A DNA stretch of 38,070 nt, taken from the NCBI GenBank assembly GCA_030682385.1, contig JAUXOG010000104.1, forward strand, positions 88,023 through 126,092, given 5' to 3'. How positions within the stretch are numbered: the stretch's first letter is position 1; each line of letters starts with the position of its first letter. Made by a program: the position numbers and the translations under genes. Positions 1 through 38,070 of the stretch are shown piece after piece. The notes beneath the pieces are model-generated. The model saw only the letters and a program-made list of their open reading frames with translations. It did not search any database and was not told the DNA's origin. The DNA comes from Bacteroidota bacterium. Lineage in GTDB: Bacteria; Bacteroidota; Ignavibacteria; UBA10030; BY39.

Positions 1-1
1 T

Positions 2-781
2 AAGATTGTTCTTTTGTTACTCGTGTTTTTTTTATCATTCACAACTTTAACCTTGACGCAGGATGTTTCTAACGAAACCAAAGTGTCGGAATTAATTCTC
101 GAAGGAGATAATTTTGCTGAAGTTACATTCGAAAATCAAAAAGCTCTTTCAAAATATTTAGAAGCTGCGGCATTATCACATAAGAATTATGAAATTTACT
201 GGAGGATTAGCCGGTGTTATGTTGATATCGGTGAACACTATCCGGCAAATACCGATGCTGAAAAAGCAAAACAGGAACAGACTTACAAAACTGCTTACGC
301 GTATGCCGACAGTGCTGTAAAAATAAATCCTACCGGTTCAATGGGATATGCGCGGCGTGCCATCGCTAACGGACGTATTGCATTGTTTAAAGGAATTTGG
401 GAGAACATCGGTCTTGTAAAACAGACCAAAGCCGATTTAGATAAAGCGATAGAATTAGATAACAAAAATGCGACTGCCTATTATGTTTTAGGACGCACCA
501 ACACGAAGGTAAGCGAGAAGAGCAAAATAATTCGGTGGCCCCTCGGCTTGGGATGGGCTAACTTAGATGATGCTGTGAAAAATTATGAAAAAGCAATTTC
601 GCTGCGTCCCGATTTTATTATGTACCGCCTCGATGCCGCCCGTGCTTACGTTGAGTTAAAACAGTTTGCAAAAGCTAAAGAGCATTTGAACATTATACCA
701 ACTTTGAAAACTCAAGATGAAGACGACGATAAGTTTCGTAAAGAAGCGAAGGAATTGTTGGATACAATTGTAAGTAAATAG
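2..781 (+). CDS. TPR-repeat secreted/periplasmic protein (5' end cut by window)
   Basis: The reading frame is open to the left edge, and its first visible residues (KIVLLLLVFFLSFTTLTL) look like a signal peptide core, so only one to a few codons of the true start are probably missing. An in-frame TTG exists at 14 but would cut into the signal peptide, so I do not take it as the start. The rest (~250 residues) is helical and carries tetratricopeptide-like repeats, for example around KADLDKAIELDNKNATAYYV and NYEKAISLRPDFIMYRLDAA. TPR proteins of this kind act as protein-protein scaffolds; the partner cannot be told. No related neighbour is visible. An imperfect terminator-like hairpin follows. 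Family call is firm; role unknown. Confidence 0.75.
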   Translation, partial: KIVLLLLVFFLSFTTLTLTQDVSNETKVSELILEGDNFAEVTFENQKALSKYLEAAALSHKNYEIYWRISRCYVDIGEHYPANTDAEKAKQEQTYKTAYAYADSAVKINPTGSMGYARRAIANGRIALFKGIWENIGLVKQTKADLDKAIELDNKNATAYYVLGRTNTKVSEKSKIIRWPLGLGWANLDDAVKNYEKAISLRPDFIMYRLDAARAYVELKQFAKAKEHLNIIPTLKTQDEDDDKFRKEAKELLDTIVSK

Positions 782-815
782 CTGCTGCTATTTCGTATAT
801 AGTCTAAATAAAAAT

Positions 816-853
816 AAAAGCCCGACTTTTAACACAAAGCCGGACTTTTATTC
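816..853 (+). terminator. Terminator-like imperfect hairpin
   Basis: AAAAGCCCGACTTT pairs with AAAGCCGGACTTTT over 14 positions with two mismatches, just 35 bp after the TPR gene. A-rich on the left and T-rich on the right, so it could stop transcription in either direction. The T run is short, so strength is uncertain. Confidence 0.5.
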
Positions 854-855
854 CT

Positions 856-950
856 GTTTTCCGCAATGCAACACCCAAGAATCAAAATCTATTTTAGTAA
901 CTTTTTAATGTAGAATAATATAAAAATGATTTCTGCTGTCTGCGGAAAAC
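856..950. repeat. 95-bp inverted-repeat-bounded element, copy A
   Basis: Bounded by a perfect 10-bp inverted repeat, GTTTTCCGCA at 856-865 and TGCGGAAAAC at 941-950. The left interior (ATGCAACACCCAA, then AATCAAAATCT) is nearly the same as in copy B at 1341-1446, while the right interior differs. No coding potential. It resembles a small non-autonomous (MITE-like) or REP-type element; no target duplication was proven. Confidence 0.55.
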
Positions 951-1595
951 GAGAAAACCAATTAATTGTGTTGCAAGCGAGTCCGTAGGACTCGTATGTT
1001 TGTAGTGCAAGATTCAGAGAGCCCATTTCCGCTCCAGAGGAGCGGTATGGTGATTATCTTTGGTTCAATGATTCAAATACATTCGACCCCCGCCTACCAA
1101 AGTCCCGAAAAGAGGGACGGCGGGCAGGCCGCTGGGGTCGGAACAATTTTTTATTTTCTTTCTACAGACATTGAACTCCTAACGGCCTACGGCTCTTCGA
1201 GCCGAAGGCTCGTAGAGAGTTCTGATTTTTTTTTGAAATATATTCTATAGATATTGGGATTGACTAACAATATCTCTCGATACGCTACGACTTCGCTACT
1301 TGAGAAACGTTCTACGTTTCGAGAAAACCAATATGTTCTTGTTTTCCGCAATGCAACACCCAAAATTCAAAATCTGTTTTCGTAACTCCCTTATTTATAA
1401 TAACTTAATAACTGACTTTTTCTCTTTGCGGAAAACGGGAAAAGTTCTCTCGTTACACGATTTCTCCTACCTACGGTCTCGTAGATAAATCGCACTCGAG
1501 AACCGGCCAAGGTGAGCAGGTTTTCGAGTGTTCTCTGACGAATGTCAGAGAACGTATCGAGAAAACCTACTTTTTGGACACCTCAATAATTCATA
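951..1595. repeat. Palindrome-rich intergenic region
   Basis: No credible gene in this stretch. It holds several palindromes: CGAGTCC-GTA-GGACTCG (978-994), CCGCTCC-AGA-GGAGCGG (1029-1045), a nested one with CGACCCC (1084) closing on GGGGTCG (1140) and GTCCC/GGGAC inside, CTACG...CGTAG (1187-1215), GAAACGT-TCT-ACGTTTC (1304-1320) and GTTCTCTGAC-GAAT-GTCAGAGAAC (1530-1553). The phrase GAGAAAACC recurs at 951, 1321 and about 1560. Copy B of the inverted-repeat element lies within it. These look like dispersed REP-type repeats; their role is unknown. Confidence 0.6.
1341..1446. repeat. 106-bp inverted-repeat-bounded element, copy B
   Basis: Same perfect end repeats as copy A: GTTTTCCGCA at 1341-1350 and TGCGGAAAAC at 1437-1446. 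The first ~45 bp align closely with copy A; the right half has diverged and is 11 bp longer. Same orientation as copy A. Confidence 0.55.
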
Positions 1596-2123
1596 TTATT
1601 TTTGTTTTGCTGTTTTTAAATATTTGTTATAACCGTTTTTCTCTAACTTTTTAGCTTTGAGAAGTACAGTCTTCTTTAGTTTGTTTTTATATGCAGCAAT
1701 ATTTTTTCTGAGGACTGGATATTTAATTCCCAAAATTTCGGCAGCCAAAATTCCTGCATTACGTGCGTTGTTTATTGCTACTGTAGCAACAGGAATTCCT
1801 TCCGGCATCTGAACTATCGAGAGGAGGGAGTCGAGACCTTTCAACCATTCCGTGCAGATTGGAACGCCAATAACGGGCAGTGTCGAGATTGAAGCGGTCA
1901 TTCCCGGAAGATGTGCCGAACCACCGGCTCCGGCAATTATTACCTGAATGCCACGCTTCTCTGCTGATTTTGCATATTTGTATAAACGGTCGGGCGTGCG
2001 GTGTGCCGAGACGATAGTAATCTCGTATTCAATTTTGAAACTCTCCAGCACATTTGCCGCTTCCTGCATAACAGGCAAATCCGAATCGCTGCCCATGATA
2101 ATTCCTACCAATATCTTTTTCAT
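1596..2123 (-). CDS. purE: N5-carboxyaminoimidazole ribonucleotide mutase PurE
   Basis: PurE moves the carboxyl group of N5-CAIR to give CAIR, step 6 of de novo purine synthesis, in the cytoplasm. The start of the protein shows the PurE signature GIIMGSDSDLPVMQ (residues ~7-20), the SAHR loop with the catalytic histidine, and AGAGGSAHLPGM. Length 175 aa; class I PurE is usually ~160-170, and the extra is a Lys-rich tail after the conserved AGILAAEILGI. It starts 3 bp after the purK stop, so the two are co-transcribed and probably translationally coupled; PurK makes the PurE substrate. The pairing with PurK supports class I (mutase) rather than the carboxylase type. Confidence 0.96.
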   Translation of the reverse strand: MKKILVGIIMGSDSDLPVMQEAANVLESFKIEYEITIVSAHRTPDRLYKYAKSAEKRGIQVIIAGAGGSAHLPGMTASISTLPVIGVPICTEWLKGLDSLLSIVQMPEGIPVATVAINNARNAGILAAEILGIKYPVLRKNIAAYKNKLKKTVLLKAKKLEKNGYNKYLKTAKQK

Positions 2124-2126
2124 TTT

Positions 2127-3434
2127 CTACTCTGCTTTTATTTTTAAAATTGATTTTACTTTTTCAGCTTGTTGAATTGCAGCTTCTAAATTATTATTTA
2201 AAATATTTACATGCCCCATCTTTCGAAACGGTGAAGTAGTTTCTTTTCCATAAAAATGAAACGACAGTCCCGGAATGCTTAACGCTTCGTTCAATCCTTC
2301 GATAACAGGTTTACCTTTGTAATCTTCATCGCCGAGTAAATTTAGCATAACTGCCGGCGATAATAAATCGGTTGAACCGAGAGGCAAGCCGGTAATCGCC
2401 CTGATGTGTTGTTCGAACTGGCAGGTAGCGCACGCTTCAATGGTGTAGTGCCCTGAGTTGTGCGGACGCGGTGCTATTTCGTTCACATAAATTTTTTCCC
2501 CGGCGAGAAACATTTCTACTCCAAATATCCCGACACCGTCGAGCGCCTCGACCGACTTCACTGCAATCTGTGTCGCTTTTTCGGCAAGATGTTTCTCAAT
2601 ACGTGCGGGTGCTATTACAAGGTCGCATATATTTGCACGGCTATCGAAAATCATTTCCACGACAGGATAAGTTTTTATTTCTCCCGATGTGCTGCGTGCT
2701 ACCATAATTGCTAACTCTTTATCGAAATTTATCAACTCCTCAACCATCGATTCAGTCTGAATAGCATTTTGCAGGTCGGATTTACTTTTCATAACTACTA
2801 CACCTCGGCCGTCGTATCCACCTTTGCGGGCTTTATGAACGAACGGGAATTTCATCAGTGACAGAGTTTCCGGAGATTCAACATTTTGAAATTCCGGAAC
2901 GGGAATTCCGTTTTCAGAGAGAACTTTTTTCTGCAGTAGTTTGTCTTGTATTATTTCTAACAGATATGGGGAGGGGAAAATTTTATGTCCGGTATCGGAA
3001 AGTGTTTTTAATGTTCCGGTATCTATATGCTCGATGTCGAATGTGGTTACATCACTGAGTGTAACGAGTTGAGTTATTTTTTTTTTGTCGTAGAAACTCC
3101 CAACAATTATCTCGTCAGCAAGTGTAGCTGCGGGACATTTTGAAGAAGGGTCTAAAACGGAGATATGAAAACCCATTTTCTTGGCTTTTTGAGCCATCAT
3201 TTTTCCAAGCTGCCCGCCGCCAATAATTCCGATTTTCATTAAAGGATATTTACTCTTGACAGATTCATCTATATTTTTGACTGCTTCACCGATGATTTCT
3301 AATCTTCTCACAACCGCATCTTGGACTTGACGATTAGAATAAAAATCCTCTTCTGCAAGTGCTCCAGTATATTCTTCTATCGCAAGGATACTTTCCCAGA
3401 TATCCTGTAAGTAGAGTTTTACATCCCTCTTCAT
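2127..3434 (-). CDS. purK: PurK (N5-CAIR synthetase) with an in-frame truncated HepT N-terminus
   Basis: The open frame is 435 aa, about 65 longer than a normal PurK. Residues 66-435 are an ordinary PurK: ATP-grasp enzyme joining AIR and bicarbonate with ATP to form N5-CAIR. The PurK part begins at Met66 (codon at 3237-3239) with the typical MKIGIIGGGQLGKMM and continues through the ATP-grasp region (KARKGGYDGRGVVV, VNEIAPRPHNSGHYT). Residues 1-65 are the start of a HepT (DUF86) toxin and belong to another family. Two readings fit: translation from Met66 giving normal PurK (upstream Shine-Dalgarno weak), or a real HepT'-PurK fusion started at 3434, coupled by an ATGA overlap to mntA. The sequence cannot decide. 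purE follows directly. Confidence 0.93.
   Translation of the reverse strand: MKRDVKLYLQDIWESILAIEEYTGALAEEDFYSNRQVQDAVVRRLEIIGEAVKNIDESVKSKYPLMKIGIIGGGQLGKMMAQKAKKMGFHISVLDPSSKCPAATLADEIIVGSFYDKKKITQLVTLSDVTTFDIEHIDTGTLKTLSDTGHKIFPSPYLLEIIQDKLLQKKVLSENGIPVPEFQNVESPETLSLMKFPFVHKARKGGYDGRGVVVMKSKSDLQNAIQTESMVEELINFDKELAIMVARSTSGEIKTYPVVEMIFDSRANICDLVIAPARIEKHLAEKATQIAVKSVEALDGVGIFGVEMFLAGEKIYVNEIAPRPHNSGHYTIEACATCQFEQHIRAITGLPLGSTDLLSPAVMLNLLGDEDYKGKPVIEGLNEALSIPGLSFHFYGKETTSPFRKMGHVNILNNNLEAAIQQAEKVKSILKIKAE
3240..3434 (-). pseudogene. Truncated HepT toxin (DUF86), C-terminal half missing
   Basis: Residues MKRDVKLYLQDIWESILAIE ... VVRRLEIIGEAVKNIDESVK match the N-terminal helices of HepT/DUF86 HEPN ribonucleases, which are normally ~110-115 aa. 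The frame loses HepT similarity after KYP and joins PurK in frame. The missing half is where the family carries its RX4HXY active site, also the tyrosine that MntA AMPylates; no such motif is present. So the toxin must be inactive as an RNase. It overlaps the mntA stop by 4 bp, the normal MntA-HepT gene arrangement. Confidence 0.8.
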
Positions 3435-3718
3435 AAAATAGACACCTCTTCACTCAATATATGGTCCTTTATGATTGGTTTTATTACAGAATACTCCCCT
3501 AAATCAACCTTTCTTCGAAGTGCCTCTTCAAGTTCTAATTTTAATCCCACAAAATCGAGTAAACTCATCTTGCTTTCAATCTCCACTAAAATATCTATAT
3601 CACTATCTTCGTTAGCCTCACCTCTTACTATTGATCCAAATACCCCTGCTTTTTTCACTCCATATTTTTTGAGTATAGGTAGGATCTTTTTCTTAATATC
3701 TTCAACCTGAGAGTTCAT
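3431..3718 (-). CDS. mntA: MntA-like nucleotidyltransferase antitoxin
   Basis: 95-aa minimal nucleotidyltransferase. The GSx10DxD motif is intact: G28-S29 followed by D40 and D42 (FGSIVRGEANEDSDIDILVE). In MntA-HepT toxin-antitoxin pairs this enzyme AMPylates a tyrosine of HepT and switches off its RNase activity. Start chosen at 3718, with an AGAAGG ribosome site 8 nt upstream. It overlaps the start of the truncated hepT by ATGA. With the toxin broken, this copy has no visible target and may be under relaxed selection. By position it belongs to the last cassette of the attC array upstream. Confidence 0.85.
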   Translation of the reverse strand: MNSQVEDIKKKILPILKKYGVKKAGVFGSIVRGEANEDSDIDILVEIESKMSLLDFVGLKLELEEALRRKVDLGEYSVIKPIIKDHILSEEVSIL

Positions 3719-3788
3719 TTTTATCGCCTTCTATAACTTTAACTAAGGGATGGTATTTTATCTTTTCTATCTGCACGAGTTTTCTCAT
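3702..3788 (-). CDS. Possible 28-aa leader ORF at the cassette start
   Basis: ATG at 3788 opens a 28-codon frame (MRKLVQIEKIKYHPLVKVIE ... ELSG) that ends 17 bp inside mntA in another frame. Its ATG lies 30 bp after the attC crossover point, the same distance at which the neighbouring cassette genes start (27-33 bp). It could couple translation to mntA or be a remnant; no clear ribosome site and no family recognised. Confidence 0.3.
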   Translation of the reverse strand: MRKLVQIEKIKYHPLVKVIEGDKNELSG

Positions 3789-3811
3789 CCAATAACGGGG
3801 TTCGGAATTTC

Positions 3812-3945
3812 GGATAACGTCCGTCCTGCAAAATAACGCAATACTTTTGTGAACTATAATAGACAAATTTTTTTGTGAACAAAAGTGTTGAGCGAGGCAT
3901 TTTATGGCCATGACTTTTCCCGCGTCGTTGTTTGCCGTGTTATTT
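3812..3945 (-). other. attC-like recombination site 4 (after the outer-membrane protein gene)
   Basis: Read on the minus strand: outer box ATAAC at 3939-3943, inner arm GCAAACAACGACGC, inner arm TGCGTTATTTTGC, spacer with AGGACGGAC, outer box GTTATCC at 3812-3818. The arms pair GCAAACAACG-CGC with one base (A) left unpaired in the left arm, as the extrahelical base of attC sites. The middle holds an inverted CTTTTGTTCACAAA-type stem. It starts 13 bp after the stop of the preceding gene. Confidence 0.75.
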
Positions 3946-3957
3946 GCAGTTGCCGCA

Positions 3958-4629
3958 TCAATTGGTAATAGTCAGTAAGAATTCGAAAGATGTGTTCTTG
4001 ATGTTCCAAACATACTGGTCGTAAGCACTTTGAAAATTGGGACTATATCGAAACTCTATTCCCGCTGGAAGTAGAAGCAACGAATCAAATTGGGCACCAA
4101 AACCGACGGTTCCACCAAGCTGTGGACTCTTGAACTTATCGATGAGAGATTGGTAACCTTGAGCCGAGTATGTTCTCAAAGGTTCACGCCCTTCGACAGC
4201 GACACTGTTGGAGAGTGACATATCTAGGCGCACACCAGCGATCACATAAAACTCAAAAATCTCAGTCTCAAGTCGGAGTTTTGGCAGAACGGCGAACGAA
4301 AGATAATCGAGACGGATATTGTGTTTGATGAACTCTCCGGTACCTTCTGGATACTGTATTGTTGTGATTGGGATGTTGTGCTTCATTCCTTTTTGGACAA
4401 AATGTAATTCGGTTAAGACACTGAACGTCGGTGTGTTGAACCATTCGACAGAAGCTCCTAGATCGAGACCAAGTCGATTATCGATTCCACAAACCGTTGA
4501 ACCGTCGGTTTTCCAAACCCACGTTGCACTGCTAACTCCAATCTTGGCTCCGTATCGCTTAATCGGTTGGCTCATCCCGATGGAGACCACGCTGAACAAA
4601 AAGAAAATTATCAAGACAGATCGATTCAT
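3958..4629 (-). CDS. Outer-membrane beta-barrel protein (cassette gene)
   Basis: 223 aa with a clear signal peptide (MNRSVLIIFFLFSVVSIGMSQ) and then alternating amphipathic strands rich in glycine and aromatics, as in the OMP_b-brl/PorT-like barrels common in Bacteroidota; for example LGGTVGFGAQFDSLLLLPAG and the aromatic end ... FEFLLTITN. Likely inserted in the outer membrane; no ligand can be named. Start at 4629 has GAGG about 7 nt upstream and lies 33 bp from the crossover of the preceding attC. Stop is 13 bp before its own attC. So it is a complete single-gene cassette. No promoter seen. An adhesin or porin-like role is possible; the exact family is uncertain. Confidence 0.65.
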   Translation of the reverse strand: MNRSVLIIFFLFSVVSIGMSQPIKRYGAKIGVSSATWVWKTDGSTVCGIDNRLGLDLGASVEWFNTPTFSVLTELHFVQKGMKHNIPITTIQYPEGTGEFIKHNIRLDYLSFAVLPKLRLETEIFEFYVIAGVRLDMSLSNSVAVEGREPLRTYSAQGYQSLIDKFKSPQLGGTVGFGAQFDSLLLLPAGIEFRYSPNFQSAYDQYVWNIKNTSFEFLLTITN

Positions 4630-4655
4630 TTGAAATCCTCAGTTGCGGCAATTGC

Positions 4656-4758
4656 AGATAACGTCCTGCAAAATAACGCAATACTTTTGTGAACAAAAGT
4701 ATTGAGCGAGGCTTTTTATCATTGGTTTATACCAGCGTCGTTATTTTGCTTGTTAGTC
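4656..4758 (-). other. attC-like recombination site 3 (end of the ORF-less cassette)
   Basis: The clearest of the four. Minus strand: GACTAAC (4752-4758), spacer AA, GCAAAATAACGACGC (4735-4749), ..., TGCGTTATTTTGC (4668-4680), spacer AGGAC, GTTATCT (4656-4662). GCAAAATAACG pairs perfectly with CGTTATTTTGC; one A is extra in the left arm. The interior has a perfect AATACTTTTGT/ACAAAAGTATT stem (about 4680-4703). GACTAAC fits the RYYYAAC box except for one position. Confidence 0.82.
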
Positions 4759-4988
4759 TACGACTAATCGTAGATTAGTCGTTCGTTGCGTTGCGATTAA
4801 ATTAATTAAGTTTGGTTTAGCCCTGATTTTATCGGGGATTATAAAAAACTATTTTACTATTAGCGATTCTCATCAATATTAAAAAATATCACTTATTCAA
4901 ATTACCACAAAAATTAATAAAATAAAAATTTGCCTTCGGTATTCAACAATACGAGCCCCGATTTTATCGGGGCGAGCAACGCAATGAC
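4759..4988 (-). other. ORF-less cassette body
   Basis: The 230 bp between attC sites 2 and 3 hold no convincing gene on either strand. Visible structure: CGACTAAT-CGTAG-ATTAGTCG (4761-4781), and two copies in the same orientation of a palindrome, GCCCTGATTTTATCGGGG (4820-4837) and GCCCCGATTTTATCGGGGC (4955-4973). The rest is AT-rich. Cassettes without ORFs are known from integrons and may carry promoters or small RNAs; none could be shown here. Confidence 0.5.
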
Positions 4989-5121
4989 GGCTAACTGTCC
5001 TTGAGTATGTGCAGTAGCTGATTTAAAGGTACTTACCTTTCCGCCGACACTCAATTTTATTAAATGCTGAAACCTCTGATTTACCAATGCATCCGCCATT
5101 GACACATACACAATGTTGCAG
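4989..5121 (-). other. attC-like recombination site 2 (after the protease gene)
   Basis: Minus strand: CTGCAAC (5115-5121), left arm TTGTGTATGTGTC, right arm GCACATACTCAA, spacer GGACA, GTTAGCC (4989-4995). The arms pair 10 of 11 positions with one extra T in the left arm. Sequence of the arms is unlike the other three sites but the architecture and the GGACnGTT end are the same. It begins 6 bp after the protease stop. Confidence 0.65.
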
Positions 5122-5126
5122 GCAGT

Positions 5127-6023
5127 TTATTTTGTCTGTTCTTCAATCCAATCAATAAGTACAGAAACCCTTGTCCAGCCCATTATTTGTCCGTAATATC
5201 CACTCTTAATTAATTGCTGCACATTGGTGCCATAACCGGAACAGATACCTATTAGCTCCCATTTTCCATTTTTTTGTCTGAATAGTCCACCACCACTGTC
5301 TCCACCGGAGGGAATATACTCCAAAGGTCTAGGCTCAGGGCTTCCCATTTTATTACAACAAAGTGTGTCTTTTGGATGGTCAAAATCAGCGAAAAGCAAT
5401 GTTCCTTTACCAGAATATTTAAACCCGGCGATGCTATCAATTACATTTTCACCGGCAATTTTTTTATTATGTGGAGCGACCAAATCTGGTCTGTTGGCAG
5501 GTCCCGAAACCCCAAAGCCAACTCCAACTACCACAGAATTTAATTCATCGTAATTTCTGTTCAAAATTGCTGGTGCAATATCCCTTAAGGGCTCTTCTAA
5601 CTCTATTATTGCTAAATCACATGAGCCCTGTGTTTGGGTATCTAAATAATTTGGATGTAAAATAATTCTTTTCGCTTTCACTTTTTTATCATTGAAAAAT
5701 AAAAGCAATTCATCTACATCTGTTTCTCTGGCATTAAAGTATTGATATGCAATAATCTTTATTCCGTCAACTTCTATAGTGTCTGGTCGCATATCTTCAT
5801 CTATAAGTACATGGGCTGCTGTCAAAACGTATTTTTCATGAATTAGAACACATGAACCTTCTGGTATGGTGTCTTTATATATTTGACCAACACAGTCAAA
5901 TTGAGGTTCTTTTGCAAGACTTAAATATTCATTGACATCTACATCATGCCTGTATATGCCTGAAAAAAATAGAAAGAACAAAAGTCCGCAAAATAAATGC
6001 CTTGTTATTTTATATCGTATCAT
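5127..6023 (-). CDS. Secreted trypsin-like serine protease (S1 family; cassette gene)
   Basis: 298 aa with an N-terminal hydrophobic segment (HLFCGLLFFLFFSGIY, residues 9-24) acting as signal peptide or anchor, then a chymotrypsin-fold protease. The catalytic triad is complete: His71 in VLTAAH, Asp136 in CDLAIIEL, Ser243 in GGDSGGGL. Several cysteines (CVGQ, GSCV, GSCD, LCCN, GICSG) suggest disulfides, fitting action outside the cytoplasm. S1 proteases cleave peptide bonds; Asp at the base of the specificity pocket cannot be placed safely by eye. It starts 27 bp after the crossover of attC 1 and ends 6 bp before attC 2, so it is a full cassette. Substrate and partner unknown. Confidence 0.85.
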   Translation of the reverse strand: MIRYKITRHLFCGLLFFLFFSGIYRHDVDVNEYLSLAKEPQFDCVGQIYKDTIPEGSCVLIHEKYVLTAAHVLIDEDMRPDTIEVDGIKIIAYQYFNARETDVDELLLFFNDKKVKAKRIILHPNYLDTQTQGSCDLAIIELEEPLRDIAPAILNRNYDELNSVVVGVGFGVSGPANRPDLVAPHNKKIAGENVIDSIAGFKYSGKGTLLFADFDHPKDTLCCNKMGSPEPRPLEYIPSGGDSGGGLFRQKNGKWELIGICSGYGTNVQQLIKSGYYGQIMGWTRVSVLIDWIEEQTK

Positions 6024-6043
6024 AATCGTTTTTTTTAAATTAC

Positions 6044-6183
6044 CTGCAACGTCCGTCGTTTGGCGGCAACACGCCGCCGTTTTGCGAACTATAAAATGAC
6101 AAATTCTCTGTGAGCAAAACGGTTTAGCGACAACAATAATACTCTCTCAAACGATGTGAGCGTCGTTGCTACCGCTGTTAGCT
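6044..6183 (-). other. attC-like recombination site 1 (after the hypothetical gene)
   Basis: Minus strand: AGCTAAC (6177-6183), arm GCGGTAGCAACGACGC, arm GCGTGTTGCCGC, spacer with GGAC, GTTGCAG (6044-6050). GCAAC pairs GTTGC and ACGC pairs GCGT with one G unpaired between them in the left arm, exactly where the other sites also have one extra base. It starts 19 bp after the preceding stop. Confidence 0.72.
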
Positions 6184-6201
6184 GCCGGTGTGCCGAGAAT
6201 C

Positions 6202-6507
6202 TCAAGTCGATGTTGAGTACAATTCTTCGATATTTTCGTCACTGCGACCTCTGACAGCTATGACAATGATGAAATTTCGATCTTTGGGTCGCTTATAGAG
6301 TTGCTTCCAATGAGTGAACAAATATCGGGTCGAACCAGAAGTACCCCACTCACCTAGGCCAGCACATACAAACAGGAAATGTTTGGGAGAGCGTGGGTTT
6401 CGGATCCGTAAAATGATCGCTTTGTCTTCATTTGGTGCGATATTGTAATCTCGCCCCGCAACTTCAAAACTTTTTTTACCCCGCTGGCGAAACAACCTAT
6501 ACCACAC
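6202..6507 (-). CDS. Hypothetical 101-aa protein (cassette gene)
   Basis: GTG start at 6507; no stop separates it from an upstream ATT, so the exact start is open. The protein is a small alpha/beta domain with a hydrophobic strand, glycine turn and helix (FLFVCAGLGEWGTSGSTRYL, residues ~44-63) followed by a second strand NFIIVIAVRG. It resembles the C-terminal domain seen at the end of larger bacterial proteins of unknown function (pattern NPxxPxK-hydrophobic-AGxGxxGTxG), so it may be a short stand-alone form or an N-terminally cut gene. No catalytic motif recognised. Position between a GTTACCC boundary and attC 1 makes it a cassette gene. Confidence 0.55.
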   Translation of the reverse strand: MWYRLFRQRGKKSFEVAGRDYNIAPNEDKAIILRIRNPRSPKHFLFVCAGLGEWGTSGSTRYLFTHWKQLYKRPKDRNFIIVIAVRGRSDENIEELYSTST

Positions 6508-6533
6508 AATTATGTTCGCGGTTGATGATTTGC

Positions 6534-6540
6534 GGGTAAC
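6534..6540 (-). other. Possible cassette boundary (GTTACCC core)
   Basis: On the minus strand GTTACCC lies 27 bp before the GTG of the hypothetical gene, matching the crossover-to-start distance of the other cassettes. No L or R arms precede it; the lone mntA stop codon is only 6 bp away. It may be the remaining half of a deleted attC or attI, or chance. Confidence 0.3.
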
Positions 6541-6546
6541 CCTTTT

Positions 6547-6870
6547 TTATAATTGCTCTATAATTTCTTTGACTTGTGATTTCTCATATAATAAAATTTT
6601 TTCTGAGTCAATAAATGGGCGGATATACTTTGAGACACTGTTGCTAGTTAGAAGATCTACTTTTCGTTTTAACAAATCTTCTAATTCCAATTGCATTCTT
6701 ATAAACCCTAGTCCAATCGGTTGCGAGTAATCAAGTTCAACCAAAATATCAATATCACTTTGTTCATCATCTTCATTTCTAGATGCAGAACCAAACAAAT
6801 ATGCCCTTTTGACAGGTTTGTTTTTGAAGAATGCAACAAGTATTTCATAGAATTCTTTACTCACATTCAA
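6547..6870 (-). CDS. Lone MntA-like nucleotidyltransferase
   Basis: Up to 107 aa. The GSx10DxD motif is intact: G27-S28 then D39 and D41 (FGSASRNEDDEQSDIDILVE). It is the same family as the gene at 3431-3718 but clearly divergent. Starts are non-ATG: TTG at 6870 or, as likely, GTG at 6864. No HepT/HEPN partner exists on either side, so it is an orphan antitoxin-type gene; it may have lost its partner when the cassette cluster formed next to it. Members act by AMPylating HepT-type toxins; here the target is unknown. Confidence 0.8.
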   Translation of the reverse strand: MNVSKEFYEILVAFFKNKPVKRAYLFGSASRNEDDEQSDIDILVELDYSQPIGLGFIRMQLELEDLLKRKVDLLTSNSVSKYIRPFIDSEKILLYEKSQVKEIIEQL

Positions 6871-6993
6871 AACCTATTACAAGATAAATCAATACCCTTT
6901 AAAAAACAATCTCTACGAGTCAAAGCCTCGTCAAAGTCGTTGGCCAAAAATCCATCCGTCAGCCGGCGGACTCCATTTATCCACTACTCCAAA

Positions 6994-7042
6994 CTCTCTG
7001 CTCATCGCTCTACGCTCTATGCTCTAAGCTCAATACTCTTCA
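6994..7042. repeat. Heptanucleotide tandem repeat (CTCTAYG type)
   Basis: Seven consecutive 7-bp units: CTCTCTG CTCATCG, CTCTACG CTCTATG, CTCTAAG CTCAATA CTCTTCA. The last unit overlaps the stop codon of bshB1. Degenerate 7-mer arrays of this kind resemble the STRR repeats described in cyanobacteria. Confidence 0.6.
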
Positions 7043-7768
7043 CCCTTTCATTATTTTCAAATCAAACAAATCATTTACTCCAAATGGTTTAGCTGAAAAC
7101 ATGGGGTCGCCGTATTTAACTCCAATCATCTGACCATAAAATTTTGCACGGGTGTCGATGAATTCCAAAAATGATTTTTTACTTAAAAGCGTTTCAGGGT
7201 CTTTCGATTGCGGATTATAAAATTGCGATTTGTATGCTCGCACAGCTTTCTGCCTTACATCATAAACATCACTGATATCAACAATGAAAGAGGGAATGAA
7301 TTCATACTTCATCATATAATTGAAATAATGATACGGACGCCACGGCTTTTGATTAATTCCATCGAACGTAGTTTTAATGTTCACAAGTCCGGAGTAAAAC
7401 CAGGCGTGTTGTGATAAATGATGAGCATGCGAATGGTCGGGATGCCGGTCGTGCCAATGCGGCGATAGTAATATTTTGGGCTTGTATTTTCTGATAACTC
7501 GGATGAGTTTGATTTGATTTTCTTTATTTAACTCAATGTTCCCATCTGGTAAATGCAGATTTTCTCTTGCCGAAAGTCCGAGAATTTTTGATGCAGTCTC
7601 TGCTTCCTTTGCCCGTATATCACGTGAGCCGCGTGTGCCTAATTCGCCCTCTGTCAAATCTAATATTCCGACTTTGTAACCGAGTTTTACTAATTTTGCT
7701 ACAGTTCCGGCACAACCAAGTTCAACATCATCCGGGTGAGCACCGATTGCTAATACATCGAGTTCCAT
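7040..7768 (-). CDS. bshB1: N-acetyl-alpha-D-glucosaminyl L-malate deacetylase BshB1
   Basis: LmbE/PIG-L-type zinc deacetylase, second step of bacillithiol synthesis: it removes the acetyl group from GlcNAc-malate. 242 aa, the normal size. The N-terminal metal motif AHPDDVELGCAG (His11, Asp14) and the later HWHDRHPDHSHAHHL histidines are intact, and the tail KYGDPMFSAKPFGVNDLFD is typical of BshB1 rather than other LmbE proteins. ATG at 7768 leads straight into the conserved LDVLAIGAHPDD. No other bacillithiol gene (bshA, bshC) is in the window. It stands alone between repeat-rich gaps; its stop codon lies within a heptamer repeat. Confidence 0.93.
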   Translation of the reverse strand: MELDVLAIGAHPDDVELGCAGTVAKLVKLGYKVGILDLTEGELGTRGSRDIRAKEAETASKILGLSARENLHLPDGNIELNKENQIKLIRVIRKYKPKILLSPHWHDRHPDHSHAHHLSQHAWFYSGLVNIKTTFDGINQKPWRPYHYFNYMMKYEFIPSFIVDISDVYDVRQKAVRAYKSQFYNPQSKDPETLLSKKSFLEFIDTRAKFYGQMIGVKYGDPMFSAKPFGVNDLFDLKIMKG

Positions 7769-8307
7769 TCTATCTCCATTTTTTTGTTTAATATAGTAAT
7801 TGATTTTTTATGATTCAAGCATTGCGGTAAGTAGTAAGTAGTATGTAGAAAGTAGAAGTGAGAATTGGAGAATTGGTGAAGAAGGTGAATTCATCTGCTC
7901 CGCCAGAGTTCGACTCCGCCTTTGGTGAATCGACTCGTCGAGCGGATTCGGCGTTTGGGTGTTGACCTTGTCGAAACACCCTTCCCGAACCAAGTCAGAT
8001 TCCTGTTCTCCCCATTGCAGCAACCAATAGTTAATGGTCAATGGTTAATAGTTAATAGTCAATTGTCAATTAGCAATTCTCCTACGCCACTTTGTGGCTT
8101 CAGCGGACAAGTCGGTGGACAGGTATAGAATAAAGAAAAATGAATAATGAATAATGAATAATGAATAGCATATATTGAATAACGAATGATCTTCAAAATC
8201 CTAAACTTGTGGTGAGCGCAGTCGAACCATCTCAAATCATTAATCCGAAATCCGAAATCATAAATTGGAACGTTTGTTTCTAAAAGCCATTCTCTCTATA
8301 TTTCATT
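7769..8307. repeat. Intergenic region with four different heptamer tandem repeats
   Basis: No credible gene in these 539 bp. Four heptamer arrays are visible: GTAAGTA-type (7827-7868), RGTYAAT-type with seven units (8029-8077), four perfect AATGAAT units (8139-8166), and AATCCGA-type with five units (8235-8269). Between them are pieces of non-repeating sequence. The promoter of xseA must lie here, but I see no clear one. Confidence 0.65.
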
Positions 8308-9519
8308 ATGCAAAATGAAAAAATTTTAACAGTATTCGAACTTACTCGCCGAATTAAAAGCGTTTTAGAAACTGATTTTAGTGCTGTGGTTGTAACCGGT
8401 GAAATTTCAAACTTGAAACGCCACACTTCAGGCCACATCTACTTTACCATTAAGGATGAGAAGGCTTCGCTATCCGCTACAATCTGGCGCAGCAGAGCAG
8501 CATATCTTACTTTTACACCGCAGGACGGGATGAAAGTAATTGCCCGCGGTTCGATAACGGTTTATGAAGTCCATGGCAAATATCAACTCGATGTTGTAAG
8601 TTTGAAACCGCTTGGAATCGGAGAACTGCAAATCGCTTTTGAAAAGCTAAAACAAAAACTTGACGCCGAAGGTTTGTTCGACCCAAAGCATAAAAAAAAT
8701 CTACCCGAATATCCTGAACGAATCGGCATAGTAACTTCGCCAACAGGTGCAGCTATTCAGGATATTCTAAACATTATTTCTCGCCGCTTTCCATCTGTTG
8801 AAATTATTCTTTATCCCGTAAAAGTTCAAGGAGCAGGTGCGGCTGAAGAAATCGCTGAGGCAATTTCCGACTTAAATAAATTCGGAAAAGTGGATGTATT
8901 GATAGTTGGCAGAGGAGGGGGATCAATTGAAGACTTATGGGCTTTTAATGAAGAAGTTGTGGCTCGTGCCATATACGCTTCTAAAATTCCGGTCGTAAGC
9001 GCAGTCGGGCACGAAATCGATTTTACAATTGCCGACTTTGTTTCCGATTTGCGGGCTCCTACTCCATCAGCAGCGGCTGAACTTGTAGTCCACAACCGTT
9101 ACGAACTGATTGATAATATTAGAAATTTTCTTTATACTATGCAACAAAGTTTGCTTAGTAAGGTTGACGACAATCGATCGCATGTAGCTGGTTTAGTCTC
9201 AAGTTACGCCTTCAACAATCCGATCGATAAAGTCCGTCAGTTTTCTCAAAGAATTGATGAGTTAGAAAGATTATTAAATATTAGTTTTATTCATAAATTC
9301 AAATCGACCAAACAATACAATGCAGGATTATCAGACCGGATGAATTCGCTGAATCCTGAAAATGTTATAAAGCGTGGTTATGCAATAGTTTATAAGAATT
9401 CTCACATCGTAGATTCAAGCCGTAACCTTGCATTAGCTGATGATATCAATATAAAATTTAAAGACGGCAACGTAGATGCCGCAATAACTAAAACATATTC
9501 ATTAAAGAATGAAAACTAA
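8308..9519 (+). CDS. xseA: Exodeoxyribonuclease VII large subunit
   Basis: With XseB it forms exonuclease VII, which degrades single-stranded DNA from both ends to short oligonucleotides. 403 aa, near the usual 400-450. Residues ~8-100 are the OB-fold (LKRHTSGHIYFTIKDEKA, then ATIWR), and ~125-390 the catalytic domain with GIVTSPTGAAIQDI, the glycine loop VGRGGGSIEDLWAFN and SAVGHEIDFTIADFVSDLRA-PTPSAAAE. xseB overlaps its end by 11 bp. No good ribosome site before the ATG. First gene of a long plus-strand run, behind a repeat-filled gap. Confidence 0.96.
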   Translation: MQNEKILTVFELTRRIKSVLETDFSAVVVTGEISNLKRHTSGHIYFTIKDEKASLSATIWRSRAAYLTFTPQDGMKVIARGSITVYEVHGKYQLDVVSLKPLGIGELQIAFEKLKQKLDAEGLFDPKHKKNLPEYPERIGIVTSPTGAAIQDILNIISRRFPSVEIILYPVKVQGAGAAEEIAEAISDLNKFGKVDVLIVGRGGGSIEDLWAFNEEVVARAIYASKIPVVSAVGHEIDFTIADFVSDLRAPTPSAAAELVVHNRYELIDNIRNFLYTMQQSLLSKVDDNRSHVAGLVSSYAFNNPIDKVRQFSQRIDELERLLNISFIHKFKSTKQYNAGLSDRMNSLNPENVIKRGYAIVYKNSHIVDSSRNLALADDINIKFKDGNVDAAITKTYSLKNEN

Positions 9520-9766
9520 AAAAACAATCGACACAATAGCAGAAGAACTAAGTTTTGAACAAAGCTTAAAACGGCTTGAAAAAATTGTCAACACACTCGA
9601 AACCGGAAGTGTTGCACTTGAAGATTCAATCAAATTGTATGAAGAGGGGATCGAGCTTTCAAAAAAATGTTTGGCAAAATTAGAAAATGCAGAAATCAAA
9701 ATTAAAAAATTAAATAAAGATTTAAACGGCAAGTTATCATTGCTCGAAGAAGGCATAGAAGAATAA
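9509..9766 (+). CDS. xseB: Exodeoxyribonuclease VII small subunit
   Basis: 85-aa helical protein with the XseB pattern: SFEQSLKRLEKIVNTLE at the start, then SVALEDSIKLYEEGIELSKK. Small subunits bind along the XseA stalk and are needed for stable exonuclease. Starts 11 bp before the xseA stop, so the two are translationally coupled. The C-terminal tail is longer and more charged than in short homologues. Confidence 0.94.
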   Translation: MKTKKTIDTIAEELSFEQSLKRLEKIVNTLETGSVALEDSIKLYEEGIELSKKCLAKLENAEIKIKKLNKDLNGKLSLLEEGIEE

Positions 9767-9781
9767 TCAGAAGTATAAAAA

Positions 9782-11674
9782 ATGACGACAGGTTCATATC
9801 CAATTTTAAATAAAATTAATTCATCAACTGATTTAAAAAAATTAAACTTAAACGATTTAAAAATTCTTTCCGACGAAATACGGGATTTTTTGATTGATAG
9901 TATTTCGAAAACGGGGGGGCATTTAAGTTCGAGTTTAGGTACGGTTGAACTTACATTGGCGCTCCATTATGTTTTCGATACACCGGGCGATAAGTTCGTT
10001 TGGGATGTCGGACATCAAGCTTATGTGCATAAAATAATTACAGGCAGGCGGGATGTATTTCACACACTACGACAGTTTGGCGGTATCAGCGGATTTTTAA
10101 AACGCTCCGAAAGTGAATACGATGCGTTCGGTGCCGGGCATGCAAGTACAGCAATATCAGCCGCACTTGGAATGGCTATTGCCCGCGATCTTGCGAACGA
10201 GAAATTTCGAGTGCTTGCAATCGTTGGCGACGGTTCGATGACTGGCGGTATGGCTTTCGAAGCAATGAACAATGCCGGTTTGTCGAAAAAAAATATGACT
10301 GTTATTTTAAACGACAACAATATGTCGATCTCCCCAAATGTCTCGGCGATAACAAATTATTTTACAGAACTGATAACAAATCCTGAATACAACCGCCTGA
10401 AAGCGAACGTTTGGGATTTAACAGGAAAGTTAGGAACGCACGGTGATCGAATTCGTAGGCTTGCTGTAAAATTGGAGGAAGGTATAAAAGTAATTATCAC
10501 ACCCGGAATGTTGTTCGAGGCATTCGGATTCCGTTATTTTGGACCGATGAACGGTCACAATACCCAAAAATTAGTCCGCTTGTTCAATCACATCAAAGAT
10601 TTACCGGGTCCAATATTGGTGCATGTTGTTACTCAAAAAGGAAAGGGCTATCAACCGGCAGAAGAAAACTCAACGAAAATGCACGGAGTTTCTGCATTCG
10701 ATATAGGCACAGGCAAGTCTATCAAAGTTTCATCCGCTCCACCAAGTTATACTGAAATCGCCGGGCGAACAATCGTTGAACTTGCTAAACAAAATCAGAA
10801 AATTGTTGGCATCACCGCTGCAATGCCCGACGGTACAGGATTAGACCATCTTCAGCGTGAAATTCCTGAACGTTTTTTTGACGTTGGAATCGCCGAACAG
10901 CACGCTGTAACTTTTGCCGCAGGTTTGGCAACACAAGGTTATATTCCTTTCTTTGCAGTTTATTCTTCTTTCTTGCAGCGAGCAATCGATCAGGTTATAC
11001 ACGATGTTGCTCTCCAACATTTACACGTGGTTTTCGCAATCGATCGCGGAGGTATTGTCGGCTCCGACGGTCCTACTCATCACGGCGTATTCGATTTGGC
11101 TTACTTACGTATGATTCCCGAAATGGTAATTATGTCGCCAAAAGATGAAAATGAATTGAGAAATATGTTTTACACTGCGGCTAATTACGATAAACCTATC
11201 GCTATTCGTTATCCGCGTGGTAACGGTTTAGGTGTTGCGATAAGTGAAAAATACGAAGAGTTGAAAATTGGCAAAGGTGAAGTTGTGCGGGAAGGAAGCG
11301 ATGTTGCAATTCTTGCAATCGGAAATATGGTTAATCATTCTGTTCTTGCTGCTGAAATTCTCACTCAAGCTAATATCCAAACTGAAGTCGTTAATATGCG
11401 ATTTGTTAAACCGTTAGATACAGAACTTATAGATCAAATTGCTGAAAAGTTTAAATACATAGTTACTGTTGAAGATGGAGTTCTTGCGGGTGGGTTCGGT
11501 TCAGCAGTTCTCGAATATATGAATAGGAAAAATGTTAAGAACGTATCTGTTCTGAACTTGGGAATAGAGGATACTTTTATTACACACGGCACACCCGATG
11601 AATTGTATAAATTAATAAAAATCGATCCTGTTGGTATTGCTGAAAGCGTAAAATATTTCCTACAACAAAAATAA
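9782..11674 (+). CDS. dxs: 1-deoxy-D-xylulose-5-phosphate synthase
   Basis: Joins pyruvate and glyceraldehyde 3-phosphate to form DXP, the entry step of the MEP isoprenoid pathway, using thiamine diphosphate. 630 aa, full length. Seen: SKTGGHLSSSLGTVELT with the conserved histidine (residues 43-59), VWDVGHQAYVHKI, the thiamine-binding GDGSMTGGMAFEAMNNAG (149-166), the catalytic glutamate in DVGIAEQHAVTFAAG, DRGGIVGSDGPTHHG and the C-terminal transketolase domain. Starts 15 bp after xseB; pairing of xseB and dxs is common in bacteria. The next gene begins 10 bp downstream. Confidence 0.97.
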   Translation: MTTGSYPILNKINSSTDLKKLNLNDLKILSDEIRDFLIDSISKTGGHLSSSLGTVELTLALHYVFDTPGDKFVWDVGHQAYVHKIITGRRDVFHTLRQFGGISGFLKRSESEYDAFGAGHASTAISAALGMAIARDLANEKFRVLAIVGDGSMTGGMAFEAMNNAGLSKKNMTVILNDNNMSISPNVSAITNYFTELITNPEYNRLKANVWDLTGKLGTHGDRIRRLAVKLEEGIKVIITPGMLFEAFGFRYFGPMNGHNTQKLVRLFNHIKDLPGPILVHVVTQKGKGYQPAEENSTKMHGVSAFDIGTGKSIKVSSAPPSYTEIAGRTIVELAKQNQKIVGITAAMPDGTGLDHLQREIPERFFDVGIAEQHAVTFAAGLATQGYIPFFAVYSSFLQRAIDQVIHDVALQHLHVVFAIDRGGIVGSDGPTHHGVFDLAYLRMIPEMVIMSPKDENELRNMFYTAANYDKPIAIRYPRGNGLGVAISEKYEELKIGKGEVVREGSDVAILAIGNMVNHSVLAAEILTQANIQTEVVNMRFVKPLDTELIDQIAEKFKYIVTVEDGVLAGGFGSAVLEYMNRKNVKNVSVLNLGIEDTFITHGTPDELYKLIKIDPVGIAESVKYFLQQK

Positions 11675-11684
11675 GTGATATAAA

Positions 11685-12689
11685 ATGGAAAAACTTAAAG
11701 TTGGTATAATAGGGTTAGGGTGGGTTGCACAGGTTTTTCACCTTCCTTCATTAAAAAAAATAAACGATGTTGAAGTAACAGCATTATGCGATAAAGATAA
11801 ATCGAAATTAAAATCGGTTGGCGAAAAATTTGGCGTCCAGCGCCTTTACACGAGTTTCGAAGAAATGCTTGCTTCCGAAAAATTAAATGCTGTTACCATT
11901 TGCACACCAACCGACACACACAGAAGCATTGCTGTTGCAGCCCTTAACTCCGGTTTGGATGTTTTTGTTGAACGCCCCATCGCACGTCAGTATTCTGAGG
12001 CAGTTGAAATTGCCGAAACAGTTAACCGGACAAAGCAAAAATTGATGGTAGGAATGAACAACCGATTTCGTCCCGATTTAATGATGTTAAAAAGCATTAT
12101 CGAAAACGGAGAGCTTGGCGAAATATTTTATTTGAAAGCTGCTTGGGTTAAAAAACTCGGCAGTAACAATCCTTGGCTTACACAAAAAGAAAAATCGGGC
12201 GGCGGTGTATTTTTAGATTTAGGTTTAGGCGCTCTGGATACTTTGCTATGGGCGGTGAATTTTAATCCGGTGAAACGGGTAAGTGCAGTTACATATAACC
12301 ATACTACAAAAAGTGTTGAAGATTCTTGCATCGCATTTTTAGAAACTAAAAACGGAACAACTTTGAACCTCGAAACAAGTTGGTCATTTCATGTTTCAGG
12401 CGATTCGTTTTCGTGTGAAATATTCGGAACTAAAGGAGCCGCTCAACTCAATCCATTACGCATAAATAAAATGATTAGCGGTGAGGTGGTAAGTGTAACA
12501 CCTGTTAAATCGGAAACACCACAAAATATTTTGAAGAGAAGCTACGAGATCGAACTAAAGCATTTCATCGGTGCGGCGAAAGGATTGCATCCGGTTATCT
12601 CGACTGCCGATGAAGCTGTGCAGCGGATGAAGGTTGTTGAAGCTGTTTACAAATCGGCGAAGCTTAAAAAAGAGATCGTACTTAAATAA
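11685..12689 (+). CDS. Gfo/Idh/MocA-family protein with altered active site
   Basis: 334 aa. Residues 1-120 form a Rossmann NAD(P)-binding domain (KVGIIGLGWVAQVFHLPSL, then CTPTDTHRSIAVAAL); the rest is the alpha/beta substrate domain. The family usually has an EKP motif whose lysine takes part in catalysis, and a later DxGxHxxD with a catalytic histidine. Here they read E96-R97-P98 and D178-L-G-L-G182-A-L-D185: the lysine is arginine and the histidine is glycine. So ordinary sugar dehydrogenase activity is doubtful; a changed chemistry or a binding role fits better. It overlaps ribD by one base (TAATG), so it is in the same operon. Substrate unknown. Confidence 0.8.
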   Translation: MEKLKVGIIGLGWVAQVFHLPSLKKINDVEVTALCDKDKSKLKSVGEKFGVQRLYTSFEEMLASEKLNAVTICTPTDTHRSIAVAALNSGLDVFVERPIARQYSEAVEIAETVNRTKQKLMVGMNNRFRPDLMMLKSIIENGELGEIFYLKAAWVKKLGSNNPWLTQKEKSGGGVFLDLGLGALDTLLWAVNFNPVKRVSAVTYNHTTKSVEDSCIAFLETKNGTTLNLETSWSFHVSGDSFSCEIFGTKGAAQLNPLRINKMISGEVVSVTPVKSETPQNILKRSYEIELKHFIGAAKGLHPVISTADEAVQRMKVVEAVYKSAKLKKEIVLK

Positions 12690-13801
12690 TGAAGAATGCT
12701 GAAGATAAAAAATATTTACAGGAGTGTTTCAAGTTAGCCCAAAAAGGTGCCGGCTATGTTAGCCCGAATCCGTTGGTTGGATGTGTAATTGTTAAAGATG
12801 GAAAAATTATTGGAAGGGGATACCACAAACAATTTGGCAAAGCTCACGCTGAAGTAAATGCATTCAAGCGAGCTAAAAATAATGTTAAAGGTGCAACCTT
12901 GTATGTGAATCTTGAACCCTGCAGTTACTTCGGTAAAACTCCCCCTTGCACTGAAGTGATCATATCGAAAGGAATAAAAAGAGTTGTTGTAGGAACACGC
13001 GATCCGAACACATTGGTAAATGGTGCCGGTATCAGAAAACTTAGAACGGCGGGAATCCAAGTTGTTGAAGGAATACTCGAACCCGAAGCTAAACAACTGA
13101 ACGAATTTTTTCACAAATATATCACTCAAAAATTACCGTTTGTAACATTAAAAATGGCACAAACACTTGATGGCAAAATTGCCGATTATCAAGGAAATTC
13201 GAGATGGATATCGAATTTGGAAACACGAAAAAAAGTTCACGAATTACGTGCAAAGTATGATGCTATTTTAGTCGGTGCAAACACGGTTCACAAAGATGAC
13301 CCGGAACTGACTGTCCGATTAGTTAAAGGTAGAAATCCCATACGAGTTGTGTTAGATGGAAGTCTTTCAGTTTCAAAAAAATCTAAAATATTTTTAACTG
13401 CGACAGAAAATCCTACATTATTATTCACATCCAAAAAGGGTTATCTGAAAAATCTAAAGAAAGCATCATTCTTAAAAAATATGGGTGTAAAGATATTTGT
13501 AATAAAATCGAAATCAACAATCATATCATTGAAGACGGTTCTAAATATTCTTGCTAAAAACAGCATAGCTTCGATTTTGGTAGAAGGTGGCAGCGAGGTC
13601 GTTGCTCAGTTTATTAAAAATCGCTTTGCTGATAAAATCATTTATACTATTGCACCCAAAATATTAGGGAAAGGAACTCCGGCTATATCTGATAAAATCA
13701 GATTCCCGATTACAAATCCGTTCGAATTACAAGATGTTACTTTCCAACAATGCGGTACGGATATAATGATAGAAGGTTATATAAAAAATAGAGAGAAATA
13801 A
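12689..13801 (+). CDS. ribD: Bifunctional riboflavin biosynthesis deaminase/reductase RibD
   Basis: Deaminates and then reduces the GTP cyclohydrolase II product to 5-amino-6-ribitylamino-uracil phosphate. 370 aa. Residues 1-145 are the zinc deaminase: H53-A-E55, C78 in NLEPCSY, C87 in TPPC, with VSPNPLVGCV ahead. Residues ~150-368 are the NADPH reductase (LKMAQTLDGKIADYQGNSRW, LVEGGSEVVAQF). Directly followed by ribE with no gap. ribBA lies 7 kb downstream; the lumazine synthase gene ribH is not in this window. No FMN riboswitch is upstream, as the gene sits inside a run of genes. Confidence 0.96.
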   Translation: MKNAEDKKYLQECFKLAQKGAGYVSPNPLVGCVIVKDGKIIGRGYHKQFGKAHAEVNAFKRAKNNVKGATLYVNLEPCSYFGKTPPCTEVIISKGIKRVVVGTRDPNTLVNGAGIRKLRTAGIQVVEGILEPEAKQLNEFFHKYITQKLPFVTLKMAQTLDGKIADYQGNSRWISNLETRKKVHELRAKYDAILVGANTVHKDDPELTVRLVKGRNPIRVVLDGSLSVSKKSKIFLTATENPTLLFTSKKGYLKNLKKASFLKNMGVKIFVIKSKSTIISLKTVLNILAKNSIASILVEGGSEVVAQFIKNRFADKIIYTIAPKILGKGTPAISDKIRFPITNPFELQDVTFQQCGTDIMIEGYIKNREK

Positions 13802-14449
13802 ATGTTCACAGGAATCATCACTGAAATCGGAAAGATCGAATCAATCAATCGGGTAGGCAACGGATTACAACTAAAAGTTAAAGGACAGCATAGCGCCGCC
13901 GGACTTAATGTGAGCGATAGCGTTGCGATTAATGGTGTTTGTCAGACTGTAGTTGCAAAATCAAAAAACTCGTTTGAAGTTGTTGCAGTTGAGGAGACTT
14001 TAAAAAAAACTACTTTCTCCCATTTAAAAATCGGTGAAGCAGTCAATCTTGAATTAGCAATGAAGTTGAACGAACGACTCGGCGGGCATATTGTGCAGGG
14101 ACATGTCGATTGTGTGGGAAAAATAAAATCGATTACGAAACGAACTGCAAGCTGGATGTTTACTGTAGAAATTCCCAAAAATTTTGTAAAAAATGTTATA
14201 CCCGTTGGTTCTATCGCGATCGACGGAGTTAGTTTAACAGTTGCCGAACTCGAAAATAATTTTGTAACGGTTTCTGTGATCCCTCATACGATGGAAAATA
14301 CAATTTTAAAAAATCGAAAAGTAAACGGCGGAGTGAATTTAGAATTCGATGTGCTCGGGAAATATGTTCTGAATTATTTTGACCAAATTACATCCGCCAA
14401 AAAACAAAGCAATATGACCGTTAAAAAATTAAAAGGTATGGGCTTTTGA
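13802..14449 (+). CDS. ribE: Riboflavin synthase, alpha subunit
   Basis: Dismutates two molecules of 6,7-dimethyl-8-ribityllumazine into riboflavin and the pyrimidine precursor. 215 aa. The two lumazine-binding halves are visible: residues 1-97 starting MFTGIITEIGKIESI with VAINGVCQTVV, and 98-195 with QGHVDCVGKI and SIAIDGVSLTVAELE. The start codon touches the ribD stop, so the pair is co-translated. A 69-bp gap to nuoN follows, without a good terminator. Confidence 0.95.
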   Translation: MFTGIITEIGKIESINRVGNGLQLKVKGQHSAAGLNVSDSVAINGVCQTVVAKSKNSFEVVAVEETLKKTTFSHLKIGEAVNLELAMKLNERLGGHIVQGHVDCVGKIKSITKRTASWMFTVEIPKNFVKNVIPVGSIAIDGVSLTVAELENNFVTVSVIPHTMENTILKNRKVNGGVNLEFDVLGKYVLNYFDQITSAKKQSNMTVKKLKGMGF

Positions 14450-14518
14450 TTATTAGCTCCCTTTTTCTTATTTTGTCTCAAAATTTTTCAGCATTTATAC
14501 AACGAATAAGGTAATTAA

Positions 14519-15940
14519 ATGGAATTTAATGTTAAAGATTTATTAACAATTTTACCGGTAATAGGTGTTACGGTAACGGCAATCATCGTTATCTTTATTG
14601 AAGCGACATTTCGGAAGAGTTCAAATATCAGCTATATTATTTCAATCATCGGTTTGATTATTTCAATCGGTATGGCTGTGGAATCGTTCGCTTGGCAGGG
14701 GACAAGTTTCTTCAATATGTTCAATGTCGGTGTATACGGAAATTTCTTCAGCATCCTGTTTATGATTACTGCCTTATTTACAATCGTTTTATCCAAAGAT
14801 TATCTTATCAGGATGACGATTCACCAAGGGGAATATTATGCACTGATTCTATTCTCGACTGTGGGTATGATGTTTATGGCATCGGCAGCCGATTTAATAG
14901 TTGTGTTTTTAGGACTTGAGTTGATGTCGATAAGTCTTTACGTCCTTGTCGGTTTTATGCGTAAACGAATAAAATCGAACGAGGCAGCGCTGAAATATTT
15001 TTTACTCGGCGCCTTTGCAACCGGGTTTCTACTCTACGGAATGGCTTTACTTTATGGGATAACCGGTTCAACAAACATTCAAACGATAATACAAAGTTTC
15101 CATATTTATTCTAATCTTCCATTACTCTGGATTGGAACAGGACTTTTGTTAATCGGTTTAGCTTTTAAGGTAGCCGCAGTGCCTTTCCATATGTGGGTTC
15201 CAGATGTTTACGAAGGTGCACCAACTCCGATATCGGGATTTATGTCGACTGGAGCTAAGGCAGCCGCTTTCGCCGCATTCGTTATGATATTTGCACACCA
15301 ATTTCCCGGAGGCGATAGATTGAAAGATGCCTTATCGTTTCTTGCTGCAGCTTCAATGATTATTGGAAATATAATCGCCATATCTCAAACCAACATCAAA
15401 CGGATGCTTGCTTATTCAAGTATAGCACACGCAGGTTATATGTTAGTTGGCTTAGCCGCCGCCAATGAAATGGGGAGAAGCGGTATTTTATTTTATCTCA
15501 CAGCATATTCGTTTATGAATTTGGGTGCATTCGGAATTTTGGCTTTTCTTGAAAAAGATGATGATAAAAATTTGACCTTCGAAGATTATGCCGGATTATC
15601 TTCTCAATCTCCTTACTTAGCGGCGCTGATGGCGATTTTTATGTTTTCGCTAACAGGAATTCCACCTTTCGCCGGCTTCTTCGGAAAATATTATATCTTT
15701 ATGGCAGCCGTGAATGCAGGTCTCACTTGGCTTGCAATTTTAGGTGTCCTTATGTCGGCTGTTTCTGCTTACTACTATTTACGACTTGTGGTGGTAATGT
15801 ATTTCAGAACAAATGATATTCAACTTCACAGACAAAATACTTCATTAAATAATTCTGTTTTATTTTTATTCGCAGCGTCGTTACTCGTGATTGGAATTTT
15901 ACCCTCTTTATTGATGAATATTATCAACAATTTATTTTAA
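14519..15940 (+). CDS. nuoN: NADH-quinone oxidoreductase subunit N
   Basis: Antiporter-like membrane subunit of respiratory complex I, part of the proton pathway. 473 aa with about 13-14 hydrophobic segments. Conserved charged residues are present: Glu in FLGLELMSISLYVLVGFM, Lys in LAFKVAAVPFHMWVPDVYEG, and Lys in STGAKAAAFAAF. AAGG lies 8 nt before the ATG. Unusually, no other nuo gene is next to it; it sits between ribE and nnrED. It may be the displaced end of a nuo operon, with subunits A-M elsewhere. MrpD-type antiporters are related but the N-subunit motifs favour NuoN. Confidence 0.93.
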   Translation: MEFNVKDLLTILPVIGVTVTAIIVIFIEATFRKSSNISYIISIIGLIISIGMAVESFAWQGTSFFNMFNVGVYGNFFSILFMITALFTIVLSKDYLIRMTIHQGEYYALILFSTVGMMFMASAADLIVVFLGLELMSISLYVLVGFMRKRIKSNEAALKYFLLGAFATGFLLYGMALLYGITGSTNIQTIIQSFHIYSNLPLLWIGTGLLLIGLAFKVAAVPFHMWVPDVYEGAPTPISGFMSTGAKAAAFAAFVMIFAHQFPGGDRLKDALSFLAAASMIIGNIIAISQTNIKRMLAYSSIAHAGYMLVGLAAANEMGRSGILFYLTAYSFMNLGAFGILAFLEKDDDKNLTFEDYAGLSSQSPYLAALMAIFMFSLTGIPPFAGFFGKYYIFMAAVNAGLTWLAILGVLMSAVSAYYYLRLVVVMYFRTNDIQLHRQNTSLNNSVLFLFAASLLVIGILPSLLMNIINNLF

Positions 15941-15941
15941 C

Positions 15942-17519
15942 ATGATACCTATTGTTACTCCTCAGGAAATGCGGGAATTTGACCGCAGTGCGATTGAAAA
16001 CATAGGTATTCCCGGTTTAATTTTAATGGAAAATGCAGGACGAGGAATTGTTGAAGCTATCAAACTAAAGTATGGATGCGTTTGTGAAAAAATATTTTTA
16101 ATCGTATGCGGAAAAGGTAATAATGGCGGCGATGGTTTTGTAGTGGCACGGCACCTGTACAATATGGGAGCAAATGTAGCTGTGATACTTTTTGGCAGTC
16201 CTAAAAATTTAAAAGGTGACGCAGAGACTAATTATAAAATCATTTCACAGATCATTTCAAAAAATAAAAGGGATAAACATCTTGTTTTTAGTAAATACAA
16301 AGGATTAAAACAACTGCAAGCTTTCCAAAAGGTTGATTTTATTGTAGATGCTCTCTACGGGACGGGATTCAACGGTAAACTTGAAAAAATTTATGAAGAA
16401 GTCATTAATTGGATGAATTCGATAGCTACTCCTAAAATTTCGATTGATGTGCCTTCCGGTGTAAATTCTGATACTGGTGCTGTCGAAAGTGTTGCTGTAA
16501 AATCCGATTTAACAGTTACAATGGGATTGAAGAAAAACGGCTTACTCATTGGAAATTCAGTTAATTACATAAACGATTTAAAGGTTGCCGATATTTCGTT
16601 ACCCAAATATTTTTATGAGGACTTTCACTTTCAGACATACGAAGTAGAGCCTTCCGATATCGTCCAATCGCTGCCTAAACGTTCGAAGACAGTTCATAAA
16701 TATAATGTAGGAAAAGTTTTAGTAATTGCCGGTTCGCCCGGTTACACAGGAGCCGCAGCACTGGTTTCAAATTCAGCGATGAAAGCGGGAGCAGGCGCCG
16801 TTGTTCTTGCCACAAGCGAAAGTGTCTATCCAATTTTGGCAAAGAAATTGACAGAAGTAATGGTGCATCCTTTAAGTTTCATTGGGTCGGAAAAGATTCC
16901 GACTGAAAGCTACCAAAAATTAAACAAACTTATTGATTGGGCTGATGTATTGATTGTCGGTTGTGGTATTTCGTTGAAAGCCGAAGCAGTTAAATTAGTC
17001 AATAAAATTTTACGCGAAGTTGATAAACCTCTTGTACTCGATGCCGATGCACTCACAATTATTTCTGAAAATCTTTCAATTTTCAAAAAGCGAAAATCTA
17101 AAAAAGTAATTCTTACACCACACAACGGAGAATTTGCACGACTTACAAAGCTTTCTCCCTCCGAAATTGAATTGAATAAATTGAATATAGCACGCTCATT
17201 TAGTAAGGAATATCAAATAACTTTAGTCTTAAAAGGCGCTCCCACATTAACGGTTTCTTCTGATGGTTATTCATTCATAAACTCAACAGGCAATCCCGGG
17301 ATGGCTACCGCAGGTTCAGGCGATGTACTTGCAGGTATCGTCGGTGGGTTGTGGGCTCAAGGAATGGATGAAGTTGAAGCTGCCTATAGTGGCGTGTTCA
17401 TTCACGGATTAGCGGGCGATTTCGCAAAGCAGAAGTTAGGTGAAAGAAGTGTTTTAGCTCTTGATATCCAGAAGAATATTCCAATCGCATTAAAAATTTT
17501 CGAATCGGAGAAAAAATAA
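15942..17519 (+). CDS. nnrED: Bifunctional NAD(P)HX epimerase / ADP-dependent dehydratase
   Basis: Repairs hydrated NADH/NADPH: the N-terminal YjeF_N half (about 1-215) epimerises NAD(P)HX (VCGKGNNGGDGFVVARHL, then IDVPSGVNSDTG), and the C-terminal ribokinase-like half (about 230-520) dehydrates it with ADP (VIAGSPGYTGAAALV, LTPHNGEFARL, NPGMATAGSGDVLAGIVGG). 525 aa, typical for the fused form. Starts one base after the nuoN stop, so co-transcribed with it; the closeness to a complex I subunit is suggestive but may be chance. Confidence 0.95.
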   Translation: MIPIVTPQEMREFDRSAIENIGIPGLILMENAGRGIVEAIKLKYGCVCEKIFLIVCGKGNNGGDGFVVARHLYNMGANVAVILFGSPKNLKGDAETNYKIISQIISKNKRDKHLVFSKYKGLKQLQAFQKVDFIVDALYGTGFNGKLEKIYEEVINWMNSIATPKISIDVPSGVNSDTGAVESVAVKSDLTVTMGLKKNGLLIGNSVNYINDLKVADISLPKYFYEDFHFQTYEVEPSDIVQSLPKRSKTVHKYNVGKVLVIAGSPGYTGAAALVSNSAMKAGAGAVVLATSESVYPILAKKLTEVMVHPLSFIGSEKIPTESYQKLNKLIDWADVLIVGCGISLKAEAVKLVNKILREVDKPLVLDADALTIISENLSIFKKRKSKKVILTPHNGEFARLTKLSPSEIELNKLNIARSFSKEYQITLVLKGAPTLTVSSDGYSFINSTGNPGMATAGSGDVLAGIVGGLWAQGMDEVEAAYSGVFIHGLAGDFAKQKLGERSVLALDIQKNIPIALKIFESEKK

Positions 17520-17520
17520 T

Positions 17521-17934
17521 TTGCAGAACCTGAAAAGATTTTTCCGGTATCATTTACCCCCTTTTATTTGGGCATTCCTTATAATGATAGCTTCATCAAT
17601 TCCAGCAGATAAATTACCTAATGTACAAATTTTTGGCTGGGATAAAATTGCACATGTGTGTGTTTTTTTTATTTTTGGAATTTTGATATTAAGGTCGCTG
17701 TATCACCGGAACAAGACAATCAATTCAAAAAAACAAATTGCGATGCTAACTGTAGTATTCGTAGTATCATTCGGAATCTTTGATGAATTATTTCAATCTA
17801 TTATTCCCGGCAGGACATCCGATATTTATGATTTGGTTGCAGATGCTGTAGGCGGCATTTTAGCAGTATCGTTTTTCAATTTCATCAATCGTTATGCAAG
17901 AAATAAAAACGGTAGAACAGTTTCAAACTTATGA
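17521..17934 (+). CDS. VanZ-like family membrane protein
   Basis: 137 aa with four hydrophobic segments: FIWAFLIMIASSIPAD, IAHVCVFFIFGILIL, MLTVVFVVSFGIFDEL and VADAVGGILAVSFF. The VanZ-like signature is present: WDKIAHVCVFF and DELFQSIIPGRTSDIYDLVA. Function of the family is not settled (VanZ gives teicoplanin resistance in enterococci), so none is assigned. The start is TTG at 17521, one base after the nnrED stop; no upstream ATG fits. Its stop overlaps the next gene by ATGA. Confidence 0.8.
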   Translation: MQNLKRFFRYHLPPFIWAFLIMIASSIPADKLPNVQIFGWDKIAHVCVFFIFGILILRSLYHRNKTINSKKQIAMLTVVFVVSFGIFDELFQSIIPGRTSDIYDLVADAVGGILAVSFFNFINRYARNKNGRTVSNL

Positions 17935-19148
17935 TATCCGAGATTTCTTTACTCATTATTACATTGATGCTTTCAGCTTTGTACTCCGCTTCGGAGATAA
18001 GTTTTATCGTTGCAAATCGACTTAAAGCCGAAATAAGGTCAAAACAAAATACTTTTTTATCAAAACGAACGCTCGAACTGATAAGCAATCCACAAAAATT
18101 TTTAACAATTTCGCTTGTTGGAACAAATATATCAAATGTAGCATTTTCAACTTTGCTGACGATATTACTTGTTTCTCTTTTCGATATCGGCTCAACATTC
18201 GTTTTAATAATCACAGTTATCGTTATTTTAATATTCGGGGAAATTATACCGAAAATATTCTTCAGAGAAAATGCCGATGCATCCATTCCTTTTTTCACCC
18301 TCTTTTTATCAATAAGTAATTTTATATTCTATCCCTTAATTCTAATTCTTACTGTTTTTACCCGTTTCACTATCCGACTCTTCAAAGTTACCGAAACTGC
18401 TGAAAAATATTTTTTTACGAAGGAAGATGTTTATAGCCTCATTCAAGAGAGCGAAGGAGTAGGGAAGTCAGACGCAAAATCAACTTCCTACTTAATGAAA
18501 GTATTCGAATTAAAAGATATACCAATTCGCGATATAATGATACCAAGAACCGAAATTAGCAGTGTACCGAAAAATATTTCAATCAATCAATTACGAGATA
18601 AATTTAACGAGTCAACACACTCAAAATTATTTGTTTACGAAGAGACCATTGATAATATTATCGGAGTAGTAAGTGTGAAGGATATGTTTTCCGAGCCAGA
18701 TAATATTTTGGCAATTATGCGTGAGGTTCTTTACGTTCCTGAAACTAAATCAAGCTCGGATTTACTGCAACAATTTTATACAACAGGTATTTCGGTAGCG
18801 GTTGCTATTGATGAGTTTGGTGGAACTTCTGGTGTAGTTTCAGTTTACGATATTTTAGAAGAAGTACTCGGAAAGATCGATGAAACCTCGCTGAGTGGCA
18901 TGCTGTTTCACAAACAAATTGATGCGAAAACATTTCAGTTTAGCGGTAGATTAGAGATAGAGTTTATAAAAGAAACTTATAAATTAGATATACCGGAGGG
19001 AGAAAACATAACTCTGAGTGGATATATTAGCGAAAAAATTGGACACATACCCAAAGCGAATGAAACTTTCAAGATCGATAACTTTAAAGTAACAATACAA
19101 CGGGCAACCAAAACGCGAATTGATTTAGTTTTATTTGAAATTGAATGA
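17931..19148 (+). CDS. CNNM/CorC-type (HlyC/CorC) CBS-domain membrane protein
   Basis: 405 aa. Residues 1-170 are the DUF21/CNNM membrane domain with four hydrophobic stretches (MLSALYSASEISFIVANRLK, LVGTNISNVAFSTLLTILLV, FGEIIPKIFFRENAD). About 190-330 hold a CBS pair (RDIMIPRTEISSVPKNISI, GTSGVVSVYDILEEVLGKI), and 335-405 the small C-terminal CorC_HlyC domain. Members are linked to magnesium or cobalt export in the inner membrane. It overlaps the VanZ-like gene by 4 bp. In Bacteroidota, gliding protein GldE has the same layout, so that identity is possible but not shown. Confidence 0.88.
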   Translation: MISEISLLIITLMLSALYSASEISFIVANRLKAEIRSKQNTFLSKRTLELISNPQKFLTISLVGTNISNVAFSTLLTILLVSLFDIGSTFVLIITVIVILIFGEIIPKIFFRENADASIPFFTLFLSISNFIFYPLILILTVFTRFTIRLFKVTETAEKYFFTKEDVYSLIQESEGVGKSDAKSTSYLMKVFELKDIPIRDIMIPRTEISSVPKNISINQLRDKFNESTHSKLFVYEETIDNIIGVVSVKDMFSEPDNILAIMREVLYVPETKSSSDLLQQFYTTGISVAVAIDEFGGTSGVVSVYDILEEVLGKIDETSLSGMLFHKQIDAKTFQFSGRLEIEFIKETYKLDIPEGENITLSGYISEKIGHIPKANETFKIDNFKVTIQRATKTRIDLVLFEIE

Positions 19149-19193
19149 AAACTTTACGTGGTTTGATTTTTCATTAAATATTGAGTAAATTAA

Positions 19194-20321
<1,128 letters not shown>

Positions 20322-20351
20322 TAAATAATAATTAACTAATAGGAGAATAAA

Positions 20352-20690
20352 TTGAACATTTTAAATTTAATTGCAATGACGCCACAAGGACAAGATGGCG
20401 GCGGCGGGATAGCCTCGACAATCTTAATGTTTGCATTCATAATTGCAATATTTTACTTTATGATAATTCGCCCTCAACAAAAACGTCAAAAGGAACGACA
20501 GAAATTGTTGGACTCAGTTCAAAAAGGAGATAAAATCGTTACCGTTGGCGGTGTTCACGGCACGGTTGTAGGCGTTGAAGAAAAAACTGTTCTTGTTCAA
20601 ATTGCTGAGAATGTTAAAGTAAAGGTCGAACGATCAGCAATTTCGAGCAAAGCCGGTCAAGGCGAAACTGAGATGCCAAAAATTGGATAA
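20352..20690 (+). CDS. yajC: Preprotein translocase subunit YajC
   Basis: 112-aa SecDF-associated protein with one transmembrane helix ([20 protein letters not shown], residues ~22-41) followed by the signature [20 protein letters not shown] and [20 protein letters not shown] strong AGGAG lies 7 nt before the TTG start at 20352. secD/secF are not next to it here; ribBA overlaps its end by 8 bp instead. Confidence 0.94.
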
Positions 20691-21906
20691 TAATAATTTC
20701 ATATTCAACAAAATCGAGGATGCGATAGCCGATTTCCAAGACGGTAAGATAGTTATTGTTGTTGATGACGAAGACCGCGAAGATGAAGGCGATTTTACGA
20801 TTGCTGCCGAAAAATCTACGGCTGAAACTATCAATTTCATGGCTAAGTTCGGACGGGGTATTATATGTGCTCCGATCACTTCTGGACGTGCAAAAGAACT
20901 CGACCTTGAGCCGATGGTTGATAGTAACACCTCGCTGCACGAAACTCCATTTACCGTTTCAGTCGATTACGTTCATGGTACTACAACCGGTGTTTCTACA
21001 CACGATAGGGCAGCAACAATAAAAGCCCTTGTTGATCCGAAAACAAAGCCCAGCGATCTTGCACGACCCGGGCATATTTTCCCGCTGCGAAGTATGGAGG
21101 GGGGTGTCTTACGACGTGCAGGGCATACCGAAGCTGTAATCGATTTATGCGAATTGGCTAATCTCGCACCGGTCGGTGTGTTAGTCGAAATTTTAAATGA
21201 CGACGGAACGATGGCGCGCGTCTCCGATTTAGTCAAAATCGCTGAACAGTTCAATCTAAAAATCATTACGATCAAAGATTTAATTCAATACCGTCTATCA
21301 GGTGTGAAATTAGTTCAGCGTGCTAGCTCAGCACACCTTCCAACGAGGTACGGGGATTTTCAAATTATTCTTTACCGAAGCGATATCGATAAAAAAGATC
21401 ACATCGCTCTAGTTAAAGGTGAACTACCACGCGAGAAACCTGTACTGGTTCGTGTCCACTCCGAATGTTTAACAGGCGACATTTTCGGGTCGCTCCGCTG
21501 CGATTGTAATGATCAATTGACTGCTGCAATGAAAATGGTTGACCAAAACGGTTCGGGTGTTATACTTTATATGCGGCAGGAGGGACGAGGTATAGGTTTG
21601 GAAAATAAAATTCAAGCCTACAAACTTCAAGATGAGGGGTTAGATACTGTCGAAGCCAACGAAAAACTCGGCTTCCGTGCCGACTTACGCGACTATGGAA
21701 TCGGTGCTCAGATTTTACTCGATTTAGGAATACGTAAAATGCGTTTGCTAACTAATAATCCCAAAAAAATTGTAGGATTAGAAGGATACGGATTAGAGAT
21801 TGTTGAGAGAATTCCCCTGGAGATCGAATCACATTCCCTGAACGAAAAATATCTAAAGGCAAAACGAGATAAGCTTGGGCATCTAATTATGAGTAATAAA
21901 AAATAA
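20683..21906 (+). CDS. ribBA: Bifunctional DHBP synthase / GTP cyclohydrolase II RibBA
   Basis: 407 aa making both precursors of lumazine. Residues 1-200 are RibB ([42 protein letters not shown]); 205-400 are RibA with the zinc cysteines in [17 protein letters not shown], the GTP-binding [13 protein letters not shown] and [16 protein letters not shown]. It starts with TTG at 20683, inside the end of yajC, so translation is probably coupled. With ribD and ribE in the same run, four riboflavin activities are clustered; ribH is missing from view. A strong terminator follows. Confidence 0.96.
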
Positions 21907-21964
21907 TATTTTTTATTACCTCTTGATTTTATGATTTTATTATTTTAGATTTAACGAAACAAAT

Positions 21965-22007
21965 ATATAGCTGTCGATATTTTATTAACGACGGCTATAT
22001 TTTTTTA
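21965..22007 (+). terminator. Rho-independent terminator after ribBA
   Basis: ATATAGCTGTCG pairs fully (one G-T) with CGACGGCTATAT at 21989-22000, followed at once by TTTTTT. Best terminator in the window; ends the run from xseA to ribBA. Confidence 0.88.
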
Positions 22008-22052
22008 TTTTTATAACGGTGAAAACAATGATTATCAAATATCGAGGTATGT

Positions 22053-22538
22053 ATGAATAATAAAAATAATGCAATTGTATATTTAACACGTGAGCGGATT
22101 ATCGAGCTCGAAAATGAGTTGCGACTACTGAAAACTGAAGGGCGTCCTGAAATTGCTCGCAAAATTGCAGAAGCGCGTAGCCACGGCGATCTTAGCGAGA
22201 ATGCTGAGTACAAAGCCGCAAAGGAATCTCAGGAACATCTCGAAATTAAAATTGGGAAACTTGAAGATACCCTTTCACGTGTCCAAAGAATCGAAAGCAA
22301 GGAACTACCTAACGATAAAATATATATCCTCTCAGTAGTAACACTTCGCAATAAAACGAACAATGAAAAAGTTGTATATACATTGGTCTCACCCGAAGAA
22401 GCTAATTTTGAAGAAAACAAAATTTCGATAACCTCACCGATCGGTCAAGGACTACTCGGCAAAAAACCAGGCGATGAAGTGAAAATAAAAGTCCCTGTCG
22501 GTTTTTTAGAATATGAGATTCTTGAAATAACTAGATAA
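22053..22538 (+). CDS. greA: Transcription elongation factor GreA
   Basis: 161 aa. The N-terminal coiled coil (residues ~10-75: TRERIIELENELRLLKTEGR, GDLSENAEYKAAKE with the acidic tip residues) enters the RNA polymerase secondary channel and stimulates cleavage of backtracked RNA; the C-terminal FKBP-like domain ends with TSPIGQGLLGKKPGDEV. GAGGT lies 7 nt before the ATG. It is the first gene after the terminator, so it should have its own promoter in 22008-22040; I could not identify one with certainty. The CYTH gene begins 4 bp downstream. Confidence 0.96.
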   Translation: MNNKNNAIVYLTRERIIELENELRLLKTEGRPEIARKIAEARSHGDLSENAEYKAAKESQEHLEIKIGKLEDTLSRVQRIESKELPNDKIYILSVVTLRNKTNNEKVVYTLVSPEEANFEENKISITSPIGQGLLGKKPGDEVKIKVPVGFLEYEILEITR

Positions 22539-22542
22539 TTAA

Positions 22543-23073
22543 ATGCCTGTAAACTTAGAATTAAAAGTTAAAGTAGCTTCAACCACCTCTCTTATTCAAA
22601 TAGCTGAAGATATTGGTGCCACGTATATTACAACAATGCTTCAGGAGGATACTTATTTTTATTCTACAAAAGGCAGGTTAAAACTTCGTGTAATTAATGA
22701 AGATAAAGCGGAATTGATCTTCTATGATAGGGATGAAAAAACAAATTATCGTTTGAGTGAATACCAAATTTATCCAATTGCAGATAAAGATTTGATGAGA
22801 AAAATTTTACAACTTGCATACGGCATTCGGTTAGTCGTGAAAAAAAAGAGACAATTGTTCATCTACAAAAATTGCCGCATACATATCGACAAAGTAGATG
22901 GATTGGGTGATTTTCTCGAATTTGAAGTATTATTGAACAATTCCGATGAAAATGGTAAAGAATTGATGAAATTTTTATGCGATAAGTTCTCAGGCGAGTT
23001 TTTGTATATTTTTCAAGATTCGTATTCCGACTTATTAGAGAAGGTTCAAAATAAAGGGGGTAAAATCGAATAA
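22543..23073 (+). CDS. CYTH-domain protein (class IV adenylate cyclase-like / triphosphatase)
   Basis: 176 aa. The N-terminal LELKVK gives the CYTH start motif E6-x-K8-x-K10, in the EIKAR-like form of CyaB-type proteins. Further charged residues of the tunnel follow (GRLKLRVINE, ELIFYDRD, CRIHIDKVDGLGDFLEFEVL). CYTH enzymes act on triphosphate substrates, including ATP cyclisation, thiamine triphosphate and inorganic triphosphate; the substrate cannot be told from sequence. It follows greA by 4 bp and is likely in its operon. Confidence 0.85.
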   Translation: MPVNLELKVKVASTTSLIQIAEDIGATYITTMLQEDTYFYSTKGRLKLRVINEDKAELIFYDRDEKTNYRLSEYQIYPIADKDLMRKILQLAYGIRLVVKKKRQLFIYKNCRIHIDKVDGLGDFLEFEVLLNNSDENGKELMKFLCDKFSGEFLYIFQDSYSDLLEKVQNKGGKIE

Positions 23074-23098
23074 TCTTTAACTGGAAGTAGATAAGCTC

Positions 23099-23129
23099 TT
23101 GACTTTAATATTATATAGCTATATATTTG
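23099..23129 (+). promoter_or_regulatory. Promoter of the tRNA cluster (Bacteroidota type)
   Basis: TTGACT at 23099-23104, 17 bp, then TATATT at 23122-23127 running on as TATATTTG. This fits both the general sigma-70 pattern and the Bacteroidota -33 TTG / -7 TAnnTTTG consensus. It lies ~40 bp before tRNA-Gly. Confidence 0.8.
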
Positions 23130-23169
23130 CAATAAGTTAAGAAGTTTTGTATATTAACCGAGCAAATTT

Positions 23170-23242
23170 GCGGGAATAGCTCAGCTGGTAGAGCGTCACC
23201 TTGCCAAGGTGAATGTCGCGGGTCCGAATCCCGTTTCCCGCT
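23170..23242 (+). tRNA. tRNA-Gly (GCC)
   Basis: Acceptor GCGGGAA pairs with TTCCCGC; D-loop AGCTCAGCTGGTAGAGC; anticodon GCC in CACCTT-GCC-AAGGTG; T-arm GCGGGTCCGAATCCCG. CCA is not encoded. First of four tRNAs behind the promoter. Confidence 0.97.
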
Positions 23243-23359
23243 CAAGGTAACGAAAGAAGTTACCTTGGTCGTGAGAACGACCTTAAAACTTCCTCGTAAA
23301 AATTACCCCGCCGCCCCCAATCCCACCAGGTGGCGGGGCTTTTATTTGGTAGGAAGTTT
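23243..23359 (+). other. Three successive hairpins between tRNA-Gly and tRNA-Cys
   Basis: CAAGGTAAC/GTTACCTTG (23243-23267), GGTCGT-GAGA-ACGACC (23267-23282), and a large one with AAACTTCCT (23285) closing on AGGAAGTTT (23359) and an inner CCCCGCC/GGCGGGG (23306-23338) followed by CTTTTATTT. The inner stem could work as a terminator after tRNA-Gly; otherwise these may be processing signals or a REP element. Confidence 0.5.
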
Positions 23360-23362
23360 GAC

Positions 23363-23434
23363 GGCGCTGTACCCAAGTGGTAAGGGAGAGGTCTGCAAAA
23401 CCTTTATGCGGCGGTTCGAATCCGCCCGGCGCCT
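23363..23434 (+). tRNA. tRNA-Cys (GCA)
   Basis: Acceptor GGCGCTG pairs with CGGCGCC (one G-T); anticodon GCA in AGGTCT-GCA-AAACCT; T-loop GGTTCGAATCC. CCA not encoded. Confidence 0.96.
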
Positions 23435-23443
23435 CCCGAAATT

Positions 23444-23529
23444 GCCGGGGTGGCGAAATTGGTAGACGCACAGGACTTAAAATCCTGCGGACCGCAAGGT
23501 CCGTGTCGGTTCGATTCCGATCCCCGGCA
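23444..23529 (+). tRNA. tRNA-Leu (TAA)
   Basis: 86 nt with the long variable arm of a class II tRNA (GCGGACCGCAAGGTCCGTG). Acceptor GCCGGGG pairs with CCCCGGC; anticodon TAA in AGGACT-TAA-AATCCT; T-loop GGTTCGATTCC. CCA not encoded. Confidence 0.96.
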
Positions 23530-23547
23530 CTTCGAAATATTCTAAAT

Positions 23548-23621
<74 letters not shown>

Positions 23622-23632
23622 CTTGTACCAAT

Positions 23633-23655
23633 CGGAATTTATTCCGTTTTTTTTT
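23633..23655 (+). terminator. Rho-independent terminator after the tRNAs
   Basis: CGGAAT-TT-ATTCCG stem followed by nine T. It lies 9 bp before the thrS start, so it might also act on thrS transcription (attenuation), but no T-box or alternative stem was seen. Confidence 0.7.
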
Positions 23656-23663
23656 AATTATTT

Positions 23664-25604
23664 ATGAGTAATATAAAAATATCATTTCCTGATAATAGTT
23701 CACGCGATTTTGAAAGCGGTGTTACCGGTTTCAAAATTGCGGAATCTATCAGCAGCCGACTTGCGAAAGAAGCCCTTTCTGTTGAAGTTAACGGTGAGGT
23801 ATGGGATTTATCCCGTCCAATCATTAACGACGCTCAACTGAAAATATTTAAATGGGACGACGATGCAGGTAAACAAACTTATTGGCACAGCTCGGCACAT
23901 CTTATGGCGGAAGCAATTCAGGAAATATTTCCGGGAACAAAATTCGGAATCGGTCCATCGATCGAAAACGGATTCTACTACGATCTTGATTTAGGCGATC
24001 ATAAATTAACTAATGAAGACCTGAATAAGATTGAAGAAAAAATGAACGAATACATTAAACAGGATTTTCAATTCCGTAGAGAAGAAATTCAGTGGCAGGA
24101 AGCTTACAATTTTTTTCAACAAAAAGGGGATGAATATAAATTAGAGCTTCTCGACGAATTCAAAGGTGAAAAAATTACTTTGTATCATGTTGGTCAATTT
24201 ACTGACCTGTGTTACGGTCCACATTTACCTTCGACAGGTAAAATTAAATATATAAAACTACTTAATGTTGCAGGCGCATACTGGCGCGGAAGCGAAAAAA
24301 ATAAAATGCTTCAGCGTATTTATGGAATTACTTTCCCTACGAAAAAAGAACTTGACGATTATTTGTTCCGGCTTGAAGAAGCGAAACGCCGAGATCATAG
24401 AAAGTTAGGTACCGAGTTAGAAATATTTTTACTCACTCCAAAAGTTGGCGGTGGTTTACCTCTCTGGTTGCCTAAAGGAGCGGTCATTCGCGAGACGTTA
24501 GAAGATTTTTTAAAGGCAGAACAAAAAAAACGCGGCTATCTTCCCGTAGTTACTCCGCACATCGGTAACATTAATTTATATAAAACGAGCGGCCACTATC
24601 CATATTACAAAGACAGTCAGTTTACACCAATTAAAGTTGATGACGAAGAGTACTTACTGAAACCGATGAATTGTCCGCATCATTTTCAAATTTATGCTGC
24701 AAAACCACGCAGCTATCGTGATTTGCCAATTCGTTTAGCTGAGTTTGGAACGGTTTATAGATACGAACAATCCGGCGAGTTAAACGGACTGACCCGCGTC
24801 CGCAGTTTTACGGTTGATGATTCGCACATGTTCGTGCGACAAGACCAGTTGAAAGAAGAAATTTGTGGAGTAATTGATTTAATACAACTTGTGTTTAATA
24901 CACTTGGCTTCAAAGATTTTACTACCCGTCTTTCTTTCAGAGATGCTCTCAACAAAGAAAAATACGGTGGCGCCGACGAACTTTGGGATAGAGCTGAAAA
25001 GGAAATTCTCGAAGCTGCTGAAGAAATGAAATTAAAATACACGATAGCTAAAGGCGAAGCCGCTTTCTACGGTCCTAAAATAGATTTTATAGTTAGAGAT
25101 GCACTTGGCAGAAGTTGGCAATTAGGTACTGTTCAAGTCGATTACGTAATGCCCGAACGTTTTAACTTAGAGTATGTTGGAAACGATGGACAAAAACATC
25201 GGCCGGTTGTAATTCACCGGGCGCCTTTCGGAAGTTTGGAAAGATTTATTGGAGTTTTGATTGAGCATTTTGCCGGAGAGTTTCCTGTATGGTTATCTCC
25301 ATTACAAGTTGCAGTTATTCCGATAACAGATGCCCAAAACGATTATGCTTTAACTATAACTCAAAAGCTGAAGGATGCCGGTGTACGAGTTGAACTCGAT
25401 AGTAGAAATGAAAAAGTGAATTATAAAATCCGCGACTGGGAAACGAAGAAAACGCCTTATATGCTCGTTGTCGGAGACAAAGAAAAAAATTCAGACACGG
25501 TATCAGTTCGCCGGCATACAAAAGGCGATTTAGGAATCAAACCGGTATCAGAGTTCCTGAATCAAATTTCAATTGAAATTAAGGAAAAACAATTAACAAA
25601 TTAG
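23664..25604 (+). CDS. thrS: Threonyl-tRNA synthetase
   Basis: Charges tRNA-Thr. 646 aa, full length. Order: TGS domain (1-62), editing domain with YWHSSAHLMAEAIQ and the zinc-type cysteine/histidine in TDLCYGPHLPSTG, catalytic core (MNCPHHFQIY with the zinc cysteine, VDDSHMFVRQ, VIHRAPFGSLERFIGVLIEH), and the anticodon-binding domain (VAVIPITDAQNDYA, ELDSRNEKVNYKIRDWE). ATG at 23664. Its stop overlaps the ribosome site of infC, so thrS-infC-rpmI-rplT form one operon, the classical bacterial order. Confidence 0.97.
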   Translation: MSNIKISFPDNSSRDFESGVTGFKIAESISSRLAKEALSVEVNGEVWDLSRPIINDAQLKIFKWDDDAGKQTYWHSSAHLMAEAIQEIFPGTKFGIGPSIENGFYYDLDLGDHKLTNEDLNKIEEKMNEYIKQDFQFRREEIQWQEAYNFFQQKGDEYKLELLDEFKGEKITLYHVGQFTDLCYGPHLPSTGKIKYIKLLNVAGAYWRGSEKNKMLQRIYGITFPTKKELDDYLFRLEEAKRRDHRKLGTELEIFLLTPKVGGGLPLWLPKGAVIRETLEDFLKAEQKKRGYLPVVTPHIGNINLYKTSGHYPYYKDSQFTPIKVDDEEYLLKPMNCPHHFQIYAAKPRSYRDLPIRLAEFGTVYRYEQSGELNGLTRVRSFTVDDSHMFVRQDQLKEEICGVIDLIQLVFNTLGFKDFTTRLSFRDALNKEKYGGADELWDRAEKEILEAAEEMKLKYTIAKGEAAFYGPKIDFIVRDALGRSWQLGTVQVDYVMPERFNLEYVGNDGQKHRPVVIHRAPFGSLERFIGVLIEHFAGEFPVWLSPLQVAVIPITDAQNDYALTITQKLKDAGVRVELDSRNEKVNYKIRDWETKKTPYMLVVGDKEKNSDTVSVRRHTKGDLGIKPVSEFLNQISIEIKEKQLTN

Positions 25605-25615
25605 GAGACTAATAT

Positions 25616-26179
25616 ATTAAAGATCAACAAACGCCGAAGATAAACGAAGATATACGAGTAGCACGAATTCGTTTAATAGATGAGACCGGGCAGCAGCTCG
25701 GAATAATGACACCGCAAGAAGGAATGCGATATGCAAACGAACGGGGATTAGATTTAATCGAAATTGTTCCTACTGCTAACCCGCCTGTTTGCAAGCTGAT
25801 GGATTTGGGTAAATACAAATACGAGCTTACCAAAAAGGAGAAGTTGCAACGTAAAAATCAGCAGGTAGTGCTTTTGAAAGAGGTGCGTTTTCATCCAAAT
25901 ACGGATGTTCATGATTTCGAATTTAAAGCCAGGCATGCTCGATCTTTCATTGAAGATGGAAATAAAGTGAAAGCTACAGTTATTTTTAAAGGTCGGGAAA
26001 TTGTTTATAAAGAACACGGCGAAGCGTTATTAAAGCGGTTAGCTGAAAGAGTAGCTGACATTGCAAAAATCGAACAACCCGCCAAAATGGAAGGGAAATG
26101 GATGTCGATTATTCTAACTGCAGATAAAGTTGGTAAGAAAAAATCACCAAAAACACAAACTGAAGAAAAACAAATTTAA
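25616..26179 (+). CDS. infC: Translation initiation factor IF-3 (AUU start)
   Basis: Binds the 30S subunit and checks initiator tRNA and start codon. The first in-frame ATG (25706) would drop the N-domain start. Reading upstream gives ATT at 25616 followed by [20 protein letters not shown], the normal IF-3 N-terminus; GGAG lies 8 nt before. AUU is the famous infC start codon that lets IF-3 repress its own translation, so I choose it: 187 aa. Seen: [23 protein letters not shown]-like segment and C-domain [20 protein letters not shown]. Confidence 0.95.
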   Translation: [187 protein letters not shown]

Positions 26180-26190
26180 AGAGGTAAATA

Positions 26191-26385
26191 ATGCCAAAAA
26201 TGAAATCAGATTCAGGAGCTAAAAAAAGATTTAAACTTACAGCTTCAGGAAAAGTTAAAAGACGAAAAGCATTTAAGAGCCATATTTTAACATCGAAATC
26301 GCAAAAGCGTAAACGTAAGTTACGCCACGCAACACTTGTTTCGAAATCAGAAACAAAGCGAATTAAAATGCTTTTACCAAAGTAA
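26191..26385 (+). CDS. rpmI: 50S ribosomal protein L35
   Basis: 64-aa basic protein; [20 protein letters not shown] and [20 protein letters not shown] are the L35 pattern. GAGG 7 nt before ATG. Lies between infC and rplT as usual. Confidence 0.96.
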
Positions 26386-26429
26386 TTAATTAACAGAACC
26401 AATAACAACTAAAGGAGCAAAGAGCAACT

Positions 26430-26777
26430 ATGCCACGATCACAAAATAAAGTTGCCTCCCACCGCCGTCGTAAGCGTATATTAGAGCGAGCGAAAGGCTA
26501 CTGGGGAACTCGCAGTAAAGTTCTCACGGTTGCAAAGCACCACATTGATAAAGCTGGACAGCATGCATACCGTGATAGACGTTTAAAAAAGCGAGAATTC
26601 CGCCAACTCTGGATTGCACGGATCAACGCGGCAGCCCGGATGCACGGAACAACATACTCACGATTAATCGATGGAATGAAAAAGAAAAGCATCGATATCA
26701 ATCGGAAGGTATTGGCAAATTTAGCAGCCAATAACCAAGAAGCTTTTGCAGAGATCGTAAAATTTGCAATTGCATAA
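26430..26777 (+). CDS. rplT: 50S ribosomal protein L20
   Basis: 115 aa. [20 protein letters not shown] and [20 protein letters not shown] are typical of L20, an early 23S rRNA-binding protein. In many bacteria L20 represses rpmI-rplT; no leader structure could be assigned in the 44-bp gap. GGAG 10 nt before the ATG. A terminator follows. Confidence 0.97.
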
Positions 26778-26780
26778 ATT

Positions 26781-26832
26781 AATCTTCCCATCCTCTCCGT
26801 AACTTTTTATGAGGGTGGGAAGATTTTATTTT
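26781..26832 (+). terminator. Rho-independent terminator after rplT
   Basis: AATCTTCCCATCCTC pairs over 15 positions (one G-T) with GAGGGTGGGAAGATT, followed by TTATTTTTT. Ends the thrS-rplT operon; pheS starts 11 bp later. Confidence 0.9.
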
Positions 26833-26842
26833 TTAACGGCAG

Positions 26843-27859
26843 ATGACCATGAAAGAAACTATTGATGAAATAAGAAATCAGTTAGATTTCGAAATTACAA
26901 AAGTTAATTCGCTTCCCGAATTAGATCAATTTCGCATAAAATATTTAGCCCGTAAAGGTATAATAGCTGAGTTGTTCGAAACATTGAAAAATGTTCCTCC
27001 CGATCAGAAGCCATCACTCGGTAAAGAGTTGAACGAGTTGCGGACGCACGCACAAAATCTTCACGACGAGAAAAAAAATAATCTTGAAAGCAATCAAAGT
27101 TCGCAATCAGAACTAATTGATATAACTCTCCCCGGACGTCGTAAATGGATTGGTTCTTTGCATCCGATTACACAAACCTTAAACGAAATTAAATCAATAT
27201 TCTTGCGATTGGGATTCGAGATTGCTTCCGGTCCGGAAATCGAAGACGATTATTATAATTTTGAAGCTTTAAACTTCCCTCCCGATCATCCTGCACGCGA
27301 TATGCAGGACACATTTTTTATATCTAAAAAAACTCTATTACGCACACATACATCTCCTGTTCAGATTCGAGTGATGGAAAAACAACAACCGCCTGTGCGT
27401 GTAATTATGCCTGGAAGAGTTTATCGGAACGAAGCTATCAGCGCCCGTAGTTATTGCCTCTTCCATCAGGTTGAAGGTTTATATGTTGATACGAATGTTA
27501 CATTCAGCGAATTGAAAGGTACTCTTGTTGCATTCGCACAACAATTTTACGGGAGCGATTTAAAATTTCGTTTCCGTCCAAGTTTTTTTCCGTTTACCGA
27601 ACCAAGTGCCGAGATGGATATAAGCTGCTTTCTGTGTAAAGGCAAAGGTTGCCGTGTTTGTAAATATGCCGGCTGGCTTGAAATTTTAGGTTGTGGTATG
27701 GTCAATCCGAATGTTTATAAATTTGTAAATTATGACCCGATGAAAGTCAGCGGTTATGCTTTTGGTATGGGTATCGAACGTATCACTATGCTGCGTTATG
27801 GTATCGATGATATACGAATTTTGTTCGACAACGATGTTCGTTTCTTAAAACAATTTTAG
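26843..27859 (+). CDS. pheS: Phenylalanyl-tRNA synthetase alpha subunit
   Basis: 338 aa. The N-terminal coiled coil (1-90) is followed by the class II core: [40 protein letters not shown], motif 2 [20 protein letters not shown] and motif 3 [19 protein letters not shown] cysteine cluster [12 protein letters not shown] (zinc-like, residues ~263-274) is present, as in many PheS. ATG at 26843 or 26849 both possible. Forms an alpha2beta2 enzyme with PheT encoded 7 bp downstream. Confidence 0.97.
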
Positions 27860-27866
27860 TATCGGT

Positions 27867-30308
27867 ATGAAAATTTCTCTCAAATGGCTTAGACAATATG
27901 TAGAGTTCAATATTACACCTGAGGAACTGGCTGATAAACTTACAAAAGCCGGTCTCGAAGTCGAAAGCATTGATTATTTAGGCAGCAAGTTTAATAATTT
28001 TTTTACGGGTCAAGTTTTAACTGTAACGAAACATCCTAATGCAAATAAGCTCACAGTTTGCGATGTAAATGTTGGCGACTCAAATATTGCTATTGTATGT
28101 GGCGCACCAAACGTTGCAATCGGGCAGAAGGTTGTTGTAGGGTTAGCTGGCGCTGTTGTTCCTCGAAATCAACACGATCCCGATGGAAAGGCATTCGAGT
28201 TGGCTAAAGTAAAAATTCGAGGTGTCGAATCGAATGGAATGATATGCTCCGAGTACGAACTTGGTATTGGTGAGGATAAAGACGGAATCTTGGTTTTAAA
28301 CGACAATGTAACCATCGGAATACCACTTGCTGAGTTTTTAGGTTTGAATGATATAGTTTTCGAAATCGGTATTACTCCAAACCGTCCTGATTGCCTGAGT
28401 CACATCGGCATTGGTCGCGAAGTAGCAGCCGCTCTGAAAACGAATTACAAGCTTCCTGAAGTAACGATTAACGAGTCAAGCAGCTCAATCGAGAATTCAG
28501 CTATAGTAATCGTCGAAGATTCAGATAAATGTCCAAGATATTCTGCCCGCGTTATTAAAAATGTTAAGGTACAATCTTCACCCAAATGGTTACAAAATTA
28601 TTTATCGGCAATTAGTATTCGTCCGATTAATAATATAGTTGATGCAACTAATTATGTTTTAATGGAAACCGGGCATCCTCTTCATGCTTTTGATTATGAT
28701 AAATTAAATGAAAAGACTATCATCGTCAGAGAAGCAATCGATGGAGAACATTTTGTAACGTTGGACGGAAAAGGAAGATCGTTAACAGCTGGGATGCTTT
28801 TGATATGCGACGCAATCAAACCTATTGCTATCGCCGGCGTAATGGGTGGTATAAATTCTGAAATTACCGATAACACAAAAAACATTTTGTTGGAAAGTGC
28901 GTATTTCGATCCAAGGAGCATACGGAAAACTTCGAAACAATTAGGTTTGAGCAGTGATGCATCGCAGCGATTCGAAAGAGGCGCCGATCCGAATGCTACT
29001 ATCTATTCCATCAATCGTGCAGCACAATTGATTGCCGAAATTGCAGGCGGTGAAATTCAAAAAGGAATCATCGATGTTTATCCAAAACCATTCACTCCAA
29101 CCCGAATAAATGTAAGTTTGCAACGGAGTAATAATATTTTAGGTACGAATCTAAACGTCTGTCAAATTATTGAATTATTAGAATCGATAAATTGTGAACA
29201 TCAAGTCGCAGAAAAACAGAATGCCGAAAAGGATATTGTTACATTTAAAGTTCCTTCATTTCGTCCGGACCTTGAAAAAGAAATTGACCTGATAGAAGAA
29301 TTAGCCCGGTTGTATGGTTATGACAATATCGAAACTAAAATGCAATCGGTAATAAAATTTACTTCGAATCCTGTTCAATCCGACATTGTTGATGAAATGA
29401 GATTGTGGTTGGTAGGGAGGGGGTTCAACGAAATTGTAACTAATAGCTTGCAAAGCAAAGAGCTTGCTTATTTAAGTTCAAGTGAAGTTGTAGAAGTGAT
29501 GAACCCGATAAGTAAAGATATGGCTGCAATGCGGACGAGTTTAATTCCAAATATACTTGAAGTAGTACGTAACAACATATATCATCAAACCAAAAATTTG
29601 AACTTGTTTGAAGTTGGAAAAACCTACTTGAAAATTCTTCAAGAAAGTGAAAATCAGAAAAGCGATGAGAATTACAAGGAAGAAGATAAAATAATTCTGG
29701 CAAAATCGGGAATTGCAAATTTTCCAAATTGGGCTGAAAATGAACGAAATTCGGATATTTACGATCTTAAAGGTGAAGTTGAAGATCTACTTTTGAAATT
29801 TGGACTTGACAAATATAAATTTATTCCGTATTCTACTACTAAAGCTTTAGTTGATATGCCTGTAAGCATTGAAATTAACCAGATTGAAGTGGGTTATATT
29901 GCAAAAGTTCAGAAGCAAATGCTAAAGCAGTTTGATATTGAACAAGATGTATATATTGCAGACTTGAATATTAATATCTTTAAGTCATTATCGAAAATTG
30001 AAAAGAAATACAAGCCGTTGCCTGATTATCCGATGGTGTTACGTGATTTGGCTTTCATAACGGATAAAGTTGTACCGGTTTCCGAAATGCAAGGAACTAT
30101 TTATAAGGCTGGCGGTGAACTCTTAAGGACAGTAGAAATTTTCGATTTATATTCAGGTGATCAGATTCATTCTGATAAAAAGAGTTCTGCATTTACTCTT
30201 CAATTTTTTTCTGAAGATAGAACTTTAACTGATGTAGAAATTGAAAAAATTATTAATAAAATTGTTGAAGCAATGAAAGTGGCACATAATGCTGCTTTAA
30301 GAAAATGA
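27867..30308 (+). CDS. pheT: Phenylalanyl-tRNA synthetase beta subunit
   Basis: 813 aa, full length. Order: N-terminal MKISLKWLRQYVEF, tRNA-binding OB domain (about 40-150: GQVLTVTKHPNANKLTVCDV, IVCGAPNV), B3/B4 editing domain (RPINNIVDATNYVLMETGHP, GVMGGINSEITDNTKNILLE), B5, catalytic-like core, and the FDX-ACB anticodon-binding end (PLPDYPMVLRDLAF to C-terminus). Seven bases after pheS, with the ZapB-like gene 25 bp downstream. Confidence 0.97.
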   Translation: MKISLKWLRQYVEFNITPEELADKLTKAGLEVESIDYLGSKFNNFFTGQVLTVTKHPNANKLTVCDVNVGDSNIAIVCGAPNVAIGQKVVVGLAGAVVPRNQHDPDGKAFELAKVKIRGVESNGMICSEYELGIGEDKDGILVLNDNVTIGIPLAEFLGLNDIVFEIGITPNRPDCLSHIGIGREVAAALKTNYKLPEVTINESSSSIENSAIVIVEDSDKCPRYSARVIKNVKVQSSPKWLQNYLSAISIRPINNIVDATNYVLMETGHPLHAFDYDKLNEKTIIVREAIDGEHFVTLDGKGRSLTAGMLLICDAIKPIAIAGVMGGINSEITDNTKNILLESAYFDPRSIRKTSKQLGLSSDASQRFERGADPNATIYSINRAAQLIAEIAGGEIQKGIIDVYPKPFTPTRINVSLQRSNNILGTNLNVCQIIELLESINCEHQVAEKQNAEKDIVTFKVPSFRPDLEKEIDLIEELARLYGYDNIETKMQSVIKFTSNPVQSDIVDEMRLWLVGRGFNEIVTNSLQSKELAYLSSSEVVEVMNPISKDMAAMRTSLIPNILEVVRNNIYHQTKNLNLFEVGKTYLKILQESENQKSDENYKEEDKIILAKSGIANFPNWAENERNSDIYDLKGEVEDLLLKFGLDKYKFIPYSTTKALVDMPVSIEINQIEVGYIAKVQKQMLKQFDIEQDVYIADLNINIFKSLSKIEKKYKPLPDYPMVLRDLAFITDKVVPVSEMQGTIYKAGGELLRTVEIFDLYSGDQIHSDKKSSAFTLQFFSEDRTLTDVEIEKIINKIVEAMKVAHNAALRK

Positions 30309-30333
30309 CTTTAACTTTTTAGGAGAAAAATAA

Positions 30334-30678
30334 TTGGATTATCAACAAGCTGGAACAGACGCTAAAGTTATCATCGAGCAAAAAGAGATCGAAGCGGAAC
30401 TAAAAAGTCTCTGGGAAAAAATCAGAAAGGCTTCTGAAGTAATTTTCATGCTTCGCGATGAAAACCAACAATTAAAAGCACAAAACTCCGACCTTCAGCA
30501 AAAATATGATGAACTCAATTCCCAAATTATGGCAAAGGAACAGGAAATGATTCGTATTCGTACTGAATATTCGAGGTTAGCGAGTTCGACTGGCGAAGAC
30601 ACGTTTTCTTCTACGGAGAAAGAAGCATTGAAAAATCGTATTACCGATTTGATTACAAAAATTAATTCACATTTGTAA
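30334..30678 (+). CDS. Short coiled-coil protein, ZapB-like
   Basis: 114 aa, almost all predicted heptad coiled coil (about residues 12-75: EIEAELKSLWEKIRKASEVI ... QQLKAQNSDLQQKYDELNSQ). TTG start at 30334 behind a good AGGAG. It lies between pheT and zapA, and coiled-coil proteins in this place are candidates for a ZapB-type partner that links ZapA at the division ring. The assignment rests on shape and neighbour, not on clear homology. Confidence 0.6.
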   Translation: MDYQQAGTDAKVIIEQKEIEAELKSLWEKIRKASEVIFMLRDENQQLKAQNSDLQQKYDELNSQIMAKEQEMIRIRTEYSRLASSTGEDTFSSTEKEALKNRITDLITKINSHL

Positions 30679-30753
30679 AATATTTTTAAATTGACTGCGA
30701 GAACGGAACATCCTTAAAAGGATGAGAGAAACATTTATAATCAAGGAAATCAT

Positions 30754-31041
30754 ATGGCAACTGACAGCAAAAGTATAAGAGTAAAGATATTCGGGACTGA
30801 ATATCCGCTGCGTGGCGAGAGCGACGAGTTAACAAAAAAAGTTGCAAGCTATGTGGATGAGATGATAAATACTATCCACAGCAAAATCCCCGAACAGCCG
30901 CCACTAACTGTTGCAGTTTTATCAGCGTTAAATATTACTGAAGACCTGTTCAAAGAACGCGAAAAAACCAACAAGGTTATCTCTTTTGCTCAAAGCGAAT
31001 TAGACCGTATGAACGATTATCTGGATAAAATTCTGGAATAG
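30754..31041 (+). CDS. zapA: Cell division protein ZapA
   Basis: 95 aa. KSIRVKIFGTEYPLRGESDE then LTKKVASYVDEMINTI is the ZapA head, followed by a coiled coil (about 55-95) used for dimer and tetramer formation. ZapA bundles FtsZ filaments at midcell. AAGGAAAT lies before the ATG; a CATCC-TTAAAA-GGATG hairpin sits in the 75-bp gap ahead. A structured RNA follows, as zapA is followed by 6S RNA in many bacteria. Confidence 0.9.
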   Translation: MATDSKSIRVKIFGTEYPLRGESDELTKKVASYVDEMINTIHSKIPEQPPLTVAVLSALNITEDLFKEREKTNKVISFAQSELDRMNDYLDKILE

Positions 31042-31082
31042 TATCCCCTTTTTCGTTCTTTAAAATATTAGGTTATCAGATT

Positions 31083-31319
31083 AATAGCCACACCGTCAAC
31101 CGTAGTCAATACACTATTAAAGAACTTGACAAGTTAATTTAATAGGGAACCTGACTTAAGATCGTAATATTACAGGCCTCAATCCTGCGAAGGATCGGCA
31201 GAATCTCGAATTAATTTTCGATGCCGCAGTGGAAGTAAGAAACAATCTGGCAGGTACCCACTGTGCATTATTGAAGTTCTTCAATAATATTGTACTATCG
31301 TTGTGAGTGTGGCTTTTTT
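31083..31319 (+). ncRNA. Structured ~235-nt RNA, candidate 6S RNA
   Basis: No gene lies between zapA and rny (31042-31350), but the DNA is full of pairing. AGCCACAC (31086-31093) pairs with GTGTGGCT (31307-31314), which runs into a T stretch; inside it CAAC-CG-TAGT-CAATA pairs with TATTG-TACTAT-CGTTG, so a closing stem of ~25 bp forms. Inside are: hairpin CTATTAAA/TTTAATAG with AACTT/AAGTT (31114-31145), stem GGAACCTG/CAGGTACC (31146-31153 with 31251-31258), hairpin CGGCA...TGCCG with TCGAA/TTCGA (31196-31226), and ATTATTGAAG/CTTCAATAAT (31267-31288). Long closing stem, inner junction, own terminator and the zapA neighbour suggest 6S RNA; the family is an inference from shape and synteny. Confidence 0.6.
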
Positions 31320-31350
31320 ATTTAAATTATCAGTAACTATAGAGGTTAAA

Positions 31351-32916
31351 ATGAGTGAAACATATATATTTATAGCCATCGTTGTAGCTGCTTCGACTTT
31401 TGGTTTCTTGTTTGGATGGTATATCAACAACCGAATTATTAAAAATAAAATTGTATTTGCCGAAGACAGAGCAAAACAGCTTCTCGGAAATGCTGAAAAA
31501 GAAACCAATGCTCTGAAAAAAGAGAAATTACTCGAAGTAAAAGATGAGTGGTATAAGAAGAAGCAGGAATTCGATCATGAGCATAACGCAAAAAAGAATA
31601 AATTAACTGCTTTCGAAAAACAACTGACCCAGCGTGAAGAAAATTTCGACCGCAAAGTTGATCTGATCAACAAGAAAGAACAAGATCACAATAATTTAAA
31701 GAAAGAACTTGAAGCGAAAGCGAAACTAATCCAAACGAAAACACAAGAATTAGATAGATTGACCCAATCGCAAAATATCAAGCTCGAAAAGATATCGGGT
31801 ATGACTTCAGATGAAGCGAAGAAAATGCTGCTCGAAAATTTGATACAGGAAACCAAAAACGAATCAGCCGGGCAACTTAAATTAATTCGCGACCAAGCAA
31901 AATTAGATGCTAAAAAAGAATCTCAAAAATTAACTATACAGGCAATTCAAAGATTCGCTGCCGATTATACAGTTGAATCAACTGTAAGTGTCCTCAATAT
32001 CCAAAGCGATGAAATGAAAGGAAGAATCATCGGCAGGGAAGGCAGAAACATACGGGCGTTTGAAGCCGCAACCGGCGTCGATGTAATAGTTGATGATACT
32101 CCAGAAGCTGTTATTCTGTCAGCATTCGATCCCATGAGGCGTGAAGTCGCAAAAATGGCTTTAGAAAAATTGATGACAGACGGACGGATACACCCGAGCA
32201 GAATTGAAGAAATTGTTGAAAAAGTACGAGCTGATGTAGAAGAAGAAATAATCCGCGTTGGCGAAAATGCGATGATGCAGCTTGGTATCAACAACGCACA
32301 TCCCGAAATAATTAAATGTATCGGCAAAATGAAATATCGTTCGTCTTACGGTCAAAATTTATTATCGCACAGCATTGAAGTTGCTCACCTGACCGGATTA
32401 ATGGCTGCAGAGTTAGGACTGGATGCAACATTGGCACGAAGAGCCGCATTAATGCACGACATCGGAAAAACAGTCGATAAATTAGCCGATGGTCCGCACG
32501 CATTGTTGGGTTATGAATTTGCAAAAAAATACAACGAGAACCCTGTTGTTGTGAACGTGATTGGTTCGCATCACGAAGATATGCCGATGGAAACACCAAT
32601 CGCCGCACTCGTTCAAGCGGCTGATGCGATTAGCGGTGCCCGACCTGGTGCTCGACGTGAATCTGTAGAAGGTTACGTGAAGCGGCTTGAAAAACTTGAG
32701 AATGTTGCAACCTCATTCGATGGTGTAGCAAAAACGTTTGCAATTCAAGCCGGAAGAGAAATTCGGGTGATGGTGGAACCAGAAAAGATCGACGATGCAC
32801 GCGCCGACCAATTAGCTAACGATATTGCAAAAAAAATTGAACAAGAATTGGAGTATCCAGGACAAATTAAAGTGATTATTATTCGCGAACGGCGCTCGAT
32901 TGCGTATGCAAAATAA
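31351..32916 (+). CDS. rny: Ribonuclease Y
   Basis: Membrane-anchored endoribonuclease that starts mRNA decay. 521 aa. A transmembrane helix (YIFIAIVVAASTFGFLFGWY, residues 5-24), a long charged coiled coil (30-210), the KH domain (MKGRIIGREGRNIRAFEAAT), and the HD domain with LSHSIEVAHLTGLMA and ALMHDIGKTVDK, plus DAISGARPGARRE and the usual C-terminus. The frame is open from a GTG at 31303, but that lies in the structured RNA; ATG 31351 has GAGG 7 nt ahead and gives a normal Rny N-terminus. Confidence 0.96.
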   Translation: MSETYIFIAIVVAASTFGFLFGWYINNRIIKNKIVFAEDRAKQLLGNAEKETNALKKEKLLEVKDEWYKKKQEFDHEHNAKKNKLTAFEKQLTQREENFDRKVDLINKKEQDHNNLKKELEAKAKLIQTKTQELDRLTQSQNIKLEKISGMTSDEAKKMLLENLIQETKNESAGQLKLIRDQAKLDAKKESQKLTIQAIQRFAADYTVESTVSVLNIQSDEMKGRIIGREGRNIRAFEAATGVDVIVDDTPEAVILSAFDPMRREVAKMALEKLMTDGRIHPSRIEEIVEKVRADVEEEIIRVGENAMMQLGINNAHPEIIKCIGKMKYRSSYGQNLLSHSIEVAHLTGLMAAELGLDATLARRAALMHDIGKTVDKLADGPHALLGYEFAKKYNENPVVVNVIGSHHEDMPMETPIAALVQAADAISGARPGARRESVEGYVKRLEKLENVATSFDGVAKTFAIQAGREIRVMVEPEKIDDARADQLANDIAKKIEQELEYPGQIKVIIIRERRSIAYAK

Positions 32917-32944
32917 AGTTCTATAATCAATAATAAAAATTCGT

Positions 32945-33574
32945 ATGCTAAAAGTTGGTATAACGGGCGGTATCGGAAGCGGCAAATCGGCGGTTTGCAA
33001 GATTATTGAAAAATTTGGAAATCCAATTCTTTATGCCGATGATATTGCTAAGGAACTCCTTTTTACAAATGACGCTGTAAAAAAACGAATTCGCTATGAG
33101 TTTGATGAAGATATTTATGATGAGAAAGGTTCCATAGATAAGAAGAAATTAGCTAAACTGATTTTCTTTGATAGTAAACTCAAAACAAAACTCGAAAACA
33201 TTGTTCATCCCTTCGTAATTGATTATGTAAAAAAGCAGTTTAAGAAATTTGAATCTTCGAACGAATATAAAATTATTTTCTTGGAAGCTGCTCTCATTTA
33301 TGAGTCAGGCGTTGATGAGTTACTCGATTATGTTGTTGTTGTTAATGCTGATCAAGAGAGATGTATCAATCGTGTTATCGAACGGGATAAAACAAGCAGA
33401 GATGATGTCCTCGGCAGGATCAATGCGCAGATGGATCCGAAACAAAAAGTCGAAATGGCTGATTTTGTAATACACAACAACGGCGATATTAATTCATTAA
33501 ATACAAACGTAGAATTTATTTATAAATTGTTACTAAAAATATCGGAAACGCAAAATGGACTTAAAAGCACGTGA
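32945..33574 (+). CDS. coaE: Dephospho-CoA kinase
   Basis: Last step of CoA synthesis: phosphorylates dephospho-CoA. 209 aa. P-loop GITGGIGSGKSAVCKIIEKF at residues 6-25; then ADDIAKELL, the lid region DKTSRDDVLGRINAQM and DFVIHNNGD near the end, all typical. Overlaps the next gene by 20 bp, so the two are coupled. Confidence 0.95.
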   Translation: MLKVGITGGIGSGKSAVCKIIEKFGNPILYADDIAKELLFTNDAVKKRIRYEFDEDIYDEKGSIDKKKLAKLIFFDSKLKTKLENIVHPFVIDYVKKQFKKFESSNEYKIIFLEAALIYESGVDELLDYVVVVNADQERCINRVIERDKTSRDDVLGRINAQMDPKQKVEMADFVIHNNGDINSLNTNVEFIYKLLLKISETQNGLKST

Positions 33575-34736
33575 AGAAGAATATTTTTTTAAAACATATA
33601 AACGTCTCGATATTGAAATAGCAAGAGGCGAGGGTTGCTGGTTGATTTCAAAAACCGGCGAACGCTATCTTGATTTATTCGGCGGGCTTGCAGTAAACTC
33701 ACTCGGTTACAACCATCCCAAAATTAATGAAGCTATCCGCACACAAATCAATAAATACATACACCTATCAAATCTATTTTTGCAGGAATCACAAGTCGAT
33801 TTAGCCGAATTGTTAATTAAGAATACCGGTTATAAAAAGATATTTTTTTCAAACAGTGGTACGGAAGCAATGGAAGGAACCATAAAACTCGCTCGAAAGT
33901 GGGGAAAAGAGAAGGGCAAATCTGAGCTTATTGCCTTCCACGGTTCATTTCACGGCAGGACTATGGGGGCACTTTCGATTACAGGTAGAGAAAAATATCG
34001 AAACGGTTACGAACCGTTTTTACAGGGTTCCATATTCAGCACTTACAATGATGCACAAGAATTAATTTCAAAAGTCAATCAAAAAACTTTAGCAGTTGTA
34101 TTAGAATTTATACAAGGCGAAGGGGGTATCAACGAAGCCGATGCTCAGTTTGTTCAAACGATTTCTGAATTGCGGGAAAAGTTTGGATTTCTTTTAATCG
34201 CCGATGAAATCCAATCGGGAATCGGACGAACCGGCAAATTTTTCGCATTCAATCATCTTAACATTGCTCCCGATGTTGTAGTAATTGCGAAACCACTCGG
34301 TGGCGGACTTCCATTAGGAGCCTTTTTAGGTAATGAGCGTGTCGCCGATGTGTTCACCTACGGAGTTCACGGAACTACGTTTGGCGGAAATCCTGTCGCA
34401 TGTTCTGCAGGCATTGCCACAATCAAAGAAATTGTAGAAAATGGTGGAATGCAAAATGCAGAAAATATCGGTAGCTATCTTAAATCTAAATTCAATGAAC
34501 TCAAACTCAAGTATCCTAATCTCATCAAAGATGTGCGTGGCAGAGGTTGCATGTTGGGTATAGAATTAAAACACGAAGGCGAGTCACTTGTTACCGAAAT
34601 GTTGAAGAATAAAGTTTTGATCAATTGTACTAACACAAATGTTATTCGGCTATTACCTCCGTTAATTCTAACAAAAGATGAAGCCGATTTTGCAATAGAA
34701 CAATTTGATTCAATATTTTCTACATTAAATAAATAA
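33555..34736 (+). CDS. Class III PLP aminotransferase, ArgD-like
   Basis: 393 aa, fold type I omega-aminotransferase. Seen: YLDLFGGLAVNSLGYNHPKI, FFSNSGTEAMEGTIKLARKW, FHGSFHGRTMGALSITG, the cofactor aspartate D217 (IADEIQSGIGRTG) and the PLP lysine K246 (VVIAKPLGGGLPLGAF), then HGTTFGGNPVACSAG. Best match in style is acetylornithine/succinyl-diaminopimelate aminotransferase, but no arginine or lysine genes are adjacent, so the substrate stays open. It overlaps coaE by 20 bp, and nadB starts 3 bp after it. Both ends thus belong to a CoA/NAD cofactor operon. Confidence 0.88.
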   Translation: MDLKAREEEYFFKTYKRLDIEIARGEGCWLISKTGERYLDLFGGLAVNSLGYNHPKINEAIRTQINKYIHLSNLFLQESQVDLAELLIKNTGYKKIFFSNSGTEAMEGTIKLARKWGKEKGKSELIAFHGSFHGRTMGALSITGREKYRNGYEPFLQGSIFSTYNDAQELISKVNQKTLAVVLEFIQGEGGINEADAQFVQTISELREKFGFLLIADEIQSGIGRTGKFFAFNHLNIAPDVVVIAKPLGGGLPLGAFLGNERVADVFTYGVHGTTFGGNPVACSAGIATIKEIVENGGMQNAENIGSYLKSKFNELKLKYPNLIKDVRGRGCMLGIELKHEGESLVTEMLKNKVLINCTNTNVIRLLPPLILTKDEADFAIEQFDSIFSTLNK

Positions 34737-34739
34737 AAA

Positions 34740-36350
34740 ATGAAGATGGAGATTCGATCTGATTTTTTGATTATCGGAAGCGGTATTGCCGGATTGTCGT
34801 ATGCACTGCACGTGGCAAACTATGGGACTGTTTCAATTATTACCAAAAAAGCGAGAGCTGAATCGAACACTAACTTAGCTCAAGGTGGCATCGCAACTGT
34901 TTTAGCCAACGACGATTCCTTCGATCTGCACATCAAAGATACTTTGGATGCGGGCGACGGACTTTGCCACGAAGATATCGTTAAGATAGTTGTAAAAGAA
35001 GGACCTGCCCGCCTGAAAGAATTGATCGAATTAGGCGTGCAATTTACTCATCGAGATGGACATTTTGACTTAGGCAGGGAAGGCGGTCATTCACGAAACC
35101 GGATTGTTCACTCCCAAGATTTAACCGGTCGTGAAATCGAACGAGCACTTCTTCACCGCATCGCGGAACATCCTAACATACAAGTTTTTGAAAATCATAT
35201 CGCTATCGATTTAATTACCGAGCATCATTTAGGAGTTAAGTTAGATACAAATACACCTATCCATTGCTGGGGAGCTTATGTTTTAGATATTCAAAATAAT
35301 ATTGTATTAAAATTTCTTTCCGATGTTACGTTACTTTCATCCGGTGGTTTGGGGCATGTTTATTTGCATACAACAAATCCGATGATAGCAACCGGCGATG
35401 GAGTCGCTATGGCGTATCGTGCCGGTGCAAAAATAGGAAATATGGAATTCATTCAGTTCCATCCAACCACATTATTCGATTCGGGTTCACCGGCTTTTTT
35501 GATTTCAGAAGCTGTGCGAGGATTCGGAGCGGCTCTTAAAACGAAAGACGGTGAGCGATTCATGCACAAGTACGACAATCGACTCGAACTTGCGCCTCGC
35601 GATATTGTTGCCCGCGCTATAGATACAGAATTGAAAAAACGTGGCGATGATTACGTCCTCCTGGATTTGCAGCATCTTTCTCCGGATAGTATTCGCGAAA
35701 AGTTTCCATACATATTTCAAACCTGCTTAACCCGATACAAAATTGATATTACGAAGGAACTTGTTCCTGTAGTTCCTGCCGCACATTATTCTTGCGGTGG
35801 AGTTGTTACTGATACATTTGGTAGAACTAATATTCAGAATCTTTTCGCATGTGGCGAGGTTACAATGTCGGGTGTGCACGGCGCAAACCGGTTAGCAAGC
35901 AATTCGTTACTTGAAGCTATAGTATTTTCAAATCGGGCAGCAGAGACTTCTCAACAATCTCTCGTTGATGATCAACAGACTATTCCGCAAATACCCGAAT
36001 GGGACGACAGCGGAACATTCAACACCGAGGAATGGGTGTTGATTTCGCACGACCGGCGAGAAATTCAGGAAGTGATGTGGGACTATGTCGGGATTGTTCG
36101 TTCAGATTTGAGATTGGATAGAGCTTTACGGAGAATAAATTTTATTTATGATGAAGTCGAAAAATTTTATAAGAAAACTAAAGTAACCGAAGGTTTGATT
36201 GAATTAAGAAATCTTACACTCGTTGCGAAGCTGATTATTAAAAGCGCACTTTTAAGAAAAGAGAGTAGGGGGTTGCACTACACGACTGATTATACAGACA
36301 AAGATGATAAGATTTGGAAAAACGACACCTTGTTATCCGTTTGGGATTAA
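34740..36350 (+). CDS. nadB: L-aspartate oxidase (NAD biosynthesis)
   Basis: Flavoenzyme oxidising L-aspartate to iminoaspartate, first step of de novo NAD synthesis; NadA, which uses the product, is not in view. 536 aa. FAD-binding [18 protein letters not shown] (9-26), [11 protein letters not shown], the active-site region [32 protein letters not shown], and [18 protein letters not shown] with [16 protein letters not shown]. The serine-rich loop and lack of a frd/sdh operon separate it from fumarate reductase. Starts 3 bp after the aminotransferase; last gene of the operon. A 160-bp gap with repeats follows. Confidence 0.96.
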
Positions 36351-36410
36351 TATTTCTTAAATAAGAAACTAACTGATATTTTTCGGCTGTACAATCTACG
36401 ATGTCATAGA

Positions 36411-36501
36411 CCTGACATTCTCGCCTGTACGTCGGGCAGGCAGGTGAGTGTTATCTGCCGAAGGCGGACTGACATTCCCGCCTGAATCGGGCAGGTTCAC
36501 T
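36411..36501. repeat. Duplicated CGCCTG...CGGGCAGG repeat
   Basis: CTGACATTC-TCGCCTG...TCGGGCAGG (36412-36440) recurs as CTGACATTC-CCGCCTG...TCGGGCAGG (36469-36495). The same CGCC...CGGGCAGG core is in the palindrome at 1091-1128, so this is a dispersed repeat family. No gene in the 36351-36514 gap. Confidence 0.55.
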
Positions 36502-36580
36502 GGGCGATTATAAAATGAGTCGCACATTGTATTTGGTTATCTCCAAAATCTTTCATAGTTTAGACAAAAGTAATATAAAT

Positions 36581-37129
36581 ATGCACTCGGGGAAAAACAT
36601 AACTTTTCAATATTATGCTTTTGTGCTGCTCTTATTATTTTATTTCGTAAGTGCGCACTCTCAAATTGACGAAATTAAGTTCGACCGTCTTTCTGTAGGT
36701 TGGAATCTCGTCGGCTCGATCGGTGTTCCTGTAGCGGTTAGTTCAATCAGCTCAAATCCCCCAGGACTTGTCACGTCGCAGTTTTTTGGTTATGAAGGTA
36801 GCTACTTTATTACTGACTCACTTATGCCGATGAAAGGTTATTGGGTGAAAGTTAATCAGGCTGGAAAGCTAATACTTTCGTCTTATGGTTCAATGTCTTC
36901 AGCAAACCGAATTAACATTATACACGATGGTGAGATGCCGCCGTCGCCACCTGAAATTATATCAACTGCAATAAAAACATTAGTTAATGATGCACAGGTA
37001 AATGGGATATATCAAGCTGTTTGGATTGGAGATAACAACTCCGGTAAAAAGGTAAGTTCAGGTATCTATTTCTATCAGTTAAGGGCTGGTGATTTTGTTG
37101 AGACTAAAAAAATGTTATTAATTAAATAA
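36581..37129 (+). CDS. Secreted protein with shortened T9SS-type C-terminal tail
   Basis: The frame opens at 36515, but the ATG at 36581 gives a proper signal peptide (QYYAFVLLLLFYFVSAHSQ), so I prefer it: 182 aa. After it comes a GWNLVGS ... MPMKGYWVKVNQAGKLIL domain common in secreted proteins of Ignavibacteria. The end, SSGIYFYQLRAGDFVETKKM followed by LLIK, is the last strand pair of a T9SS type A sorting domain / FlgD-like Ig fold. The usual first half (YPNPFNPST ... YNxLG) is missing between residues ~135 and 140, so the sorting domain seems internally deleted. Export by T9SS is thus doubtful. Confidence 0.65.
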   Translation: MHSGKNITFQYYAFVLLLLFYFVSAHSQIDEIKFDRLSVGWNLVGSIGVPVAVSSISSNPPGLVTSQFFGYEGSYFITDSLMPMKGYWVKVNQAGKLILSSYGSMSSANRINIIHDGEMPPSPPEIISTAIKTLVNDAQVNGIYQAVWIGDNNSGKKVSSGIYFYQLRAGDFVETKKMLLIK

Positions 37130-37153
37130 TTATCAAAAATTTGGATGACCATT

Positions 37154-38070
37154 ATGAAACTCTATACTTTTCTGTTTTCTGCTATTTTCTGTGCACTTTT
37201 CTTTCAACCAAATCAATCTTATTCACAATGGGTAAAAACTAATGGGGCTGATAGCGGTTACATCAATTGTTTTACAGTTAGCCCAAACAATTCAGGTGGG
37301 TTAAATATATTTGCCGGAGGCTATGGTGGCATCTTTCTTTCTAATGACAACGGTGCAAACTGGACACTAGTTAATAATGGTTTGTTGACTACAGATGTTT
37401 TTGCAATTGCTGCTAGTGCCCCTGGCACAGGGGACACGAGTGTTTTTGTTGTGACGCTTGGCGTTTATCGATCAACAAGCAATGTTATAAATTGGTATAG
37501 GATCTATTTTGGAATGGCGCTTACGCTTGCGACAAACTTCAATATTAACGGTTATACTAATCTATTTGTCGGTACTCAGTCTGAAGGCGTCAAAATTTCA
37601 ACAGACAATGGGGCAAATTGGAGTGAAGCAAACAATGGTTTGACAAATCTTGTAGTTAGATTACTTGCTACAACTTCAAACGGTGAGAATCTCTTTGCCA
37701 GCACAGATGGCGGATTCTTTCTTTCTACCAATAACGGTGCGAGTTGGACGGCAATAAATAATGGGTTAACTAACCCTACTGTTTTAGCACTTGCCAATAT
37801 CGACACAAATTTATTTGCTGGCACAGATTGCGGAGGACTTTTTCTTTCCACGAATAATGGCATGAACTGGAATGAAGTTAACACCGGAATAGCAGATGCC
37901 CAGGTTACTTCTCTTGCAACGAGTGGATCAAATCTCTTTGCTGTGATGAATAGCAAAGTCTATCTTACTACAAATAATGGAACAAGCTGGACAAATATCA
38001 ATACTGGTTTAGAGAATAGCTATGCAGATGCAATTTTAACAAGTGGTACATATATATTTACCGGAACTTA
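37154..38070 (+). CDS. Secreted beta-propeller protein with Asp-box repeats (3' end cut by window)
   Basis: ATG at 37154 and open to the window edge; at least 305 residues. A signal peptide (MKLYTFLFSAIFCALFFQPN, ending near QSYSQ) is followed by repeats of about 40 residues, each with an Asp-box-like turn: LSNDNGANW, ISTDNGANW, LSTNNGASW, LSTNNGMNW, LTTNNGTSW, each then TxVNNG- or NTG-like. This is the pattern of BNR/Ycf48-like beta-propellers (sortilin-like). Such proteins are secreted; here the missing end may carry a T9SS tail like the neighbour. Ligand or activity unknown. Confidence 0.82.
   Translation, partial: MKLYTFLFSAIFCALFFQPNQSYSQWVKTNGADSGYINCFTVSPNNSGGLNIFAGGYGGIFLSNDNGANWTLVNNGLLTTDVFAIAASAPGTGDTSVFVVTLGVYRSTSNVINWYRIYFGMALTLATNFNINGYTNLFVGTQSEGVKISTDNGANWSEANNGLTNLVVRLLATTSNGENLFASTDGGFFLSTNNGASWTAINNGLTNPTVLALANIDTNLFAGTDCGGLFLSTNNGMNWNEVNTGIADAQVTSLATSGSNLFAVMNSKVYLTTNNGTSWTNINTGLENSYADAILTSGTYIFTGT

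What the first reader, a model, noticed from the sequence alone, without database searches (positions are those of the whole stretch)
6994..8269. Five different heptanucleotide repeat arrays around bshB1
CTCTAYG, GTAAGTA, RGTYAAT, AATGAAT and AATCCGA arrays, all with a 7-bp period and 4-7 units, lie on both sides of one gene and one even overlaps its stop codon. Units differ between arrays but the period is constant, which points to a common generating process, like the STRR repeats of cyanobacteria. I know of no such description in this group.
Basis: seen in the sequence. Interest (0 to 1): 0.5.

Follow-up and report, generated by a model that had tools for sequence, protein, structure and literature searches.

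The report
Seven-letter DNA repeats in Ignavibacteria
This bacterium and several relatives carry many short DNA stretches built of seven-letter units, each stretch with its own unit, lying between genes and also inside genes at the same spots in different species; such repeats are known in other bacteria, but this many-word, gene-tolerated form is unusual and unexplained.

Summary
The arrays are real and the 7-bp period is a genome-wide property. In 753 kb of the own genome I found 28 period-7 arrays, against 8 of period 8, 5 of period 21 and 0-3 for each other period from 3 to 20. Four of the five arrays pass my threshold; the AATCCGA one is weaker. (1) They are not confined to spacers. The same valyl-tRNA synthetase loop carries an in-frame array in 7 of 25 genomes, each with its own word, with equal loop length in the five genomes of the window's family. 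T9SS sorting domains have a recurrent slot too. (2) Some arrays keep only the pitch and a core: GAGCNNN arrays occur in 14 of 98 order genomes, one being the array at the bshB1 stop. (3) Turnover is fast: the sister species has a much shorter bshB1-xseA spacer lacking most of these arrays. Best mechanism: misaligned copying held by the core, which is inferred. Tests for a general 7-nt mutation signature were negative.

The parts
6993..7041 (-). GAGCNNN heptad array at the 3' end of bshB1 (plus-strand units ACTCTCT GCTCATC GCTCTAC GCTCTAT GCTCTAA GCTCAAT ACTCTTC); last unit overlaps the stop codon
   Evidence: read; TRF 7006-7031; exact GAGCNNN x5 match on the minus strand at C40:95022-95053 = window 7000-7031
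7040..7768 (-). bshB1, bacillithiol biosynthesis deacetylase
   Evidence: TIGR04001, 294 bits over cut-off 182.5
7827..7857 (.). GTAAGTA heptad array (AGTA core), 4-5 units
   Evidence: a degenerate form stands at this place in the sister genome
7860..7880 (.). 8-bp array GAGAATTG, 2.6 units
   Evidence: degenerate counterpart read in the sister genome
8026..8078 (.). RGTYAAT array passing into CAATTGT/CAATTAG, about 7 units
   Evidence: absent in the sister genome
8127..8167 (.). AATGAAT (GAATNNT) array, about 6 units
   Evidence: only a short degenerate trace in the sister genome
8235..8262 (.). AATCNNN array with two exact AATCCGA units, 4 units in all; below my threshold
8308..9519 (+). 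xseA, exodeoxyribonuclease VII large subunit, right border of the array-bearing spacer
   Evidence: TIGR00237, 492.8 bits

Best explanation
The five arrays belong to a genome-wide population of heptanucleotide arrays of the STRR/LSSR kind, held by a patchy set of Ignavibacteria. Shown: the 7-nt pitch is constant; the words differ between places and between species; a number of arrays keep a 4-5-nt core (GAGC, AGTA, GAAT, AATC, AATTG) while the other 2-3 positions vary; orthologous arrays differ between sister species by 7 or 14 nt or by the whole word; arrays sit in spacers and also in frame in tolerant protein positions. Inferred: the arrays arise and are remodelled by misaligned copying during replication, the nascent strand re-annealing through its core one heptad away. 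A core that mutates stops taking part, so cores stay and spacers drift. In genes only changes that keep the frame survive. I take the arrays to be mostly neutral passengers (not tested); no regulatory role for bshB1 is needed.
For: Period spectrum: own 753 kb p7=28, p8=8, p21=5, other periods 3-20 0-3; sister 1.2 Mb p7=24, p8=5, others from 3 to 21 0-6 (p21=6, p12=5). Same 4-mer at constant pitch for 5 or more units in 1.95 Mb, pitches 5-12: p7=31, p8=5, p12=1, others 0, Markov 0. Orthologous arrays that differ by exactly one unit (L190:15166 against L167:12853, 7 nt) and by 14 nt (L330:16220 against L057). ValRS loop: own (TATCGAA), sister (TTTCGGA) and G003 (ATTCGAA) arrays with equal loop length and, by reading, the same register, so the word changed in several units together. 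Patchy by genome: 0 arrays in 54 kb each of G001, G002, G005, G007 against 9 in 40 kb of G006.
Against: No sign of offset-7 templated substitution over 21,598 substitutions in 249 kb of aligned own/sister DNA (lag 7: 0.5145; lags 5, 8, 10: 0.5165, 0.5179, 0.5114). 7-nt indels are rare (one found, itself in an array). In GAGCNNN arrays neighbouring units are no more alike than distant ones (lag 1: 38 of 257, shuffled 36.9; 55 listed arrays of 14 genomes, a capped listing), and for other words lag 1 is no higher than shuffled either (47 of 130, shuffled 45.4); single-unit slippage does not predict this. On arrays picked by score rather than by core, invariant columns were not in excess (50 of 84, expected 48.2, P=0.28, 12 arrays; 9 arrays of other genomes likewise, P=0.70). 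A GAGC core found in five families of the order needs more than local slippage.
Confidence: 0.42

Rival explanations
1. Recognition arrays: the 4-nt core at exact 7-nt pitch is a tandem site for a sequence-specific factor (an oligomeric RNA- or ssDNA-binding protein, or a Y1 tyrosine transposase), and the spacers are free.
For: GAGCNNN x5: 14 of 98 order genomes match, in five families; own genome 41 overlapping matches against 0 for the reversed pattern; the reversed control is non-zero in 6 genomes (1-8 matches each). One array, chosen because its core is constant: 19 units with 1 core and 33 spacer departures; of 200,000 random placements none had fewer than 7 in its best four columns. Spacer position 1 is never C in 93 own units. 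Y1_Tnp (PF01797) counts separate seven array-bearing genomes (4-11) from four with no array in 54 kb (0-2).
Against: Several different cores coexist in one genome. Arrays occur on both strands and inside core enzymes. No link with GC-rich hairpins in spacers (2 of 13 array spacers, 28 of 255 overall). The Y1 link is one of four families tried, on 11 related genomes, with G008 (one array, no Y1 hit) and G009 (one array, 2 hits) left out and 12 others too little sampled. G014, G023 and G024 have 7-13 Y1 hits and no GAGCNNN match. G007, counted as clean, has two TAACTGA places.
Confidence: 0.22
2. Copy-in: ready-made arrays spread between places by short ectopic recombination or template switching, overwriting sequence of equal length.
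For: Sorting-domain slot: 9 of 83 domains with lag-7 identity of 0.55 or more, 0.49 expected from column-wise codon shuffles. Slot identity among the 12 domains with lag-7 of 0.5 or more is 0.70 with flanks 0.66 and 0.59, against 0.45 with flanks 0.63 and 0.53 among own domains below 0.4. Word sharing above shuffles. Equal loop length in ValRS of the window's family.
Against: The same slot holds different words in different genomes. Word sharing partly comes from orthologous arrays counted on both sides. I did not find, nor systematically seek, donor-acceptor pairs with matching edges.
Confidence: 0.17
3. Cis-regulatory elements of mRNAs, as proposed for TAACTGA repeats of marine Beggiatoaceae.
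For: A number of arrays lie close to gene ends, and the proposal exists for a heptamer (PMC4679880, sections read).
Against: Neighbouring genes stand in varied orientations and distances (read, not tested statistically). The RGTYAAT and AATCCGA arrays of the bshB1-xseA spacer are absent in the sister species and the others degenerate. Own TAACTGA x3 occurs at one place, in reverse orientation within a gene.
Confidence: 0.07
4. Chance or AT-rich low complexity.
For: Most words are AT-rich.
Against: Markov controls give 0-2 arrays per period where period 7 gives 28; one period-7 array in 100 simulated windows.
Confidence: 0.01

Closest known systems
Long simple sequence repeats (LSSR) of prokaryotes, heptanucleotide class (Mrazek et al. 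2007, known here through PMC4679880 and PMC4692102; the paper itself was not held)
   Same: Heptanucleotide repeats the most abundant class in most genomes; polymerase slippage is the proposed cause.
   Different: Here some arrays keep only a core, several words share one spacer, and arrays recur in frame at the same protein positions.
STRR sequences of cyanobacteria (recalled; a passage of PMC4692102 mentions three tandem heptanucleotides in Calothrix)
   Same: Tandem heptamers dispersed over a genome.
   Different: The STRR words were not compared; no cyanobacterial genome was searched here.
TAACTGA direct repeats of Beggiatoaceae, cyanobacteria and five Bacteroidetes (PMC4679880; abstract and sections 3, 8, 10, 15 read)
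   Same: Heptamer arrays between genes, mixed with other heptamers in some Bacteroidetes; reverse repeats found in ORFs.
   Different: There one word dominates, mostly upstream of starts, and the in-ORF repeats are mostly peripheral. Here TAACTGA is one minor word, lying in a sorting domain.
GGGNATC / GGGGAYT repeats of Xanthomonas and Nostoc (PMC4692102, passages read)
   Same: Heptad with conserved core and variable positions; length and sequence vary between close species.
   Different: G-rich and quadruplex-forming; of 52 own and sister arrays 5 hold a GGG/CCC tract and none more than two.
Rickettsia palindromic elements (recalled; search listing only)
   Same: Repeats tolerated in frame inside protein genes.
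   Different: Palindromic insertion elements; ours are tandem heptads.

Membership tests
LSSR, heptanucleotide class | Tandem arrays longer than chance, with 7-nt units the commonest | tested here: met
LSSR, heptanucleotide class | Enriched in intergenic DNA | tested here: met
   18 of 28 own arrays outside ORFs of 90 aa or more, in sequence that is 8.7% outside such ORFs; 10 of 28 inside, one of them an artefact of a spurious ORF
STRR of cyanobacteria | Heptanucleotide units dispersed at many places of one genome | tested here: met
STRR of cyanobacteria | The STRR1-3 words themselves | not tested
TAACTGA repeats | TAACTGA as the dominant repeated word | tested here: not met
   own genome has 2 overlapping matches at one place
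TAACTGA repeats | Forward orientation just upstream of start codons | tested here: not met
   the own copy lies in reverse orientation inside a T9SS sorting domain
GGGNATC quadruplex repeats | G-tracts able to form quadruplexes (four tracts) | tested here: not met
   5 of 52 own and sister arrays hold a GGG/CCC tract, at most two per array
Phase-variation repeats | Copy number switches expression within a strain | not testable with these tools
   one genome per species; no reads
REP/RAYT elements | GC-rich palindrome next to the repeat | tested here: not met
   no association with GC-rich hairpins beyond spacer length

The most novel reading that the evidence does not exclude
A lineage-wide array system in which a tetranucleotide core at exact 7-nt pitch (best case GAGCNNN, 19 units in one own array) is what is recognised or copied, with free spacers. 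It is tied to a sequence-specific activity (possibly Y1 tyrosine transposases), and it repeatedly overwrites the same loops of core enzymes and the sorting-domain strand, in the window's family without changing the ValRS loop's length.
Probability: 0.14. Interest if true: 0.85.

Novelty: new variant of a known kind. Interest (0 to 1): 0.56.

Why it matters
Why seven is the favoured length of bacterial repeat units rests on a brief suggestion from 2007 about polymerase slippage (as reported in PMC4679880 and PMC4692102). Arrays that share a pitch but not a word, in some cases keep only a core, and reappear at the same enzyme loop with different words give natural replicates to test slippage, recognition and copy-in against each other. 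They also show a mutational input that writes heptad-coded peptides into essential proteins.

Tried and rejected
Offset-7 templated substitution as a general mutation bias: negative. A 7-nt indel class in aligned DNA: too few indels and no excess. Column heterogeneity on score-selected arrays: not significant. A 21-bp (three-unit) copying step: a first count that left out 12 of the 55 listed arrays suggested it for GAGC arrays (16 of 110, shuffled 8.1). With all 55 it is weak (30 of 147, shuffled 23.2, P 0.03 among six lags), and other words do not show it (26 of 62, shuffled 23.7); not claimed. A lexicon shared with other Bacteroidota: 80 named loci held 15 period-7 arrays; no identical word (mirror control 1), one-letter neighbours 23 against 15 mirrored. 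Link to GC hairpins: none. DinB (PF00817), RecJ (TIGR00644) and MutS (TIGR01070) as genome correlates: no pattern by eye. Assembly artefact: unlikely, since arrays recur in other genomes' assemblies.

Full report
What was checked. The window holds heptad arrays on both sides of bshB1. The genome is an Ignavibacteria-like one: the nearest named bshB1 relatives are Ignavibacteriae MAGs, at 66% and 62% identity. The window is contig C40:88023-126092 of a 3.38-Mb, 140-contig assembly.

Genome-wide bias. In 40 stretches of the own genome (753 kb) arrays of period 7 number 28, period 8 number 8, period 21 number 5, every other period from 3 to 20 0-3; simulated sequence 0-2. The sister species (G004, same genus, 1.2 Mb) has 24 of period 7, 5 of period 8, and 0-6 of every other period from 3 to 21, period 21 having 6 (no simulated control for that full set). 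Runs of one tetranucleotide at constant pitch, five or more units, pitches 5 to 12: pitch 7 = 31, pitch 8 = 5, pitch 12 = 1, others 0, control 0. In 80 named Bacteroidota loci (1.39 Mb) period 7 also leads: 15, next 6. Most contigs were taken because the pattern search had named them, so densities may be high; the comparison between periods is less affected.

Sister comparison. Of 28 own arrays 13 have both flanks in the sister sample, and of 24 sister arrays 7 have both flanks in the own sample; only part of each genome was held. The bshB1-xseA spacer is about 245 nt shorter in the sister: the RGTYAAT and AATCCGA arrays are missing, GTAAGTA is degenerate, and AATGAAT is a short trace. One pair differs by exactly 7 nt and one by 14 nt; two coding arrays have equal length; several spacers are replaced wholesale.

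Arrays inside genes. 10 of the 28 own arrays overlap ORFs of 90 aa or more. One of these is the bshB1 3' array itself, counted only because of a spurious ORF, and one is half inside. Well-supported cases are valyl-tRNA synthetase, a phosphoglucosamine-mutase-like enzyme and three T9SS sorting domains (one tested with TIGR04183, the others by motif and). In ValRS the same loop carries arrays in 7 of 25 genomes: TATCGAA (own), TTTCGGA (sister), ATTCGAA (G003), CGCACAT (G020), GTTTCCA and AACAGGA (G010), AAACCNC (G011), GTTACGA and CAACTCG (G006). Mean lag-7 identity in the loop is 0.359 against 0.247 in control blocks of the gene; lag 14 is 0.313 against 0.258, lag 6 0.308 against 0.271, the others nearer control. 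In the window's family the loop is 75 nt in all five genomes, with arrays in three. The three arrays share their register, so an ancestral array that changed word in several units together is likelier than three arrivals (sequences). Elsewhere in the order array-bearing loops are 87, 96, 99 and 117 nt long against 60-114 without arrays, so net gain may also occur. The mutase-like loop carries arrays in 4 of the 23 genomes that yielded loop sequence. Further in-frame cases are a second ValRS loop (G006, G011), one IleRS loop with different words (G010, G011), the N-terminus of NadD in G006 and, by motif, a sorting domain in G006.

Sorting domains. The own genome has 147 matches to TIGR04183. 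In 83 domains found by motif in own and sister DNA, the 39 nt after YPNPFNP (T-x-I-x-Y-x-L-P) have lag-7 identity of 0.55 or more in 9, against 0.49 expected from column-wise codon shuffles. No other lag from 2 to 14 shows this, except 14 (10 domains). Two words, CAATTAT (TIINYQL) and CAGTTAT (TVISYQL), fill the slot, in most of them at the usual length (L042 has a longer loop after it). CAGTTAT is the reverse complement of TAACTGA in another register.

Core and spacer. GAGCNNNGAGCNNNGAGCNNNGAGCNNNGAGC matches 14 of 98 order genomes; own 41 times (overlapping), reversed pattern 0 times in own. The reversed control is non-zero in six genomes (1-8 matches each). The sister genome has none. In one own array, picked for its constant core, 19 units show 1 departure in the four core columns and 33 in the three spacer columns. 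The array at the bshB1 stop is one of these matches. Neighbouring spacers are no more alike than distant ones (55 listed arrays). This does not look like a decaying perfect repeat: either the core is needed for copying, or it is recognised. Against a general rule, arrays picked by score show no excess of invariant columns, and some arrays are nearly perfect.

Distribution. Arrays are patchy: none in 54 kb each of G001, G002, G005, G007; 9 in 40 kb of G006, 8 in 54 kb of G010, 5 in 44 kb of G011, 2 in 39 kb of G003, one each in 54 kb of G008 and G009. These counts include loci fetched because of ValRS and the mutase; 13 other genomes are known from only 10-14 kb each. TAACTGA x3 with at most one mismatch occurs in 15 of 247 Bacteroidota genomes, its reversed form in 4. 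Y1_Tnp gene counts follow array presence in the 11 genomes I classified. This is exploratory: one of four families tried, related genomes, G008 and G009 left out, and G014, G023, G024 have many Y1 hits but no GAGCNNN match.

Mechanism. I favour misaligned copying held by the core. The shown steps are pitch, core in part of the arrays, unit-length differences and word turnover; the copying step is inferred. The negative tests keep the confidence below one half and leave recognition and copy-in open.

Literature. Searches. Read: sections of PMC4679880, passages of PMC4692102 and PMC4060949. In-ORF heptamers are described in PMC4679880 as mostly peripheral; I found in these searches no account of recurrent arrays at one internal enzyme loop. 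STRR details are recalled.

Noticed in passing
window 2127-3434 (minus): The purK frame carries a HepT-like stretch at residues 14-59 (PF01934, 35.1 bits) ahead of the ATP-grasp domain: possibly a HepT remnant joined in frame to purK.
   Followed up: no
window 6547-6870 (minus): MntA-like nucleotidyltransferase about 120 nt from the first array (Polbeta 55.4 bits; NCBIfam MntA 55.1 bits, below its cut-off of 60).
   Followed up: no
L330:11939-12000 region (sister, mutase-like loop): A GC-rich palindrome TCCCGCCGATGGCGGGA stands beside the heptad array in the sister's enzyme loop.
   Followed up: partly
own genome C101:29630-29762 (L055:9630-9762): A 19-unit GAGCNNN array with a nearly invariant core and varied spacers almost free of C (1 of 57 letters).
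   Followed up: yes
L340:3032-3192 (G006): An AGTT-type heptad run overlaps the end of one gene (stop at 3058) and a 17-unit AACTCGC-type array begins 10 nt into the next gene, NadD, whose N-terminus reads as LATRNSQ-like repeats.
   Followed up: partly
L050:9456-9541: An 8-bp array (CACTACTC-like) of about 11 units; period 8 is the second commonest period in the own sample.
   Followed up: no
whole own genome: 147 matches to the T9SS sorting domain TIGR04183.
   Followed up: partly

What the first reader, a model, noticed from the sequence alone, without database searches (positions are those of the whole stretch)
31042..31350. Strongly folded RNA between zapA and rny
A ~25-bp closing stem, an internal stem and four hairpins, ended by a stem running into T residues, fill a gap with no gene. 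Its place after zapA and its shape (long closing stem, internal loop flanked by a 3' hairpin) recall 6S RNA, but the strongly paired 5' hairpin and the ~235-nt length are unusual for 6S. An alternative pairing GTTCTTTAA (31055) with TTAAAGAAC (31117) would compete with the 5' hairpin, suggesting a possible switch.
Basis: partly seen in the sequence, partly recalled or inferred. Interest (0 to 1): 0.6.

Follow-up and report, generated by a model that had tools for sequence, protein, structure and literature searches.

The report
Divergent 6S RNA in Ignavibacteria
The gap between zapA and rny encodes the bacterium's 6S RNA, the well-known RNA that parks RNA polymerase when cells stop growing, in a form diverged enough that the standard RNA database does not flag it in this genome, and many relatives carry an rRNA-type BoxA-like element just upstream.

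Summary
The 31042-31350 gap holds a strongly folded RNA (core 31087-31319; fold z = -4.9) kept between zapA and rny throughout the order. It is a divergent 6S RNA. Rfam's 6S model gives no match to the window copy, but searched over whole relatives' genomes it picks this locus: 38-41 bits in four relatives, just under the 46.4-bit cut-off, and 47.1 bits, above it, in a same-class relative. A covariance model built from the Ignavibacteria copies finds such an RNA in 156 of 296 Bacteroidota genomes, typically at zapA-rny in the loci fetched. None of these overlap the 36 genomes with 6S-Flavo, which also lies directly before rny. In a 100-sequence alignment 29 of 35 pairs show two-sided compensatory changes. 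The helix across the central bubble covaries and competes with two local hairpins, as in E. coli-type 6S release. Polymerase binding and pRNA synthesis are inferred. Verdict: new member of a known kind.

The parts
31087..31319 (+). 6S RNA (ssrS) core, closing stem through T run
   Evidence: R1 match 31087-31322, 206.7 bits; fold z -4.9; covariation; RF00013 at the same locus in relatives
31087..31093 (+). closing stem 5' arm (GCCACAC)
   Evidence: pairs with 31307-31313; 6 of 7 pairs covary in A3
31307..31319 (+). closing stem 3' arm (GTGTGGC) and T run, probably also the intrinsic terminator
   Evidence: sequence; the scan for short-loop terminators finds none, since the stem here is long-range
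31120..31127 (+). downstream helix, 5' strand (AAGAACTT), predicted pRNA template
   Evidence: 8 of 9 model pairs covary; duplex energy better than shuffled control in 98% of sequences
31274..31281 (+). downstream helix, 3' strand (AAGTTCTT)
   Evidence: covaries AAGTT/AACTT, AGGTT/AACCT, AGATT/AATCT
31128..31144 (+). 5' strand of the central bubble; predicted pRNA start opposite C31130
   Evidence: alignment of relatives to RF00013; start site is inference
31260..31273 (+). 3' strand of the central bubble
   Evidence: alignment of relatives to RF00013
31145..31153 (+). upstream helix 5' strand (GGGaACCTG)
   Evidence: pairs with 31251-31259; 5 of 7 pairs covary, 2 invariant
31251..31259 (+). 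upstream helix 3' strand (CAGGTaCCC)
31160..31178 (+). inner helices 5' strands (GATcGT, TTAC, CC)
   Evidence: pair with 31242-31247, 31235-31238, 31231-31232; helices 4-6
31231..31247 (+). inner helices 3' strands, with conserved GGAAG..AAGAAAC
   Evidence: conserved columns
31182..31226 (+). variable apical hairpins (31182-31185/31192-31195 and 31196-31200/31222-31226)
   Evidence: sequence and centroid fold; length varies between families
31114..31145 (+). alternative 5' hairpin (31114-31121 with 31138-31145)
   Evidence: centroid fold; local folding excess
31267..31288 (+). alternative 3' bubble hairpin (31267-31275 with 31280-31288), candidate release hairpin
   Evidence: centroid fold; counterpart in E. 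coli 6S described in PMC8876501
31054..31067 (+). BoxA-like leader element CGTTCTTTAAAATA
   Evidence: GTTCTTT upstream in 45/99 loci against 1.2 in shuffles; GTTCTTTGAAA in the 16S leaders of relatives; function inferred
30754..31041 (+). zapA, conserved upstream neighbour
   Evidence: Pfam ZapA; upstream in 99/100 aligned loci
31351..32916 (+). rny (RNase Y), conserved downstream neighbour
   Evidence: Pfam RNase_Y_N

Best explanation
It is the 6S RNA (ssrS) of an Ignavibacteria bacterium. Shown here: a conserved, covarying rod made of a closing stem, a downstream helix, a central bubble and upstream helices, matching the layout and conserved letters of RF00013, in the zapA-6S-rny locus used across much of Bacteroidota. 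Inferred from known 6S biology: the rod mimics an open promoter and binds the housekeeping sigma-RNA polymerase in slow growth. When NTPs return, the polymerase copies the 5' bubble strand, probably from C31130 into the downstream helix, giving a pRNA beginning GUCAAGUUCUUU. That opens the downstream helix, its 3' strand snaps into the 3' bubble hairpin (31267-31288), and the RNA lets go. Also inferred: a BoxA-like element in the leader lets the transcribing polymerase resist early termination, as in rRNA operons.
For: RF00013 searched over 31 whole genomes gives its best hits at this locus (38.2-40.8 bits, E about 1e-6 per genome, full length 1-187), and one same-class member of the family passes the gathering score (L154, 47.1 bits). 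R1 scores the window at 206.7 bits and L154 at 117 bits, linking the two. 29 of 35 pairs covary in 100 sequences, 94.2% of cells are paired, and slid controls give 37-53%; on a plain MAFFT alignment 18 of 31 pairs have two-sided changes. Usually one hit per genome. Same upstream neighbour as E. coli, zapA-ssrS. 6S-Flavo lies directly before rny in 20 of 20 loci fetched and never shares a genome with an R1 hit in the sample. The cross helix (-12.0 kcal/mol mean) and the local hairpins (-2.9 and -6.2) are close in energy, as a pRNA-driven switch needs. Bacteroides 6S RNA and its pRNAs have been seen by dRNA-seq (PMC7366714).
Against: RF00013 does not match the window copy itself, and R1 does not find E. 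coli ssrS, so the link is through relatives. Most members stay under the Rfam cut-off. A3 is fitted to the model structure. No expression, polymerase-binding or pRNA data were available for this lineage.
Confidence: 0.92

Rival explanations
1. A different, uncharacterised structured RNA (for example a housekeeping RNA or ribozyme) that only resembles 6S.
For: High conservation of internal letters (GUGGAAGUAAGAAAC, CAGGCC) seems more than most 6S RNAs show; the window copy fails RF00013.
Against: Among 4227 families only RF00013 matches, repeatedly and at this place; the same letters (GGAAG, AAA, ACCCACC) are in the 6S consensus; zapA neighbourhood shared with E. coli.
Confidence: 0.05
2. A cis-regulatory 5' leader of rny, a switch in which GTTCTTTAA (31055) and the 5' hairpin compete to control RNase Y.
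For: Lies directly upstream of rny in nearly all genomes; exact 9-nt complementarity.
Against: The RNA ends in its own closing stem and T run 31 nt before rny; the GTTCTTT element is kept in 13 sequences whose partner has lost complementarity and is missing from 27 that keep the partner; strong homology to 6S.
Confidence: 0.03
3. The RNA is 6S, but the upstream GTTCTTT element is a promoter element for it rather than BoxA.
For: It sits 27-58 nt upstream of the RNA, within the range where a promoter could lie; no scan for Bacteroidota-type promoters was run.
Against: Its distance to the RNA varies by 30 nt between relatives and the identical core occurs in the leaders of the 16S genes.
Confidence: 0.3

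Closest known systems
6S / SsrS RNA, Rfam RF00013 (E. coli ssrS type)
   Same: Rod layout, central bubble, downstream helix whose 3' strand can fold into a 3' bubble hairpin, conserved GGAAG...ACCCACC letters, location after zapA
   Different: Window copy falls below detection; longer (about 235 nt), variable extra apical hairpins, an inserted hairpin in the closing stem of one family (f2), rny rather than fau downstream, BoxA-like leader in many members
6S-Flavo, Rfam RF01685
   Same: Bacteroidota 6S RNA, lies directly upstream of rny
   Different: Model of only 108 positions, no match here, found in other families of the phylum with no genome overlap in the sample
Bacteroides thetaiotaomicron 6S RNA
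   Same: 6S RNA with pRNAs in the same phylum (PMC7366714)
   Different: Sequence and locus not compared here
rRNA-leader BoxA
   Same: Shares GTTCTTT with the 16S leaders of the same order
   Different: Precedes 6S RNA, commonly followed by NNCATA or AAAATA instead of GAAAA; no BoxA-6S link was found in the library searched

Membership tests
6S RNA | Homology to the 6S covariance model RF00013 | tested here: met
   Met at family level: 38-41 bits in four relatives (below the 46.4 cut-off) and 47.1 bits (above it) in L154. The window's own copy gives no match up to E = 10; it joins through R1 (206.7 bits).
6S RNA | Rod with closing/downstream helix, central bubble and upstream helix, supported by covariation | tested here: met
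   29 of 35 pairs with two-sided changes, 94.2% of cells paired; 18 of 31 on an alignment not fitted to a structure
6S RNA | Alternative 3' bubble hairpin that uses the 3' strand of the downstream helix (E. coli type; not universal in 6S) | tested here: met
   Present in window (31267-31288); in the best-scoring 44 sequences 82% fold locally better than shuffles at z < -1.5, in the rest 34%
6S RNA | Binds the housekeeping sigma-RNA polymerase holoenzyme | not testable with these tools
   No biochemical data
6S RNA | Serves as template for pRNAs | not testable with these tools
   Start at C31130 is inferred from the RF00013 alignment of relatives
6S-Flavo (RF01685) | Match to RF01685 | tested here: not met
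   No match in window nor in G000 or the other listed genomes of its order
BoxA | Same core as the rRNA BoxA of the organisms | tested here: met
   GTTCTTT shared with 16S leaders of relatives; enriched upstream of 6S, 45/99 against 1.2. The window genome's own 16S leader was not found.
BoxA | Recruits NusB-S10 and prevents termination | not testable with these tools
   Inference from established rRNA antitermination

The most novel reading that the evidence does not exclude
In much of the Ignavibacteriales and some relatives, the 6S RNA is transcribed under rRNA-type BoxA antitermination, so that a growth-limiting polymerase inhibitor and the ribosomal RNAs share an elongation control; the leader core is also the same letters as the predicted pRNA, so the unprocessed precursor might hold itself in the pRNA-bound shape.
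Probability: 0.35. Interest if true: 0.55.

Novelty: new member of a known kind. Interest (0 to 1): 0.35.

Why it matters
It gives a 6S gene to a lineage where the standard search finds none or stays under its cut-off, shows that zapA-6S-rny is a locus kept widely in Bacteroidota and that 6S-Flavo shares its place before rny, and supplies an alignment from which a better model could be built. The BoxA-like leader, if confirmed, would link 6S production to the rRNA antitermination machinery.

Tried and rejected
A kissing-loop pseudoknot between the two hairpins was considered first; the same pairs are a nested helix in the rod and match RF00013's own helix, so no pseudoknot is needed. The leader/5'-hairpin switch was tested on 100 loci and not supported as a conserved pairing. 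R1 against E. coli ssrS, unfiltered: no match at ssrS. Other exact genome matches to TGTTCTTTNNCATA were fetched to see whether they precede other RNAs: the eight fetched hold no tRNA, tmRNA or Rfam RNA and overlap long open frames on one strand or the other, so they look like chance. One key survey of 6S RNAs (Wehner 2014) is not in the library, so whether it already lists Ignavibacteria is unknown. Promoter scan: nothing above chance.

Full report
Observation. The region between zapA (30754-31041) and rny (31351-32916) was read and both genes were confirmed by Pfam. 31086-31318 folds to -68.5 kcal/mol, 4.9 standard deviations below shuffles, 0 of 200 shuffles as low. The whole gap with flanks is less exceptional (z -1.95), which places the structured RNA at about 31087-31319.

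Conservation. A blastn search of 60 relatives finds the RNA over much of the order. In the 30 loci fetched, zapA was found in all and rny in 29, the last at a contig end. Named records from a genome collection place these organisms in Ignavibacteria/Ignavibacteriae within Bacteroidota. The window genome itself is unnamed.

Identity. Rfam has nothing for the window's gap at gathering scores or up to E = 10 other than one chance hit to part of zapA. But RF00013 (6S), run over 31 whole relatives' genomes, gives its four best hits at this very locus, 38.2-40.8 bits against a cut-off of 46.4, spanning the whole model. Three of the next four hits also lie between zapA and rny (L035, L036, L038). In the wider class one member, L154, reaches 47.1 bits and passes the cut-off. 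The alignments share GGGAGC, GCC/GGAAG, AAA and ACCCACC and place our cross-bubble helix on the helix of the 6S model. A covariance model from 28 Ignavibacteria sequences (R1) scores the window at 206.7 bits and L154 at 117 bits. R1 does not reach E. coli ssrS, so the link to 6S rests on RF00013 and the intermediate members. E. coli ssrS also follows zapA, and zapA-ssrS linkage in beta- and gamma-proteobacteria is described in PMC7641849.

Spread. In 296 sampled Bacteroidota genomes R1 finds a match in 156, nearly always one per genome: all 14 other genomes of the order, 52 of 58 of the rest of the class, and many outside it. Of the 30 loci fetched, 27 have a recognisable zapA and 29 a recognisable rny. 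The known 6S-Flavo family is found in 36 of the same 296 genomes, none of which is in the R1 list, and rny lies beside it, downstream, in all 20 loci fetched. The two are therefore probably one orthologous gene with diverged sequence (inference). The mutual exclusion was read by comparing the two lists.

Structure. On a plain MAFFT alignment RNAalifold finds 31 pairs, 18 with two-sided changes. On 100 model-aligned sequences 94.2% of cells pair, 29 of 35 pairs have two-sided changes, and slid controls fall to 37-53%. A3 leans to the structure it was fitted to; the first result does not. The helix across the central bubble (31120-31127 with 31274-31281 in the window) covaries visibly in the raw sequences: AACCT/AGGTT in most, AATCT/AGATT in one family, AACTT/AAGTT in the window's genus. 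It competes with a 5' hairpin (31114-31121/31138-31145) and a 3' hairpin (31267-31275/31280-31288); mean energies are -12.0 for the cross helix against -2.9 and -6.2.

Mechanism. In E. coli 6S, unwinding of the downstream helix by pRNA synthesis lets its 3' strand form a 9-bp hairpin with the 3' bubble strand, which drives release; B. subtilis differs (PMC8876501). The same arrangement is present here, so an E. coli-type release is the best-supported mechanism. The pRNA start at C31130 is inferred from the RF00013 alignment of relatives. Bacteroides 6S RNA and pRNAs have been detected by dRNA-seq (PMC7366714).

Leader element. GTTCTTT occurs within 90 nt upstream of the RNA in 45 of 99 loci against 1.2 in shuffles (maximum 5), 27-58 nt before the RNA. 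The 16S leaders that could be read in relatives carry GTTCTTTGAAA, which I take from general knowledge to be the rRNA BoxA; the window genome's own 16S was not found. Thirteen loci keep the element although their 5' bubble strand has lost the complement, and 27 keep the strand without the element. The element is therefore better explained as BoxA than as a switch strand. It is absent where the RNA starts within about 30 nt of the zapA stop codon and from several families with longer leaders. Antitermination is inference; a library search for 6S RNA with boxA returned two papers, neither with either term in its title or abstract (not read).

Literature limits. 6S-Flavo is from PMC2864571. The main survey of 6S RNAs could not be read, so prior listing of Ignavibacteria 6S cannot be ruled out.

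Verdict. An ordinary but previously hard-to-see gene: a 6S RNA, new member of a known kind. The BoxA-like leader is the part that deserves a test.

Noticed in passing
window 23664-32916: Gene order thrS-infC-rpmI-rplT-pheS-pheT-(zapB-like)-zapA-6S-rny: the 6S gene sits at the end of a translation gene cluster. A table in PMC4227106 lists Aquifex 6S RNA beside pheT, a possible deep synteny.
   Followed up: partly
window 31054-31067: BoxA-like CGTTCTTTAAAATA upstream of 6S, shared in core with rRNA leaders of relatives.
   Followed up: yes
L006, L008, L010, L011, L013, L015 and other f2 loci: One family has an extra variable hairpin inserted into the 6S closing stem.
   Followed up: no
window 31120-31130 and 31055-31061: The predicted pRNA (GUCAAGUUCUUU) contains the same GUUCUUU letters as the leader BoxA; possible coincidence or precursor self-inhibition.
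   Followed up: partly
window 23170-23621: Cluster of four tRNA genes upstream of thrS.
   Followed up: no
G080, G100, G212, G216, G247, G262: Six same-class genomes without an R1 match; not checked whether 6S is lost or more diverged.
   Followed up: no
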